A stretch of 64,000 nucleotides of DNA from Vicinamibacterales bacterium. Lineage in GTDB: Bacteria > Acidobacteriota > Vicinamibacteria > Vicinamibacterales > Fen-181. This document shows positions 1 through 64,000 of this stretch, in pieces. The stretch is taken from contig DASXVO010000090.1 of NCBI GenBank assembly GCA_036504215.1, positions 1 through 64,000 of the forward strand. The letters run 5' to 3'. Position 1 is the stretch's first letter; each line of letters begins with the position of its first letter. The position numbers and the translations under genes were made by a program. The notes under the pieces are model-generated. The model was not told the origin of the DNA and did no database searches. It saw only the letters and a program-made list of their open reading frames with translations.

Positions 1-1
1 A

Positions 2-1483
2 CCGAAACGGCCCGCGGTCGCGCCGACTGCCTCGCCAGCACTGCCGATCGCCGGCTCGCCTTCGGCAATGGTCGGCACCAGAACGGCTGCGCCGGCGCCA
101 CGAGTCACCGTTCTCCAGGCCGAACTCGACCGGATCTTCCAGGCAGCACAGTTCGATCGGTCCCTCTGGGGCATCAAGGTACAGTCGCTCGACTCCGATG
201 AGGTCCTGTACGCCCGAGACGCCGCCAAGCTGATGATGCCGGCGTCGAACATGAAGATCGTGACGTTGGCGACGACGGTCGAACGCCTGGGCTGGGACTT
301 CACGTTCGAGACGAAACTCGTGGCGTCGGGTCCGATCGAAGACGGTGTCCTCCACGGCGATCTCATCGTCGTCGGGAGCGGAGACCCGACGTTCAACGGC
401 CGCGGCGGACCCGCGACCCGCGTCTTCGACGGGTGGGCCGATCAGTTGAAGGCCGCCGGTGTGACGCGGATCGCAGGACGCATCGTCGCCGACGGGCGCG
501 CCTTCGATCCCGAAGGCCTCGGCGCGGGATGGGCGTGGGACGACCTCGGCTCTGGTTACGCCGCGCCTGTGGGCGCGCTGCAGTTCAACGAGGACGTGGC
601 CGAGGTGGCGATCCGGCCGGGTGGGAGCGTTGGCGCCCCCGCCATCGTCGAGATCGAGCCGCCGGAGAGCGGATTGGTCATCGAGAACCACGTGCGGACG
701 ACCGACTCGGGCGACACCACTCTCGACATCCGCCGTCTCCCCGGTTCCGATCGGATCGTGGTCACCGGCGATCTTCCGCTGTCCGCGAAGGAGACCAAGC
801 GCGCTGCGAGCGTGGACAGGCCGGCACTGTATTTCGCGCGCACCTTGCGTTCGACGCTGATTGCCAGGGAAATCCTCGTCGAAGGTGACGCAGTCGAGGT
901 CTCGCCAGCAGCGCCGCCGAGCGAGGGGCGCGTGCTCGTCGCACATCGATCGCCTCCGCTCAGCGAGATCGCGCGCGTCCTGATGAAGGTCAGCCAGAAT
1001 CTGTACGCGGAGACGCTGGTGAAGACGCTGGGCGCCCAGAGCGGCGTCGGCAGCACCGAGGCTGGGCAGAAGGTCGAGCGCGAGGTGTTGCAGTCGTGGG
1101 GCGTGCCCCCTGAGGCGTACGTGCTGGCCGACGGCTCCGGCCTGTCCCGCTACAACTACGTCTGCGCCGAGACGATCGTTCGGATCCTGCGCCAACTCTA
1201 CCGCGATCCCCGGCATCGTCAGTCGTTCATGGAGACGCTGCCGATCGGGGGGACGGACGGCACGATTGCACGACGCTTCATCGCGTCGCGCGCCACGGGC
1301 AACGTGAAGGCCAAGACGGGCTCGATCGCCAACGTGCGTGCGTTATCGGGCTACGTGACCACGGCTGACGGCGAGGCGCTGGCCTTCTCGATCATCGCCA
1401 ACAATTTCGCGGTGCCGGCTGAAACCATCTACGCCGCCACTGACCTGGCGGTCGAGCGGCTGGCCGTCTTCACGAGGCGGTAG
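2..1483 (+). CDS. dacB: D-alanyl-D-alanine carboxypeptidase/endopeptidase (peptidase S13, PBP4-like), 5' partial
   Basis: Penicillin-binding protein of the S13/DacB family, which trims or cleaves peptidoglycan cross-links in the periplasm. The three serine-acyl-enzyme motifs are visible when counting from the ATG at 68: SxxK as SNMK (residues 60-63, nucleophile S60), SxN as SQN inside VSQNLYAE, and KTG inside VKAKTGSIAN near the C-terminus. The frame is open to the left edge with no stop, and the residues before M68 are Pro/Ala-rich like the linker after a signal peptide. I therefore think the true start and signal peptide lie outside the window and that M68 is internal. It stops at 1483 with a 127-bp gap to the next gene. 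That gap holds a small dyad (TCGTCA 1521-1526 / TGACGA 1538-1543) but no clear terminator. Confidence 0.9.
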   Translation, partial: PKRPAVAPTASPALPIAGSPSAMVGTRTAAPAPRVTVLQAELDRIFQAAQFDRSLWGIKVQSLDSDEVLYARDAAKLMMPASNMKIVTLATTVERLGWDFTFETKLVASGPIEDGVLHGDLIVVGSGDPTFNGRGGPATRVFDGWADQLKAAGVTRIAGRIVADGRAFDPEGLGAGWAWDDLGSGYAAPVGALQFNEDVAEVAIRPGGSVGAPAIVEIEPPESGLVIENHVRTTDSGDTTLDIRRLPGSDRIVVTGDLPLSAKETKRAASVDRPALYFARTLRSTLIAREILVEGDAVEVSPAAPPSEGRVLVAHRSPPLSEIARVLMKVSQNLYAETLVKTLGAQSGVGSTEAGQKVEREVLQSWGVPPEAYVLADGSGLSRYNYVCAETIVRILRQLYRDPRHRQSFMETLPIGGTDGTIARRFIASRATGNVKAKTGSIANVRALSGYVTTADGEALAFSIIANNFAVPAETIYAATDLAVERLAVFTRR

Positions 1484-1610
1484 CGCGCCTACGAACCGTC
1501 GGCCCCCGGATGCCGTCTAATCGTCATAGTCCCCTCCTGACGATCGGGCCGGAGATACATTCGGTCGGCAACTTTCCGAATTCACAGGGAAGAACTTGGG
1601 CGGAGGACCC

Positions 1611-3875
1611 ATGAACGCCACGTGTGCGCGGATCGGTTCGGCAGCCGGGTTGATCGTCCTGACAGCGGCCGCGGGGTTCTCTCAGCCGCGCCAGGCGGAT
1701 GCCCCGCTCCCCGCCCGAACGACCACGGCCGTGCCGAGGGCGACGTCCGAGATCCGGATCGACGGCGTGCTGGACGAGCCTGCCTGGAAGACTGCTGCTG
1801 TGGTACTGGTGTCCAACGAGTGGGCGCCCGGCGACAACATCCCGGCCCCGGTCAAGACGGAGTGCCTCATCACGTTCGACCGGAAGAACCTCTACATCGC
1901 TTTCCGGGCTGCTGATCCCAACCCCTCGGAGATCCGCGCGCACCTCATGGACCGCGACGACGTGAATACGCTGATCCAGGACGACCACGTCGGCGTGATG
2001 ATCGACACCTTCAACGACGAACGGCGCGCGTTTCAGTTCCGGATGAACCCGCTGGGCGTGCAGGCCGACGCGATCTTCAGCGAGCAGGATGGCGTCGAGG
2101 ATTTCTCGTGGGACATGATCTGGGCGTCCGCCGGCCGAATCACCCGGGACGGTTACATTGTCGAGGTGGCGCTGCCGTTGAAACAGTTGCGGTTCCCGGC
2201 CGGCCAGGGACCGCAGACCTGGGGCTTCGAGGCCTTCCGGTCCTGGCCCCGCAACGTCAGGCACCGGCTGACGTCGCAGCCTCGAGACCGAAACAAGGGC
2301 TGCCTGCTCTGCCAGGAAGGCAAGATCACCGGCCTCGACGAGCTGTCCCAGGGCCGGAACATCGAAATCGATCCCACCGCCACGTTCCACCGGACCGACC
2401 GACGCGAGGATCCCTCCGCGTCGTCGTTGAGCGGCGGTGATTCCAAGGCGGATATCGGGGGCACCGTCCGCTGGAACGTGACGCCGAACATGACGTTCAG
2501 CGGAACGCTCAACCCCGACTTCTCGCAGGTGGAAGCGGACGTCGCTCAACTCGACGTGAACCAGCGGTTCGCCTTGTTCTACCCGGAGAAGCGCCCGTTC
2601 TTCCTCGAGGGCGTGGACTTCTTCACGACGCCGATCCAGGCCGTGTTCACCCGGACAGTGGCCGATCCCTACTTCGGCGCGAAGCTGACGGGCAAGCAAG
2701 GAGCCAACGCCGTCGGGCTCTTCGTCACGCGTGACCGCGTGAACAGCGTGCTGTTCCCGGCGAACCAGGGCACGGATAGCACCTCGATCGACGACGATGT
2801 GACGACCGTGGTGGGGCGATATCGACGCGACATCGGCACCACGTCGACAATCGGCACCATGTTCGCCGTGCGTGAGGGGGCCGGCTACCACAATCGGCAG
2901 TTGGGCGCCGACGCGTTCTGGCGGCCGACGCCGTCCGATTCGATCCATCTGCAGTTCCTGCGAACCGAAACGCAGTACCCGGACGAGGTCGCGTCCGCTC
3001 ATAGCCAGTCCCGGCAGCCGTTTGGCGGAAACGGCATCTGGGCGGACTATCAGCGGGTCACGCGCTCCTACCAGGTGTTCGCCAACTTCGAGTCCTACGA
3101 CCGGGGCTTCCGCAGCGACACCGGCTTCGTACCGAGGGTGGACTACCGCAACGTGTTCGGGCAGGCGCAACGGCGGTGGTGGCGCGACGCGGGCGCGTGG
3201 TTCAACACCATCGACGTGGGCATACGGGGCTGGCGAACGACCGATTCCGCCTGGACGCTGACCGACCAGACCGTGGCGGCGTTCATCGCGTACACCGGTC
3301 CGTTTCAGACCCAGGCGCAGTTCAACATGCCGAAGGACGTCGTGGTGTACCAGGGTGTGCGCTACGAGTACTTGCGGCCGAATTTCGCAGCGGGTATCAA
3401 GCCCACCGGAAACACGAGCGCTCAGTTGACCGGGCGATTCGGCGGCGGCGTGGACTTCGCCAATGGGCGCCCCGCCCGCCAGGCGCTGCAACTCTCGCCC
3501 GCAGTCGAGTACCGCCCCGCGACCCGGATCAATCTTCGGCTTCAGTACGATCTCGATCAGCTGTCGGTCGATGGCGGCAGGCTCTACCGCGCGAACCTCG
3601 TGCAACTGAAGGCGATCTACCACCTGAACGTGAGGACCTTCGTCCGGGTGATTGTCCAGTACACCGACATCGCGCGCGATCCGGCGCTGTATCGCATCGA
3701 GGTCGAGCGCCGAACCCGCCAGCTGTTCTCGCAGTTCCTCTTCTCGTACAAGCTGAATCCGCAGACCGTGTTGTTCCTCGGATACTCGGACAACTCGGCC
3801 GCCCTGGCAGGCATCGACCTGCGGCGGCAGGACAGGACATTCTTCATCAAGCTGGGGTACGCCTGGGTGTTGTAG
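1611..3875 (+). CDS. DUF5916 / CBM9-like outer-membrane-associated protein
   Basis: A 754-residue exported protein. It starts with a signal peptide (MNATCARIG then a hydrophobic run ending near GFSQ). Next comes a CBM9-like sugar-binding fold at about residues 45-215 (IRIDGVLDEPAWKTA, then the characteristic F-x-F-R-MNPLG and ADAIFSE segments). The remainder is aromatic-rich and strand-rich, as expected of the DUF5916 beta-barrel, including FALFYPEKRPFFLEG. These proteins are common in Acidobacteriota and Bacteroidota; their substrate is generally unknown and I do not assign one. I chose the ATG at 1611 over the one at 1596 because a GGAGG ribosome site (about 1601-1605) precedes it. It faces the minus-strand gene at 3891 across only 15 bp. 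Confidence 0.85.
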   Translation: MNATCARIGSAAGLIVLTAAAGFSQPRQADAPLPARTTTAVPRATSEIRIDGVLDEPAWKTAAVVLVSNEWAPGDNIPAPVKTECLITFDRKNLYIAFRAADPNPSEIRAHLMDRDDVNTLIQDDHVGVMIDTFNDERRAFQFRMNPLGVQADAIFSEQDGVEDFSWDMIWASAGRITRDGYIVEVALPLKQLRFPAGQGPQTWGFEAFRSWPRNVRHRLTSQPRDRNKGCLLCQEGKITGLDELSQGRNIEIDPTATFHRTDRREDPSASSLSGGDSKADIGGTVRWNVTPNMTFSGTLNPDFSQVEADVAQLDVNQRFALFYPEKRPFFLEGVDFFTTPIQAVFTRTVADPYFGAKLTGKQGANAVGLFVTRDRVNSVLFPANQGTDSTSIDDDVTTVVGRYRRDIGTTSTIGTMFAVREGAGYHNRQLGADAFWRPTPSDSIHLQFLRTETQYPDEVASAHSQSRQPFGGNGIWADYQRVTRSYQVFANFESYDRGFRSDTGFVPRVDYRNVFGQAQRRWWRDAGAWFNTIDVGIRGWRTTDSAWTLTDQTVAAFIAYTGPFQTQAQFNMPKDVVVYQGVRYEYLRPNFAAGIKPTGNTSAQLTGRFGGGVDFANGRPARQALQLSPAVEYRPATRINLRLQYDLDQLSVDGGRLYRANLVQLKAIYHLNVRTFVRVIVQYTDIARDPALYRIEVERRTRQLFSQFLFSYKLNPQTVLFLGYSDNSAALAGIDLRRQDRTFFIKLGYAWVL

Positions 3876-3877
3876 GC

Positions 3878-3889
3878 GCGGCCGGCCGC
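3878..3889. terminator. GC-only palindrome between convergent stop codons (possible bidirectional hairpin)
   Basis: GCGGCCGGCCGC is a perfect 12-bp palindrome filling nearly all of the 15-bp gap between the TAG of the DUF5916 gene (3873-3875) and the reverse-strand stop at 3891-3893. There is no T-tract on either side, so it is not a canonical intrinsic terminator. Its position makes a transcription-blocking hairpin plausible but unproven. Confidence 0.3.
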
Positions 3890-3890
3890 C

Positions 3891-5084
3891 CTACTTCGCC
3901 GCCAGCATTGCCTCCCGGGCAGCCCGCAGGATGTCGCCGAGCGGCCCTGCAAGTCCGCCCCCCTGCGCGAGCTCCGGCTTCCCACCGCCACGTCCGCCGA
4001 ACTGCGCGGTGAGGGCGCGCAGCAACGCACCCGCGTCCATCGGGCGATCCGTCGACCGGGCCAGCACCGCGACAGTGGGCGTGGTCGTCGAGAACAGCGC
4101 AACCTGGTATCCCGGCCTGCCGCAGATGGCCAGTGCCATCGCCTTCAGGCCGTTCTGGTCTTGTCCTTCGACGGCCTGGATGACGTGCCGTGACCCGCCA
4201 ACGTCCTCCGCGGCGTCCGCCAGCGCCGCCGCCTCGAACTCCGCGAGGCGCTCCTGCAGGCCCCTGATGGCCTTGCGGTGGTCCTTGCTCTCGGCCTGCA
4301 GCCGCTCGATCGCGGCCGGGAGTTCATCCGGCGCGACCGACAGGTGATGGATGCACGCGGCGACCGCCTCGTGGAAGGTCCGGAACGCGCGGAGCGCGCG
4401 GTGGCCGCAGGCGAATTCGACTCTCGTGCCGCCACGGACGCGCTCGGAGGACAAAACGGCAATCAAACCGACTGCCCCGGTCCGCGCCACGTGGGTTCCG
4501 CCGCACGCAGACAGGTCGTAGTCGGACACGTCGATGATGCGCAGCGTACCGGTCCGCTCGGATTCCTTGCGGAGCGGCAGCGCGGCGGCTTCCGAGCCGC
4601 TCACGAACCGGATCGCAACCGGACGGTCCTCGAACACGAGCCGGTTCGACTCGGTCTCCGCCTCGGCGATGGCCTGCGGCGAAAGCTCGACGGCAAGATC
4701 AATGGTCGACACGACTGCACCGAGATGGAATCCCACGGTGCGAGCCTTGTGAAGCCGGTCGAACGCGGCCGACAGGATGTGCTGACCGGTGTGCTGCTGC
4801 ATGTGATCGAAGCGCCGGTCCCAGTTCACGAGGCCATGCACGCGATCGCCCGCAGCAAGTTCGCGGTCGAGCACGTGCACGACCTGGCCGGCGTCCGACT
4901 CGACCACATCGAGCACTCGCGCGGGACCAAGCGAGCCTGTATCGAACGGCTGACCACCTGATGTCGGGTAGAACGCGGTCGTGTCGAGCACGACGGCAGG
5001 CTTGCCGCCGACGCTCATCGCCTCGAGAACGGCGGCATCGAACTCGGTGCGGTAGGGATCGGTGTAGTAGAGGCGGTCGGTCAT
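3891..5084 (-). CDS. Alanyl-tRNA editing protein, AlaX-type with DHHA1-like C-terminus
   Basis: Free-standing relative of the alanyl-tRNA synthetase editing domain, expected to hydrolyse mis-charged Ser- or Gly-tRNA(Ala) in the cytoplasm. Zinc ligands are visible: HMQQH (H94 and H98), then C194 and H198 in CGGTHV. Before them lies the AlaRS-type segment FYPTSGGQPFDTG (38-50). After about residue 225 comes a coiled region and a C-terminal DHHA1-like part ending GGRGGGKPELAQGGG. At 397 residues it is the long AlaX-L type rather than the 160-240-residue short form. It has no aminoacylation domain. The ATG at 5084 lies 21 bp after the queC stop, so it is probably the last gene of a queE-queC-AlaX unit. 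Confidence 0.88.
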   Translation of the reverse strand: MTDRLYYTDPYRTEFDAAVLEAMSVGGKPAVVLDTTAFYPTSGGQPFDTGSLGPARVLDVVESDAGQVVHVLDRELAAGDRVHGLVNWDRRFDHMQQHTGQHILSAAFDRLHKARTVGFHLGAVVSTIDLAVELSPQAIAEAETESNRLVFEDRPVAIRFVSGSEAAALPLRKESERTGTLRIIDVSDYDLSACGGTHVARTGAVGLIAVLSSERVRGGTRVEFACGHRALRAFRTFHEAVAACIHHLSVAPDELPAAIERLQAESKDHRKAIRGLQERLAEFEAAALADAAEDVGGSRHVIQAVEGQDQNGLKAMALAICGRPGYQVALFSTTTPTVAVLARSTDRPMDAGALLRALTAQFGGRGGGKPELAQGGGLAGPLGDILRAAREAMLAAK

Positions 5085-5105
5085 ATGCAGTGTGTCGTGG
5101 CCAGC

Positions 5106-5789
5106 TCAGTGCCGGCTCAAGGCTGGGTCGGCGACGCCGGCCTCGGCGAAGCCCTTTGCGCGAAGGAGGCAACTGTCGCAGTGGCCGCACGGACGGCCAT
5201 CGGGAGCCGGGTCGTAGCAGCTGTGCGTCAAGCCGTAGTCCACGCCGAGAGACAGGCCCAGGCGGATGATCTCGGCCTTGGTCAGTGTGATGAGCGGCGC
5301 GTGGACGGCAAATCGCGCGCCCTCGACGCCGGCTTTCGTCGCGACGTTGGCGACCGCCTCGAACGCATGAATGAACTCGGGCCTGCAGTCTGGATAGCCG
5401 GAATAGTCGAGCGCGTTCACGCCGATGAAAATGTCGCGCGCATCGAGCGCCTCGACCCAGGCCAGTGCCAGCGACAGGAACACCGTGTTGCGGGCCGGCA
5501 CGTACGTCGGCGGAATGTCGGACGAGTCGAGCGCGCGGTCCTTGGGAACGTCCATGGCCGCCGTGAGCGCCGATCCGCCGAACGCGGAGAGATCGACCTT
5601 CAGCTCGATGTGCCTCACGACGCCAAGCGCCCGGGCCACGGCCCGCGCCGCCTGCACCTCGCGCGCATGCCTCTGGCCGTAGGAGATCGTCAGCGCGCAG
5701 ACTTCGAAGCCGTCACGATGGGCGACGGCCGCCGCGGTCGCCGAGTCGAGACCGCCGCTCAGAAGCACCACGGCTCGTGGTCGAGTCAT
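5106..5789 (-). CDS. queC: 7-cyano-7-deazaguanine (preQ0) synthase
   Basis: Converts 7-carboxy-7-deazaguanine to preQ0 with ATP and ammonia, in the pathway to queuosine in tRNA. The PP-loop SGGLDS is at residues 11-16, followed by a YGQRH segment. The C-terminal zinc-binding cysteines are seen in a C-x(9-10)-C-x2-C-x2-C pattern ([17 protein letters not shown]). The length of 227 residues is normal. Its ATG is 3 bp from the queE stop at 5793, so the two are certainly one operon and catalyse consecutive steps. queD and folE are not in the window; queA is, at 25.4-26.4 kb. Confidence 0.96.
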
Positions 5790-5792
5790 CCT

Positions 5793-6434
5793 TCACACCC
5801 CGCGCGCGTCGGCTCCCCAGATGAACTTGTGCACCTGCAGCTGCACGCGAACCGGCAGACGATCCGCGAGGACCCATTCGGCCAGCGCCTTCGGGTCGAG
5901 GACGCCGTGGACTGGCGAGAACAACACGCCCGCCACACGGTCGGCGAGGGTGTGCCGTTCGAGAACCTCCCGGGCGTAGTCGTAGTCCCCGCGATCACGG
6001 ATGACGAACTTCACCTCGTCGTGCGGCCGGAGCAGGGCGATGTTCGTCCAGTCGGTCCGGTCGCACTCGCCGCTGCCCGGGCACTTGACGTCCATGATGG
6101 TGATGACGCCGGGCGGCACGGTGGCGAGGCTCCGGTGCCCGCCCGTTTCGAGCAACACGATGCGGCCGGCCTTGACGAGCCGCTCCAACAGCACGATTGC
6201 GTCGGGCTGCAGCAGTGGTTCGCCGCCCGTCACCTCGACGAGCCGGCATCCCAGCCGATCGACCTCGGCCACCACCTCGTCCACCGTGGTCTTACGGCCC
6301 TCGTGAAACGCGTAGGCGGTATCGCACCACGAACAGCGGAGGTCGCACGCCGCCAGGCGGACGAAGGTGCACGGCAGGCCCGCGTAGCTCGACTCTCCCT
6401 GGATTGAATGGAAAAGCTCGTTGACCGTCAGCAT
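5793..6434 (-). CDS. queE: 7-carboxy-7-deazaguanine synthase (radical SAM)
   Basis: Radical SAM enzyme that contracts 6-carboxytetrahydropterin to 7-carboxy-7-deazaguanine. The cluster-binding CxxxCxxC is at C30, C34 and C37 (CDLRCSWC). The N-terminus NELFHSIQGESSYAGLPC and the glycine motif VTGGEPLLQ are diagnostic. Length is 213 residues. It is the first gene of the minus-strand queE-queC-AlaX unit. There is no Shine-Dalgarno sequence before the ATG at 6434, but a TACAAT box lies 8 bp upstream, so the message may be leaderless. It is divergent from the selenoprotein-DUF72 pair across a 163-bp spacer. Confidence 0.95.
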   Translation of the reverse strand: MLTVNELFHSIQGESSYAGLPCTFVRLAACDLRCSWCDTAYAFHEGRKTTVDEVVAEVDRLGCRLVEVTGGEPLLQPDAIVLLERLVKAGRIVLLETGGHRSLATVPPGVITIMDVKCPGSGECDRTDWTNIALLRPHDEVKFVIRDRGDYDYAREVLERHTLADRVAGVLFSPVHGVLDPKALAEWVLADRLPVRVQLQVHKFIWGADARGV

Positions 6435-6442
6435 TCACAGGT

Positions 6443-6448
6443 ATTGTA
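6443..6448 (-). promoter_or_regulatory. Candidate -10 box for queE (leaderless spacing)
   Basis: Read on the minus strand this is TACAAT, 5 of 6 matches to TATAAT, ending 8 bp before the queE ATG. A start site about 7 bp downstream would fall on or next to the ATG, implying leaderless or near-leaderless mRNA. No good -35 is seen 16-18 bp upstream. Confidence 0.4.
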
Positions 6449-6576
6449 GTCCACCCGCGCCATCACGGTGGCTGCGCCGTCTCCTGATTGATCACCACTG
6501 GGTTCGCTGAAACTCCGGAGTGCGCGTCTGTGGTGCGGCCCGGTTCGACGTGCTCTGCGTGCGGTCTGGCGGGCGC

Positions 6577-6582
6577 TATAAT
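6577..6582 (+). promoter_or_regulatory. Candidate -10 box (perfect TATAAT) for the selenoprotein-DUF72 pair
   Basis: TATAAT lies 15 bp before the ATG at 6598, and GAGGTG (6589-6594) between them could be the ribosome site. No convincing -35 hexamer is present at 16-18 bp. Predicted transcription from about 6589 would leave a very short leader. Confidence 0.5.
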
Positions 6583-6597
6583 TGCCTCGAGGTGCCC

Positions 6598-6936
6598 ATG
6601 GCCAAACCGGTGTTCTACTGCAAGCCGACATGAACGACGTGCCGCAACGCCAGAAGTTTTCTGGAGCAACTCGGCGTGGACGTGGAGTTCAGGGACATCA
6701 ACCGGGAACCGCCGCCGCGCGCGTTTCTCGAGCAGCACGTGGATGCGCAGCGGTTCATGGACTTCGTGAGCAAGAGAAGCCCGGCCTTGAAGGATCGGCC
6801 GCTGCCAACCTCCAAGAAACAGGCGATTGACCTGATGGTCGAGCAGCCGAACCTGATCAAGCGCCCCATTCTGATCAAAGGGCCGCGAGTGGTCTTCGGG
6901 TTCGACAAGGACGAATACCAGCAGCTGTTCAGGTGA
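6598..6936 (+). CDS. ArsC/Spx-family thioredoxin-fold protein with in-frame TGA (probable selenocysteine) at codon 12
   Basis: Reading from ATG 6598, the frame gives MAKPVFYCKPT, then TGA at 6631-6633, then TTCRNARSFLEQLGV, and stays open to the TGA at 6934-6936. With the internal TGA read as an amino acid the protein has 112 residues, the normal size for the ArsC/Spx/YffB family (PF03960). The TGA falls exactly on the first redox Cys of the family's C-x-x-C-R motif (U12-T-T-C15-R16). Downstream family features are intact: VEFRDINREPP, the long middle helix region, and a C-terminal LIKRPILIKGPRVVFGF matching the usual RP-(I/L) segment. An SECIS-like hairpin follows at 6641-6675. The family includes glutathione/thioredoxin-linked arsenate reductases and Spx-type RNA polymerase regulators; I cannot say which role applies. 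The gene is 7 bp upstream of the DUF72 gene. selA, selB and selC are not in the window, so Sec decoding in this organism is untested. The alternative is a point-mutated pseudogene or a sequencing error. Confidence 0.75.
6641..6675 (+). promoter_or_regulatory. Bacterial SECIS-like stem-loop downstream of the TGA codon
   Basis: Inner stem CCAGAA (6650-6655) pairs perfectly with TTCTGG (6659-6664) around a 3-nt loop GTT, and an outer helix GCCG (6641-6644) pairs with CGGC (6672-6675). The apical G (6656) is the 23rd nucleotide after the TGA. As I recall, the bacterial SECIS consensus asks for a G at the start of a small apical loop some 16-37 nt after UGA. The hairpin lies in the coding region, as bacterial elements do. 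Confidence 0.6.
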
Positions 6937-6943
6937 CCGGCCC

Positions 6944-7924
6944 GTGACCGACCAGATCGCGAGTGCGGGTGCCGTCCGAATCGGCACGTCGGGCTGGAGT
7001 TATCCGTCCGGGCGGGGCACCTGGAACGGCATCTTCTACCCGGTGCGCGGCGAGCGAGGCTTTCGCGCGGGGGACGAGCTTCGCTACTACGCCGAGCACT
7101 TCGACACTGTCGAGGTGAACGCCACGTTCTACCGGCCGCCCGTCGCCGCCGTGACGGCCCGGTGGTTGCGGGAGACGCCGCGCGAGTTCGAGTTCTCGGT
7201 CAAGCTCCACCAGAAGTTCTCGCACGTCACCCCCATCGGCCGCGGCCCATCGTCGCCGCCAGCAACCGCCGCCCGCCAGGAACTTCCGCATCCGACTCCG
7301 GAGGATGTTGACGAGTTCAAGGCCGGAATCGAACCGCTGGCAGATGGCGGCAAGCTGGGCGTGCTCCTCCTCCAGTTTCCTCCCTCGTTTCGCAGAACCC
7401 CGGAAGCCAGCGAGTACCTGCGCGGGCTGCTGCGTGCCTTCAGGGAGTATCCCGTCGCCGTCGAGTTGCGTCATCGGTCGTGGAGTGACGCCGAAGCAGA
7501 CACGCTCGCGCTGCTCGACGAGTTCGACGCCGCGTGGGTGCAGATTGACGAGCCGAAGTTCCGGTTCTCGATTCGCCAGACCCTCATGCCCAACATCAGC
7601 CGTTTCTACTACATGAGGCTGCACGGCCGAAATGCTGAGCAGTGGTGGAAACCCGACGCGCCGGAGGATCGCTACAATTACCTGTACTCTCCCGAGGAAC
7701 TGCGGCCGATCGCCGAGGTGGTCGCGCTGGTCCGTCCAGAGGTGCGTAAGGCCTACCTGTATTTGAACAATCACTTTGCCGCCAAGGCGGTCGTGAACGC
7801 GGTCACCTTGAAGCACCAACTCGGCATGCAGGTCGAGGGCGAATTCCAGGACCGGTTCGTGCGCGCGTACCCCGATGTGGCCGAACTTGTGAGGGTTCCT
7901 GGCGACGATTTCCTGTTCCGCTGA
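6944..7924 (+). CDS. DUF72 (YecE-like) family protein
   Basis: A 326-residue TIM-barrel-like protein of the DUF72 family (COG1801). Typical segments are IGTSGWSYP near the N-terminus, YAEHFDTVEVNATFYRPP (about 50-68), FEFSVKLHQKFSH, LGVLLLQFPPSF, YPVAVELRHRSW, FYYMRLHGRN and YLYLNNHFAAKAVVNA near the C-terminus. The biochemical function of the family is not established. The start is GTG 6944, only 7 bp after the candidate selenoprotein, so the two are probably co-transcribed. The protein is cytoplasmic, with no signal or membrane segment. Confidence 0.88.
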   Translation: MTDQIASAGAVRIGTSGWSYPSGRGTWNGIFYPVRGERGFRAGDELRYYAEHFDTVEVNATFYRPPVAAVTARWLRETPREFEFSVKLHQKFSHVTPIGRGPSSPPATAARQELPHPTPEDVDEFKAGIEPLADGGKLGVLLLQFPPSFRRTPEASEYLRGLLRAFREYPVAVELRHRSWSDAEADTLALLDEFDAAWVQIDEPKFRFSIRQTLMPNISRFYYMRLHGRNAEQWWKPDAPEDRYNYLYSPEELRPIAEVVALVRPEVRKAYLYLNNHFAAKAVVNAVTLKHQLGMQVEGEFQDRFVRAYPDVAELVRVPGDDFLFR

Positions 7925-7971
7925 GGAGTTTGCGTATTCTGGCATTCGACCAAATGTGCCGTGACGGCCAA

Positions 7972-8001
7972 TTGTCAGGTTCACACCCGGTGGGGTACTA
8001 T
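7972..8001 (+). promoter_or_regulatory. Candidate sigma70-type promoter upstream of the radical SAM-DegT-DedA unit
   Basis: TTGTCA (7972-7977, 5 of 6 to TTGACA) and TACTAT (7996-8001, 4 of 6 to TATAAT) are separated by 18 bp. They lie within the 301-bp non-coding gap 7925-8225. If used, the leader would be about 215 nt long. I see no riboswitch-like structure or small gene in the rest of that gap. Confidence 0.4.
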
Positions 8002-8225
8002 CCAGAGTGCCGGCGATCCGGGTTGGTGGCGAATCGGTGCGCCGGCGCGTTCCGGCTTCCGAATCTGGCCGCAAATTGCAGGCTCTCCGACGGTTGGGTC
8101 CCAACGGCGCGACAGCCTGTCATTCCCTCCTCGATCGCTGTTTCGCATCTGTTGGATCAAGGTGATTGCTGTTCCCCGGGTGTCAGGGGTTCTGTGTCGA
8201 GCGCGCTACGCGCGCAGAGGGGTGC

Positions 8226-9623
8226 ATGCGAGTCGTTCTGGCGGACTTGAAAGGCAAGGTCGGATTCGTCTCGAAGGATACCGTCGCCGGGGGCTATGGC
8301 TCCCGGTTCACGCCCTTCTCGAAGACGACGAAGTGGGTGCATCGCTTCAAGAGCCAGTACCACGACACGCCCAGCGTCCACATGGCCTACGTGGCTGCCA
8401 TCTTCGCCCGCTGGGGACACGAAGTGGTGTCGACGCGGAGTGAACTGAAAGACGGCGACCTCGCCATCGTCTTGTCGTCGCTCGTGGACTACCGGCAGGA
8501 GACGACGTGGGCGGACGCAATGCGGGCGCGCGGCGTTCGGGTTGGTTTCGTGGGCCTGACCGCGTCGAAGATGCCCCAGTTGTTCGCCGACCACGCGGAC
8601 TTCATCCTCGACGGCGAACCCGAGGCCGGCATTGCCAGGCTCGCACAGGGGGAACGACTCGACGGCCTCTGCAAGAGCGAGGCAATCATGGACCTCGACT
8701 CGCTGCCGTTCCCGCGATGGGATTTGCTGGCGAGGGGAGAGGTGAAGCGCGGCTTTGGCATCCGGTTTCCACATCGGCCACTCGGCGCAACCTTCCCGCT
8801 GCTGGCGAGCCGCGGGTGCCCGGAGTTCTGCACCTACTGCCCGCACCGGATCCTGGCCGGCTATCGTACGCGGTCGGTGGGCAACGTCGTGGACGAAATT
8901 GCCGCAATGTGCGACCAGTCGCGCCGGCCGTACATCATCTTCCGGGATTCGCTGTTCTCCGAGCTGCGCGAGCGGATCCTCGAGTTGTGTGACGAGATCC
9001 GGGCGCGCGGCCTGCGGTTCCACTTCGAGTGCGAGACGCGGCTCGATCGGCTCGATTTCGACATCCTCAAGCAGCTGCACGCGGCCGGGATGCGGGCGAT
9101 GAGCTTCGGCGTGGAGTCGGTGTCGCCGCAGACGCTCAAGAAGGTGGGGCGCCGGCCCATTCCTCTCGAGCATCAGCGTAGGGTCCTCGAACACTGCCGC
9201 GAGCTGGGCATCGTCACGGCGGCGTTCTTCGTGCTTGGATTCCCGAGCGACGACTGGCAGTCGATTGCGGCCACGATTGATTTCGCGACCGAGCTCGGAC
9301 CAACCTTCGCGCAGTTCAAACTGCTCACGCCGTACCCCGGCACGCCACTGTTCAAGCAGATGCAACCGCTCGTGGTGGAACCCGACTGGGAGAAGTTCGA
9401 CGGTTTCACGCCGACGTTCACCCATCCGAACCTCAGCTCGGAGGAGCTGATGTTCCTGCTCGGCGCCGCCTATACGCACTTCTACATGCGGCCGTCGTAC
9501 CTGGCGAACCTCTTCAAGGTGCACAACCGGGGGGTGAGAAACTGGGTTGGTCGATTGGATCGTCGGGTCTCGATGAGAATCCAGCGGAGAGAGGCCGAGA
9601 TCATGAGACCGGTGACATGTTGA
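8226..9623 (+). CDS. B12-binding-domain radical SAM protein
   Basis: A 465-residue radical SAM enzyme of the cobalamin-binding-domain class. The N-terminal about 150 residues form the Rossmann-like B12-type domain (IVLSSLVDY, VGFVGLTASKMP, DFILDGEPEAGIARL). The cluster motif is C198-x3-C202-x2-C205 in RGCPEFCTYCPH, followed by MSFGVESVSPQTLKKVGR and the LTPYPGTPLF segment typical of this class. I see no classical DxHxxG B12 motif, so cobalamin use is uncertain. I start it at the ATG 8226 because GAGGGG lies just upstream and the protein then begins MRVVLADLKGKVGF. It overlaps the DegT aminotransferase gene by 7 bp. The substrate is unknown. Confidence 0.85.
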   Translation: MRVVLADLKGKVGFVSKDTVAGGYGSRFTPFSKTTKWVHRFKSQYHDTPSVHMAYVAAIFARWGHEVVSTRSELKDGDLAIVLSSLVDYRQETTWADAMRARGVRVGFVGLTASKMPQLFADHADFILDGEPEAGIARLAQGERLDGLCKSEAIMDLDSLPFPRWDLLARGEVKRGFGIRFPHRPLGATFPLLASRGCPEFCTYCPHRILAGYRTRSVGNVVDEIAAMCDQSRRPYIIFRDSLFSELRERILELCDEIRARGLRFHFECETRLDRLDFDILKQLHAAGMRAMSFGVESVSPQTLKKVGRRPIPLEHQRRVLEHCRELGIVTAAFFVLGFPSDDWQSIAATIDFATELGPTFAQFKLLTPYPGTPLFKQMQPLVVEPDWEKFDGFTPTFTHPNLSSEELMFLLGAAYTHFYMRPSYLANLFKVHNRGVRNWVGRLDRRVSMRIQRREAEIMRPVTC

Positions 9624-10900
9624 CGGCGATCTCCCGGTACGGCCCCAGGGTCCACCCGACGACCGAGCAGATTATTGCGGCTTGCCGAAAGCGAGGCGAG
9701 TTCACCCAGGGCCCGCAGGTGGCCGCCTTCGAGGAGGTATTCGCGAGACGAATTGGCGCGGGTCACGCCATCGCCTCTTCGTACGGCAGGATGGCATTCT
9801 ACTTCATCCTGAAGGCCCTCCAACTGCCTGCCGGCTCCGAGATCATCTGTCCAGCCCTCACCTTCTGGGGCGTGCCGGAACTCGCCCGCGTGGCCGGGCT
9901 GACCGTCCGGTTCGCCGACGTCGATCCCACGACCTTCTGCGTGGATCCTGTGGCGCTCGAACGCGCCATCACCGATCGGACGCGGGTCATCGTGCCGACG
10001 CACCTGTACGGCCTGCCCTGCGACATGGACGCGATCCTCGACATCGCCGGGCGTCACGACCTGCTGGTCGTCGAGGACTGCGCGCACGCCCTCGGAGCCA
10101 CCTATCGCGGCCGGTTGGTGGGAACGTTTGGTGACGGAGCTTTCTTCAGCTTCCAAACGCTCAAGCCGCTGAATGCCTACGGCGGCGGCATGGCGGTCGT
10201 GCGTGATGCCGATGTGGCGCGCAGGGTGCGGGCGCAGGTCGATGCGCTGCCGTGGCCGGACGAGAAACGGATCTCGAACAAGTTGCTCGTCGGCCGCCTG
10301 CAGCGGATGTTCACGCGACCTCGGGTGTTCACGTTCACGGGGTTCCCGATTCTGTGGGCTGCCAGCTGCACGAATGCCCAGCCGGATCTGTACCTCTGGG
10401 AGAAGATCCAATCGCTCGATCCACTTCCCGAGGATTACACCGAGCGCATGAGCAACGTGCAGGCGACGCTCGCCCTGGCAAGCCTCGATCACCTCGACCA
10501 GTGGACCGCGGAGACACGGTCGCACGCGCGCGTCATGAATGCGGCCCTCGGCGATATCCCGGGCGTGCAGGTGCCGGCCGAGCCGGCCGATCGAACGCAC
10601 GTCTATTACCAGTACTGCCTCTACGGGCCGGCCCGCGATGGTCTGGTGCGCCACTGCATTCGTCGCGGGGTGGATGTCGAAACCTTGCACGTCGATGTCT
10701 GCACGCGACTGGACCTGTTCGAGCGGGAGCGCGTGGCCGCGCCTGGTGCGGACCGCGCCGCTCAGGCAATCCAGGTGCCCGTGTACGCCTCACTGACCGA
10801 CCGCCAGCTGCGTCGAGTGACAAAGGTCGTCAGACGGGCGATCGCCCGCGGTGCGCCGATCGCCCCCGCGGCCATGCCTTCCAAGACGGAGGCGTCGTGA
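9617..10900 (+). CDS. DegT/DnrJ/EryC1/StrS-family PLP aminotransferase
   Basis: A 427-residue PLP enzyme of the sugar-aminotransferase/perosamine-synthase family. The PLP lysine is K183 in FSFQTLKPLNAYGGG, and the pyridine-nitrogen Asp region is VVEDCAHALG (152-160). It also shows the family's ICPALTFWGVPE and VIVPTHLYGLPCD segments. Members usually aminate keto-sugars on nucleotide diphosphates, but some use other carbonyls. Overlap with the upstream radical SAM gene (7 bp) and the downstream DedA gene (GTGA) indicates one operon and perhaps one modification pathway for a membrane or glycan component. Confidence 0.9.
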   Translation: MLTAISRYGPRVHPTTEQIIAACRKRGEFTQGPQVAAFEEVFARRIGAGHAIASSYGRMAFYFILKALQLPAGSEIICPALTFWGVPELARVAGLTVRFADVDPTTFCVDPVALERAITDRTRVIVPTHLYGLPCDMDAILDIAGRHDLLVVEDCAHALGATYRGRLVGTFGDGAFFSFQTLKPLNAYGGGMAVVRDADVARRVRAQVDALPWPDEKRISNKLLVGRLQRMFTRPRVFTFTGFPILWAASCTNAQPDLYLWEKIQSLDPLPEDYTERMSNVQATLALASLDHLDQWTAETRSHARVMNAALGDIPGVQVPAEPADRTHVYYQYCLYGPARDGLVRHCIRRGVDVETLHVDVCTRLDLFERERVAAPGADRAAQAIQVPVYASLTDRQLRRVTKVVRRAIARGAPIAPAAMPSKTEAS

Positions 10901-11496
10901 ACCCGGCGCACTGGCCCGGCGGTCTGGCGTACATCGTCGTGTTCATCGCCGCCATTCTCGAGGGCGAGGTGATCTTCGTGACAGCGAGCGTGCTCGTCGG
11001 GAAGGGCGAACTCCACCCGCTTGGAGTGCTCGTCGCCGGCGCGCTTGGCGGCTCGGTTGGCGATCAATTCTGGTATTACGCGCTTCGCGGCCGGCTGCAC
11101 CGCTGGCTCGAACGCTTCCCTCGAATCGCCCGCCATCAACGCGCGGTCGTTGCGCGCGTCCAGAGACACTCGACGATGATGACGCTCGGCTGCCGGTTCC
11201 TCCCGGGTCTGCGCGTCGCCATTCCCGCCGCGTGCGCATACGGCGGCGTGCCCCGCCTGAAGTTCACGACGCTGAACCTCATCAGCGCGTTCTGCTGGGC
11301 TGGGTCGATCATGTCGGTGGTTGCATGGGGAGGCCCGTCCGCAATGGCCTGGATTGGCCTCAAAGGCTGGTGGGCTGTGGTTGTGCCCGCCGTGACGATG
11401 ATCCTGTTCTTCCGATGGCTGGGCAGGATGTCAACGGAACTCGAAGACAAGAATACGGGCAGTGCCAGACAGGAAACGGGAAACGGAGAACGATGA
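10897..11496 (+). CDS. DedA-family membrane protein
   Basis: A 199-residue DedA/SNARE-associated family integral membrane protein. It has a hydrophobic N-terminal segment (GLAYIVVFIAAILEGEVIFVTASVL), the family signature GALGGSVGDQFWYYALRGR, and the conserved FLPGLRVAIPAACAYGGV loop, followed by two more membrane segments. DedA proteins act in lipid scrambling and membrane homeostasis in studied bacteria. The start is GTG 10897, overlapping the previous TGA as GTGA, which fixes the reading frame start and shows translational coupling. The last residues (KNTGSARQETGNGER) are low-complexity and run into a repeat array. Confidence 0.88.
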   Translation: MNPAHWPGGLAYIVVFIAAILEGEVIFVTASVLVGKGELHPLGVLVAGALGGSVGDQFWYYALRGRLHRWLERFPRIARHQRAVVARVQRHSTMMTLGCRFLPGLRVAIPAACAYGGVPRLKFTTLNLISAFCWAGSIMSVVAWGGPSAMAWIGLKGWWAVVVPAVTMILFFRWLGRMSTELEDKNTGSARQETGNGER

Positions 11497-11498
11497 GG

Positions 11499-11559
11499 CC
11501 TCCTTCATCCTTCCTCCTTCCTCCTTCATCCTTCCTTCTTGGTTCTTCCTCCCTCCTCC
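11499..11559. repeat. Degenerate pyrimidine tandem array (CCTTCCTCCTTCATC-like)
   Basis: About 60 bp of nearly pure C/T on the plus strand, made of imperfect CCTTC, CTCCTT and CATCCTT units. It spans the gap between the convergent DedA and nth stop codons and extends into the nth reading frame, where it encodes the odd C-terminal residues EEGGRTKKEG. It is likely slippage-derived. Confidence 0.8.
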
Positions 11560-12206
11560 CGCGAGGGGCACCACCGGCTGATGACGCAGGCACCACAGCG
11601 CGGCCGGATCGGCCGGCACACGTTCTGACCCCAGGTCACGAGATACAGGTTGATGTCGGCCCACCAGCGGCGATCCGCGACCCGGTAGAGCGCCTGCTCG
11701 GTCTGCTCCGGCGTCCGCGTCTTCACCCAGCCGAGACGGTTGGAGATGCGGTGCACGTGCGTGTCCACGCAGATGTTGTCCCGACTGTTGAAGGCGAGAA
11801 TCAGGACCAGATTGGCCGTCTTGCGGCCGACGCCAGGCAGCGTCAGCAACTCCTCCATCGTCGGTGGCACGCGCCCCGCGAAGCGCTCCAGCAACAGCCG
11901 GCAGGTCTCCCGGAGGTGCCGGGCCTTGTTCCGGTAGAAGCTCACCGGGTAGATCAGCTTCTCGATCCGCGAGATCGCCAGCCGCGCCATGCTATCCGGC
12001 GCGTCCGCCACCGCGAACAACCGCTCGGACGCAGCGTGCGTCGTGGCATCCTGCGTTCGCGCCGACAGGAGCGTGCTGACGAGCACATGGAAGGCGTGTC
12101 GCTGCCGCGCTTCCGCGATCTTCTCGATCGCCGGCAGCTCGTGGTCTTCGATCGCACGAGCGAGGGCCCGCATGACCTGGGGGATCGGAAGGGCGTGTGT
12201 AGCCAT
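11526..12206 (-). CDS. nth: Endonuclease III (DNA glycosylase/AP lyase)
   Basis: Base-excision-repair glycosylase that removes oxidised pyrimidines. The helix-hairpin-helix LPGVGRKTANLVL carries the catalytic Lys (K129), the catalytic Asp is D148 in CVDTHVHR, and the [4Fe-4S] cysteines fit C-x6-C-x2-C-x5-C exactly (C197, C204, C207, C213). I prefer the ATG at 12206 (GAGG just upstream; protein begins MATHALPIPQ). An in-frame ATG at 12254 would add 16 unconserved residues overlapping the previous stop. The C-terminal tail after the cluster is made of repeat DNA. Confidence 0.93.
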   Translation of the reverse strand: MATHALPIPQVMRALARAIEDHELPAIEKIAEARQRHAFHVLVSTLLSARTQDATTHAASERLFAVADAPDSMARLAISRIEKLIYPVSFYRNKARHLRETCRLLLERFAGRVPPTMEELLTLPGVGRKTANLVLILAFNSRDNICVDTHVHRISNRLGWVKTRTPEQTEQALYRVADRRWWADINLYLVTWGQNVCRPIRPRCGACVISRWCPSREEGGRTKKEG

Positions 12207-12250
12207 GATGCCTCGATCCAGTCTGCGGGGGGGCGTTTCCCCGCATTCTG

Positions 12251-13225
12251 TCACCGCACCGGCGTCAGCGGTTCAGCCCCGCCCAAGACCGCCAGCACGT
12301 TGCTCACGGCAAGGTCGGCCATCGCAGTGCGCGTCTCGGTCGTCGCGCTTCCGAGATGCGGTGCCAGCACCACGTTCTCCAGGGCCAGCAGATCCGGATG
12401 GACCTGCGGTTCGCGCTCGTAGACGTCGAGCGCGGCGCCCGCAATCAGCCGCTCACCGAGCGCCCACGCGAGTGCCTCCTCGTCGACGACGGGACCGCGT
12501 GCGGTGTTGATCAGATAAGCCGACCGCTTCATGCGCGTCAGCGCGTGACGGTCGATCAGGTGCCGTGTCACAGGAGTCAGCGGCACGTGGACCGACACAA
12601 CATCCGCCGAGGCGAGCAACTCGTCGAGTGTCACGGCCTGCATCGGGGGCTGGGGCATTGGGCTCCGCGTGGCGGGCGGCGTTTGGCCTTCGAGCGAATG
12701 ATAGACGACGCTCATGCCGAAGGCCGCCGCGCGCGACGCCACGGCGGCGCCGATCCGGCCCATGCCGACGATGCCGAGGCATTTTCCGCGCAGTTCCGTC
12801 CCGAGCATGAAGTCGAGCGCCCAGCCCTGCCATGCCCCACGCCGCACCAGGCGATCACCCTCGGCCACACGGCGCGTGACACTCAGGATCAGAGCCCACG
12901 CGAACTCGGCGGTCGCCTCGGTGAGCACGTCAGGGGTGTTCGTCACCGCGATCCCGCGTGCCGTGGCGGCCGCCACGTCGATGTTGTCGTAGCCGACTGC
13001 GATATTGGCGACGATGCGGAGATCGCGTCCTCTCTCGATGACCTCGCGATCGATCCGGTCGGTCAGCAGGCACAGCAACCCGAGCTTGCCCGGCAGCCGC
13101 GCGAGCAGTTCGTCACGCGAGATGGCCTGTTCGCCGGTGTACAGGTCCACCTCGCATGCCGCTTCCAGCCGTGAGAGCACGGATGAAGGGACACGTCGAG
13201 TGAGCAGGACAGGAAATGTGGACAT
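12251..13225 (-). CDS. D-2-hydroxyacid dehydrogenase, glyoxylate/hydroxypyruvate reductase-like
   Basis: A 324-residue NAD(P)-dependent D-isomer-specific 2-hydroxyacid dehydrogenase. The Rossmann motif is LGIVGMGRIGAAVA, the substrate/catalytic Arg lies in NTARGPVVDEEAL, Glu is in the following helix region, and the catalytic His is in LAPHLGSATTETR. NIAVGYDNIDV and NTPDVLTEATAEFAW match the GyaR/GRHPR glyoxylate reductase branch more than phosphoglycerate dehydrogenase, and there is no ACT domain. It is likely cytoplasmic and in glycerate/glyoxylate metabolism. It ends just before nth and starts 9 bp after the small YHS-type gene. Confidence 0.9.
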   Translation of the reverse strand: MSTFPVLLTRRVPSSVLSRLEAACEVDLYTGEQAISRDELLARLPGKLGLLCLLTDRIDREVIERGRDLRIVANIAVGYDNIDVAAATARGIAVTNTPDVLTEATAEFAWALILSVTRRVAEGDRLVRRGAWQGWALDFMLGTELRGKCLGIVGMGRIGAAVASRAAAFGMSVVYHSLEGQTPPATRSPMPQPPMQAVTLDELLASADVVSVHVPLTPVTRHLIDRHALTRMKRSAYLINTARGPVVDEEALAWALGERLIAGAALDVYEREPQVHPDLLALENVVLAPHLGSATTETRTAMADLAVSNVLAVLGGAEPLTPVR

Positions 13226-13234
13226 GGGTCGATC

Positions 13235-13513
13235 TCACGTCCGGGCCTTGTAGGCCTCTCGGCACTTCTCGGAGCAGAAGTATCGCACGGCGCCGCCACG
13301 CTCGGTCAACGCGACGGCATTGGCCGGCGGCAGGAACGTGCCGCACACCGGATCCCGAACCATCGCCACTCCACGATCGGGCGGCCCGGTCGATCGTCCC
13401 CTCGAGTGCGGCGGTGTGGCACCGTCGATGATGCTCGAGACGAGGCGCCAGAAGGCGCGTCCCACGAGCATCAGGAGAATGAAGAGGAGGAGGAATCGGA
13501 GCACGAATCCCAT
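13235..13513 (-). CDS. Small membrane-anchored YHS/TRASH-type cysteine motif protein (PP0621-like)
   Basis: A 92-residue protein with one N-terminal membrane helix (VLRFLLLFILLMLVGRAFW), a Pro/Gly/Ser linker, then a small metal-type Cys domain: MVRDPVCGTFLPP followed by VRYFCSEKCREAYK. The DPVCG...FCSEKC pattern is that of YHS/TRASH domains, which bind or sense metals. The layout resembles the PP0621 family. Its function is not known. It sits in the long minus-strand run, 5 bp after the TPR gene stop. Confidence 0.75.
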   Translation of the reverse strand: MGFVLRFLLLFILLMLVGRAFWRLVSSIIDGATPPHSRGRSTGPPDRGVAMVRDPVCGTFLPPANAVALTERGGAVRYFCSEKCREAYKART

Positions 13514-13518
13514 CGCGC

Positions 13519-14160
13519 CTACGCGCCCGGCTTGCTGCCGGCGCCTCCGATGCCCGGATGCGCGGACTTCAACCCCTGCAGCGCACGCTTGGCGGTCTCG
13601 GCTTCAGGGCTCGTCGGCGCCAACTCAATCAGCTTCTGCCACGTGGTCGCCGCTCCCTGGATATCCTGCTTTCCGAACGCCTGCACAATCCCCTGGTTGA
13701 GCATCGTCTTCGCGTGCTTCGGATCGAGGCCCAGCGAATGATCGAACTGCTGCAGGGCGCGGTCGGGCTGGTTCGCGTAGTAGTAGGCGACGCCGAGGTC
13801 GGTGCTGACGTTGGCGTCCTTCGGATTCAGCTTCAGCGCGTCCTCGTACCACTTGATCGCGTCGGCGTACCGTTCGGCATCGAAGTAGAGGTTGCCAAGT
13901 TGCACCCGGATGTCCGCGTCGTTCGGGTTCTTCTCCGCGCTGGCGACCATCGTGCGGGCCTGGGCCTCGTCGAGCGGACGTGGGGCCTGCGCCGGGGGCA
14001 TGGCACCTGGCTGCGGCTGGCCGGCGGGGGCCGCCTGCTGTGTCACGGCAACGGGCGCGGCAACCGGCCGGGGTCCGGCAGCCTGGCTCCCGAGGACCCA
14101 GCCGACGATGAGGCCGAAGAACGCGCCGGCAACGGCGAAGACGATGGATTCCGGTTTCAT
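13519..14160 (-). CDS. Tetratricopeptide repeat protein with N-terminal membrane anchor
   Basis: A 213-residue protein. An N-terminal hydrophobic segment (IVFAVAGAFFGLIVGWVLG) may act as an uncleaved anchor, followed by a Pro/Ala/Gln-rich linker. At least three TPR-like helical pairs follow (VQLGNLYFDAERYADAIKWY, LGVAYYYANQPDRALQQF, LNQGIVQAFGKQDIQGAATTW). It probably scaffolds protein contacts on the cell-membrane face. No enzymatic domain is present. Confidence 0.8.
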   Translation of the reverse strand: MKPESIVFAVAGAFFGLIVGWVLGSQAAGPRPVAAPVAVTQQAAPAGQPQPGAMPPAQAPRPLDEAQARTMVASAEKNPNDADIRVQLGNLYFDAERYADAIKWYEDALKLNPKDANVSTDLGVAYYYANQPDRALQQFDHSLGLDPKHAKTMLNQGIVQAFGKQDIQGAATTWQKLIELAPTSPEAETAKRALQGLKSAHPGIGGAGSKPGA

Positions 14161-14173
14161 AGGAAGGTACCGA

Positions 14174-14887
14174 TCATAGCAGCGTGCGGCGGAACCAGTC
14201 CACCAGCGAGGCCACGAGGTCGGGCTGCCGAACGAGCATCGTCGTGCCGTGTCCGGCTCCGTTCAGCACCCGCAGGTCGCGCGTGCCCGTGCCCTGGGTC
14301 ACCAGCTTGCGCGCGGAGTTCGTCGAGTAGTTGTCCTCCTGGCTCGTGATGAGCAAGGCCGGACGAGTGCCGTATTTCAGCATGGCCGCCTCGGGCCTGA
14401 GCCCACGGTACTCGAGTCCCGGTGAGAGAAGCACCAGCGAGCGCACGGTCAGGTCGTTCTGCGCGAAGAGGGCCGCCACGTTCGCGCCGATCGACGCGCC
14501 GGCAATGCCCACGCGCCCGGGAATCGCTTCGCGGCGTGCGGCGAGGAACGCCCGTGCGGCCTTCACGTCCAGCTGAAGGCGGGTCGCGTCCTGCGAGCCG
14601 CTTCCGGCCGGCGCCGGATCGGATGCGCCGTGCCCGCGAAAGTCCAATGTCAGTACCACGAAGCCCGCGTCCACCAGGCGGGATGCGACAGCGTTCCAGT
14701 CCTCGCGCGATCGTGTCTGCATGTGCAGCAGGATCACCGCTGGCCCGGGCCTGGACGGCAGGTAGAGTGAAGCCGCGATCGTGACGCCGTCATCCGTGCG
14801 GAGCGACACGTCCTGCGACGTCGCCGCCAGGAGGCTGGCGGCGGACAGGACGGACAGCACGGCAACCAGGCAGAACCGACGCATCAT
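14174..14887 (-). CDS. Exported alpha/beta hydrolase
   Basis: A 237-residue alpha/beta-hydrolase of the dienelactone hydrolase/lipase-like group. From MMRRFCLVAVLSVLSAASLLAATSQ it has a signal peptide. The nucleophile elbow is GIAGASIGANVAAL (G-A-S-I-G), the oxyanion region VILLHMQTRSREDW, and DFRGHGASD precedes it. The acid is probably in ITSQEDNYS and the histidine in LNGAGHGTTML. I take the ATG at 14887, which is 4 bp from the pdxJ stop; a longer in-frame start at 15004 would only add arginine/serine-rich residues antisense-like in character. The substrate is unknown. Confidence 0.8.
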   Translation of the reverse strand: MMRRFCLVAVLSVLSAASLLAATSQDVSLRTDDGVTIAASLYLPSRPGPAVILLHMQTRSREDWNAVASRLVDAGFVVLTLDFRGHGASDPAPAGSGSQDATRLQLDVKAARAFLAARREAIPGRVGIAGASIGANVAALFAQNDLTVRSLVLLSPGLEYRGLRPEAAMLKYGTRPALLITSQEDNYSTNSARKLVTQGTGTRDLRVLNGAGHGTTMLVRQPDLVASLVDWFRRTLL

Positions 14888-14891
14888 CCGG

Positions 14892-15599
14892 TCATCCGAG
14901 CAGCGCCACCATCTCGGCGACGGCGCGCTCGAGGCCGACGAGGGCGGCACGCGCAACGATGCTGTGGCCAATGTTGAGCTCGACGATCTCGCGAATGGCG
15001 GCAATCGGGTGGATATTGACGTACGTCAGTCCGTGGCCGGCGAGCACCTCGAGGCCCTGGGCCGAGGCGGCCCCCGCCGCCCGCTTCACGACTTCCAGCC
15101 GGGCCGGCCGGTCGGCTGGTGTCGCATCGGCGTAGCCGCCAGTGTTGATCTCGATGGCGTGGGCACCAACCTCACGCGACGCGGTCACCTGGGTGACGTC
15201 GGGATCGATGAAGATGGAGACGCGGATGCCTCCCGCGCGGAGCGTCGCGACCGCGTCGCACACCGTCGCCCGGTTCGCGACGACATCGAGGCCGCCCTGC
15301 GTGGTGAGTTCGTGCGGTTGCTCGGGAACGAGTGTGACCTGATCGGGTTTCAATCGGCCGGCAATGGCCGTCATCTCCGGGGTTGCGGCCATCTCGATGT
15401 TCAGCTTGGTCGAGACGACCTGACGCAGCAATTCGACGTCGCGATCCTTGATGTGGCGCCGATCGCCGCGCAGGTGCACCGTGATGCCCTGGGCACCGGC
15501 CAACTCCGCGAGGATGGCGGCAGCCACGGGTTCCGGCTCGCGTGCCTTTCGCGCCTCGCGGATCGTCGCAATGTGATCGATGTTGACAGCCAGTCGCAT
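14892..15599 (-). CDS. pdxJ: Pyridoxine 5'-phosphate synthase
   Basis: Condenses 3-amino-2-oxopropyl phosphate with 1-deoxyxylulose 5-phosphate to form pyridoxine 5'-phosphate. It begins MRLAVNIDHIATIREARK, the universal PdxJ N-terminus, and continues with ITVHLRGDRRHIKDRDV, LNIEMAAT, VTLVPEQPHELTTQGG and GHGLTYVN. The start at 15599 has a good AAGGAG site upstream and gives 235 residues, the family size. It lies 35 bp downstream of the LsrF-like aldolase gene in the same orientation. Confidence 0.96.
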   Translation of the reverse strand: MRLAVNIDHIATIREARKAREPEPVAAAILAELAGAQGITVHLRGDRRHIKDRDVELLRQVVSTKLNIEMAATPEMTAIAGRLKPDQVTLVPEQPHELTTQGGLDVVANRATVCDAVATLRAGGIRVSIFIDPDVTQVTASREVGAHAIEINTGGYADATPADRPARLEVVKRAAGAASAQGLEVLAGHGLTYVNIHPIAAIREIVELNIGHSIVARAALVGLERAVAEMVALLG

Positions 15600-15634
15600 T
15601 GGATGACTCCTTGTCGCGGTCTGGACGGCGGGCG

Positions 15635-16534
15635 CTAGCCGACGAGCGCGGGCTTCTGCTCGTGCTTGAGCGTTTGGTACAGCTCGAACGCGTGCTCCGG
15701 CTTCATCAGCTCGTGCACGACCTTCCGCACCGCCTGGATCATCGCGATTGGCGCTTCGGACTGGAAGATGTTCCGGCCCATGTCCACGCCCGTCGCGCCC
15801 TCGGTCACCGCACGGAAGGCCATCGTCAGCGCATCGAGCTCGGGCCGTTTCTTCCCGCCAGCCATGACGATTGGCACCGGGCACGAGGCCGTGACCGTCT
15901 CGAAACCTCTCTCGACGTAGTAGGTCTTCACAAACTGGGCGCCGAGTTCGGCGCAGATCCGTGTGGCCAGCCGAAAGTACTGCGCGTCGCGGACCATGTC
16001 CTTGCCAACCGCCGTCACGCCGAGCGTCGGCAGACCGTATCGGTTACCCATGTCCACCATGCGGGTCATGTTGTTGACCGTCTGCGTCTCGTACTCGCCG
16101 CCGATGAACACCTGGATGGCCATCGCCGAGACGTTCATGCGCAGCGCATCCTCGACGTCCACGGCCAGCAACTCGTGCGACAGTTCCTTGCGGATGCTCG
16201 GGCCGCCGCTCGCGCGCATCACCACCCCGTGGCCGAACGCCGGGGACACGGTGGTGCGCAGGATGCCGCGCGTCAGCATCAACGCATCGCAGTAGGGAAG
16301 CAACGGCAGGATGTTGACGTCGATGCGCTCGAGACCGGACGTCGGCCCGAGGAAGTAGCCGTGATCGATGGCCAGCATCACCGTGCGGCCGGACCGCGGG
16401 TTGAAAATGCGCGCCAGACGGTTCTGCATCCCCCAGTCGAGCGACCCGGCTCCCTTGAGGAAGAACGCCTCGTTGCGGGCCGGGATATCGAAGTGGTAGT
16501 CCTTGCTCTCTTTCAGGTTGTCGAGGTCTGCCAT
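15635..16534 (-). CDS. DeoC/LacD-type class I aldolase, LsrF-like
   Basis: A 299-residue aldolase/thiolase of the DhnA group (COG1830), closest in pattern to LsrF (3-hydroxy-5-phosphonooxypentane-2,4-dione thiolase): [57 protein letters not shown] (Schiff-base Lys) and [10 protein letters not shown]. No other lsr gene is near, so AI-2 degradation should not be assumed; related archaeal-type enzymes act as fructose-bisphosphate aldolases or in aromatic amino acid synthesis. I chose the start at 16534 for its AAGGAG site. It lies 89 bp from glmM and 35 bp from pdxJ. Confidence 0.85.
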
Positions 16535-16623
16535 GAGTACCGCTCTCCTTCGACGGGCAGCTGGCCATCCATGACGCATGACGCCGACGTGAGACGGCCG
16601 CGCCAGCGGGTTCCTGCGGACGG

Positions 16624-17964
16624 CTAGGCGAGGTGTCTTCGCACCTCGGCCGCAATCACCTCGGCCCATCCGTGAATCTGTTCCTGATCCTGTCCTTCGA
16701 GCATGATCCGCAGCAGCGGCTCGGTCCCCGAGTAGCGGATGAGCAGTCGGCCGGCGTGTCCCAGCCGCCGTTCGACATCGGCGATGACCGCCGCGATCTG
16801 CGGAATCTCGCTCAGGTCCCGCCTGGTCTTCACGCGCACGTTGACCAGAATCTGCGGGTACGCCACCAACTCCGCCGCGAGGTCGGCCAGTTCGCGCCCC
16901 GTCGCCGCCATGACCTGCAGCACACTCAGCGCCGTCACGAGCCCATCGCCGGTGAAGAGGAACGACGAGAAGATGATGTGGCCCGACTGCTCGCCACCGA
17001 GCGACAGATCCCGGTTGATCAACTCCTCCATCACGTACTTGTCGCCGACCGGGCAGCGCACGAGTTCGATGCCCGACGCGCGGAGCGCCATCTCGAGGCC
17101 GATGTTGCTCATGACGGTGGCGACGATCGCCTGATTCCTCAGACGTCCGGTCGCCTGCAGATGGCGCGCGGTCATCAGCATGACGGCGTCGCCGTCCACC
17201 ACGCGCCCACGGTGATCGGTGAAGATCGCCCGGTCGCCGTCCCCGTCGAACGCGACGCCGAGGCGGCACCGGTGCTCGACGACGGCGTGCGCCAGCGGGT
17301 CGGGGTGCGTCGATCCGCAGCCGAGGTTGATGTTGCGGCCGTCAGGTTCGCAACCGATCGTCACCACGTCGAATCCCAGGTCTCGGAGCAACCGTGGGGC
17401 GAGCGCGCTCGTGGCACCATTCCCGCAATCCACCGCGATCCGGGTGCCGGCCAGCGCTGCCGCGTCCGGAACCGCCTGTCGCGCGTGCGCCAGATAGGGG
17501 CCCGAGAAGTCCTCGTCGGGCAAGGCTCCCGCATCGCCTTCTGGCACCTCCCACGACGTGTCGGCGACGACCTCTTCGATTTCGCGCTCGAGGCGCTCGG
17601 TGAACTTCTCGCCTGCACCGGAGAAGACCTTGATGCCGTTGTCCTCGAACGGATTGTGCGATGCCGAGATGACCACACCCGCATCGAAGCTGCTTTCGCG
17701 CGTCAGGTAGGCAATGGCGGGCGTGGAGATGACCCCCGCGCTGACGACCGTCCCCCCGGCGGTCCGAGCGCCGTATGCCAGTTCGCGGGCAATCCAGCCG
17801 CCCGACTCGCGTGTATCGCGACCGATGAGGAGACGGTGTTCGACTGAGGCCCGTGGCAGCGCGCGGACGAGAGCGGCCCCGAGACGTCGAATCGTACGTG
17901 GCTCGAGTGGTGGCGTGCCGGCCCGTCCGCGCACGCCGTCTGTTCCGAATAGCCGTTCTGTCAT
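16624..17964 (-). CDS. glmM: Phosphoglucosamine mutase
   Basis: Interconverts glucosamine 6- and 1-phosphate for UDP-GlcNAc and the cell wall. The phosphoserine motif [12 protein letters not shown] holds the catalytic Ser (S102), the metal loop is DGDGDR, and the sugar-binding loop [10 protein letters not shown] and the C-terminal phosphate loop [12 protein letters not shown] are intact. The length of 446 residues is standard. It follows cdaR by 62 bp. The cdaA-cdaR-glmM order is a widely conserved operon in which CdaR and GlmM modulate the diadenylate cyclase. Confidence 0.97.
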
Positions 17965-18026
17965 GTCTGTCAGAGCCAGAACCAGGAGTCGTCCGTCATG
18001 GAGCGCGGTGCCGTCGGAGGGACGCG

Positions 18027-18938
18027 CTACTTGATCCTCACGCGCACGGTGGCAGGTTCGACGCGCAGCACCAGGAAGCCCTGGCGCGGCTCAACCCGAA
18101 CCGGAAGATTGTACCGACCCGGTCCGAGACCGGCAAGATCGACAAAGGCCAGGAGTGAATCGGCCTGCAGGCTTTCGAGCACGTCCTTCGGTCCCTGCGT
18201 CGTCACCGTGAGCGTCGCCGGGAAGACCTGTCCGGACAACCCCAGGCCGACACCTCGCAGGTGCACCGGCACTTGCGCCAGCGTGCGGTCAATCGGCGCC
18301 GGGTAGACGTCAATCGTGACCACGGCGTTCGCAGCCGACTTGAGCCGCAGGCCGGCATCGGCAATACCAACCGTCACCGTCTCGCGGACACGCCGTTTGG
18401 CCCCGGAGATCGAGATCGGCTCGGTCATGGCCTCTTTGAGCCGGCCGAGCGCGCTCTCCGGCCCGACGACATCCACGCCGATCGGATCGGATGTCGCTGG
18501 GCCCGCCACGTAGCCGGGCGCCGGTTCGCCCTCGACCACCGGCACCACCGGCACGCGGCGCGTGCCCGATCGTTCGAACAGCAGCGACACGGTGCTCGGC
18601 GTGACCTGGGCCACCTCGACACCGAACGGCGCGCGCACATGGCTCGTCGTGAGGTGAAACAGCCGTCGGCCCGCCCGAGCCGATGACAAGTCCACCATCC
18701 CCACCACGTCGCCGGTCCCCAATGTGCTCAGCGTACCAGACGCCCCCCTGATGCGGACTTCGACCGTCGCCGGAGGGTTCTCGATCAGCTCGAGCTGCTC
18801 CGGCATGTTCTGCAATTCGAGCGGCACGCGGAGACTGCGCTCCACGGTCCGCTCGCCGGCGACGGTGAACCACAGCGCCACCGCGATCGCGATGGCGAGG
18901 AACTTCAGCCCGAGATGGCGGAAAGGATGGTAGACCAT
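18027..18938 (-). CDS. cdaR: YbbR-domain protein CdaR
   Basis: A 303-residue membrane-anchored regulator of the CdaA c-di-AMP cyclase. There is one N-terminal membrane helix (FLAIAIAVALWFTVAGE), then YbbR repeats recognisable by VEVRIRGASGTLSTL, VPVVPVVEGEPAPGYVAG and GPESALGRLKEAMTEPISI. The start ATG at 18938 overlaps the cdaA stop as ATGA, implying coupled translation. Three to four YbbR units is usual. Confidence 0.9.
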   Translation of the reverse strand: MVYHPFRHLGLKFLAIAIAVALWFTVAGERTVERSLRVPLELQNMPEQLELIENPPATVEVRIRGASGTLSTLGTGDVVGMVDLSSARAGRRLFHLTTSHVRAPFGVEVAQVTPSTVSLLFERSGTRRVPVVPVVEGEPAPGYVAGPATSDPIGVDVVGPESALGRLKEAMTEPISISGAKRRVRETVTVGIADAGLRLKSAANAVVTIDVYPAPIDRTLAQVPVHLRGVGLGLSGQVFPATLTVTTQGPKDVLESLQADSLLAFVDLAGLGPGRYNLPVRVEPRQGFLVLRVEPATVRVRIK

Positions 18939-19756
18939 CAGTCGTACTGGGGACGCGGCTCACTCTCGCGTGTGGCGCGTCGGCGGCTGGTGAGCAACTC
19001 CCGCAGTCGTCCGCGCAAGTCATCCGCAGTCAGACCGCTCTCGATCCCTCCCTCGAGCGCGATGGAGATCCGACCCGTCTCCTCCGACACGATGATCGCG
19101 ACGGCGTCGGTTTCCTCCGTCAGGCCGATTGCGGCTCGATGCCGGGTGCCAAAATCCTTGCTCACGCGAGGGTTGACCGTCAGCGGCAGGAAGCAGGCCG
19201 CGGCGGCCACGCGGTCGCCCTGGATGATCACGGCACCATCGTGCAGCGGCGTCCCGGGGCGGAAGATGGTGACGAGCAAATCGTAGGTCACCGTGGCGTC
19301 GAGCGGGATGCCGCCCTCGATGTAGTTGCGGAGGCCGATATCGCGCTCTACGGCGATGATGCCACCGATCCGCTGGCTCGCCAGCATGCCGGCGGCTACG
19401 GCCATTTCCTCGATGATCTCGTCGGCGCCCTCCGGCCTGGTGAAGTACCTGCCGAATGGCGTCCGTCCGAAGTGCGCGAGCGCGCGGCGGATGTCGGCCT
19501 GAAAGAGCACGATGAGTGCGAAGACCACGTAGCCGACCACGTTGCGGATCAGCCAGTTGACGGTCTCGAGGTGGATCCATCGCGACGCGTAGAAGACGAT
19601 GACCAGGAGTCCGGCACCGACGCCCATCTGCACCGCGCGGGTCCCGCGAACCAGCTTCAGCAATTCGTAGATCACCACCGCCACGATGAGGACATCGAGA
19701 AGGTCCCACCATCCGAAGTGGCGCAGCACGGCGAACAGCGGTTCGGTGAAGGTCAC
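18938..19756 (-). CDS. cdaA: Diadenylate cyclase (c-di-AMP synthase) CdaA
   Basis: Makes c-di-AMP from ATP at the membrane. Three N-terminal hydrophobic helices (about 18-95) precede the DAC domain, with the catalytic motifs DGA at 173-175 (LHDGAVII) and RHR at 205-207 (GTRHRAAIGLTEETDA). The start is GTG 19756 (protein VTFTEPLFAVLRHFGWWD), giving 272 residues, the normal CdaA size. No ribosome site is obvious, and upstream in-frame sequence is not CdaA-like. It is in an operon with folP upstream (28 bp) and cdaR downstream (overlap). Confidence 0.94.
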   Translation of the reverse strand: MTFTEPLFAVLRHFGWWDLLDVLIVAVVIYELLKLVRGTRAVQMGVGAGLLVIVFYASRWIHLETVNWLIRNVVGYVVFALIVLFQADIRRALAHFGRTPFGRYFTRPEGADEIIEEMAVAAGMLASQRIGGIIAVERDIGLRNYIEGGIPLDATVTYDLLVTIFRPGTPLHDGAVIIQGDRVAAAACFLPLTVNPRVSKDFGTRHRAAIGLTEETDAVAIIVSEETGRISIALEGGIESGLTADDLRGRLRELLTSRRRATRESEPRPQYD

Positions 19757-19784
19757 ATGTGCACAGCAGAGAGCGCAGAGATCA

Positions 19785-20657
19785 TCACGGCCGTGGACGG
19801 CTGTGCCGTCTGATCTCGTCGGCGACCCGCGCGATCTGGACCATGGCCTCGACAGCGTGAACGCGGACGATGTGCGCGCCCGCGAGGATCGCGGCGCACA
19901 CCGTCGCCGCCGTCCCCCAGTCACGCGCGGCCGGCGGCACGTTGCCGAGCACGTCGCGGAGAAACGACTTCCGCGAGGTCCCGACGAGGAGCGGCCGGTC
20001 GAGCGACGCCAGTTCCGGCAGGCGCGCGAGCGCTTCGTACGAGTGACTGGCGCGCTTGGCGAATCCGATGCCGGGGTCGAGCACGACGGCTTCGCGCGGC
20101 ACACCGGCACGCGCTGCCATCGTCATGCTCTCCTGCAGTTCGCGCGCAATGTCTCCCGCCACGTCCTCGTACGCGGCCTCGCGATACATGTCGCGCGAGG
20201 TGCCCCTCATGTGCATGAGGACCAACCCGGCGCCAGCGGCCGCCACGACCTGCCCGAGGCCAGAATCATACCTTAGGCCGCTGATATCGTTCACCATCGA
20301 CGCGCCTTCGTCCAGCGCGGCGCGCGCCACGTCGGCTTTCGTCGTATCGACCGAGATCGGCACCCGGACACGGCCGGCCATCGCCCGCAGGGCGGGAACC
20401 AGGCGCGCCCGCTCCTCGTCCGCCGACACCGCCGGCGCACCTGGACGCGTGGACTCGGCACCCAGATCGAGGAGATCCGCGCCAGCGGCCTCGGCAGCCA
20501 GCGCCAAATCCAGCGCGCGCGCGGGGTCCGTCGACGGAGCGACCTCTGCGAACGAGTCGGGGGTCACGTTGATGATGGCCATGACGAGCGTACGCTCGCC
20601 AAGTTCCAGGCGGCGGCCGCCGGCGAGAGGGACGGTGTAGAGTCGGCGGGGAAACAC
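19785..20657 (-). CDS. folP: Dihydropteroate synthase
   Basis: Joins pABA to dihydropterin pyrophosphate in folate synthesis and is the sulfonamide target. Motifs: VMAIINVTPDSFAEV, DLLDLGAESTRPGAPAVS, VPISVDTTKADVA, VNDISG, VLDPGIGFAKR and LVGTSRKSFLRDVLG. I start it at GTG 20657 (VFPRRLYTVPLAGGRR), 10 bp from the ftsH stop, giving 290 residues. Upstream in-frame residues overlap ftsH and look non-coding. Confidence 0.94.
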   Translation of the reverse strand: MFPRRLYTVPLAGGRRLELGERTLVMAIINVTPDSFAEVAPSTDPARALDLALAAEAAGADLLDLGAESTRPGAPAVSADEERARLVPALRAMAGRVRVPISVDTTKADVARAALDEGASMVNDISGLRYDSGLGQVVAAAGAGLVLMHMRGTSRDMYREAAYEDVAGDIARELQESMTMAARAGVPREAVVLDPGIGFAKRASHSYEALARLPELASLDRPLLVGTSRKSFLRDVLGNVPPAARDWGTAATVCAAILAGAHIVRVHAVEAMVQIARVADEIRRHSRPRP

Positions 20658-20667
20658 GCCAGCGAAT

Positions 20668-22586
<1,919 letters not shown>

Positions 22587-22590
<4 letters not shown>

Positions 22591-24035
22591 ACGCGTTCTC
22601 CCCTCAGCTTCAAGATTACCACGGCACGCGTGCCCTCGCTCACCCGGAAATCCTCTGAAATCGCATGTCCAGCCACCCAGACAATCCGGTCGCGGCCATC
22701 GACGACGAGTGGAATCCGGTCTCGCTCTGGGCGCGGCACCTTGCGGTCGACGAACAGGTCCTGGAGCTTCTTTCGGCCTCCGAGCCCAAGCGGCCTGAAG
22801 GCATCGCCCGGCCTGCGGAACCGCACCGCCAGATCGGAGACCCTGCTAGCGTCTACGAGAGCCGTGAACGGGTCGTTCACTTCGGCCTTCGCCGACCCGC
22901 CCGCCCAAGGGCGAACATCAGACGAAACGACGAGCGACCCGATCAGAACCTCTCCAGGAGTAGACAACGACGCGCGCAAAGAGTTCACGGCAGAGCTTAA
23001 TCGTCGGCTCTGGCCAGGTGCCAGCGCCACCCGCCCAACCGAACGCCTCAGCCGCACGCACCGCTCATGCCGTTCGACCTGCTGGCCGGGGAAACTCGCC
23101 GCCCGGCCGGCGTGACCGGACGCCAGTGCCAGCAACCGGTCCGCGTGATCGAATCCCAGAGAGCGCCCGCCCGACATCCGGCTGAGCGCGGCCAAGGCCA
23201 CCCGCCGCGCAATCGCCACCGGAAGCTGGAGGAGGCCCTGCACGTCCAGACACAACTCGTCATCGGTCCGGGGACCCGCCGCCACCTGCCCACTCGTCAA
23301 GGCCTCGAGCGCCTCCGTAGCGACCTGGTCGAGATAGTCGGCATCGGCGGCGGCGATCTGGGCCGCCCTGGCGAGGGTCGCGGGAGCATGAGGCGCCACC
23401 CGCCTGAGAACCGGCAGCACCTCATGCCGAATGCGGTTGCGGGCGAAGCGAAGGTCGCGGTTCGATTCGTCCTCGCGGAACGGCCGGTCCCTCGCGTGAA
23501 GCCAGGCCACGAGTTCCTCGTGTGAACACTCCAGCAGCGGACGCACGAGGCGGCCCCGTCCGAAGCACATACCGCCCTCACCACGCGGCCCGGAGCCACG
23601 GAGCAGGTTCAACAGCACCGTCTCGGCCTGGTCGTCGCGCGTGTGCCCGAGCGCGACGTGCGTTGCCTCGGCTCGAGTGGCGGCCTCCGCGAAAAATGCG
23701 TGGCGCAACTGCCGGCCGGCATCCTCAATCGACGTCCCGAGGCGGCGCGCCGCGGCTGCCACGTCGTCGCGGCCACACTCGAACGCGACCGACAGCTCGG
23801 CCGCAAGATCCTTGCAGAACGCTTCGTCGGCGTCCGATGCCGCTCCGCGCAGGCCGTGGTTGAAGTGCACGAGACCGACCACCTCGAACCCGAAGGCCGG
23901 CGCGAGCTCCGACAGCAGATGAACCAACGCGGTGGAATCTGCTCCGCCCGATGCAGCGACGAGGGCGCGCGATCCGGGCGGGAGCAAGTCGTGTAAGTGA
24001 ATCGAACGGTAGACTCGCTCCGTCAGGACGGACAT
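22587..24035 (-). CDS. tilS: tRNA(Ile)-lysidine synthase
   Basis: Modifies C34 of tRNA-Ile(CAU) to lysidine. The PP-loop SGGADS is at residues 29-34, with [35 protein letters not shown] and [13 protein letters not shown] as further family segments, and a C-terminal substrate domain around [23 protein letters not shown]. Start ATG 24035 gives 482 residues; longer in-frame starts reach toward the tRNA and are arginine-rich. It is directly downstream of a CAU-anticodon tRNA gene and translationally overlaps ftsH, as in the classic tilS-ftsH pair. Confidence 0.94.
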
Positions 24036-24149
24036 CGTGAGCGAGCGAACTTGCGGCTCACCTGCTCGCGACGGCAGGCGCCGGCGCGTCGTGCCGCCTC
24101 GGGCGCCTCGCCGCGACTCCATGGGGTGGACCACTCAGGCGAGAGAAAC

Positions 24150-24226
24150 TGGTGCCGGTGCAGGGACTTGAACCCCGGACTCCGCGGATATGAGCCGCGT
24201 GCTCTAACCAACTGAGCTACACCGGC
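24150..24226 (-). tRNA. tRNA with CAU anticodon (tRNA-Met elongator, or tRNA-Ile2)
   Basis: On the minus strand a full cloverleaf is visible: acceptor GCCGGTG/CACCGGC, D-arm GCTC/GAGC, anticodon stem CGCGG/CCGCG with loop CTCATAT (anticodon CAT), T-arm CGGGG/CCCTG with TTCAAGT, discriminator A, and an encoded CCA (24150-24152). The 1-72 G-C pair and the lack of three G-C pairs next to the anticodon loop exclude initiator tRNA. Elongator Met is the simplest reading. A CAU tRNA-Ile, which would be a TilS substrate, cannot be ruled out by eye. It begins 16 bp downstream of the stop of the gene at 24243. Confidence 0.95.
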
Positions 24227-24242
24227 GTAAGTAGCCAGTTTA

Positions 24243-25196
24243 TCACGGCTTTTCGCTTCCCTCAACCAACGCAGCCGCGAGGAGCGGGATCAGCAACTCG
24301 TGGTGCCCAAGCAGGTAGTAGCCACGTCCGACACCGAGCGTGGGTCGCGTGACGACGTTGACCTGGGGGCGGTAGAGGCGGGCGAAATCGAACACCACCG
24401 TCGTGAGGCCCGCGAGCGACGCCCCTCGATTCCGTGCGAGCGACACGGCCTTGAGGAAGACCTCGGGCAGCACCACGGCGGACCCGCAGTTGAGATACGC
24501 TCCGCCTTCGAGCCGGGCCACGCTCGACGTGAAGTACCTGAAGTCGCGGAGGCTGCCTTCCCCGATGGCGGCACCGGACGCCGCGGGATGCATGTGGATG
24601 ATGTCGGTGCCGATCGCCACGTGAACGGTCAGTGGAATGCCGAGCCGATGCGCCGCGGCGGCCAGGCTGGCGCGTTCGTGCTGCGGATGGCGATCGCAGA
24701 GGAACTTGCCGACCGCCTGTCCCAGGCCGAGGCCGCCGGCCACGCCCGCGTTGATGGCGCCATTGAGGAGGCGGCCCGTCTCGTCGGCCATGCCGAACTC
24801 TCCCTCACCAAGCGCCACCTCGACGTCCTCAGATGTCGCACCCGACAGCGCGATCTCGAAGTCGTGGATGAGGCCGGCACCATTGGTGGCCAGCGCCGAC
24901 ACGAAGCCGCGCTCCATGAGGTCGATGAGCACCGGGGACAAGCCGGTCTTGATGACATGCGCACCCAGACCCCAGATGACACCCCTGCCCGACGACCGTG
25001 CGGCGAGGAGCGCATCCACCACGGCGCGGAAGTCCGCGGCAGCGAGGATTGATGGCAGCGAGTCGAGGAAACTGGCGACGCCGGAACCCTTCCGATACGG
25101 CGACGCAAAATCCTCGACGCGCGTCTTGCTCTTGCGGCTCCTCAGGGGATAGGTCCGGATCGCGGACAGGTCGAATTCCTCGTACGGAAACGCCAT
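24243..25196 (-). CDS. Conserved protein resembling the deoxyhypusine synthase fold family (tentative)
   Basis: A 317-residue cytoplasmic protein. Conserved-looking segments are GVIWGLGAHVIKTGLSPVLI, then LMERGFVSALATNGAGLIHD, DVEVALGEGEFGMADETG, IPLTVHVAIGTDIIHMHP and LNCGSAVVLPEVFLKA. The alternating strand/glycine pattern and the N-G-A-G and G-x-D-I-I-H-x-H-P motifs recall NAD-binding deoxyhypusine-synthase-like proteins of bacteria, which lack an eIF5A partner. I could not locate the catalytic Lys region of true deoxyhypusine synthase, so the activity is unassigned. It starts at ATG 25196; upstream lies a 194-bp gap before queA in which I see nothing clear. Confidence 0.6.
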   Translation of the reverse strand: MAFPYEEFDLSAIRTYPLRSRKSKTRVEDFASPYRKGSGVASFLDSLPSILAAADFRAVVDALLAARSSGRGVIWGLGAHVIKTGLSPVLIDLMERGFVSALATNGAGLIHDFEIALSGATSEDVEVALGEGEFGMADETGRLLNGAINAGVAGGLGLGQAVGKFLCDRHPQHERASLAAAAHRLGIPLTVHVAIGTDIIHMHPAASGAAIGEGSLRDFRYFTSSVARLEGGAYLNCGSAVVLPEVFLKAVSLARNRGASLAGLTTVVFDFARLYRPQVNVVTRPTLGVGRGYYLLGHHELLIPLLAAALVEGSEKP

Positions 25197-25390
25197 GACG
25201 GGCCTCCCGGGGGAGTGTACAGCAAGTGGGAACGGATGCGGTCAACGCAGCGCTCGCCGGGTGCGCAGCGCCAACCTTGGTCCCTGTCCGTGCGTCCTGC
25301 GCGTGCTCGGTGTGACCCGTGATCCCTCCTGCTCCCGCGTGTCATTCGACGTTCGAGCCCGCGGGGGCCGCAAAGGCCGCTGCCTGCCGA

Positions 25391-26440
25391 TCACACGATG
25401 AGCATGGCATCGCCGTAGCTGTAGAAGCGGTAGCCTCGGGCGACGGCTTCGCGGTAGGCGGCGAGCACGGCCTCGCGTCCTGCAAACGCGCAGACGAGCA
25501 TCAGCAACGAGGAACACGGCAGGTGGAAGTTCGTGAGCAGGCCGCTGACGACGCGGAACGTGAAGCCCGGGTGGATGAACAGGTCGGCCAGTGCCGCCCC
25601 CTCACCCACACGCCCGTCGCCGGCCGCAGCGGCGGCCTCGAGCGCCCGCGTCGTCGTCGTGCCCACGCCGATGATGCGGCGCCGCGTCTCGAGCGCCAGG
25701 TTGATGGTCGTCGCGGCATCGGGCGAGATGTCGAACCACTCCGGGTCGACCCGGTGGTCCTCGACCCTGTCGACGCGCACGGGCTTGAATGTGCCGTACC
25801 CGACGTGCAGCGTGACCTCGGTCCGCTCGACACCCCGCGTTCCGAACTCCTCGAGCAGCCGCGCGGTCAGATGCAACCCGGCCGTCGGCGCCGCAATGGA
25901 CCCGCGCGAACGCGCGTAGACGGTCTGGTAGCGTTCCCGATCTGCCGCCTCGTCGGGCCGGTGGATGTAGGGGGGCAGGGGTATGTGACCGATGGCATCG
26001 ACAATCACGTCGACGTTCGCGCCGCTCTCGGCCCACAGCCGCACGGTCCGTCGTCCGTGGAAATGCTGCTCGAGCACCTCGCCGCGCAGCGTCTCGCCGG
26101 CGCCGGCGAAGACGACTCGGGCCCCCGGGTGGAGCTTCTGCCCCGGGTGCATGAGCGCTTCCCACCTGTCCCCTTCAATCCGCCTCACCAGCAGACACTC
26201 CACGGCGCCGCCACTGGGATCCCGGCGCCCCAGCAAACGCGCCGGAAACACCCTGGTGTTGTTGACAACCAGCAGATCGGCGGGCCGAAGCAGGTCGGGC
26301 AGGTTTCGGACCGTCGTGTGCGCGACGATCGACCCGCTCGCGCGGTCCAGCACGAGCAGGCGCGCCGCTTCACGGTCAGCCGACGGCTGCTGGGCTATCT
26401 GGTCGGGGGGAAGGTCGAAGTCGAAGAGAGAGACGTCCAC
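25391..26440 (-). CDS. queA: S-adenosylmethionine:tRNA ribosyltransferase-isomerase
   Basis: Transfers the ribosyl part of SAM to preQ1 in tRNA to form epoxyqueuosine. Family segments: LFDFDLPPDQIAQQP at the start, LLVVNNTRVFPARLLG, GHIPLPPYIHRPDE, TVYARSRGSIAAPTAGLHLT, VTLHVGYGTFKPV and the C-terminal FRFYSYGDAMLI-like end (YRFYSYGDAMLIV). I start at GTG 26440; a TTG 21 bp further upstream is the only in-frame alternative and adds unconserved residues. Neither has a strong ribosome site. Together with queC and queE this shows the organism makes queuosine. Confidence 0.95.
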   Translation of the reverse strand: MDVSLFDFDLPPDQIAQQPSADREAARLLVLDRASGSIVAHTTVRNLPDLLRPADLLVVNNTRVFPARLLGRRDPSGGAVECLLVRRIEGDRWEALMHPGQKLHPGARVVFAGAGETLRGEVLEQHFHGRRTVRLWAESGANVDVIVDAIGHIPLPPYIHRPDEAADRERYQTVYARSRGSIAAPTAGLHLTARLLEEFGTRGVERTEVTLHVGYGTFKPVRVDRVEDHRVDPEWFDISPDAATTINLALETRRRIIGVGTTTTRALEAAAAAGDGRVGEGAALADLFIHPGFTFRVVSGLLTNFHLPCSSLLMLVCAFAGREAVLAAYREAVARGYRFYSYGDAMLIV

Positions 26441-26548
26441 GCAATGAGTGTACTGCGACAAGGGCTCGGTGCGCGGGAAGGTACTGGGTGCTATGTGCTA
26501 TGTGGTGAGTGCACGAATCATGGTCAACCCACGTGAACTCAGGGTCTG

Positions 26549-26621
26549 GACATCTTCCTGGGGTCAGAGCGTGACAAATGAAGCACGTTCTCGCGCCGCG
26601 CTACCACCCCGGGAAGATGTC
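26549..26621. repeat. Long inverted repeat (15-bp arms, REP-like) next to the GNAT stop
   Basis: GACATCTTCCTGGGG (26549-26563) and CCCCGGGAAGATGTC (26607-26621) are inverted copies with 14 of 15 matches around a 43-bp interior. The right arm touches the stop codon of the GNAT gene on the minus strand. There is no T-tract. It could terminate that transcript, or be a degraded palindromic mobile repeat. The rest of 26441-26620 shows no gene. Confidence 0.6.
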
Positions 26622-27292
26622 TAGTGAACGACCGGACGATGGACCCGGCGCAGTTCGCGCCAGTCTTCGGCGAGGATGGACCACATCAGCTGGTCGAAAT
26701 ACTGGCCCCGGCACCAGAGGCCGCGGCGGAGGACGCCCTCAGGCACGGCGCCCAGCTTGCGTACCGCACCATTCGCCCGGCCGTTCTGGACGGCCGCGCG
26801 CCCTTCGAGCCGATGCACCTGCACGTCGTCGAACAGGAAGTCGAGGAGAAGACGCGCCCCGGACACGAACAGCCCGGTGCCCCAGAACGGCGAGCCGATC
26901 GCTGCGCCCCATTCGGCCGCCCTGAAGTCGGTCTCGAGCGACCGAACTTGGAGGATGCCAATTGCCACATCGCTGCCGGCCGGCACGACGGCATAGCAGA
27001 AGCACCGCCCCGCGATGCGCTCCGCGTGGGCCCACTTGATGAACCGTTCGTACCCTGGCACGTCGATCGGTGGCGACGACACGAATCGGCGCACTTCGTC
27101 GGTGCTGAGCATCGAGAAGAGCGACGTCGCGTCGGACAGGCGCAGATCGCGAAGCGTGACAACGTCGTTGGACAGGACCGGAAGCCCCGCGCGCCAGCCC
27201 GGCGCCGTGGCGACCATCGACTTGGTCGTCTTCGTCGCAACCGTTGCCACCTGAGGTTCGGACTCCGCCTGTTGCGGCATCTGTTCCATCAT
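26621..27292 (-). CDS. GNAT-family N-acetyltransferase (RimJ/RimL-like)
   Basis: A 223-residue acetyltransferase. After an unusual 30-residue polar leader, the GNAT fold begins at LPVLSNDVVTLRDLRLSDATSLF. The acetyl-CoA region includes VAIGILQVRSLE, WGAAIGSPFWGTGLFVSGARLLLDFLF and VHRLEGRAAVQNGRANGAVRKLGAVPEGVLRRG, matching the RimJ/L branch that acetylates protein N-termini or small amines. Its ATG (27292) overlaps the subtilase TGA as ATGA, so the two are translationally coupled. That pairing is unusual. Confidence 0.85.
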   Translation of the reverse strand: MMEQMPQQAESEPQVATVATKTTKSMVATAPGWRAGLPVLSNDVVTLRDLRLSDATSLFSMLSTDEVRRFVSSPPIDVPGYERFIKWAHAERIAGRCFCYAVVPAGSDVAIGILQVRSLETDFRAAEWGAAIGSPFWGTGLFVSGARLLLDFLFDDVQVHRLEGRAAVQNGRANGAVRKLGAVPEGVLRRGLWCRGQYFDQLMWSILAEDWRELRRVHRPVVH

Positions 27293-29256
27293 CGATCTCC
27301 GCCCGGCTGGGCGCTGGTGGTTTGCATTCCGTCGGGTTCACCGGCCGCGCTTCTCGTTCCCCAGACGATATTCGTGCCCCAGACGATGTTGTCGAGCGTG
27401 CCCCACACGATGTTGGTGGCATCGAGATGCCCCCAGACCGTGTCCGTCGGGCCACCAGCACGCCCCCACGCGACCTGACCGCTACCCGCATCGCCGATGC
27501 CCACGAGGCCCGTGCCCCAGACGATGTTGGTCCCCCAGACGATGTTCGTGCCCCACACGATGTTCGTGCCCCACACGATATTCGTGCCCCACACGATATT
27601 CGTGCCCCACACGATGTTGGTGCCCCACACGATGTTGTCGAGCGTGCCCCACACGATATTCGTGCCCCAGCACGGGTCGTTGGCGTAGAACACCGTTCCC
27701 GGCACCTGCCAGGCGCCCCACAGGATGGTCTGCGACCAGGGCCACGGCTCGCCGGCAATCGTCGTGACCGGATCAGGCTGCGGTGCAATCCAGGCGGCAC
27801 CAACGGGCATCGTGGGATCGATGTCGCCAGCCAGTTCGATGGCGCCGGCCGCGTTCAGGGTTCCGCCGCCGACAGTGAGGCGGTCGTAGTCGGCACCGTT
27901 CTCGCCCTGCAAGCCGAGCGCGCTGAACTGGAGCAGGGCCTTGAGCGCATTGGCCGACAACCTCGGCGCCTGGTGCGTCCACGCGGCCTGGCTGGTCATG
28001 TCGCCGGTGCGGTGGCGATTCGCCTCGATCGCGAGCGCCACGACGCCCGTCGCCACGGCCGTTGCCATGCTGGTGCCGGTGAGACGGAGGTACCGTCCGC
28101 CGAACGCACCACTCACCCGCAGCGCGGGGTAGTTGTTGTAGAGGGTGGACCCGGAAGCCGCCACGGAGATGAGCCGGTCTCCGGGCGCAACGATGTCCGG
28201 CTTGGCGAACGCGTCGTACCACGTCGGTCCGCGCGAACTGAACGGCGCCATGGAGTCGTCCGACCGGGCGCTCGTCCCCTGCGTCAGGAACGCACCAACG
28301 GTGATGGCCGACGGCGCGTTGCCGGGCGACGTGATGCCCCCGTAGCCCGGTACTCCGGTCGTCGAGTTGGTACCGATGTTTCCGGCCGCTGCGACGACGA
28401 CCAACCCCGCCCGGCTGGCCTGCTCGATGGCCTGCACGAGGGGATCGGAGGCAGCCGGCTCGTAGATCGGGTGTCCGATCGACAAGTTGATGACGTCGAT
28501 GCCGAGACGCGCCCGATGTTCCGTGATGTACTCGATCGCCCTCATGACGTCGCTCGTCCGGCCCTGGCCACTGGCATCGAGAACCTTGAAGACGATGAAG
28601 CGAACGTTGGGAGCTACGCCCCGGTACTGCATCGCCGATCCGAGACCGTTGCCTCCGATAAGGCCGGCAACGTGCGTGCCGTGGCCGTAGTCGTCGTAGG
28701 GAGCCGTTCGCCGGAAGCCGCCGTCGGTCAGGTCGTAGAACGCCCTGATGCGGCCGTTGAAGTCAGTTGAAGGAGCGATGCCCGAGTCGATGATCGCAAC
28801 CCCGACGCCCGAGCCGGCAGGCGAGGCGTCGGTCAGCCCGAGCGTCGATCGAAGCACGTTCTCGGGACCGTCGAACCAGTCCGCCAGCGACGACAAGATG
28901 CCGGCCGGGTGGATGACGGCATCCGACGACACCGACTCGATGTCCGGATCGGCAGCCAGCGCGGCCAGGTCGTCCCCCTGTACGTCGAGCGTGACCGCGT
29001 CGATTCCCGGATGCTCGGCCTGGACGCAATAGCCGCGCGCGGACATCGTGCGGCTCAACGCGACGCCGTGTCCGGATCGGGCCCGTACAATGACACGTTG
29101 AGGCCCGGTGGCCCGGCTGAGCGCTTGCTGAAGCGCGAGATCGACATGGGCGGTTCTGTGCTGCGCGAAGGCTCGGGGGACTGGCCCCAGAAGGGCAACG
29201 GCCAACAGCGCTGACACGATGGCTGTGGGAGTATGGCAATTCACGCCGACAATCAC
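27289..29256 (-). CDS. Secreted subtilisin-like serine protease (S8) with C-terminal NIVWGT repeats
   Basis: A 655-residue secreted protease. A signal peptide (hydrophobic run 12-30, ending AFAQ) is followed by an inhibitor-like propeptide to about residue 125 and the catalytic domain with D157 (AIIDSGIAP), H192 (YGHGTHVAGL), N293 (AAAGN) and S396 (GTSMAT). From about residue 535 the C-terminus is a repeat region with 11 copies of NIVWGT in two blocks plus degenerate WG units. All triad residues are present, so it should be active. The start is uncertain: GTG 29256 is used here, and GTG 29244 would also retain the signal peptide. It overlaps the downstream GNAT gene by 4 bp. Confidence 0.88.
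   Translation of the reverse strand: MIVGVNCHTPTAIVSALLAVALLGPVPRAFAQHRTAHVDLALQQALSRATGPQRVIVRARSGHGVALSRTMSARGYCVQAEHPGIDAVTLDVQGDDLAALAADPDIESVSSDAVIHPAGILSSLADWFDGPENVLRSTLGLTDASPAGSGVGVAIIDSGIAPSTDFNGRIRAFYDLTDGGFRRTAPYDDYGHGTHVAGLIGGNGLGSAMQYRGVAPNVRFIVFKVLDASGQGRTSDVMRAIEYITEHRARLGIDVINLSIGHPIYEPAASDPLVQAIEQASRAGLVVVAAAGNIGTNSTTGVPGYGGITSPGNAPSAITVGAFLTQGTSARSDDSMAPFSSRGPTWYDAFAKPDIVAPGDRLISVAASGSTLYNNYPALRVSGAFGGRYLRLTGTSMATAVATGVVALAIEANRHRTGDMTSQAAWTHQAPRLSANALKALLQFSALGLQGENGADYDRLTVGGGTLNAAGAIELAGDIDPTMPVGAAWIAPQPDPVTTIAGEPWPWSQTILWGAWQVPGTVFYANDPCWGTNIVWGTLDNIVWGTNIVWGTNIVWGTNIVWGTNIVWGTNIVWGTNIVWGTGLVGIGDAGSGQVAWGRAGGPTDTVWGHLDATNIVWGTLDNIVWGTNIVWGTRSAAGEPDGMQTTSAQPGGDR
27357..27672 (-). 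repeat. In-frame 18-bp tandem repeats encoding NIVWGT
   Basis: Eighteen-base units encode the hexapeptide NIVWGT. A block of seven contiguous copies plus one separated by Leu-Asp lies at about 27516-27672, and a second block of three lies at about 27357-27420. Units differ mainly at synonymous sites (AAC/AAT, ATC/ATA-type changes, CTG/GTG on the third bases), which points to selection on the peptide as well as recent duplication. Confidence 0.9.
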
Positions 29257-29445
29257 AGCAATTCCGCCGCCAGCCGAACATCACCTCAACTCAATGACTA
29301 CAAGATGTTGATTAATTGTGACTTACGTGAAACGACGTATCGCGGCGTCGCCAGCGATCCAACTCGCTGTGTGCAATTTATGCACATGCGCCCGACGTAT
29401 GAAGTGAAGATTCTTCAATTCGCTCAATCTTTGCCGCATTGGCAG

Positions 29446-29485
29446 TGTTCCATAGTGGAACATTTGTTGTGTCTGAACAGGACAC
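29446..29485. promoter_or_regulatory. Two adjacent operator-like dyads with GTTC/GAAC cores
   Basis: TGTTCCA (29446-29452) and TGGAACA (29456-29462) form a perfect inverted repeat around TAG. Seven bases on, GTGTCTG-AA-CAG-G-ACAC (29469-29485) is a second near-perfect dyad with one inserted G. They lie about 190-230 bp upstream of the subtilase start. The binding protein is unknown. Confidence 0.4.
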
Positions 29486-29669
29486 GGGCCGCCGACACTC
29501 CCCCTTCTCACGGATCCTGCGCGCATTCCCACGCAGGCCGCCTGCCTGCCCACAACTGAGCGAAACCACTCTCAGTAGAAGCAGCTCAGATCGGGACTAC
29601 CAGATGTTGAATGCCATCTGGGGAAGGAAGAAGGGGGCCAAGCAGATGGAAGGTGGACAGTAAACAACT

Positions 29670-29729
29670 GAAAGTGCAGAACGAGCGACGGAAGACGACC
29701 CGTTCTTCCGCCTTCCATCCTGCACTTTC
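29670..29729. repeat. Nested inverted repeat downstream of fabH
   Basis: Outer arms GAAAGTGCAG (29670-29679) and CTGCACTTTC (29720-29729), and inner arms CGGAAGA (29689-29695) and TCTTCCG (29704-29710), can form one long interrupted hairpin ending 26 bp past the fabH stop codon. It may act as a terminator for the ruv-fabH transcript, though no T-tract follows. Confidence 0.45.
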
Positions 29730-29754
29730 CCGTCGGCAGGTCGCATTCCACCGA

Positions 29755-30798
29755 TCAGTACGCCCAGCGCAGCAGCACGCCGCCCACGGTGAAGCCGGCG
29801 CCGACCGATGCGAGCAGAACCAGGTCGCCCCTCTTCAGCCGGCCTTCGTCGAGGCAGTCGTTGAGCGCCAGCGGAATGGTCGCCGCCGTCGTGTTGCCGA
29901 ACCGCTCGAGGTTGATGATGACTTTCGACGGGTCGATCCCGAGGCGACCAGCAGCCGCCGTGATGATTCGGCGGTTGGCCTGGTGCGAGACGAACAAGGC
30001 GATATCGTCGGCCGACAAGCCGTTGCGCTGCATGATCAGGCGGCTGACTTCCTCGGTCTTCCGCACCGCGAACTTGAACACCGCCTGGCCGTCCTGCTTC
30101 ACGTAGTGCAGTCGCTGCTCCACCGTTTCGTGTGTCGCGGGGCGCAGGCTGCCGCCCGCCGGCATCTGGAGCGACACCCCGCCGCTGCCGTCGATCTCGT
30201 GGGCGAAGTCGAGGATCCCGTACGTCGGATCCTTGGCAGCACTCACGACCACTGCCCCGGCACCGTCGCCGAACAGCACGCACGTCGCGCGATCCTTGTA
30301 GTCGATGATGCTCGACATCACGTCGGCGCCGACGACGAGCGCGTGGTTGTGGCGTCCGGTGGACACCATCTGGCTCGCGGTCGCCAGCGAGAACGTGAAC
30401 CCCGAGCAGGCGCCTGCCAGGTCGAACCCCCAGGCGTGATGCGCACCGATCTTGTGCTGGATCAGCGCGGCGGTGCTGGGGAAGAACATGTCCGGGGTCG
30501 TCGTGCCGACGATGATGAGGTCGATGTCGTCCGGGGTGAGTCCTGCCTGCGCGATGGCCTTGAGCGCCGCTTCCTTCCCGAGGTCCGAGGTGGCCACGCC
30601 GGGGTCGACGATATGGCGGGTATGAATGCCGGTGCGCTGGAGAATCCACTCGTTCGTCGTGTCGACCATCTTCTCGAGATCGGCGTTGGTCAACAAACGC
30701 GGCGGCACGTAGGTAGCCAGGCTCGAAATTTCGGTAGGACGGCCGCAGCCGAGACCGGCCGGCCGATGATCGGGAATACGGGTCTCTTCGTTCGACAC
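29755..30798 (-). CDS. fabH: 3-oxoacyl-ACP synthase III (KAS III)
   Basis: Starts fatty-acid chains by condensing acyl-CoA with malonyl-ACP. Catalytic triad: Cys in DLAGACSGF (C131), His in SHQANRRI and Asn in RFGNTTAA. The C-terminus SVGAGFTVGGVLLRWAY is typical. I start at GTG 30798 because a perfect AAGGAGG lies 8 bp upstream; this gives 347 residues. A TTG at 30822 is less likely. The N-terminus is about 20 residues longer than the usual FabH. It follows ruvB after the 34-bp repeat array. Confidence 0.93.
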   Translation of the reverse strand: MSNEETRIPDHRPAGLGCGRPTEISSLATYVPPRLLTNADLEKMVDTTNEWILQRTGIHTRHIVDPGVATSDLGKEAALKAIAQAGLTPDDIDLIIVGTTTPDMFFPSTAALIQHKIGAHHAWGFDLAGACSGFTFSLATASQMVSTGRHNHALVVGADVMSSIIDYKDRATCVLFGDGAGAVVVSAAKDPTYGILDFAHEIDGSGGVSLQMPAGGSLRPATHETVEQRLHYVKQDGQAVFKFAVRKTEEVSRLIMQRNGLSADDIALFVSHQANRRIITAAAGRLGIDPSKVIINLERFGNTTAATIPLALNDCLDEGRLKRGDLVLLASVGAGFTVGGVLLRWAY

Positions 30799-30825
30799 TA
30801 GTCGATCCTCCTTCGACGCCAACTT

Positions 30826-30927
30826 CGCTCACGGGCGGGACGCCCGTGCCACTCCTCAGCGCTCACGGGCCAGACGCCCGTGCCACCCCTCATCGCTCAC
30901 GGGCGACACGCCCGCGCCACTCTTCTC
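30826..30927. repeat. Three tandem 34-bp units, each a CACGGGCG/CGCCCGTG hairpin
   Basis: Units at 30826-30859, 30860-30893 and 30894-30927 share exact 34-bp periodicity. Each holds the palindrome CACGGGC(G)-n-(C)GCCCGTG followed by a C-rich CCACTCCTCA-like spacer; the third has one stem mismatch. The array fills the gap between the ruvB stop and fabH. The unit looks like a REP-type interspersed repeat. Confidence 0.9.
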
Positions 30928-30933
30928 ACGGTT

Positions 30934-31953
30934 TCACCAGAGCCGCTGATCGCGATCCGGCGCGTGCAGGCCGAAGTACTCGTAGGCCCGCGCCGTCGCC
31001 ACGCGTCCGCGCGGCGTGCGATCCAGGAATCCGATCTGGATCAGGAACGGCTCGTAGATGTCCTCGATCGCATCCTTCTCTTCGCTGATGGCGGCAGAAA
31101 TCGTGTTCAAGCCCACCGGACCGCCGCCGAACTTGTCGATGATCGTCCGCAGCAGGCGCCGGTCGATCTCGTCGAATCCGTTCTCGTCCACCTCGAGCAG
31201 TTGCAGGCCCGCCAGGGCGACTTCGAGCGTGATCTCGCCGCTGGCGCGCACTTGCGCGTAGTCGCGGACGCGCCGCAGCAGGCGATTCGCCACCCGAGGC
31301 GTGCCGCGCGACCGCCGGGCCAGCTCGCCGGCCGCCGCATCGTCGATCGCGACGCCGAGGATTCGTGCCGATCGCCGGACGATCTCCTCGAGATCGACCG
31401 GGGAATAGTAGTCCAGGCGATGGACGATCCCGAAGCGTCCGCGCAGCGGCGACGTCAGCAGCCCGGCGCGCGTCGTCGAACCGATCAGGGTGAACTTCGG
31501 CACGGGCACCTTCACCGACCGGGCGCTCGGTCCCTGACCAATCATGATGTCGAGCTGGTAGTCCTCCATCGCAGGATAGAGGATCTCCTCGATGGTCGGC
31601 GGCATGCGGTGAATCTCGTCGATGAAGAGGACCTCGCGTTCCTTGAGGTTCGTCAGCATCGCGGCGAGATCGCCGGGCTTCTCCAGCACCGGTCCGGACG
31701 TCGACCGGACCGGCACTCCCATCTCGTTACCGATGACGTAGGCGAGCGTCGTCTTCCCGAGACCGGGCGGGCCGTAGAGGAGGACGTGATCGAGCGCTTC
31801 GCCACGCTGACGCGCCGCGGTGATCGACACCACGAGGTTGTCGCGGACGCGCTCCTGCCCGATGTACTCGTCGAGCGTGCGCGGCCGGAGCCCGGCCTCG
31901 AATTGCACGTCCTCATCGACGCGCGACGGCGTGATCAACCGGGAATCGGACAT
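30934..31953 (-). CDS. ruvB: Holliday junction branch-migration helicase RuvB
   Basis: AAA+ motor of the RuvAB complex. Walker [10 protein letters not shown] (about 61-69), Walker [12 protein letters not shown], sensor [19 protein letters not shown], and the winged-helix C-terminus beginning [21 protein letters not shown]. The 339-residue length is standard. It is 10 bp downstream of ruvA in a yebC-ruvC-ruvA-ruvB order. Confidence 0.98.
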
Positions 31954-31963
31954 GGGAGAAAGA

Positions 31964-32563
31964 CTATCTCGCCAGCTCGTGGAGTGCCTGCTTCAGCATC
32001 CGCTCGAACGAGCGGTCGCCGGGCCGCTTGAGCGCGGCGTCCACGGCATTCTCGGCAAGAGGGCGATGATACCCCAGATTGAGCAGGGCCGAGACGAGAT
32101 CCGACCGTAGTGAGGCCTCGCTTCCAGGGATGCCGGCGGCCGTCAGTTCCGCGGTCAGTTGCGGTGGCAGCCGGTCCTTCAATTCGAGGCCGATCCGCTC
32201 GGCGGTCTTCTTGCCCACGCCAGGAATCCGCGTGAGCCGTCCGACGTCGCCCGCCTGGACGGCGCGCACGAGGTCTGCGGGATCGATTCCCGACAGCACC
32301 GAAATCGCCAGACGCGGTCCGATCCCGCTGATGGCAATCAACCGCTCGAACAACTGCTGCTCGAGCGGCGTCCCGAACCCGAAGAGCTGCAGTGCATCCT
32401 CGCGCACGTGCGTGTGGATCCGCAGCGAGACAACGCCGCCGGGCTCCGGCAGGCTGTAGAACGTCGAGAGCGGGACCTGCACCTCGTATCCGACGCCCTG
32501 CACGTCGACGATCAGGCGCGTTGCCTGCTTCTCCACGAGGCGGCCGGTGAGCAGGGCGATCAT
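31964..32563 (-). CDS. ruvA: Holliday junction DNA-binding protein RuvA
   Basis: Tetrameric junction-binding partner of RuvB. The N-terminal OB fold starts [21 protein letters not shown]. The two helix-hairpin-helix motifs are [18 protein letters not shown] and [19 protein letters not shown], and the C-terminal domain III ([20 protein letters not shown]) contacts RuvB. Length is 199 residues. A GGGCTCT repeat array lies immediately upstream of its ATG, where the ribosome site would be expected. Confidence 0.97.
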
Positions 32564-32565
32564 GG

Positions 32566-32724
32566 ACTCTGGGCTCTACTAGGCTCTGGGCTCTACTGGG
32601 CTCTGGGCTCTGGGCTCCGGGCGGGGGGTCTCGGAACGATGTCCCGCCCGGCCGCCTATGCGCCTCTCCGCCTGAAGCTTCTCACTTCTCACTTCTCGCT
32701 TCTGACTCCCGGCTTCTCGCCTTC
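32566..32724. repeat. Two degenerate tandem arrays between ruvC and ruvA
   Basis: At 32566-32619 the unit is GGGCTCT(ACT), repeated about six times with small interruptions. At 32677-32724 the unit is CTTCTCAC or CTTCTCGC. The second array overlaps the 3' end of ruvC and encodes its C-terminal tail GEKPGVRSEK. Both are strand-biased for pyrimidines on the plus strand at many positions. Confidence 0.8.
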
Positions 32725-33273
32725 GGGCCGGTAATCGCGCCACGAGCGCGGCTTGCCGCGGGTGCTCGCGGCCATGCTCGTCAGCACGCCGCGCGTGGCC
32801 TCGGTGCCCTGGCTGTGCAGGTGGCAGATGGCCACCGCGAGCGCGTCGGCGGCGTCGTCGGGCGTCGGCACTTCGGTCAATCCGAGCAGCAGCCGCACCA
32901 TCTCGCCCACCTGGTGTTTCTCCGCGCGACCATAGCCCACGACGGCCCGTTTGACCTCGGCCGGAGTGTATTCCACGACCGGGTACCCGCCCTCGACAGC
33001 GGCAAGCACGGCCACGCCGCGGGCGTGACCGAGCTTGAGCGCGCTCCGCACGTTGACCGCATAGAACACGCTCTCGATCGCGACGCACTCCGGCCGACAA
33101 TCGGCCAGGAGTGCGTTCAACTGCTGATGAATCTTCAGGAGTTGCTCGGGGAAGCCGTTTCGAGGAGACGTCACGATCGCCCCGCAGGCTACCAGCCGGT
33201 GCCGGCTGCCATCGGTCTCGACGCACCCATAGCCGGTGCGCTCGGAGCCGGGGTCGATCCCGAAGACCTTCAC
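32689..33273 (-). CDS. ruvC: Crossover junction endodeoxyribonuclease RuvC
   Basis: Holliday junction resolvase. Acidic active-site residues: D7 (VFGIDPGSERTGYG), the Glu in VAIESVFYAVNVRSAL, and the C-terminal Asp pair in TPDDAADALAVAICH. Length is 194 residues, with a tail (after about 175) coded by repeat DNA and probably dispensable. Its ATG overlaps the yebC stop as ATGA. Confidence 0.97.
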   Translation of the reverse strand: MKVFGIDPGSERTGYGCVETDGSRHRLVACGAIVTSPRNGFPEQLLKIHQQLNALLADCRPECVAIESVFYAVNVRSALKLGHARGVAVLAAVEGGYPVVEYTPAEVKRAVVGYGRAEKHQVGEMVRLLLGLTEVPTPDDAADALAVAICHLHSQGTEATRGVLTSMAASTRGKPRSWRDYRPEGEKPGVRSEK

Positions 33274-34019
33274 GAGAGCGAGGCCTCTATCTCCTTCTCG
33301 TCCACGTCGAAGTTCGACCAGACGTGCTGGATGTCCTCGTGATCCTCGATCACGTCCATCAACTTCAGCATCGACTGGGCTTCCTTCCCCGTGAGCTTGA
33401 CGTATTCGAAAGGCACCATCGCCACGGCGGCGCTCACCGGCTCCACCTCGAGCTTGCGGACCGCCTCACGAACGGCCTCGAATGCCTCGGGAGCCGTGAG
33501 GATTTCCCAGCTGTCGTCGTCGTCCAGCATGTCGTCGGCGCCCGCCTCGAGCACCGCGGCCATCAGGGCCTCCTCGGCCACCTTGCTCTTCTCGACGATC
33601 AGCTGACCCTTCTTGCTGAATTTCCGCAGCGCGGTGTTGCGGTCGGCCATCTTGCCGTTGTACTTGTCGAGCATGTGCCGGAGTTCGCCGACCGTCCGGT
33701 TCTTGTTGTCGGTCAGCCCCTCGAGGATGATGGCTGTGCCGCCGGGCCCGTAGGCCTCGTAGATGACTTCTTCGTAGTTGACGCCCGGTTCCTCGCCTGT
33801 GCCGCGGCGGATGGCCCGCTTGATGTTCTCGGCGGGCATGTTGACCGCCTTCGCATCGGCAATCACCGTGCGCAGCCGGGGGTTGCTGTCGGGGTCTCCC
33901 CCGCCCGCCCGGGCAGCCACGGAAATCTCCTTGATGATCCGGGTGAAGACGCGGCCGCGCTTGGCGTCAGCGGCGCCCTTCTTGTGCTTGATTGTGTGCC
34001 ACTTGGAATGGCCAGACAT
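33270..34019 (-). CDS. YebC/PmpR-family DNA-binding regulator / translation factor
   Basis: A 249-residue YebC protein: MSGHSKWHTIKHKKGAADAKRG at the start, NPRLRTVIADAKAVNMPAENIKRAIRRGTGE, YEAYGPGGTAIILEGLTDNKNRTV and a C-terminal DVIEDHEDIQHVWSNFDV. YebC family members are described as transcriptional regulators (PmpR) and, in other species, as factors easing translation of difficult sequences. It is first in the ruv operon. CTGGAG precedes the ATG by 7 bp, and a TACAAT box lies upstream. Confidence 0.95.
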   Translation of the reverse strand: MSGHSKWHTIKHKKGAADAKRGRVFTRIIKEISVAARAGGGDPDSNPRLRTVIADAKAVNMPAENIKRAIRRGTGEEPGVNYEEVIYEAYGPGGTAIILEGLTDNKNRTVGELRHMLDKYNGKMADRNTALRKFSKKGQLIVEKSKVAEEALMAAVLEAGADDMLDDDDSWEILTAPEAFEAVREAVRKLEVEPVSAAVAMVPFEYVKLTGKEAQSMLKLMDVIEDHEDIQHVWSNFDVDEKEIEASLS

Positions 34020-34059
34020 GCTGGAACTCCAGAAAAAACGGGAGGAAAACGGAGGGGGG

Positions 34060-34065
34060 ATTGTA
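34060..34065 (-). promoter_or_regulatory. Candidate -10 box (TACAAT) for the yebC-ruvCAB-fabH unit
   Basis: On the minus strand TACAAT lies about 40 bp upstream of the yebC ATG (34019). It is followed by a C-run and a T-run. No clear -35 is visible. Confidence 0.4.
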
Positions 34066-34115
34066 CCACAGGCCCATCGGAGAGGGTAGTAGCCGTCTGC
34101 CAGGCTTCCCCCATG

Positions 34116-36566
34116 CTACCGGCTCCAGGCAATCTCGAGCGTGCCACGCAGTTGGCGCCGAATCGGATCGTACGTCCGGCCGAAGTCGGCACGTTCGACG
34201 TCGCGCTGGATGCTGCGGCCGTTGTTCCGTCCCGTGATGTTGAACACCTTCAGCCCCAGCCGCGCCGGGATGCCAAACGGCATTGTCAACGCCTTCTCGA
34301 CCGCCACGTCGAGCGAGACGAACCGCGGGAACCGCGCGTCGTTGCGCCGACCCACCACGTCCCAGTTCTCGTCGATGCGGGTGAACGGGAACCCCGATCG
34401 CACTTCGATGAACGGGGACACCGTCATGCGCCAGGGCATCGAGAGGATACCCCAGGCCAGGAACCGGTGCGGGATGTCGGAGCGTGTCGCCCCCCGCTGG
34501 TTCTCGATCACCTGGGCAGTCGCGGCGTTCCCTGCCACGGTGTTGAGGTCGTTCAGGTCAGCCGTCGTCTCGGACCGGACGTAGGACATGTAGAACTGGT
34601 GCATCCCGTGCGCCGACCGGAAGCCGGCCGTCAGTTCCAGGCTGCGAACGTGGGATTCGCCGTCCGCAGAGAGCCGGAGTTCCCCTTCGGTCGCCGAGGT
34701 GACCACCGGTCTGACGACGAGATCGCGGCGCCCAAAACGTTCCTGGTAGACCGCACGGAGCATCCAGGCCGAGGTCAGGGCGTGATCGACTTGCGCGGTC
34801 CAGATGAACGCTCGCGGCATCGCCAACGGACCCCTGACGCGGTTGGTGTAGAGACGCCAGGACCCGACGGACCGACTGAATGTATCGAACAGCCGCTCCT
34901 GACGGGACTGCTGCTGGTCGAAGATCGACGAGGAGAGGATCGGTTTGTCGCTGAAGACGCCGGCGCTGCCACTGAGCTTCGTCTTGTTGGCGCGCACATC
35001 GTAGGCCCAGCCCATCCGCGGCCAGACAGCAACCCCTGGCACGGCCGAACTCGTGTCGAGACGGACGCCGGCATCGAGACGGAAGCCCGGCCGCACACTC
35101 CACGCGTCCTGGATGAACAGGCCGACCTCGCGGGCTGATGCGTCGAGCTTGCCTGCTCCCGTGAATTCGACCCGGCGCGCCAGCAAACCGTCACTCCGGA
35201 GATAGTCCACGGGCCGTGCCGTCGCGACGCCGTCCACCGTGGCATACGACACCAGACCGCCGCCCTTGAGAAGATGCTCGCCGTGCGCGCCCTTGACGGG
35301 CTGCGACCATGTCGCGCTGGCCTCGACCCGGTAGGCCTGGCGGTCGATGCTGAGGTAGTAGCTGCCGAACGTCCGATCGTGGCCGACCTGGTAGGGCCAC
35401 GATCCGTAGGGCACCATCTCCAGCGCATGGCGCCTGACGTGCACGCGCGCCTCGAGCGTGGAGCCGTTCCCGAGCGCCATGCGATCGAGCACACCGACGC
35501 TGATGCCCCCGGTGTGAAGGTCCGGCACGGTCGCCGGCGGTGTGAAGGCGCTCATGCCGAAGTGCTGGACGCGGTCCGGGAAGGCCGCCACCCGTGCGAT
35601 GATCTGATGCGGCCCCGAGGGCTTGATCTCCAAACGCGTGAACGACGTCCAACTCTGGGTACGGCTGTCGCGCCTGCCCTCGACCGTCTCGAACTGGAAT
35701 CGCTCCCAGCGGTACTCGAACGACTGCGCAATCCAGACCTTCCCCTTCGCAATGGGCCCGCTCAGACCGACAACCGGATTCCACGACTCGAAACCGGATA
35801 CGCCGCGGTCCTCCGAGAAGCGAGGCCGCGGGAACAGACCGAACACGTTGAAGCGGAAGGAATCACCCGCGGCTTTCGTGATGACGGTGGTGATGCCGCC
35901 GCTGCCAGGTCCGGCTTCGGCGGGCGGGGATGGCGTGTAGACCTTCACCGAGTCGATCGACGTGATGGGCACGGTGAGGCTCGGCTGTCCGGACACCGGA
36001 TCGGTCTCGCGCATCCGGTCGACGAGCACCGTTCCTTGCGACGCCCGCGCGCCCGACATGCTGATGAGACCATCGGGGCCGCGGACGACGGAGGGGAGGA
36101 GCGGCAGCGCCGAGTCGTAGCGCATCCCCTGCACCGGCGCCATCTTGATGATCTCGTTGTCCACCGTGGCCGGCGCACTCGGCTCGGCGACGGTCATCAC
36201 CCGCGGCACCTGCGCCACCACTTGCGTCTCGGTGGTGAACGCGCTCAGTTCGAGCACGACGTCAACCACCAGCGGTTCTGCCGAGACGAGCAGGTTCGCT
36301 CTGACCGCCGGACCAAACCCCTCGAGTTGCGCCGTCAACGCGTACCGGCCGAATGGAACCTGGAAGTCGTAGTGCCCGACCTCGTCGGTGTGCGTCTCGA
36401 GCGGCGTGCCCGCGTCGTGCGACAGCATCACGGTGACACCCGGCAGCGGCAGACCAGAGGCATCGAGCACCCGCCCGTGGACGCGACCACGCGCGGTCTG
36501 CGCCGACGCCGAGGCGGTCACGCCAAGGAAGAGGGCGAGGAGAAGCACCGTGGAGGGACGCCACAT
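34116..36566 (-). CDS. Carboxypeptidase-regulatory-domain / TonB-dependent-receptor-like outer-membrane protein
   Basis: An exported protein of about 816 residues. Signal peptide MWRPSTVLLLALFLGVTASASA; then a CarboxypepD_reg domain (RVHGRVLDASGLPLPGVTVMLS, then GHYDFQVPFGRYALTAQLEGF) at about 25-105; then a plug-like segment with ITSIDSVKVYTPSPPAEAGPGSGGITTVITK; then a long beta-barrel ending in an aromatic strand. This is the Oar/SusC-like architecture frequent in Acidobacteriota. No TonB box was identified. The start at 36566 gives a clean signal peptide; ATG 36596 would add MSDRRIIVLV. The ligand is unknown. Confidence 0.82.
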   Translation of the reverse strand: MWRPSTVLLLALFLGVTASASAQTARGRVHGRVLDASGLPLPGVTVMLSHDAGTPLETHTDEVGHYDFQVPFGRYALTAQLEGFGPAVRANLLVSAEPLVVDVVLELSAFTTETQVVAQVPRVMTVAEPSAPATVDNEIIKMAPVQGMRYDSALPLLPSVVRGPDGLISMSGARASQGTVLVDRMRETDPVSGQPSLTVPITSIDSVKVYTPSPPAEAGPGSGGITTVITKAAGDSFRFNVFGLFPRPRFSEDRGVSGFESWNPVVGLSGPIAKGKVWIAQSFEYRWERFQFETVEGRRDSRTQSWTSFTRLEIKPSGPHQIIARVAAFPDRVQHFGMSAFTPPATVPDLHTGGISVGVLDRMALGNGSTLEARVHVRRHALEMVPYGSWPYQVGHDRTFGSYYLSIDRQAYRVEASATWSQPVKGAHGEHLLKGGGLVSYATVDGVATARPVDYLRSDGLLARRVEFTGAGKLDASAREVGLFIQDAWSVRPGFRLDAGVRLDTSSAVPGVAVWPRMGWAYDVRANKTKLSGSAGVFSDKPILSSSIFDQQQSRQERLFDTFSRSVGSWRLYTNRVRGPLAMPRAFIWTAQVDHALTSAWMLRAVYQERFGRRDLVVRPVVTSATEGELRLSADGESHVRSLELTAGFRSAHGMHQFYMSYVRSETTADLNDLNTVAGNAATAQVIENQRGATRSDIPHRFLAWGILSMPWRMTVSPFIEVRSGFPFTRIDENWDVVGRRNDARFPRFVSLDVAVEKALTMPFGIPARLGLKVFNITGRNNGRSIQRDVERADFGRTYDPIRRQLRGTLEIAWSR

Positions 36567-36735
36567 GACGAGAACGATTATGCGGCGATCGGACATTCGA
36601 TGCCAGACCGATCGTGTGACGCGCGTTGCGCCCGGGCGCTGGCCTTCCACTGAACAGCTGCCGCGGAATCCCCACTCGACCGAGACCGCGAACCCGGCGG
36701 CTTCGGCGAGGCCCGCCGTCCCCGCGTGCGCGCGG

Positions 36736-37193
36736 CTATCTTGCGGCCGGCCAGGCAACCGGCTGAAACCGATGACCGTCCCACGAGAGCACCGCCTGGG
36801 CTTCGGTGAGTTCGCCCTCGCCGAGCGCGTGGTCGACCCTGTGGAGCCCTTCCCAGTGGCGGTGCAGCGCGATGTACTGGTCGCTGAACGACACCTCCAC
36901 CGGCTGGAGGTCCGGCGAGAAGTCATAGAAAACGGTCGCTGCGCCAACCGGGTTCTCGGCGACGCCGAGCCCCTGCTCGGCGACGACCCGAAGACCCGCG
37001 CGGTCCAGCCTGACTTCCTGCACCGAGGCGTTGCCAACGACCGATCGCTTGAACTCGAGTTGTGGGAACACCAGAAAGACCGCGGGGCCGCACCGTCGCC
37101 GTTGCCCGCGGCCATCAGCCGGCGCGCTTCGGCGGTTGCACGCCAGGAATCGATCTCGCTCGGGATCGCCGAGACCACGTCACCGTCCGACAT
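36736..37193 (-). pseudogene. Frameshifted conserved hypothetical gene
   Basis: The minus-strand frame starting at ATG 37193 reads MSDGDVVSAIPSEIDSWRAT, then AEARRLMAAGNGDGAA, with strongly coding third positions. The reading then continues in another frame as VFLVFPQLEFKRSVV and on through FYDFSPDLQPVEVSFSDQYI to a stop at 36736. Adding one base in the GGGG run at 37084-37087 would join the two halves into one protein of about 152 residues. I do not recognise the family. It may be a recent pseudogene, a phase-variable gene or an assembly error. It sits between the receptor-like gene and a methyltransferase. Confidence 0.5.
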
Positions 37194-37254
37194 GCGGCGG
37201 ACGGGAAGCCCCTGTTCCTTGCGGACACGCCAACTGCGGCCGCGCCACGGCCCC

Positions 37255-38022
37255 TCACCGCCGCGCCGCGAGGAGGAGCCACACGTCGGCCCGCAGGTCC
37301 CACGCACGGCCGCGATAGTCGCCAAGGACGGCGGTCACGACGAAACCGGCCTGCTCCACACGGGCCACCATCTGCGGCAGCGGCAGGGTGCGGAAGGTCA
37401 GCGAAAAGGTGCGGCGGCGGCGTTGCGACCCGCGGCGTTCGTTGTATTCCTGGTCGAAGGTCGTCAGCCTGCGGCGCCGATCCTGTCTGACCGACTCGAT
37501 GAGCGTCACGTGCGAGCCATCTCGCCGTAACTTTCCGCGGAAGCGCACGCGCCGCTTGTACTCATCCCACGCCGGAACGTCGGGCACGAGGTCGATGCCG
37601 AAGGTGCCATGGCGGGGCAATACCCTGGCCACTTCGAGGAGCGTCTCCTTCAAGTCGCGCTCCTTGGTCAGCGACTGGAGGATGCCGTACGGCGCCATGA
37701 CCACCGTGAAGGCGCCGTTCGGGAACGGCAGCGCACGGATGTCGCCAAGCACCAGGCCTGGCCGATGCGCCTTCAGCAGACGACGGGAGCGCAGGCGGTT
37801 ATAGGCCAGCATGGCGGGTGACCGATCCACACCCACGATTGGCACGCCGGTGCGCGCGACCGGGATCGTGACGCGCCCGGTTCCGCATCCCAACTCCAGC
37901 ACCGGCCCGCCTTCGCGCCGCGCCAATTCCTGCCAGAACTTCACATCCTGCCGGCCCATCGTTCGCGCGTTCTCCCAGTCGTAGAACGGCGCGTACTCGT
38001 CCCAGCCCTTCCAGCCTTCCAT
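37255..38022 (-). CDS. Class I SAM-dependent methyltransferase
   Basis: A 255-residue methyltransferase. SAM motif I is VLELGCGTGRVTIPVA (about 42-57), the acidic motif II VGVDRSPAML, and motif III VLGDIRALPFP. The C-terminal half is basic (RRVRFRGKLRRDGSH, RRGSQRRRRTF), which may suit a nucleic acid or phospholipid substrate, but nothing identifies it. It starts at ATG 38022 and is divergent from the kynureninase-like gene across 69 bp. Confidence 0.85.
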   Translation of the reverse strand: MEGWKGWDEYAPFYDWENARTMGRQDVKFWQELARREGGPVLELGCGTGRVTIPVARTGVPIVGVDRSPAMLAYNRLRSRRLLKAHRPGLVLGDIRALPFPNGAFTVVMAPYGILQSLTKERDLKETLLEVARVLPRHGTFGIDLVPDVPAWDEYKRRVRFRGKLRRDGSHVTLIESVRQDRRRRLTTFDQEYNERRGSQRRRRTFSLTFRTLPLPQMVARVEQAGFVVTAVLGDYRGRAWDLRADVWLLLAARR

Positions 38023-38079
38023 TGGAGACCCCGTGTGGTTGCGCGACCCGCCCGCGCCGGCCGTCCGGCACCGGAATGA

Positions 38080-38085
38080 TACTAT
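38080..38085 (+). promoter_or_regulatory. Candidate -10 box (TACTAT) with leaderless spacing
   Basis: TACTAT is followed by only six bases before the ATG at 38092, and there is no Shine-Dalgarno sequence. The spacing fits a leaderless mRNA starting at the ATG. Confidence 0.4.
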
Positions 38086-38091
38086 CTGCCG

Positions 38092-39285
38092 ATGCTTCCC
38101 CCCGACGATCCGCTCGAATCGTGGCGGCCGGAGTTCCCGATCCTCGACCGCACACTTTACATGATCAGCAACTCGCTCGGCGCGATGCCACGGGGAGCAG
38201 CCCGCTCTCTGGCCGAGTATGCCGACATGTGGGCGACACTCGGCGTGCGCGCGTGGGAAGAGCGCTGGTGGGAAATGGCCGCCGAGGTGGGCGACCGTGT
38301 TGGCACCATCATCGGAGCACCCTCAGCGTCGGTGAGCATGCACGACAACGTGACGACTGCGCAGATGGTCGTGCTGTCGTGCCTGAGGCCGGAGGGGCGC
38401 CGCCGCAAGATCGTCTGTTCTGCGGCCGACTTCCCCTCGATGATCCACCTCTATCGGGCTCAGCGGGATCTCGGCTTCGAGTTGCAGGTCGTGCCCGCGG
38501 GCGACGACCTGAACGTGACCGAGGACCGGCTGGTCGAGGCCATCGACGATGAGACGCTGCTCGTCGCCTTCTCGCACGTCCTCTTCCGCACGTCGTTCAT
38601 CGTCGACCCGAGACCCGTGGTGGAACGCGCCCGGCGGGTTGGCGCACTGACGATGCTCGACGTGTATCAGTCGGCCGGTATCGTTCCGCTGAGCGTGACG
38701 GACCTCCAGGTGGACTTCGCGAGCGGCGGCTGCCTCAAATGGCTCTGCGGCGGTCCAGGCAACGGCTTCCTCTACACGCGTCCGGATCTATTGCCCACGC
38801 TCAGGCCCCGGTATACCGGCTGGCTCGCGCTGGAGCAGCCGTTCGCGTTCGAAATCGGCGAGGGCGAACTGCGCTCCGACGCGATGCGGATGATGAACGG
38901 CACGCCACCGATTCCCGCGTACTACGCCGCCCTTCCCGGCCTCGAGATCGTGCGGCAGGCGGGCGTCGATCGGATCCGCGAGAAATCCAGGCGGATGACC
39001 GCCCGTCTGCTCGCGCGCGTGGACGAGCGCGGATGGCGGACGCCCACGCCGCGGGATCCCGAGCGGGTGGCTGGCACGGTGGCGATCGATCTCCTGGACG
39101 CCCTGCCGCTCTCGCGGGCGCTCAAGGCTCGCGACGTCCTGGTGGATTACCGCCCACGCGTCGGCATCCGCGTCTCGCCGCATTTCTACAACACCGTCGA
39201 GGAAGTCGACCGGCTCGTCGACACGCTGGCGGGCATCGTCGAGTCGGCGGACCAGGGCCCGGCGACGGCTTCCCGGGTCACATGA
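38092..39285 (+). CDS. Class V aminotransferase fold enzyme, kynureninase-like
   Basis: A 397-residue PLP enzyme. It shows kynureninase-like features: ISNSLGAMPRGAARSLAEY near the start, a W-E-E-R-W segment, AADFPSMIHLYRAQ, MLDVYQSAGIVPL with the PLP Asp, and the PLP Lys K216 in GGCLKWLCGGPGNGFLY. Kynureninase cleaves kynurenine to anthranilate and alanine. Without other kynurenine-pathway genes here, a different substrate (for example in a cysteine-desulfurase-like reaction) remains possible. There is no ribosome site; it may be leaderless. Confidence 0.75.
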   Translation: MLPPDDPLESWRPEFPILDRTLYMISNSLGAMPRGAARSLAEYADMWATLGVRAWEERWWEMAAEVGDRVGTIIGAPSASVSMHDNVTTAQMVVLSCLRPEGRRRKIVCSAADFPSMIHLYRAQRDLGFELQVVPAGDDLNVTEDRLVEAIDDETLLVAFSHVLFRTSFIVDPRPVVERARRVGALTMLDVYQSAGIVPLSVTDLQVDFASGGCLKWLCGGPGNGFLYTRPDLLPTLRPRYTGWLALEQPFAFEIGEGELRSDAMRMMNGTPPIPAYYAALPGLEIVRQAGVDRIREKSRRMTARLLARVDERGWRTPTPRDPERVAGTVAIDLLDALPLSRALKARDVLVDYRPRVGIRVSPHFYNTVEEVDRLVDTLAGIVESADQGPATASRVT

Positions 39286-39434
39286 GGCGGGGTTGAGGAC
39301 AATCCGGGCTGGGGCGCCAGGCAACCACGCGGAGCTCGAATTGGACGGTGGCGGTCGGAGTCGCGCCGGCCCTTGGCACCCCACCCGCAAAAGACTAGGA
39401 TCGGAGCGTCTGTGAGGTCCAAGGAGCCGTCTTC

Positions 39435-40703
39435 ATGAGCACACTCTGGGTTCATCGCTACGCGCAGCGGACGCAGCGGATGACGAGTTCGGTCATCCGG
39501 GAGCTGCTCAAGCTCACGGCGTTGCCCGACATCATCTCGTTTGCCGGCGGTCTGCCCGGCCCCGATCTGTTTCCGGTCGAGGAGATGAAGGAGGCCACCG
39601 AGACCGTCCTCGAAACCAAGGGTCGGATCGCCCTCCAGTACAGCACCACGGAGGGGTTCCCGCCGCTCCGCGAGATGATCGTCCGCCACATGGCCCGCTA
39701 CGGCATCGTGGTGGACATCGACAACGTCCTCATCACCAGCGGATCGCAGCAGGCGCTCGATCTCATCGGCAAGATCCTGATCAATCCCGGCGACAAGGTC
39801 CTCACGGAGAATCCGACGTACCTGGGGGCGCTCCAGGCGTTCACCATGTACGGCGCCGACTTCGTGACGGTGCCCGCCGACGATGACGGGATGGTGACAG
39901 ACAGGTTGGAGGATTCGCTGCGCAGCGGCCCGAAGTTCATCTACGCGCTGCCGAACTTCCAGAACCCGTCGGGCGTCACCATGCCGTACGATCGCCGGAA
40001 GGCGCTCATCCGTGCGTCGGACCACTACGGCATTCCGATCATCGAGGACGACCCCTACGGCCAGCTCCGCTACGAGGGCGAGCACATCAAGCCGCTCGTG
40101 GTCATCGACGCGGAGTGCCTCGAGTGTCAGCACAACGGGAAATACACAGGGAACGTGATCTACCTGAGCACGTTCAGCAAGACGCTCGCGCCGGGTCTCC
40201 GAATGGCCTGGATTGTCGCGCCGAAGGAGGTCATCAACCGGCTGGTCCAGGCCAAGCAGGGCACCGACCTCCAGTGCAGCACGTTCGATCAGATGGTGAC
40301 CTACGAGGTGGGGCGCGGTGGCTTCATCGACCGCCACGTGCACAAGATCCGCGAGGTGTATGGTCACCGCCGGAACGTGATGCTCGCGGCGCTGGAGAAG
40401 GCATTCCCGGATCCGTCGCTCGGCGTGAGGTGGACGCACCCGCAGGGCGGTCTGTTCCTCTGGGCGACGTTGCCGGAGTGGCTTGACACGGCGGAACTGC
40501 TGACCGCGGCGGTCAAGGAGAAGGTCGCGTTCGTACCCGGCTCGCCGTTCTTCCCCGGCGGCGGCGGCCACAACACCATGCGCCTGAACTTCAGCAACGC
40601 GAACGATCCGCAGATCGAGGAAGGGATCGCGCGCCTGGGCCGCGTCATCCTGCGGCATCTCGAGGCCCACGCCGAGAAGGAGCGCGGGACGGCGACGGCG
40701 TAG
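39435..40703 (+). CDS. Fold-type I PLP aminotransferase (LysN/MocR-type class I/II)
   Basis: A 422-residue aminotransferase. PLP Lys K249 in YLSTFSKTLAPGLRMAW, ISFAGGLPGPDLFPVEE (33-50), YSTTEGFPPLREMI, ITSGSQQALDL, ALPNFQNPSGVTM and EDDPYGQLRY. The pattern is that of 2-aminoadipate/aromatic or valine-pyruvate aminotransferases. It has no DNA-binding domain, so it is not a MocR regulator. AAGGAG lies 8 bp before the ATG. It is 20 bp upstream of the DUF362 gene and so probably co-transcribed with it. Confidence 0.88.
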   Translation: MSTLWVHRYAQRTQRMTSSVIRELLKLTALPDIISFAGGLPGPDLFPVEEMKEATETVLETKGRIALQYSTTEGFPPLREMIVRHMARYGIVVDIDNVLITSGSQQALDLIGKILINPGDKVLTENPTYLGALQAFTMYGADFVTVPADDDGMVTDRLEDSLRSGPKFIYALPNFQNPSGVTMPYDRRKALIRASDHYGIPIIEDDPYGQLRYEGEHIKPLVVIDAECLECQHNGKYTGNVIYLSTFSKTLAPGLRMAWIVAPKEVINRLVQAKQGTDLQCSTFDQMVTYEVGRGGFIDRHVHKIREVYGHRRNVMLAALEKAFPDPSLGVRWTHPQGGLFLWATLPEWLDTAELLTAAVKEKVAFVPGSPFFPGGGGHNTMRLNFSNANDPQIEEGIARLGRVILRHLEAHAEKERGTATA

Positions 40704-40723
40704 GGACAGGAGCCAGGAGCGAG

Positions 40724-41818
<1,095 letters not shown>

Positions 41819-41988
41819 GGATCAGGGATCGGGCACGTCCTCCATTCCGGTCTCCTCCGGCCGGAAGCCCCGAGGGTGGCGCTCAACAATCATTGCGTCT
41901 GACGGCGCGCGCACGCAAAGGCTGGCTCCCGAGGCAGGACCGGGATCCACGGCCCCCCGCGAAAGTGCTAGAGTGCCGTAGAGTCACC

Positions 41989-43080
41989 ATGCCATCGACT
42001 GAGAGTGCCTTCTATCCCCGCGTGTTTGCTTCGGTCACCGCCGTGGTGCTCGGCGTCGCCATGCTGTGGATGCTGCAGCCGCTCGTCGGACCGCTGTTGT
42101 GGGCCGGGCTGCTGGCGTTCCTGCTCAATCCGGCTGCCGAGAGGATGTCCGCCGCCTTCAAGGGGCGGAGGAGTCTCGCCGCGCTGCTGCTCACGCTCGC
42201 GGTCGTGGTCACGGTCGTCGTCCCGTTGATCTTCGTCGTCACGATGTTCGTGATGCAGACCTCGGAGCTGGTCGGCCGCCTGCAGTCGAGCGCTGCGCAG
42301 TACCAGATCCAGAGCCCCAGCGACGTGCTGGCGCTCCCCGCGGTCGATGCCGTCGTCAAACGGATTGGGAACCTCGTGCCGATCAGCGCGCAGCAGGTGC
42401 GCGACGCGGCAATCAAGGGCGGGCAGGATCTGTTGCAGGCCCTGATCTCGCTCGGCGGTTCGTTGTTCGCGAGCATCTTCGGCGCGGTCGTCGCCGTCAT
42501 CCTCGCGTTGTTCCTGTTCTTCTTCTTCGTTCGCGATGGCCACCTCATGATCGAGCGCGCGATGGTGCTCGTTCCACTCGATGAACGACGGAAGGCGGAT
42601 CTGCTCGCGCACTTGTCAAGCGTGCTGCGGGCGATCGTGCTCGGCTCGCTCGTGACCGCGATGGTTCAGGGCTCTCTCGTCGGCATCGGCTTTGCCATCG
42701 TCGGCCTGCCCTCGCCCATCGTCTTCGCCGTGCTGGCCATGGGCGCCTCGCTCATCCCGTTCATCGGCACGACCCTCGTCTGGGTCCCGGCCGCGTTGTG
42801 GCTGGTGTTGACCGGCCACTGGGGCATGGGCGTGTTCCTGGTCGTCTGGGGCGTCGCCGTCGTCTCGAGCGCCGACAACGTGGTGCGCCCGCTGTTCATC
42901 TCGACTCGGGCGAAGATCAGCACGCTGCCGGTGTTCATCGGCCTCATCGGCGGCATCAGCGCCTTCGGCGCCATTGGGGCGTTCCTCGGGCCCGTGCTCA
43001 TCGCGCTGGTGCTGGCGCTGCTGGACTTCGCCGCCGAAGCGCGCCGCGAAGTTCCTCCGCCAGAGGCACAGACGCCGTAG
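41989..43080 (+). CDS. AI-2E family transporter (PerM/TqsA-like permease)
   Basis: A 363-residue integral membrane protein with about eight hydrophobic helices. It has an amphipathic central region (LVGRLQSSAAQYQIQSPSDV) and the family's C-terminal signature GLPSPIVFAVLAMGASLIPF followed by ADNVVRPLFISTRAKISTLP and FGAIGAFLGPVLIAL. Members export diverse compounds; the AI-2 name should not be taken literally. ATG 41989 is the start; upstream in-frame sequence overlaps the DUF362 gene and is non-coding in character. Confidence 0.9.
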   Translation: MPSTESAFYPRVFASVTAVVLGVAMLWMLQPLVGPLLWAGLLAFLLNPAAERMSAAFKGRRSLAALLLTLAVVVTVVVPLIFVVTMFVMQTSELVGRLQSSAAQYQIQSPSDVLALPAVDAVVKRIGNLVPISAQQVRDAAIKGGQDLLQALISLGGSLFASIFGAVVAVILALFLFFFFVRDGHLMIERAMVLVPLDERRKADLLAHLSSVLRAIVLGSLVTAMVQGSLVGIGFAIVGLPSPIVFAVLAMGASLIPFIGTTLVWVPAALWLVLTGHWGMGVFLVVWGVAVVSSADNVVRPLFISTRAKISTLPVFIGLIGGISAFGAIGAFLGPVLIALVLALLDFAAEARREVPPPEAQTP

Positions 43081-43100
43081 CACGGCTTGCACCCGGAGAC

Positions 43101-43150
43101 CCCCGACTCTCGACCCCGGACTTTCGACTCTGGACCCTTGATTCTGGACT
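43101..43150. repeat. Degenerate tandem array (GACTCTCGAC/GACTCTGGAC-like)
   Basis: About five imperfect 9-11-bp units such as CGACTCTCGACC, CGGACTTTCGACTCTGGACC and TTGATTCTGGACTG occupy the gap between the AI-2E-family gene and the dihydrouridine synthase gene. They look slippage-derived, like the arrays near nth and ruvC. Confidence 0.7.
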
Positions 43151-43166
43151 GTTTGGCTGACCGCAC

Positions 43167-44249
43167 ATGCCTTTTCTCGACCTGTTGCCCGGTTCCGTGA
43201 TGCTCGGCCCGATGACCAAGGGCTGCAACCTTCCCTACCGCCGGCTGTGCGTCGAGTTGGGCGCACGGATCACCGTCAGCGAGATGACCGTGGCGCGGCG
43301 CCTGAAACAGAAGCGGCGTTCGGAATTTGCGTTGATCCGGCGGGCGCCCGACGAACCCTGCTTCGGCGTGCAACTCGCCGGGTCGAATGCCGAAGAGATG
43401 GGATGGGCGGCGGCGCTCGCGGAGAGCCGTGGTGCCGAGTTCGTCGATCTCAACGTTGGCTGCCCGATCGACTACTTCACGAGCAAGGGGCTCGGCGCAG
43501 CGCTCGCGCGCCAACCGCGCCGTGTGCAGCGAATCATCGAGGAGATGAAGAAGGCCGTTGCCAACGTGCCAGTGACCGTGAAGATCCGGCTGGGATGGAA
43601 CGACGAGCAGCGTAATTACCTCGACGTGGCGAGAGCAGCCGTGGACGGCGGCGCCGCTGCTATCGTCGTCCATGGGCGAACGCGCGACGCGCGGTATCGG
43701 TTCGCGGCCGATTGGGACGCCATTGGCGAGGTCGTGCGCGCCGTCTCCGTGCCGGTCATCGGCAATGGCGACATGCTGTTTCCGCACGACGTGCAGGCTG
43801 CGATGGAGCGATCGGGCTGCGCGGCGGTCATGGCAGCGCGCGGCGCGCTCATCAAACCGTGGCTGTTCCGCGAGATGACGCAAGGCTATCAGGACCTGAC
43901 AGGAGACGATCGCGTGGCGGTCTACCGGCGCTACGTGGCCCTCGCGATCGAACACTGGGGCGATCACGAGCGCGGTCGCGCCCAGATCGCGGACTTCCTC
44001 AGGTGGCACCTGGGTTTCTGGTGCCGTTATGCCCCGCGTCGCGCGGACGGGTCCTGGCCGGGCATGCAAGAACGGGAAGACACGGCCTTCGCGCGTACGC
44101 CGCTCGAGTCCGTCCTGGCAAGGCAGGACGACGCCGCACTGGATTGGCTCACCGAACGGCTGATGGCCGGGGAAACGATCGATCCCGAGGCCGCCCCGCC
44201 TCCGTCCGAGGACAACGATCGAAGACGCGAGATCGCCGTCAGCGGGTAG
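43167..44249 (+). CDS. tRNA-dihydrouridine synthase, Dus3-like
   Basis: FMN enzyme reducing uridines in tRNA. It has MLGPMTKGCNLPYRRLC at the FMN-binding start, VSEMTVARRLKQKRRSEFAL, FGVQLAGSNAEEM, DLNVGCPIDYFTSKGLGAAL (conserved Cys99), VTVKIRLGW, VHGRTRDARY, VPVIGNGDM and AARGALIKPW. The NVGCPID(Y/L)-x-K-x-G version and the long C-terminus (360 residues) resemble the eukaryotic Dus3 branch more than DusA/B/C, so I avoid a DusB name. The target position is unknown. It is convergent with the cyclophilin gene. Confidence 0.85.
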   Translation: MPFLDLLPGSVMLGPMTKGCNLPYRRLCVELGARITVSEMTVARRLKQKRRSEFALIRRAPDEPCFGVQLAGSNAEEMGWAAALAESRGAEFVDLNVGCPIDYFTSKGLGAALARQPRRVQRIIEEMKKAVANVPVTVKIRLGWNDEQRNYLDVARAAVDGGAAAIVVHGRTRDARYRFAADWDAIGEVVRAVSVPVIGNGDMLFPHDVQAAMERSGCAAVMAARGALIKPWLFREMTQGYQDLTGDDRVAVYRRYVALAIEHWGDHERGRAQIADFLRWHLGFWCRYAPRRADGSWPGMQEREDTAFARTPLESVLARQDDAALDWLTERLMAGETIDPEAAPPPSEDNDRRREIAVSG

Positions 44250-44289
44250 GAGCGCGACAGTGGCGTCTCTGGCCCTGGTCGGCTGGCAC

Positions 44290-44973
44290 TCACTGCTCGA
44301 TCGCCGCGACCCTGATGTAGTCCAGGCGGGGGAAGTGCTTCCGCAGGTAGTCGTTGCCACCCTGGAACAGAGGGGCCTGCTTTCCCGCGCGGATCCCACC
44401 GCCCGACGATTCCCCGTAGTCCGCGTTCAGCGCGTCGCACACGTCGAGCCCCTCGATCACCCGGCCGAAGGGTACGAACGGTTCCTTGTCGTGCGTGGGC
44501 GAGTTGTCCCTCAGGTTGATGAACACCTGCGTGGTCCGGCCATTCGGCACCGCGAACGCGAAGGCCACGGTGCCTCGAACGTTGGACTGTCCCGCCGGAT
44601 CGTCCGGGATCGCCGTTGTCCGCCAGGCCGCCGACACCGCGGGCTCGCCGTGGATCCCGAATTGCGCCCACTTGTCCTCGATGACGCGGAAGAAGGCGGA
44701 GTCGTTGTAGTAGCCGTGCGCGACGAGGTTGTAGAACCGGTCCGCGCCGTGAGGCGCCCACGCGCGGCGCACGTCGATGACGATCGTGCCCTTGGTTGTC
44801 GTGAACCGGACGCGATACCGATCGGGCGCCTGCCGGTTCATCTCCGGCGCGTCGGGTTTGAGGAGCCATCGATCGAAGGAGGGAATTGCCGCCTGGCCCG
44901 CCACGAGCGTCGTGGCCATCGTGCACGTCCACCACAGCAACAGGCCGTAAATCATGGTGGCAGATGATCGCAT
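44290..44973 (-). CDS. Exported peptidyl-prolyl cis-trans isomerase (cyclophilin type)
   Basis: A 227-residue cyclophilin-like PPIase with an N-terminal signal segment (MIYGLLLWWTCTMATTLVAG). Cyclophilin segments: RFTTTKGTIVIDVRRAWAP, RFYNLVAHGYYNDSAFFRVI, RGTVAFAFAVPNGRTTQVFI, FGRVIEGLDVCDAL. The usual QGGD-like loop is altered (QFGIHGEP), and the hallmark Phe-Phe-Arg-Val active-site patch is kept. ATG 44973 has GGAGGG 6 bp upstream. It probably acts in the periplasm. Confidence 0.85.
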   Translation of the reverse strand: MRSSATMIYGLLLWWTCTMATTLVAGQAAIPSFDRWLLKPDAPEMNRQAPDRYRVRFTTTKGTIVIDVRRAWAPHGADRFYNLVAHGYYNDSAFFRVIEDKWAQFGIHGEPAVSAAWRTTAIPDDPAGQSNVRGTVAFAFAVPNGRTTQVFINLRDNSPTHDKEPFVPFGRVIEGLDVCDALNADYGESSGGGIRAGKQAPLFQGGNDYLRKHFPRLDYIRVAAIEQ

Positions 44974-45022
44974 GGATGCCCTCCAGGGGGCTGGAGTTCG
45001 TGACGGGAGATGTTGGATTCGC

Positions 45023-45526
45023 TCAGCGCGCAATCGTCACGGGCACGGTGACCTTCACCGCCCGGCCAGGCAGGCACATCTTGCCGTCACACGCCTGGTA
45101 GTTGACCTCGATCGTGAGCGTCGCCGCGCCCGCGCCGGCCTCCGGCAGCACCTTCACGGGCAGCCGGAAGGTCACCGGTAGGTCGTAGTAGCCCGCCACC
45201 TGGTTGAAGGTCTCATCGAACTCCCGCTGGGGCTCCGGTGCCCGAAGTTTGCCGGCCTGCGTGAACGGCTGGCCACCAGCGAGCGCGAGGCGAAGCGGAC
45301 GCGGTCCGTCCTTCACCTCCTCGGTCGAGTACACGTGCCAGCCCTCACGGATGGCGGCGCTGATCGCGACGGTGAACGAGCTTCCCGGCGGGTAGGACCG
45401 AGCGACCGGCTCGAGCTTCGCCGACCAGTCGACGGCCATCGGCGCGACACTCTGGGCGCCCGCTGTCGAGCCGACGGCCAGGACGCCGATGATCGCGAGA
45501 AGTAGAGTGGAGGTGCGCATCACCAT
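45023..45526 (-). CDS. Exported DsbD N-terminal-domain-like protein
   Basis: A 167-residue secreted protein. Signal peptide MVMRTSTLLLAIIGVLAVGSTAGAQ, then an immunoglobulin-like domain matching the DsbD alpha domain: WHVYSTEEVKDGPRPLRLAL, the FDETFNQVAGYYDLPVTFRLPVKV segment in parts, and the cysteine-bearing VNYQACDGKMCLPGRAVKVTV. The C-x5-C pair (ACDGKMC) is the redox pair seen in DsbD-N. No membrane DsbD core is encoded nearby, so it would need to act with one elsewhere. Confidence 0.82.
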   Translation of the reverse strand: MVMRTSTLLLAIIGVLAVGSTAGAQSVAPMAVDWSAKLEPVARSYPPGSSFTVAISAAIREGWHVYSTEEVKDGPRPLRLALAGGQPFTQAGKLRAPEPQREFDETFNQVAGYYDLPVTFRLPVKVLPEAGAGAATLTIEVNYQACDGKMCLPGRAVKVTVPVTIAR

Positions 45527-45546
45527 GGTTTCATGGTAGCAGCTTG

Positions 45547-46761
45547 TCAGAACCACTGTCGTCGCTTGAACCAGACGATCATCGTCACGGCCGTGACAGC
45601 GCAGATGGTCCAGAAGAAGGGGTAGCCCCAGATCCACTCAATCTCAGGGAAGTGCTTGAAGTTCATCCCATAGACGCCGGCCAGGAACGTCAATGGGATG
45701 AAGATCGTGCCGATGATCGTCAGCACCTTCATGACCTCGTTCAGTCGCTGGCTCATCGCGGTCATGTAGGTTTCGGTCAGCCCCGTGGCCACCTCCCGGT
45801 AGGTTTCCACGATGTCGATGATCTGCACCGTGTGGTCGTAGATGTCCCGCATGTAGGTGCGCGTGGCGTCGCTCAGGCAATCGTGCGGCTCCCGCTGCAG
45901 CCCGGCGATGACCTCGCGCATTGGCCAGACGGCGCGCCGGAGCAGGAGCAGTTCCCGCTTCAATTGGTGGATCTCCTGGATGATCGCCGGCGTCGGCTGC
46001 TCCAGAACGGCCGCTTCGACATCCTCGAGCCGATCGCCGTACACCTCGAGCAACGGAAAGCAGCTGTCCACGATCGCATCGAGCAGCGAGTGCAGCAGGA
46101 AACCCGCATCGTTGTTCCGCAGCCGTGAACCGGCCACCTGCAAACGCTGCCGGAGCGCGTCCCACACGTCGCCTGGGCTTTCCTGGAACGTCAGCACGGT
46201 GTGGTGACCGAGGAAGATGCTGATCTGTTCCGAGCGCAGGTGCCCGTTCGGCATGTCGAGCATGCGGACGATGATGAACAGGCGGGCCTGGTAGCGTCCC
46301 TCGTCGCGGTACTGCTCGACCTTCGGTCGGTGTGTGACGTGCAGGACGTCCTCGACTGCCAGCGGATGGAGGTTGTACTTCTCCGCGAGCGACCGGATGA
46401 CCTTCATGTCGGTGAGGCCGTCGACGTTGATCCACCGGACCGCCGCCCACTCGGGCCGGTGCGCGGCCAGGAACTTGTCGAGGTCCTTGACCTCGGCGGC
46501 CGACGCCTGGGCAGGGCCGTAGTCGATGCAGGAAATCGCCACCGATTCAGCCGTGCTCGGCATTCGGGCCAGGTCGTCGAGATCGATCCCCGCCACGGCG
46601 CCGGGCTTGGACCGCTTGAGCAGTCGCGGCACGCTCGCGCGCGACCGTTTGCGGCCATGGTGGTCCGATCGGCGGCGACCGCCTGTCGATTCGACGGGTG
46701 CGTGGTCTGGTTGCGCGGTGGCAACCGCCTGGCTGTCGGGCTGTTTGGCGGAAGTGGACAT
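45547..46761 (-). CDS. corA: CorA-family magnesium/cobalt transporter
   Basis: A 404-residue channel-type Mg2+ transporter. A basic N-terminal extension (to about residue 50) precedes the cytoplasmic alpha/beta domain (HPLAVEDVLHVTHRPKVEQY), the long helix, and two C-terminal membrane helices (VLTIIGTIFIPLTFLAGVYG and FFWTICAVTAVTMIVWF) joined by the filter loop YGMNFKHFPE (GMN 365-367). ATG 46761 is preceded by AAAGG. A TATACT box lies about 20 bp upstream. The C-terminal KRRQWF ending is usual. Confidence 0.93.
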   Translation of the reverse strand: MSTSAKQPDSQAVATAQPDHAPVESTGGRRRSDHHGRKRSRASVPRLLKRSKPGAVAGIDLDDLARMPSTAESVAISCIDYGPAQASAAEVKDLDKFLAAHRPEWAAVRWINVDGLTDMKVIRSLAEKYNLHPLAVEDVLHVTHRPKVEQYRDEGRYQARLFIIVRMLDMPNGHLRSEQISIFLGHHTVLTFQESPGDVWDALRQRLQVAGSRLRNNDAGFLLHSLLDAIVDSCFPLLEVYGDRLEDVEAAVLEQPTPAIIQEIHQLKRELLLLRRAVWPMREVIAGLQREPHDCLSDATRTYMRDIYDHTVQIIDIVETYREVATGLTETYMTAMSQRLNEVMKVLTIIGTIFIPLTFLAGVYGMNFKHFPEIEWIWGYPFFWTICAVTAVTMIVWFKRRQWF

Positions 46762-46781
46762 GTGGCGACCTTTGGCTCGGT

Positions 46782-48649
<1,868 letters not shown>

Positions 48650-48674
48650 CGGGTCTCCGGGAGATCGAACTCCG

Positions 48675-49967
48675 TCAGACGCCGTATATCCGTTCGATTC
48701 GGTGCGGCGGCAGGACCTCCAGCAACTCCGCGTAGATCTCCGCCTCATACGCCTTCGAAGAGACGATCACGCGGTCGACTGTTGAGAAATCGAACGTGCA
48801 TTTCTGAACGATCGGGATACCTCGCATCTGCTCGCCCTGGGTCGGTCGCTGATCGACGATCGCGATCACGTTCAATCGCTTCAGGTCGTCGCCCACAATC
48901 TCGAGCAACTGCTCCGTGTGAAGGCCGCCCGCGTAGATGGCCACCGGACTGGACGGGCCGAACGCTTCGCACCACTGCGCCCACTTTCGCCTGAACAGCA
49001 TCACTCGATCCCGATGGTGGACATTCTCGTCGTCGATGACGTCGAACATCTGGCGTGCCGTCGCGCGGTAGTGAGCGACCCGCTCCGCGAACGCGTCTCG
49101 CGCGGCGTCGTCGATGATGCGAATCGTCTCTCCCCGTCCGCTCCTGAAGACGTGGTCGATGCGTCCATCGAGCAGCGCGTCCCGATACGCGCGGATGTCA
49201 GACGTGTACCGCCGCGCCTCGAGCATGATGTAGCGACGCCTCGAGATCGTGAGATTATCGAGATTCTCCCGCACCCCCGTCGCCATCACCGGCAGATATG
49301 AGGCCAGGTACCCGCGGGTGTGGAAGTTGAACAGGCACTTCATGTGCGGGCCGAACCTGGCGAAGTCGTCGTCACCAAGTGGGTCCGAGAGCGAGCCAGG
49401 GGTCGGCGCTCGCCCCGGGAACGGCGGGTAGCACTCCAGGTACGGGGACCGCCGCACGCAGTACGTGACTTCCGACGCGTGCATGAACGTGGCGAGCCAG
49501 TACGCGAAGTAGTCGAACTTGCCCGGCGGCGGGCTCTCGGTCCAACTCGGATGGAGCGGAGCGATCAGGGCTCCATCCGGTCGCATTCTCATCACGTTTC
49601 CGTGCACCATCGACACGTCTGGATCCCGCTCCAGCACCTCCACGCACTGCTCGAACCAAGTCGGCGACAGGTAGCAGTCCGAGACCGGAAGGCACATCAC
49701 GTAGGTGCCCGTCGCGCGTCGCATCGCCTTGTAGAATCCGTCGCCGGGCCCCTCGTCCGGCTCCGAGATCCACTTGAGGCGTGGTTCGCGCTCGTAGGTC
49801 CGTAGGATGTCCAGCGTCCCGTCGGTCGAGGCACCGTCCACGAGGGCGATCTCGAAGTCCTCGAACGTCTGCGCAAGGATCGAGTCGAGCGTGTCGGCGA
49901 GGTACCGGGCCTCGTTCCGGCACGTGGTGTAGACGGAGAGGGTTGGATGCGGCGCGCGGTCGTTCAC
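48675..49967 (-). CDS. Family 2 glycosyltransferase fused to a C-terminal Rossmann-like module
   Basis: A 430-residue protein. The N-terminal GT-A domain has LSVYTTCRNEARYLADTL, FEIALVDGASTDGTLDIL, KWISEPDEGPGDGFYKAM and VMCLPVSDCYLSPTWFE. The last 89 residues (342-430) form a separate alpha/beta module: VAIYAGGLHTEQLLEIV, VIAIVDQRPTQGEQM, RGIPIV, then DRVIVSSKAYEAEIYAEL. I start it at GTG 49967, which overlaps the upstream gene's TGA as GTGA. The same module recurs in three other proteins of this island. Confidence 0.85.
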   Translation of the reverse strand: MNDRAPHPTLSVYTTCRNEARYLADTLDSILAQTFEDFEIALVDGASTDGTLDILRTYEREPRLKWISEPDEGPGDGFYKAMRRATGTYVMCLPVSDCYLSPTWFEQCVEVLERDPDVSMVHGNVMRMRPDGALIAPLHPSWTESPPPGKFDYFAYWLATFMHASEVTYCVRRSPYLECYPPFPGRAPTPGSLSDPLGDDDFARFGPHMKCLFNFHTRGYLASYLPVMATGVRENLDNLTISRRRYIMLEARRYTSDIRAYRDALLDGRIDHVFRSGRGETIRIIDDAARDAFAERVAHYRATARQMFDVIDDENVHHRDRVMLFRRKWAQWCEAFGPSSPVAIYAGGLHTEQLLEIVGDDLKRLNVIAIVDQRPTQGEQMRGIPIVQKCTFDFSTVDRVIVSSKAYEAEIYAELLEVLPPHRIERIYGV

Positions 49968-51409
49968 GACGACCACCCTGACAGATCGATGAGCTTCGCC
50001 TGGCAACCCTGCTGCTTGAGCCGCGCCGCGATTTCCTTGTGGTAGACGGGGCTCCCGATGATTACGAACGGAGCCGACGACAACCGGGGTATGACATCGG
50101 CATCGCAGAGCAGCGGCAGCCCCATGAACTCGGTCCGAGCCTTCTTCTGGTCGAGAATCGAACGCATCTCGAGGACCGCCACCGGTGGCTGAAGTCTGGC
50201 GTCGGTGATGAACCGGCAGAGCCGCCGCGAGTACTCGCCGGTGCCGTAGATGTAGTACTCGGTCTGGTTACGCCGGGTGTAGGCCGTGAGTGCCCTCATC
50301 TGGCGCCTCAAGTCCAGATTCGTCGCAACCGACGCCAGGTACTGGCGAGACAGCCACGACAGCACCCGGTCCACGCGCGCCGCGAGCCTTGGCGCGCGGT
50401 AGTCGAGGTAGTACACCAAGCCGGCTATCCTCGTCCCGCGTGCGGCATCCCTCCCGCCACCTGCGTAGACACCATACCTGAGCTTGCGTGAGTTGTTCCG
50501 AATCGCCGTGGCTATCCGGCTAACTCGGTACGGGAACTCGCGCCGGCGGTCCAGCACGGGGTCTCGCACGACGATCATCTGCCGCCGTCTGTCCTCGACG
50601 ATGGTCGACTCCGGGAGACCGCGGCGTCCCGCCCAGATATTGGCCAGCAAGAGCATCGCGCGGCGCTTGGCTTCGGTCTGGACCCGGTGGGACCAGAGGA
50701 CGAGCGACTCGCGGATGTGCCCGTGCACGCGCCGGCGCCGTGCATCGCCCTCGAGCCCGAGGCTCGCACCCTCGCCGGAGAACCGCAGGAACGGTTCAGG
50801 GATGTCGCGATTCTCCTCGTTGACGTCGAAGGGATCGCTCGTGTTCAGATAGAACGCGACGCATTGCTGGAAGGAATCCGGGCCGAGGCACGGATTCCAA
50901 TCACCGACGATGGCGAGCCAGCGCGTCGTGTAGAACGCGAGACTGTCTGGCGCACAGCCGCATTCCCAGACGTCCGTGTAGTTGCGATACCGGAACCGCG
51001 ACGCGCGAATCCGGAAAATGTGGTCGTCGTAGTAGCCGACGTACTTCCGCAGGACGTCGTCCCACCCCTGCGTGAGGAACCTGAACTCGTCGCTGCTGTT
51101 GAACACGAAGTACGCGGTTGGCGCCGTCATCGGCAGCAGCAGGTTCAGCGGCTTCCACAGGTCGAAGAAACTCCTGACGATGTCGGTCTTCAGGTAGCGA
51201 ATGCGCAGGGCCCGACACGCGGCTTCCTCGACCACGGCCCGCTCCATCGCCTTATCGCCCTCATCGATGTGGACCAGGACCTCGACGGCCGATGGGCAGG
51301 ATGCCGTCTCTTCGACGCTGGACAGGAAATCGCGGAAATGATCCGGTCGGTTCGAATTGAGCTGGATCGAGACGAATACCTCGCCGAGCGGATCACCCTG
51401 TGTAGTCAT
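49964..51409 (-). CDS. Glycosyltransferase-like protein with C-terminal Rossmann-like module
   Basis: A 481-residue protein. The first about 220 residues look like a divergent GT-A fold (VFVSIQLNSNRPDHFRDFLS, EVLVHIDEGDKAME, TAYFVFNSSDEFRFLTQGW), but no clean DxD is seen beyond NSSDE. The middle is basic and helical (320-380). Residues 384-481 are the recurring module: EYYIYGTGEYSRRLCRFI, MGLPLLCDADVI, APFVIIGSPVYHKEIAARL. Its ATG at 51409 is 18 bp from the methyltransferase gene, and it is coupled to the glycosyltransferase downstream. Confidence 0.7.
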   Translation of the reverse strand: MTTQGDPLGEVFVSIQLNSNRPDHFRDFLSSVEETASCPSAVEVLVHIDEGDKAMERAVVEEAACRALRIRYLKTDIVRSFFDLWKPLNLLLPMTAPTAYFVFNSSDEFRFLTQGWDDVLRKYVGYYDDHIFRIRASRFRYRNYTDVWECGCAPDSLAFYTTRWLAIVGDWNPCLGPDSFQQCVAFYLNTSDPFDVNEENRDIPEPFLRFSGEGASLGLEGDARRRRVHGHIRESLVLWSHRVQTEAKRRAMLLLANIWAGRRGLPESTIVEDRRRQMIVVRDPVLDRRREFPYRVSRIATAIRNNSRKLRYGVYAGGGRDAARGTRIAGLVYYLDYRAPRLAARVDRVLSWLSRQYLASVATNLDLRRQMRALTAYTRRNQTEYYIYGTGEYSRRLCRFITDARLQPPVAVLEMRSILDQKKARTEFMGLPLLCDADVIPRLSSAPFVIIGSPVYHKEIAARLKQQGCQAKLIDLSGWSS

Positions 51410-51427
51410 GGACAGGTCCCGGGTCGA

Positions 51428-52270
51428 TCAGACGAGGTGCTGGATGTCGGCGAAGTGCGCCTGGGCATCCGCCAGCGCGGCGGCCGGGAAGTGCTTCGGG
51501 TAGACGACGGGCATTCCGCGGAGCACGATCGGCCGCCACGCGGTGCCGTCCTTCTGCATCGCCCAGAATCCAGCCCAGACGGAGACCCGACCGAATACTT
51601 CCGCCACGGCAGCGGTCACACCGGGATGATAGCTGTGGCCCGTCTCCGGATCGGTGGCGAGGTCGCGCTCGCGGTTCGCATGGACGTGCGCCGCATCGCA
51701 CTCGTCGAGTTGCCGGTTGAGGTCGTCGCCGCAGATGATGCCGCCGTCGCGGACCAGCCGGAGGGTGGCCGTCAGGTCGGCGCGGACCGACGAATATGCG
51801 TGGTTCGCATCGACGAACGCAATGTCGTACTGCGCATCGCGCAACTGCGGCAGCACGTGCTCGCTCAGCCCCCGTACGTGCTGCGCCGCGATTCCCGGCG
51901 GCAACGTGGTCATGTTGTGCACGAAGATCTCGTAGGCCACGTCCGACGCGAGCATCGCGTCCATGGCCACGGCGTAGTCGGCCTTCGCGTCCGGTGTCTC
52001 GGTGAAGAACGGCGTCCAGGCATCCACGCACGTCAACGAGCCGCGCCCCGCGCAGTACGTGGAGATTCCCTGCGCCCACGAGAGCGCGGACGCGCCGCAC
52101 CACGAGCCGACCTCGAGCACGCTCAGCGCGTCACGGCCGCACCGCTCCTTCAGGTACCACGTCGTCCCAATCATGAACAGGTGCCGGACCGGGGCGCCGA
52201 GGATCGCCCGGTCGATGTGGAGGATGGGGCGGCCGGGATGGAGCGCGGAGAGAAGGCTGCGACAGGACAT
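51428..52270 (-). CDS. Class I SAM-dependent methyltransferase (Methyltransf_24/TylF-like)
   Basis: A 280-residue methyltransferase. SAM motif I VLEVGSWCGASALSWAQ (about 51-67), the acidic segment SLTCVDAWTPF, and YDIAFVDANHAYSSVRADL with GGIICGDDLNRQLDE, the metal-dependent O-methyltransferase pattern found in macrolide and sugar methyltransferases. It probably O-methylates a sugar hydroxyl in the island's product; that is inference. It is 37 bp from the radical SAM gene. Confidence 0.85.
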   Translation of the reverse strand: MSCRSLLSALHPGRPILHIDRAILGAPVRHLFMIGTTWYLKERCGRDALSVLEVGSWCGASALSWAQGISTYCAGRGSLTCVDAWTPFFTETPDAKADYAVAMDAMLASDVAYEIFVHNMTTLPPGIAAQHVRGLSEHVLPQLRDAQYDIAFVDANHAYSSVRADLTATLRLVRDGGIICGDDLNRQLDECDAAHVHANRERDLATDPETGHSYHPGVTAAVAEVFGRVSVWAGFWAMQKDGTAWRPIVLRGMPVVYPKHFPAAALADAQAHFADIQHLV

Positions 52271-52307
52271 CAGGCTTCCTCGTGGGGCGGGGACCGGCCT
52301 TACGGGC

Positions 52308-53810
52308 TCAGGCCGGGACGGCCGCCTTTCGCTGCTCGAGGATCTTCCGCCGGAGCGTGATCCGGGTCATCCCCTCGATGTGTTCTCGCACGTCTGCGCC
52401 GAATCGCCGCTCGATCATCGCCAGGTACCTCGGGTTCGCGAAGTACGCGGTGAACGCGTAGTCACGGAACTCCAGCACCTGGGCGGCGGTCAGGTGCTCG
52501 GTCGGCAGCGGCAGGAATTCGTAGCCCTGCTGGGCGTAGCCAACCCAGGTGTCCGGCAGCCTGGTCCCCTTCTCGAGGGCCTCCGCGTACAGGTCCGATC
52601 CCGGCGGCGCCATGGTACAGAAGAAACTGGGAAACGCACAGTTCAATTCGAGTGCGAACGAGAGTGTGTCCTGCATGCTCTCGTAGTCCTCGCCCGGCAG
52701 GCCGAACATGAAGTTGGCGCAGAGGTCGATGCCCGCGTCATGGATCTTCCCCACGACCGACCGAATCACGTCCTTGTCGTAGCGGCCCTTCTTCACCGCG
52801 GCCAGGGACTTCAGGCTGCTCGACTCGATCCCGAGCTTGAACCAGTTGAACCCGGCCTTCTTGAGCAGCGCCAGGTGCTCGGCGCTCATGCGCTCGACCG
52901 CGTCCACCCTCGCGAACGCGCAGAAATTGAGCCTGTACTCGCGCGTCAGGAGCGCTTCGACGATCGGCAGGTAGTGCTTCTCGTTGAAGACGAAGAGTTC
53001 GTCGATCAGGTTGATGTTCCGGACGCCGTGCTCGCGCGCCAGCGTATCGAGCTGCCGCATCACCCAGTCGGTGGACCAGTACCTGATCTTCCGCTCTCCA
53101 TACGTCGAGTGGATGGCGCAGAAAGAGCATCGATATGGGCAGCCCAAGCTGGTGTAGAGCGATGCGTAGTGTTCGCGCGACTGGAGATCCTGGAGGCACA
53201 TCCAGTTGAACGCCCGATACCGGGCCTTTGTCCAGGGAATCAGGTCCCACGCGACGTCGGAGAGTTCCCCTGTCAGATCGCGCACGTTCTTCGCCCGCGA
53301 CATCGGGGCAAGCGGCTTCCCGTCGCGCCGCTGCCACAGCCCGGGAATGTCGTCGAGCGGCTCGCCGCGGACCAGCGCCAGCAAGGTGTGGAACCCTTCG
53401 CCCTGAACGACGAAATCGCACACTGACTCCTCGATGGTGCGCGCCGGCAGCGCCGAGGGATGCCAGCCGCTGAGCACCACGGTCCGATGTGGCTCGAGCG
53501 CCTTGATGGCCCTGCACTGTTGCTCGACGGCGACCATGATCGGGCTGCAGGTGTTCGCCTGCTGGCTGTACACGACGATGCCGACGAGGCGGGGGTCCCG
53601 CTGCGCGATGATTCGGGCGGTCTCGTCGAAGCTCAGATTGAGGCCATGCGCGTCCAGGATGTCGACGGCGATGCCCTGTTTCCGGAGATAGCCGGCGGTC
53701 AGCGCCGCCCAAAACGGCGGTTCGCACGCCGAGTAATCCCTGCTCAGATCCTGGTAGATCGTCGTCTTCGAACCCACATTGACGAGAAGGATGTCGAGCC
53801 GATTGTCCAT
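52308..53810 (-). CDS. Cobalamin-binding-domain radical SAM enzyme
   Basis: A 500-residue protein. B12-type Rossmann domain at about 1-150 (VDILDAHGLNLS, LVGIVVYSQQANTCSP, TVVLSGWHPSALPARTIEE, VVQGEGFHTLLALV), then the cluster motif C224-x3-C228-x2-C231 (LGCPYRCSFCAIHS) and the radical SAM barrel (FNWFKLGIESSSLKSL, ANFMFGLPGEDYESM). Class B radical SAM methylases share this layout and methylate unactivated carbon or phosphorus, but other chemistry is possible. ATG 53810 has AGGAG 9 bp upstream; it lies 1 bp from the transketolase C-half stop. Confidence 0.87.
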   Translation of the reverse strand: MDNRLDILLVNVGSKTTIYQDLSRDYSACEPPFWAALTAGYLRKQGIAVDILDAHGLNLSFDETARIIAQRDPRLVGIVVYSQQANTCSPIMVAVEQQCRAIKALEPHRTVVLSGWHPSALPARTIEESVCDFVVQGEGFHTLLALVRGEPLDDIPGLWQRRDGKPLAPMSRAKNVRDLTGELSDVAWDLIPWTKARYRAFNWMCLQDLQSREHYASLYTSLGCPYRCSFCAIHSTYGERKIRYWSTDWVMRQLDTLAREHGVRNINLIDELFVFNEKHYLPIVEALLTREYRLNFCAFARVDAVERMSAEHLALLKKAGFNWFKLGIESSSLKSLAAVKKGRYDKDVIRSVVGKIHDAGIDLCANFMFGLPGEDYESMQDTLSFALELNCAFPSFFCTMAPPGSDLYAEALEKGTRLPDTWVGYAQQGYEFLPLPTEHLTAAQVLEFRDYAFTAYFANPRYLAMIERRFGADVREHIEGMTRITLRRKILEQRKAAVPA

Positions 53811-53811
53811 C

Positions 53812-54753
53812 TCACCGATCTCCTGCACCGGGCGCACGCGCCCACACGCTTCGCACCTCGTCTGCGATGGACGTCGCGTCGCAGCGAATCCGGCGCAGCA
53901 ACTCCTCGCGCCCCGGGCTTCCATGCACGTACGCGTCCGGCGCGCCAAGGCGCCTGAGCAGTGGACGGCGACCGGTCGTCGTGGCGTACCAGTGGCAGAC
54001 ACCGGCCCACAACCCGCCCACTGGCCCGTGCTCCTCGGCGACCACGACGGCGTCCACCTGATCGGCCAGGCGATCGAGTGCGGCCACATCCAGCGGTTTC
54101 ACCGTGTGCATCTGGTAGAGCATCGGGCGGATCTCCTCGCTCGACAGCTCATCCAGGGCCTCGACCGCCACGCGGGCCATGTCGCCGGTGGTGAGAACCA
54201 GGACCCGCTGGCCACGACGAACGAGACGCGCCCGGCCGAGCGTGGGCGTCTCCTCGGCAGCCATCCTCGGTTCGCCGTACTTTCCAATACGGATATAGGC
54301 CGGCCCGGCCAGTGTCGCCAACTGTGGCAACAAGGCCTCGGTTTCGACCGGATCGGCCGGCGCCACGACGGTCATGCCCGGCAGGAGCGACATCAGGCCC
54401 AGGTCGTCGGGCGCGTGGTGTGTAACCCCGCTCGACGCGTAGAGATAGCCGCCACCTGCGCCCACGATTACGACCGGGAGCGAGTGATAGCCTATACCGA
54501 CACGAACCTGCTCGAAGGCTCGGGCCGTCGCAAATGACGCGATCGAGTAGACGAACGGACGCCAGCCCTCGAGCGCGAGGCCGGTCGCGGCAGACATCAT
54601 CTGCGCCTCCGCCACGCCGACGTTCACGTATCGTGGCCCGAAACGCCGCTGGAACTCGTCGAACGTCTGGAAGCCGAGGTCGCCGGTGAGGAAGATGATC
54701 CGATCGTTCTCCTCCGCCAGCCGTGTCAGGGTCTCGGCAAACGCCTTTCGCAT
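53812..54753 (-). CDS. Transketolase, C-terminal half (pyrimidine-binding plus C-domain)
   Basis: A 313-residue protein matching the second half of transketolase. It begins MRKAFAETLTRLAEENDRII with FLTGDLGFQTFDEF, has RYVNVGVAEAQMMSAATGLA carrying the TPP-contacting Glu, FARTAF-like SFATARAFEQVRVGI, HHAPDDLGLMSLLPGM, and a C-domain with VLTTGDMARVA. It pairs with the gene 2 bp upstream to make a split enzyme. Split transketolases in biosynthetic loci often build or rearrange unusual sugars. It is not the housekeeping type, which is a single chain of about 650 residues. Confidence 0.9.
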   Translation of the reverse strand: MRKAFAETLTRLAEENDRIIFLTGDLGFQTFDEFQRRFGPRYVNVGVAEAQMMSAATGLALEGWRPFVYSIASFATARAFEQVRVGIGYHSLPVVIVGAGGGYLYASSGVTHHAPDDLGLMSLLPGMTVVAPADPVETEALLPQLATLAGPAYIRIGKYGEPRMAAEETPTLGRARLVRRGQRVLVLTTGDMARVAVEALDELSSEEIRPMLYQMHTVKPLDVAALDRLADQVDAVVVAEEHGPVGGLWAGVCHWYATTTGRRPLLRRLGAPDAYVHGSPGREELLRRIRCDATSIADEVRSVWARAPGAGDR

Positions 54754-54755
54754 CG

Positions 54756-55616
54756 TCAGCTCTTGTGCAACGGGGTCGCATCGAGGTGCCGGAGCGCCGC
54801 CTCAACCTCGTTGGCCGAAGGCACACGGTAGTGCCACAGCACCTGGTCCTCCATGAACGGCACGCCTGCTCCCTTCCGAGTCTTCGCGACAATTGCCGAC
54901 GGGCGCCCAGGCTCGAACGGGAACTCGGCCAGCGCGCGCCCGACCTCGGACACGTCGTGGCCGTCGATGGTCTGCGCCCCCCAGCCGAATGCCCTGAACT
55001 TTGCCGCCAGGTCGGTGTGGCCCATGATGTCATCGCTGCGGCCCACGGCCTGCAGTCCGTTGTAGTCGACGATAGCGAGCAGGTTCTCCAGCCCCTGGGC
55101 GGCGGCGAACGTGGCGGACTCCCACACGCTGCCCTCGTTACACTCCCCGTCGCTCATCAGGACGACGGCCCTGGTCTGCCGGCCGTCGATCCGGTGGCCG
55201 TAGAGCATGCCGGTCGCAATCCCGAGGCCGTGCCCGAGGCTTCCGGACGAGCACTCGAGCAAGGGCAGGGCGTGCTTGCAGGGATGCACCGCGAGCGGCG
55301 AGTCGGGGTGCGCGTACTCGGCCAGCCAGGACGTCGGGATGAACCCGCGGTCGGCCATCACCGCGTAGAGCGCCGTGCACGCGTGCCCCTTACTGAGGAT
55401 GAACCGGTCGCGGTCCGGGGCGGCCGGATCGTCGGTTGAAACCCTGAGGAATCCGCCATACAGCGCCACCAGCACGTCCACGCAGCTCAGCGCGGAGCCC
55501 AGATGGCCGTGACGGCCATCGAACGCCATCTGAACACACGTGGCCCGTATCTGCCGAGCGCGGCGCTGAAGATCGGCGATCTCGGGAGAATGCTCGACCG
55601 GTTGCCGCTCACTCAT
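54756..55616 (-). CDS. Transketolase, N-terminal half (TPP-binding)
   Basis: A 286-residue protein matching the TPP pyrophosphate-binding half of transketolase: HGHLGSALSCVDVLVALYGG, RFILSKGHACTALYAVMADRG, SSGSLGHGLGIATGML, and the TPP/metal motif MSDGECNEGSVWE followed by VDYNGLQAVG. The start is ambiguous. ATG 55616 (MSERQPVEHS) is used here; ATG 55661 would add 15 Ser/Thr/Arg-rich residues, and neither has a strong ribosome site. It is the first gene of the minus-strand unit, divergent from the methyltransferase at 55796. Confidence 0.9.
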   Translation of the reverse strand: MSERQPVEHSPEIADLQRRARQIRATCVQMAFDGRHGHLGSALSCVDVLVALYGGFLRVSTDDPAAPDRDRFILSKGHACTALYAVMADRGFIPTSWLAEYAHPDSPLAVHPCKHALPLLECSSGSLGHGLGIATGMLYGHRIDGRQTRAVVLMSDGECNEGSVWESATFAAAQGLENLLAIVDYNGLQAVGRSDDIMGHTDLAAKFRAFGWGAQTIDGHDVSEVGRALAEFPFEPGRPSAIVAKTRKGAGVPFMEDQVLWHYRVPSANEVEAALRHLDATPLHKS

Positions 55617-55795
55617 CGTGCCGGGACCTCGCCGGGAGCTGGAACTGGTGGAAGTGGTCATTCTACGGGTGCAGTGCGCCGGCGTGCAAGACGACGGCCG
55701 ATCCGGCGGCGGCGGATCTTGACAGGCTGCAATCCGCCTTCCATCATATCGGCACCGACGGGCCTCCGTGGGAACAATCGAGACGGGGTGCGCGG

Positions 55796-56632
55796 ATGAC
55801 CAGGACTCCTGCCAATCCTGACGTGCTGGCGTTCTACCAATCTCAACCGTTCAACATGGCAGGATCGCCTCGCGCCATGGCGGCTGAGATCCGTAGTCGC
55901 GATCCGATTCTCGAATATCCGCAACTGGTGCCGCTGCTGGGCCCCGGCACCGCCGTCCTCGATGTGGGATGCGGAACCGGCTGGTTCGGCAACGCGTTGG
56001 CGTACCACTACGATTGCCCGATTGTGGGCATCGACTTCAATCCTGTTGCGGTTGAGTTCGCCCGCCGGACGGCTGCGGCACTCGGAGTGGAGAGCACGTT
56101 CCATCCCGCCGATCTCTTCCTCTGGGAGCCCGAGGCGAAGTTCGACGTGGTCGTGTCCCTCGGGGTGCTGCACCACACCAACGATTGCGAAGCGGCGCTG
56201 GATCGCCTGCTGCGCGTGTTCGTCCGACCACGCGGCCATGCGCTGGTCGGGCTGTATCATCGTTACGGGCGGCGTCCGTTCCTGGAGCACTTCGATCGGC
56301 TGAGGAGCGCAGGGGCTTCGGAAGCACAGTTGTACGAGGAGTTCCGCACGTTGTTCGGTTCGCAACCGGTCGACGCGGACCACTGCCGCTCCTGGTTCCG
56401 CGACCAGGTGCTGCACCCGCACGAAACGCAGCACACGCTCCGGGAACTGCTTCCGGTAATCCAGCGGAGCGGTGCCGCAGTGGTGTCGACGTCGCTGAAC
56501 GGCTTCCAGCCGGTCACCGACTGGACGTCGGTACTCGACGCGGAGCCTGCACAGGAGACGGTTGGGCTGGCTAGACTGGCCGCCCGGAGGTACTTCCCCG
56601 GCTTCTTCGTCGTCCTGCTGAAGCAGATGTGA
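55796..56632 (+). CDS. Class I SAM-dependent methyltransferase
   Basis: A 278-residue methyltransferase. Motif I AVLDVGCGTGWFGNALA (about 53-69), the acidic residue after strand 2 in CPIVGIDFNPVAVEFAR, and VVVSLGVLHHTNDCEAALD. The N-terminal QSQPFNMAG segment is typical of sugar- or polyketide-modifying methyltransferases. It is the first gene of the plus-strand unit and 16 bp upstream of the Rossmann-module protein. The 134-179-bp divergent region before it probably holds both promoters; I see no clear -35/-10 pair. Confidence 0.85.
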   Translation: MTRTPANPDVLAFYQSQPFNMAGSPRAMAAEIRSRDPILEYPQLVPLLGPGTAVLDVGCGTGWFGNALAYHYDCPIVGIDFNPVAVEFARRTAAALGVESTFHPADLFLWEPEAKFDVVVSLGVLHHTNDCEAALDRLLRVFVRPRGHALVGLYHRYGRRPFLEHFDRLRSAGASEAQLYEEFRTLFGSQPVDADHCRSWFRDQVLHPHETQHTLRELLPVIQRSGAAVVSTSLNGFQPVTDWTSVLDAEPAQETVGLARLAARRYFPGFFVVLLKQM

Positions 56633-56648
56633 CGCCAGGCAGAGAGTC

Positions 56649-57413
56649 ATGAGCATGAACGACGCGGCCGACGCCGCCTATGCGCTTGAACCGTGCGACC
56701 GCCGTTGGGCCGCCTCCGTGTCCGCATTGTGCGCGGGGGCACCGGCCTACCAGTACGCCCTCGACCTCGGCGGTTCAGCTCTGATTCGGACGGTGGAGGC
56801 TGATCGCGTGCTGGCCAGGCGCCTGCTGACGCTGACCCTCCCGCTGGCCCCGCCGGATGTCCCGGTGCCGGATGTCGTCTTCGAACGGCTGCTGGTGCAC
56901 GTGGTGGAGGACGCGCAGGATCTGGGCTGCCGGGAGCTGGCGATTTTCGGCTCCGGCGTGGACGGCCGGTTCTTTGCCGACCTCGTCCGACTGGCGGGGG
57001 CCAGGGTCGCCTGCTTCGTGGACAACGACGCGCTGCGCCTCCGTCGCGTCGACGGTATCGACATCATTACCCCGGCGGCGGCGTGCGCGAGCCCGGGTCC
57101 GCCCATCGTGATCGCCTCTCGCCGCCACGAGTGCGCCATGGCGAGTCAACTCGCCACGTTGCTCGACGGGTGCGACCGGCTTGTTCTGAGGCCGGTTAAT
57201 TCGTGGCGAGCCCGGCTGGCCGGCGACCCCGCGCTCTGTGCGGCCGACGCGGCGTGCCGCGATCTCGTGCGCGAGTTCATCGAGGCCGGGGCTGCGTGGG
57301 CGACAGCGTTCGTGCTCTGCAACTACCGGCGCTTCGTGCACCAGTGGACCGAACCGATGGCCTCCGGTTCGCGCGTGGCCTCCCCATCGCCCTTCGTCTA
57401 CCAGATGCAATGA
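56649..57413 (+). CDS. Stand-alone Rossmann-like module protein of unknown function
   Basis: A 254-residue protein. The N-terminal part (1-95) is helical and unrecognised. Residues 96-183 are the module seen elsewhere in this island: ELAIFGSGVDGRFFADLV, RVACFVDNDALRLRRV, GIDIITPAAA, PPIVIASRRHECAMASQL. The glycine pattern G-x-G-x-x-G followed by an Asp after strand 2 suggests nucleotide or SAM-type binding, but there is no catalytic motif. A C-terminal tail has Cys and Tyr/Trp-rich text (LCNYRRFVHQW). It lies between a methyltransferase and the carbamoyltransferase. Confidence 0.65.
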   Translation: MSMNDAADAAYALEPCDRRWAASVSALCAGAPAYQYALDLGGSALIRTVEADRVLARRLLTLTLPLAPPDVPVPDVVFERLLVHVVEDAQDLGCRELAIFGSGVDGRFFADLVRLAGARVACFVDNDALRLRRVDGIDIITPAAACASPGPPIVIASRRHECAMASQLATLLDGCDRLVLRPVNSWRARLAGDPALCAADAACRDLVREFIEAGAAWATAFVLCNYRRFVHQWTEPMASGSRVASPSPFVYQMQ

Positions 57414-57444
57414 GACAGCCATCGGCAATCCACGCCGGGTGACG

Positions 57445-59232
57445 ATGGAGACGGACGACACCATGTACATCCTCGGTCTGGCGTTCGGCTTTCACGACGC
57501 GTCGGCGGCGCTGCTCAGCGACGGCGAGGTGGTGGCGGCCGCGCTCGAAGAACGATTCACGCGGCGGAAGCACGACCCCGATCTTCCGCGTCGAGCAATC
57601 GACTACGTCCTCTCTGAGGGCAGGATCACCTCCGCGGATCTCGATACCGTGGTACTCCACGAATCGGCGCCGAAGAAGTTCGATCGGGTCGTTCATTCCG
57701 CGGCGAGCAACCTGCCTGCGGGCGCGGCCTACCTCGAGAAGACCGTCCGCTCGTGGATGGCCCATGGGAAGTTCGACGTTCGGCGTCGGGTTGCCGATGC
57801 GGTCGGTGTGCCGCTGGACCGAATCCATTCGGTGGAGCATCACGCGGCGCACGCCGCGTCGGCCTATTTCGCGTCGGCTTTCGACAGCGCGACCGTGGTG
57901 ACGATGGACGGCGTCGGCGAGTACGAGGCGGCGACCGTCTGGACCGGACGCGGCAGCCGGCTCGAAAAGCTCTACAGCATGAACATCCCGCACTCGCTGG
58001 GGTTGTTCTACAGCGCATTCACCGCGTTTCTCGGCTTCGAAGTGAACGAGGGCGAGTACAAGGTGATGGGGATGGCGGGGTTTGGCGATCCTCGCTCCGT
58101 TGACCGCATCGTGCCTCTGCTGCGCCTCGAGGACGATGGCATGCTGTCGCTCGACACTGGCTATTTCGAGTTCCTGACGCCGGAGGATCGGCCTTACACG
58201 TCACGCCTGACAGACCTGCTCGGCCCGGCGCGGACTCCCGACAGCCCGTTTTCGGTCGGCGATCGACAACGGCCGGCGTCGAGCGACCTCGAGACGACGA
58301 GCCGACACTACGCCGATCTAGCCGCCAGCGTGCAGTCGGTCGTGGAGCAGGCGATCTTCCATGTGGTCGAGTCCGCTGTGCGTCGAACTGGACTGCCAGA
58401 CGTCTGTCTCGCCGGCGGGGTGGCGCTCAACTCGCTGGCCAACGGCAAGTTGCAGCGACGGATGTCCGGGCGCCTCTACGTCCAGCCGGCGGCCGGCGAT
58501 GCGGGAACGTCGCTCGGCGCGGCGCTCTTCTACGCGCACGCCGAGCGCGCGCTGCCGCGCCGGGGCGCGCTCACGACGGCCTTTCTCGGTCCGGACTACG
58601 GACAAGACGATGTCGATGCCGCCCTCCGTCGGGGATCGGTGCGACGGTCGCACCGGTTCGAGGAAGAGGACGAGTTGCTGCGAACGGTGGCACGTCGGCT
58701 CGCGGAAGGCGCGGTGGTTGGCGTGTGCCGCGGCCGCTTCGAATGGGGCCCGCGGGCGCTCGGCGCGCGCAGCATTCTCGCGAATCCGACAATCCCCGAG
58801 ATGCAGCGTCTCGTCAACGAGAAGATCAAGTTCAGGGAGCCGTTCCGACCGTTCGCGCCGGCGGTCCTCGATGATCGGGCGCGCGAGTTCTTCGACCTCC
58901 TCCCACCATTCGGCCTCGAGAGCCCCGACTACTTCATGATCTCGGTGGCCAACGTGCACGCTGCGAAGCGCCGGGTCATCCCGGCGGTGACGCATGTGGA
59001 CGGGACCGCGCGGGTGCAACTGGTGAGCCGCGCGACCAACCCGTGGTTCCACCGCCTCATCGCGTGCTTCGACGAACTGACCGGCGTGCCCGTGGTCCTG
59101 AACACGTCGTTCAACCTTCGTGGTGAACCGATCGTCGCGTCGCCATGGGACGCGCTGTGGACCTTCGGGTGGAGCGGGATGGATGTCCTGGTGCTCGGCA
59201 ACGTCTTGATCGAGAAGAGCGAGCTGTCATGA
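57445..59232 (+). CDS. Carbamoyltransferase (NodU/CmcH/TobZ family)
   Basis: A 595-residue O-carbamoyltransferase, which uses carbamoyl phosphate and ATP to place a carbamoyl group on a sugar or antibiotic hydroxyl. N-terminal Kae1-like domain: GLAFGFHDASAALLSDGEVV, EERFTRRKHD, and the metal-site VEHHAAHAASAY followed by VVTMDGVGEY. Then VCLAGGVALNSLANGKL and the C-terminal domain with CRGRFEWGPRALGARSILAN, FREPFRPFAPAVL and LNTSFNLRGEPIV. All family landmarks are present. ATG 57445 is used; ATG 57463 is possible. Its TGA overlaps the next ATG (ATGA). Confidence 0.93.
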   Translation: METDDTMYILGLAFGFHDASAALLSDGEVVAAALEERFTRRKHDPDLPRRAIDYVLSEGRITSADLDTVVLHESAPKKFDRVVHSAASNLPAGAAYLEKTVRSWMAHGKFDVRRRVADAVGVPLDRIHSVEHHAAHAASAYFASAFDSATVVTMDGVGEYEAATVWTGRGSRLEKLYSMNIPHSLGLFYSAFTAFLGFEVNEGEYKVMGMAGFGDPRSVDRIVPLLRLEDDGMLSLDTGYFEFLTPEDRPYTSRLTDLLGPARTPDSPFSVGDRQRPASSDLETTSRHYADLAASVQSVVEQAIFHVVESAVRRTGLPDVCLAGGVALNSLANGKLQRRMSGRLYVQPAAGDAGTSLGAALFYAHAERALPRRGALTTAFLGPDYGQDDVDAALRRGSVRRSHRFEEEDELLRTVARRLAEGAVVGVCRGRFEWGPRALGARSILANPTIPEMQRLVNEKIKFREPFRPFAPAVLDDRAREFFDLLPPFGLESPDYFMISVANVHAAKRRVIPAVTHVDGTARVQLVSRATNPWFHRLIACFDELTGVPVVLNTSFNLRGEPIVASPWDALWTFGWSGMDVLVLGNVLIEKSELS

Positions 59233-60524
59233 AGGTTCTGTACGTGCTGCCTCCGAACCCGGCTGCAGACGACGACCTGGCGCGCCGCCTCGAATGGGTT
59301 CGGCGAACCCATCCGGGCGCAGACATCGTCCTGTCGTCGGAGCAGCCGGCGGCCGGACGATATACCGAAACCCTCCGCCAACCGGTCGCCATCTACCACT
59401 GTGCGTCGGACTTGTCGGAGATGGACGCGGTCGTTCTTGTGCGGGGATTCGGGGAGCCCGAGAGCGCCATGTGGCCGTCCGGTGCCTTGCCCGGCCGGCT
59501 CTACGTGCAGGAGCGCGATGGCCGGCTGACGCTGAGAAACCAGCCGTTCAATCGTGCCGACCTGCCGGCGCTCGACCTCCACGCGTTCAGCCGGCTGGCG
59601 CCTCGTGACCAGGCGGGCTACTACTTCTTTCCGTATGGATACGGTGTCCAGTGGCCGGGGATGGGCCCAGTGGACTCGTTCGGGTTCCGCGGAAACACCG
59701 ACTGGCTCACGCTCGAGTCGCGGGCGGCGTGTCACAAGGTCGTGGCGGTCTTCGGCGGGTCCTCGACGTGGAGCCAGGCGTGCTTTCCCGAGGAGTCGTT
59801 TCCTGCGCGACTCGAAGCGCGGCTGAACGACTGGAGCACGGCGGGTGGGTTGGGACTGACGTTCACCGTCATCAACCTCGGCCTGTTCGGCAATGTCGTC
59901 CTGAATGAGATCATCAACTACGTTCTGTTTGCGTCCCGCGTGAAGCCCGACTACGTGATCGCGCACGACGGATTCAACGATCTGCTGTACGGTCTCGTCA
60001 GCGACCCCTGGCTGCTTGGCGAACATTCGATCGCCTACCAGGCGGAGTTCGAGTGGTGGAGCCAACTGCTGCACGGTGGGCCCAACGAGGCGCTCACCCA
60101 TCGGACCGAGCCGTTCACGGTGCTGAACCTGCCCCACGTTGTGGTCCGCGCCTACGTCGAACGGAAGACCCAATTCCGGCGGATGGTCGAAGGTGCAGGC
60201 AGCGAGTTCGTCTGGGGATTCCAGCCCACGGCCTTCAGCAAGGCGGCGATGAGCCCGCGCGAAGCGAAGATTTCCGCAGTCGGACATCCGCAATACGACG
60301 CGGCGCTTCGGAAGTTGCCGTTCCTCTACGAGGCCTTCCCGCAACTCGCCCGCCTGCCGTCAGACGTGCGAGTGGTGGATGCCCATCGGGCGTTCGGACG
60401 GTACGGGGCGTCTGATGACCTCTTCTACGACTACGCGCACACCACACCGGCGGGGGACGAGAAGCTGGCGGAACTGTATTTCGCGGAACTGACCGCCCGA
60501 ATGACGGCGACTGGTCGCGTCTGA
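59229..60524 (+). CDS. SGNH/GDSL-type hydrolase-like protein
   Basis: A 431-residue protein whose middle and C-terminal parts form an SGNH hydrolase: block I VVAVFGGSSTWSQ (nucleophile S178), a block III-like YVIAHDGFNDLLYG, and a block V-like YDYAHTTPAGDEKLAELYF with Asp and His. Such enzymes add or remove acyl groups on glycans. No signal peptide is visible; the first about 125 residues are an unrecognised domain (MKVLYVLPPNPAADDDL). It is translationally coupled to the carbamoyltransferase (ATGA). It ends 3 bp from the convergent corrinoid-protein gene. Confidence 0.78.
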   Translation: MKVLYVLPPNPAADDDLARRLEWVRRTHPGADIVLSSEQPAAGRYTETLRQPVAIYHCASDLSEMDAVVLVRGFGEPESAMWPSGALPGRLYVQERDGRLTLRNQPFNRADLPALDLHAFSRLAPRDQAGYYFFPYGYGVQWPGMGPVDSFGFRGNTDWLTLESRAACHKVVAVFGGSSTWSQACFPEESFPARLEARLNDWSTAGGLGLTFTVINLGLFGNVVLNEIINYVLFASRVKPDYVIAHDGFNDLLYGLVSDPWLLGEHSIAYQAEFEWWSQLLHGGPNEALTHRTEPFTVLNLPHVVVRAYVERKTQFRRMVEGAGSEFVWGFQPTAFSKAAMSPREAKISAVGHPQYDAALRKLPFLYEAFPQLARLPSDVRVVDAHRAFGRYGASDDLFYDYAHTTPAGDEKLAELYFAELTARMTATGRV

Positions 60525-60527
60525 TCG

Positions 60528-61190
60528 TCAGGCTCCGCGGCCGGCCGTCGGGCGTTGTTCGGACGCCCACGCCTTCAGTTGGTCCGCGGCGGTTGCCGCA
60601 TCAGGTCCGAATCCGTCCGCACCGATTTCTGAGGCGTAGCGCTCTGACACGGGGGCGCCGCCGACGATGAATCTGAAGCGGCTCCGGAGCCCTTCGGCCT
60701 CGAACCGCTCGATCACCGTCCGCATGATCGGCATCGTGGTCGTCAGCAGCGCGGACATGCCGACGACGGTGGCCTCCGGATGCCGTTTCGCGGCATCGAG
60801 AAAGACGCCGGGCGCAACGTCCACGCCGAGATCGATCACGGTGAAGCCGGCTGACTTGGCGAAGATCCGGACGAGGTTCTTGCCGAGACTGTGCAGATCG
60901 CCTTCGACGGTGCCGAGCAGCAGCGTTCCGCGTGAGCCGATCGCGTTCCGTCGGAGGCGCGGCTCGATGACCGACAATCCGGCCTGCATCGCCCGGGCGG
61001 CCAGCAGTACTTCGGGGACGAAGATTTCACTGGTCTTGAATCGCTGCCCGACTCGTTCCATGGCGTCGAGCAGCCCGAACCGGAGAACCTCCTCGGCCTC
61101 GACGCCCTCGGCGAGGAGCGCCGTCGCACGCTCCCGCGCGAGGTTTGCGGCGCCCTCTTCGACTGCCTCGGACAAGTCGCGACATGTCAC
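60528..61190 (-). CDS. Corrinoid-binding protein (MtbC/MttC-like, B12-binding)
   Basis: A 220-residue methyl-carrier corrinoid protein. The N-terminal helical cap (about 1-85) includes LLDAMERVGQRFKTSEIFVPEV. The B12 domain has GTVEGDLHSLGKNLVRIF, where D98-x-H100-x-x-G is the lower-ligand motif, then VIDLGVDVAPGVFLDAA, SALLTTTMPIM and FIVGGAPVSERYASEIGADGF. I choose GTG 61190: it overlaps the upstream TGA as GTGA and has GGAGG 9 bp before it. Upstream is the URO-D-family methyltransferase, its likely partner. Confidence 0.9.
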   Translation of the reverse strand: MTCRDLSEAVEEGAANLARERATALLAEGVEAEEVLRFGLLDAMERVGQRFKTSEIFVPEVLLAARAMQAGLSVIEPRLRRNAIGSRGTLLLGTVEGDLHSLGKNLVRIFAKSAGFTVIDLGVDVAPGVFLDAAKRHPEATVVGMSALLTTTMPIMRTVIERFEAEGLRSRFRFIVGGAPVSERYASEIGADGFGPDAATAADQLKAWASEQRPTAGRGA

Positions 61191-62290
61191 GCCGGTGATC
61201 CTCCACCCTGTCTCTCCATCCACTCCCGCACCGACTCGAATCGGTCGATTGACGTCGGCAGGCCGTCGGCCACGACCCAGAGCAGCATGTGTGACCGGCG
61301 AATCCGCGGACTGTAGAACTCGTCGAGTGCCTGCCAGATCGACTCCCGTGTCGCGCCGGGCTCCTGAAACGCCGGCAGCGTGGTTCCCAGTTGGACGAGA
61401 TCCTCGCCGAGCACATCGAGCGCTTCTTCCGGCCCGCAGTCACCGACAGGTGGAGGTGTCAGCCCGTTGATGGCGTCGATCCCGGCACCTGCCAGCATCG
61501 GCAGCAGGTGGTGGAGGAGCCCGCACATGTGTAACACGATCTTCTTGCCGTGGCGGTGGGTCGCGTCGATGTACTCGGTCACGTGCGGAAGGCTCAAGCG
61601 ACGGTAGTACCGGGGGCTGGTGAGAGTCGAACTGGTGTTCTCGATGGCCATCAGCGCCGGAGCCGCGGTCAGCGCCGCCGTGATCTCGCACTCCTGGAGG
61701 CGACAGCGTTGCATCTCGGCCATCAGGTCCGTCATGTCGGAGGGATGGTCCTCGAGGTAGTAATAGAACTGCTCGAGGCCGAGGTCTGTCTGGATCAGCT
61801 GCTGCACCGGCGAAGGTTCAAGCGTCGGCAGGTACAGGCCATCCTCTCCCACCAGGTCGATGGCCCGGCGTTCGGACGCGCGCGCGCCGGGATCTGGTTC
61901 GTAGTGGCTCTCGCGCCAAATCCGTGCGAGAAGGCGGAGTTCCTCCGCGCTGGTCACCGTGTACTTGATCGGGTGGCTCTTCCGCCACACGGTCGCCAGC
62001 TCGCCCCACGGGGAGACCATACGTCGCTCGACGATGTCGTCCCGACTCGACCAGGAGGTTTCGATCGGCTGGACCCGGCGGATGTACTGCGCCCACGCCT
62101 CGGGTGGCAGATGGTGGTTGCCCTGCTGGAGGATGTCGCAATCGATGTGGCGGTAGAACTCGAGGATGGACATGCCTCGACGGCGATCGTCCATCCCGCT
62201 GAGCGTGGCGGTATCGGCGAGCGTCGTCCATGCCAGCCGGTCGACTGGCTGCCGGTCGAGAATCCGCGTGAGCCTCTCGCGCTTCGTCAT
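61187..62290 (-). CDS. Uroporphyrinogen-decarboxylase-family methyltransferase (MtaA/CmuA-like)
   Basis: A 367-residue TIM-barrel protein of the URO-D superfamily, of the corrinoid methyltransferase kind rather than heme biosynthesis: MTKRERLTRILDRQPVDRLAW at the start (typical of these paralogs) and a zinc-type HMCGLL (H254, C256) in the position of the His-x-Cys site of MtaA-like enzymes. The Arg-rich N-terminal loop of true HemE is missing. It probably methylates, or takes methyl from, the corrinoid protein 4 bp downstream. Its ATG overlaps the upstream radical SAM gene's TGA (ATGA). Confidence 0.85.
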   Translation of the reverse strand: MTKRERLTRILDRQPVDRLAWTTLADTATLSGMDDRRRGMSILEFYRHIDCDILQQGNHHLPPEAWAQYIRRVQPIETSWSSRDDIVERRMVSPWGELATVWRKSHPIKYTVTSAEELRLLARIWRESHYEPDPGARASERRAIDLVGEDGLYLPTLEPSPVQQLIQTDLGLEQFYYYLEDHPSDMTDLMAEMQRCRLQECEITAALTAAPALMAIENTSSTLTSPRYYRRLSLPHVTEYIDATHRHGKKIVLHMCGLLHHLLPMLAGAGIDAINGLTPPPVGDCGPEEALDVLGEDLVQLGTTLPAFQEPGATRESIWQALDEFYSPRIRRSHMLLWVVADGLPTSIDRFESVREWMERQGGGSPA

Positions 62291-64000
62291 TCCAACACAC
62301 CGCTCAGCAGCGAAGCAGCGTCCCCGATCCGGTAGACGCTTCGGTTTGCGCCCAGGAACGCGACTGTCTCGAAGGCGACGCCCAGGAACAGCGCCTCCCA
62401 GGTGCGTTGACCGTCGAGCGCGTCGAGGAAGCGGAGACGCACGAGGTGTCGCCAGTCCCTGAGGACCTCGGCGTCCCGCCAATCCGACGGTCGGCACCAG
62501 TCCAGCGGACGCGTCACGATGGAGAACACGACGGGGTCCTGCTCGTGGCACTGCGCTCGAATGATCTTCAGGATCTCGCCAGCTGACCGCGACGAGCCGA
62601 TCGCCCACGCACGCGTTCCGCCAGCAACGGCGCGAGCCAGCGGCACGACCTCCACGCCCTCGACGGTCGTACCGTGAAGCGCGCGGTTGCCGTCGGCAAT
62701 GAGTTCGATCCCGACGCCCCTTCGCCGCAAGGCCCGCGCCAGGGTGCGGCCGTTCCCGCCGGCGCCGTAGATCGCAAGGCTGGCGATCCCGGATCGCGAT
62801 ATGGATGTGGCCAACGCCTCCATCTCGAGCTGCTGCAACAGCCGCGGATCGATACGCCTGGGAGGTGGAACCTTCAGGGCCCGTGCCCTGCGCAGGACGA
62901 CCGCCAGGCGGGTGGGATCCGCCTCGGCTTGGTACCACTGCGCGGCGAACCGAGCCCGGTCGTCTGCCGTCAGCGGCTCGACCGCGAGCGCGTCCGGGGT
63001 GACCGGCTGATCATCGGCGTCCGGCGGCAGTATGAGCCGATCGAGCCATGCTCCCAGGGCGACGCTCCGCGCCATGTCGGCGGAGATCGTCACCTTGATC
63101 CTCTTGTTGCAGCGCGCGCAGCCGGTGAGCACCCAGACGGTCTCCTCCGCCGCCTGCTCGAAATTTTCGACCATCTCGGTGAATGCGAGCGGGTGCCGGC
63201 AGTGCGGACACTCGCCCTGGACCCGCCAGTAGTGGTCCATATGCGAATCGTGCGCTGCAGAGGGCAACAGGCTGGTGAGCGGCTCGATGGCGGTCGCTGG
63301 CGCGATCTTGACCCAGTCGTACTGCCAGAGCGAGGCGAGCGCGGTCTGACACCAGCCGAACCACGCCTCGTCGGACATCGAGGTCATGTTCAGGGGCATG
63401 GCGTCCATCGTCTCGTAGTATCGCAGGCGGTCGGCGATCAGGCCGGTGTCGAGGCAGCGGTCGAACAGGGCGCTGCCGGGATAGGGCCTCACGGTGGCGA
63501 ACTGGATGACCGCGTCGCGGCAGTGGGTGTCGTGGAACGCCAGCGACTCGCGGATGGTGTCGAGCGTCTCCGCCGGATCGCCGAAGATCAGGTTCCCGCC
63601 GAAGGCCACTTCCGCCTCTGCGGCCGCGCGGATTCCGTTGAGCACGAGTTCCGGAGAAGATCGTTTGTTCATGCTCGCCAGAACACTGGGACTCGCGCTC
63701 TCGAATCCATACGAGAAATGGAAACAGCCCGCTTTCTTGGCGAGTTTCACGGTCGGCCCGTCGAGCGCTGCGCGCGCGTGGGTCTGGAAGGCCCAGTCGA
63801 AGTCCCAGCCCCGGCGCTCGCGCGCCTCGATCAGGCGCTCACAGAACTGCTTCAGTCTGCCCTTGTTGGCCGCGAACAGTTCGTCGACGATGAGCATGAC
63901 GTTGAACTGCGTCCGTTCGTAGAACAGCCCGATCTCCTCGAGACAGTTGTCGATGGTGCGGGCGCGATAGTGCGGCCCATGGCCGTGAATGCAGAAGGTG
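62287..64000 (-). CDS. Radical SAM protein with zinc ribbon and Rossmann-like module (5' partial)
   Basis: The gene runs off the right edge, so the N-terminus, including at least two of the three cluster cysteines, is outside. The last cluster Cys appears to be the one in TFCIHGHGPHYR at the edge. Then come radical SAM barrel segments (FNVMLIVDELFAANKGR, FSYGFESASPSVL, GGNLIFGDPAETLDTI, VRPYPGSALFD), a four-Cys zinc-ribbon-like stretch (CPHCRHPLAF about 50 residues before CARCNKRIKV), and the recurring module at roughly nucleotides 62540-62785 (LAIYGAGGNGRTLARAL, VEGVEVVPLA, RAWAIGSSRSAGEIL). It overlaps the URO-D-family gene by 4 bp. The ring-like C-terminus is unrecognised. Confidence 0.8.
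   Translation of the reverse strand, partial: TFCIHGHGPHYRARTIDNCLEEIGLFYERTQFNVMLIVDELFAANKGRLKQFCERLIEARERRGWDFDWAFQTHARAALDGPTVKLAKKAGCFHFSYGFESASPSVLASMNKRSSPELVLNGIRAAAEAEVAFGGNLIFGDPAETLDTIRESLAFHDTHCRDAVIQFATVRPYPGSALFDRCLDTGLIADRLRYYETMDAMPLNMTSMSDEAWFGWCQTALASLWQYDWVKIAPATAIEPLTSLLPSAAHDSHMDHYWRVQGECPHCRHPLAFTEMVENFEQAAEETVWVLTGCARCNKRIKVTISADMARSVALGAWLDRLILPPDADDQPVTPDALAVEPLTADDRARFAAQWYQAEADPTRLAVVLRRARALKVPPPRRIDPRLLQQLEMEALATSISRSGIASLAIYGAGGNGRTLARALRRRGVGIELIADGNRALHGTTVEGVEVVPLARAVAGGTRAWAIGSSRSAGEILKIIRAQCHEQDPVVFSIVTRPLDWCRPSDWRDAEVLRDWRHLVRLRFLDALDGQRTWEALFLGVAFETVAFLGANRSVYRIGDAASLLSGVLE

Follow-up and report, generated by a model that had tools for sequence, protein, structure and literature searches.

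In the 64,000-nucleotide stretch of Vicinamibacterales DNA analysed here (the window), an open frame interrupted by a TGA triplet at its twelfth codon lies between queC and a probable queE gene on the minus strand and a DUF72 gene on the plus strand (Table 1). An otherwise intact frame of 112 residues with this in-frame TGA had been described in the first-pass annotation, and re-reading of the sequence confirmed it. The translation reads MAKPVFYCKPTUTTCRNARSFLEQLGVDVEFRDINREPPPRAFLEQ... and ends at a TGA stop codon (6934-6936). With Cys put at the Sec codon, the product matches the Pfam families ArsC (1.1e-15, residues 7-109) and Glutaredoxin (1e-7). The placement of the TGA at the first redox Cys of the family was borne out by a close homologue, L063, which has Cys (TGC) there. 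Standard gene callers would cut the gene at codon 11, and the one entry for this frame in the open reading frame listing is an 86-aa fragment that starts at GTG 6676.

Table 1. Features of the locus in window coordinates
Feature	Position	Strand	Remark
queC	5106-5789	-	context
Divergent radical-SAM gene, probably queE	5793-6434	-	context
-10-like box TATAAT, just 5' of the start codon	6577-6582	+	putative promoter element
Possible ribosome-binding site GAGGTG	6589-6594	+	by eye from the sequence
Predicted selenoprotein gene, ArsC/Spx/YffB-like (TIGR01617 branch), 112 aa, Sec as residue 12	6598-6936	+	
TGA codon 12, predicted Sec codon that opens the U-T-T-C motif	6631-6633	+	kept in orthologues
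Hairpin CCAGAA-GTT-TTCTGG resembling a bacterial SECIS, with G as the first loop base	6650-6664	+	conservation, covariation at 6654/6660
DUF72 protein gene, 326 aa, probable operon partner	6944-7924	+	Pfam PF01904, 2.6e-59

Of 44 orthologues, 31 have a TANNNT motif at a distance of 12-32 nt upstream from the start codon, as compared to 16 of 641 control stretches. The box begins 12 nt ahead of the ATG in many orthologues, and in these cases the mRNA would therefore be almost leaderless. A search of the 64-kb window with Rfam gave a tRNA-Met gene (24150-24226, minus strand) as the sole match.

Conservation of the TGA codon and the Sec machinery

Orthologues were searched for in 162 genomes of the same order, with the source genome and partial copies at contig ends included in the count. 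An internal TGA occupies the corresponding codon in 44 genomes, i.e. the source and 43 others, which belong to about ten families of the order; this answers the question raised in the first-pass annotation whether relatives carry TGA or TGC at this position. Complete TGA-bearing copies are 55-73% identical over the frame beyond the TGA, and the only close homologue with Cys at the Sec codon is L063 (genome G038). Third codon positions are the most variable ones before and after the TGA alike. Stop codons scattered elsewhere in the relatives, which had been named as contrary evidence in the first-pass annotation, were absent with a single exception: L067 (G122:C2) has an additional in-frame TAG as well as a broken outermost hairpin pair and is apparently a decaying gene copy.

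The source genome (5.9 Mb in 90 contigs, completeness 100%) was examined for selA, selB, selC and selD, as suggested in the first-pass annotation, and all four were found. selC was detected with Infernal at 66.3 bits and was called by ARAGORN as tRNA-SeC with the anticodon tca. SelA, SelB and SelD scored 526.4, 359.5 and 348.9 bits at cut-offs of 268, 242 and 125, respectively. The selD gene of this genome (L018, G000:C47) has an in-frame TGA of its own in the motif SCSGUASKL, which we take to be the usual Sec/Cys site of SelD, and therefore is probably a selenoprotein gene, too. Over the order, 42 of the 44 TGA-bearing genomes possess selA, as compared to 84 of the 118 others (Fisher p=4e-4, not corrected for relatedness). 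Both TGA-bearing genomes in which selA was not detected, G005 and G033, are fragmented drafts. Since several genomes of the order possess the Sec machinery and lack the gene, it is dispensable.

From the conserved TGA, the covarying hairpin described below, the complete Sec machinery and the predicted fold we infer insertion of Sec at codon 12, and we consider it very probable that 6598-6936 is a genuine bacterial selenoprotein gene in which UGA is decoded as Sec. It is an acidobacterial ArsC/Spx-like gene of this kind that is real but unannotated. As an alternative, the TGA might end a short leader peptide and the product might start at GTG 6676, where the 86-aa frame indeed exists, with no Sec involved. 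Such a product would be devoid of the first strand and the entire UxxC active site, a strongly conserved part of the protein, and the close non-Sec homologue L063 has Cys rather than a truncation; this start is very improbable. A pseudogene or sequencing error, i.e. an ArsC-family gene for a Cys protein in which a nonsense mutation arose or TGC was misread as TGA, might be thought of in view of the decaying appearance of L067. It is contradicted by the recurrence of this TGA, within a frame that is otherwise conserved, in 44 separately assembled genomes, by the variability of third codon positions on both sides of the TGA and, decisively, by the joint conservation of TGA and hairpin, which refutes it in practice and leaves it a negligible probability. 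No support was found for reassignment or general read-through of TGA in this lineage, e.g. as Trp and without Sec, and this reading is hardly credible given that the gene itself terminates in TGA, that the genome has the full selA/selB/selC/selD set and that the homologue has Cys, not Trp, in place of U.

When the comparison is extended to 396 genomes of the phylum, homologues are seen in several groups, in Sec as well as Cys forms, and the tree of 60 rows requires at least 4 changes between U and C. Sec appears to be ancestral within the order, and L063 appears to represent a later switch to Cys along with loss of the hairpin.

The SECIS-like hairpin

A stem-loop with a G at the start of a 3-nt loop, 22 nt after the TGA, had been noticed in the first-pass annotation and is present as described: positions 6650-6655 pair with 6659-6664 around the loop GTT (6656-6658), and it is the first loop base that lies 22 nt behind the TGA. 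In 41 Sec orthologues the stem is formed by +19..+24 and +28..+33, counted from the T of the TGA, and 95.9% of the hairpin cells are paired. Four of the six stem pairs are intact in 40 or 41 of these 41 sequences. At the fifth pair, +23/+29, 27 sequences have A-T and 14 have G-C, with no mixed case; this compensatory swap requires at least 3 changes on a protein tree in which many forks are poorly resolved. The sixth, loop-adjacent pair is open in 9 of the 41, and the first loop base is G in all of them. For the Arg encoded within the stem the Sec orthologues invariably use AGA or AGG, codons that account for 2.3% and 7.7% of the local Arg usage in nearby genes. At the corresponding site the Cys homologue L063 reads CGG GCG TTT CTC and forms no stem.

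The published bSECIS model asks for a loop of 3-9 nt, a stem of 4-16 bp, a spacing of 16-37 nt, a G within the first two loop positions and a minimum free energy of at most -7.5 kcal/mol (PMC13188914). The hairpin lies within these bounds for loop (3 nt, GTT), stem (6 bp), G (first position) and spacing (22 nt). As to the energy, the conserved 6-bp hairpin alone, at about -4.9 to -6.2 kcal/mol, is weaker than the -7.5 of the model, a strength that the window sequence attains only together with the non-conserved outer helix (-14.0 kcal/mol). This outer 4-bp helix (GCCG/CGGC) had also been pointed out in the first-pass annotation; it does form in the window sequence, but only 32% of its cells are paired over the 41 orthologues, and we rejected it as a conserved element. 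As the outer helix is not conserved, the small conserved apical hairpin is the foremost candidate for the element bound by SelB.

As a chance control, the same peptide was synonymously resampled with local codon usage. A loosely bSECIS-like stem of at least 6 bp arose in about 30% of the resamplings, so that the hairpin was rejected as stand-alone proof of Sec; a hairpin exactly here in the same form arose in 0.8%. The evidence from the hairpin rises above chance because TGA and hairpin are conserved together over dozens of genomes.

Fold, active site and probable role

An AlphaFold model calculated with 19 aligned homologues (pLDDT 93, pTM 0.83) confidently places the protein in the YffB/Spx fold. 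YffB (1rw1) is the nearest solved fold with a TM score of 0.87, followed by Spx with about 0.7-0.8. In sequence-profile ranking among solved structures, Spx comes first (3.8e-18), followed by ArsC-related proteins and YffB. The motif KPTUTTC is nearly invariant in the aligned relatives, and the invariant residues include K9, P10, U12, T13, C15, R60, S61, P62, R89, P90 and G101. Among these, R60 and R89 sit at the positions of functional arginines in ArsC and Spx.

The most economical role for such a protein is that of a thiol/selenol oxidoreductase, and a selenol-dependent disulfide reductase is the function that we favour with moderate confidence; binding to RNA polymerase and reduction of arsenate are less likely. 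An Spx-like, redox-switched regulator that binds RNA polymerase would be in keeping with the first rank of Spx among solved structures, with the conserved Arg60 and RRP arginine of Spx and with the Spx/MgsR model TIGR01617, whose cut-off of 75.05 is exceeded by 0.3 bit in a borderline pass (75.4, with C at the Sec position). On the other hand, the nearest fold is that of YffB, and the dedicated Spx models score far under their cut-offs. Furthermore, Gly52 of Spx is a contact to the C-terminal domain of the RNA polymerase alpha subunit, and the exchange G52R disrupts binding (PMC2801614). The window protein has Arg52 at this position and none of the aligned relatives has Gly, which makes a Spx-type contact with RNA polymerase alpha unlikely; the regulator as a whole we likewise regard as unlikely. 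A Sec-dependent arsenate reductase is suggested by membership in Pfam ArsC and by arginines that coincide with Arg60 and Arg94 of ArsC. However, the arsC equivalog TIGR00014 is failed with 34.7 versus a cut-off of 106.05, the local match to solved E. coli ArsC chains stops near profile position 94, short of the third catalytic arginine, and no recognisable ars genes were found among the recurring neighbours. Arsenate reduction is thus an improbable function of this protein.

For the favoured oxidoreductase, the following course of events can be envisaged. SelB and Sec-tRNA(Sec) would insert selenocysteine at the UGA of codon 12 under the guidance of the conserved hairpin, which begins 16 nt 3' of the UGA, and synthesis of the full-length protein would require this decoding. 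The active site would be Sec12-x-x-Cys15 on a glutaredoxin-like ArsC/YffB/Spx fold. Most likely, Sec12 would attack the oxidised substrate, Cys15 would resolve it as a selenenylsulfide, and the latter would then be reduced by thioredoxin or a low-molecular-weight thiol. YffB has been proposed to use glutathione. In the source organism such a partner is doubtful for the window protein, because the bacillithiol synthesis gene bshA is present and the glutathione synthetase model TIGR01380 has no match in the genome; the low-molecular-weight thiol would here be bacillithiol, not glutathione.

The DUF72 gene begins 7 nt past the stop codon of the selenoprotein gene and is probably co-transcribed with it. 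In 33 out of 40 orthologous loci it is the next gene downstream in the same orientation, usually 0-60 nt away. Co-expression of the DUF72 protein is probable, and it may act as a partner. In most of these loci queE lies divergently upstream, and queC, alanyl-tRNA editing-like and endonuclease III-like genes are found nearby. Given the synteny of the entire block, the link to DUF72 is suggestive only. In more distant relatives, of the Thermoanaerobaculia type and of the other Sec groups, no DUF72 gene was found in the 1-3 kb of flanking sequence examined, and the pairing may therefore reflect nothing more than synteny inside the order. It is a tentative idea, and one that we hold to be rather doubtful, that the Sec protein and the DUF72 protein make up a two-component redox system of Acidobacteriota, the former acting as a selenol reductase for the latter. 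A literature search on DUF72 yielded nothing useful, and its usual upstream neighbour offers a possible handle on it.

Relationship to known ArsC-like selenoproteins

As the first-pass annotation stated, ArsC-type selenoproteins have been predicted from metagenomic data (PMC1088965, PMC2398784). In 2005, Sec-containing ArsC relatives of the UxxS type were predicted, with 14 sequences (PMC1088965), followed in 2006 by the prediction of an ArsC-like Sec protein (PMC1794560). In 2008, 'Arsenate reductase 2' (cd03032, UxxC) was described with 42 Sec sequences from the Global Ocean Sampling (PMC2398784), and a catalogue from 2026 lists one UxxC form, NF041106, as 'arsenate reductase-like, UxxC' (PMC13188914).

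The window protein shares with arsenate reductase 2 its nature as an ArsC-family Sec protein with UxxC. The domain cd03032, to which arsenate reductase 2 is assigned, is the Spx-type ArsC domain. The Global Ocean Sampling sequences are marine metagenome reads, and the paper mentions no Acidobacteria. NF041106 (ArsC_rel_Se_1, ArsC family (seleno)protein) belongs to the same superfamily and has Sec at the same position. The window protein fails this model with a score of 19.6 versus a cut-off of 85, whereas true members, L074 and L124, occur in the same order and phylum. Arsenate reductase ArsC 1 from the Sargasso Sea and the Global Ocean Sampling (PMC1088965, PMC2398784) likewise has Sec at the ArsC catalytic cysteine, but in a UxxS rather than a UxxC motif, and is filed under TIGR00014 (PMC13188914), whose cut-off the window protein misses. 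YffB (PA3664, 1rw1) and Spx (1z3e, 3gfk) share the fold and have their redox Cys at the Sec position; in contrast to the window protein they are Cys proteins, and the Gly52 contact of Spx has no counterpart here.

Since it fails NF041106 while the genuine member L074 occurs in the same order, the window protein represents a separate subfamily within a kind of Sec protein that is already known. Neither NF041106, a curated Sec model, nor the catalogue (PMC13188914) includes this acidobacterial subfamily, and the NCBIfam release searched contains no curated selenoprotein model that detects it. A literature search on acidobacterial selenoproteins gave nothing relevant beyond general surveys. Our results add a well-supported, order-wide selenoprotein subfamily to these abundant soil bacteria.

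Further TGA-containing ArsC/Spx groups were observed in Acidobacteriota, namely UTSCRKA, UTTCRNAR, USTCRKAVALL and UxxS types (L056, L057, L088-L090, L106-L125). Apart from the NF041106 members, none of those scored passes a curated Sec model. This diversity suggests that Acidobacteriota use selenium several times over in the ArsC/Spx fold.
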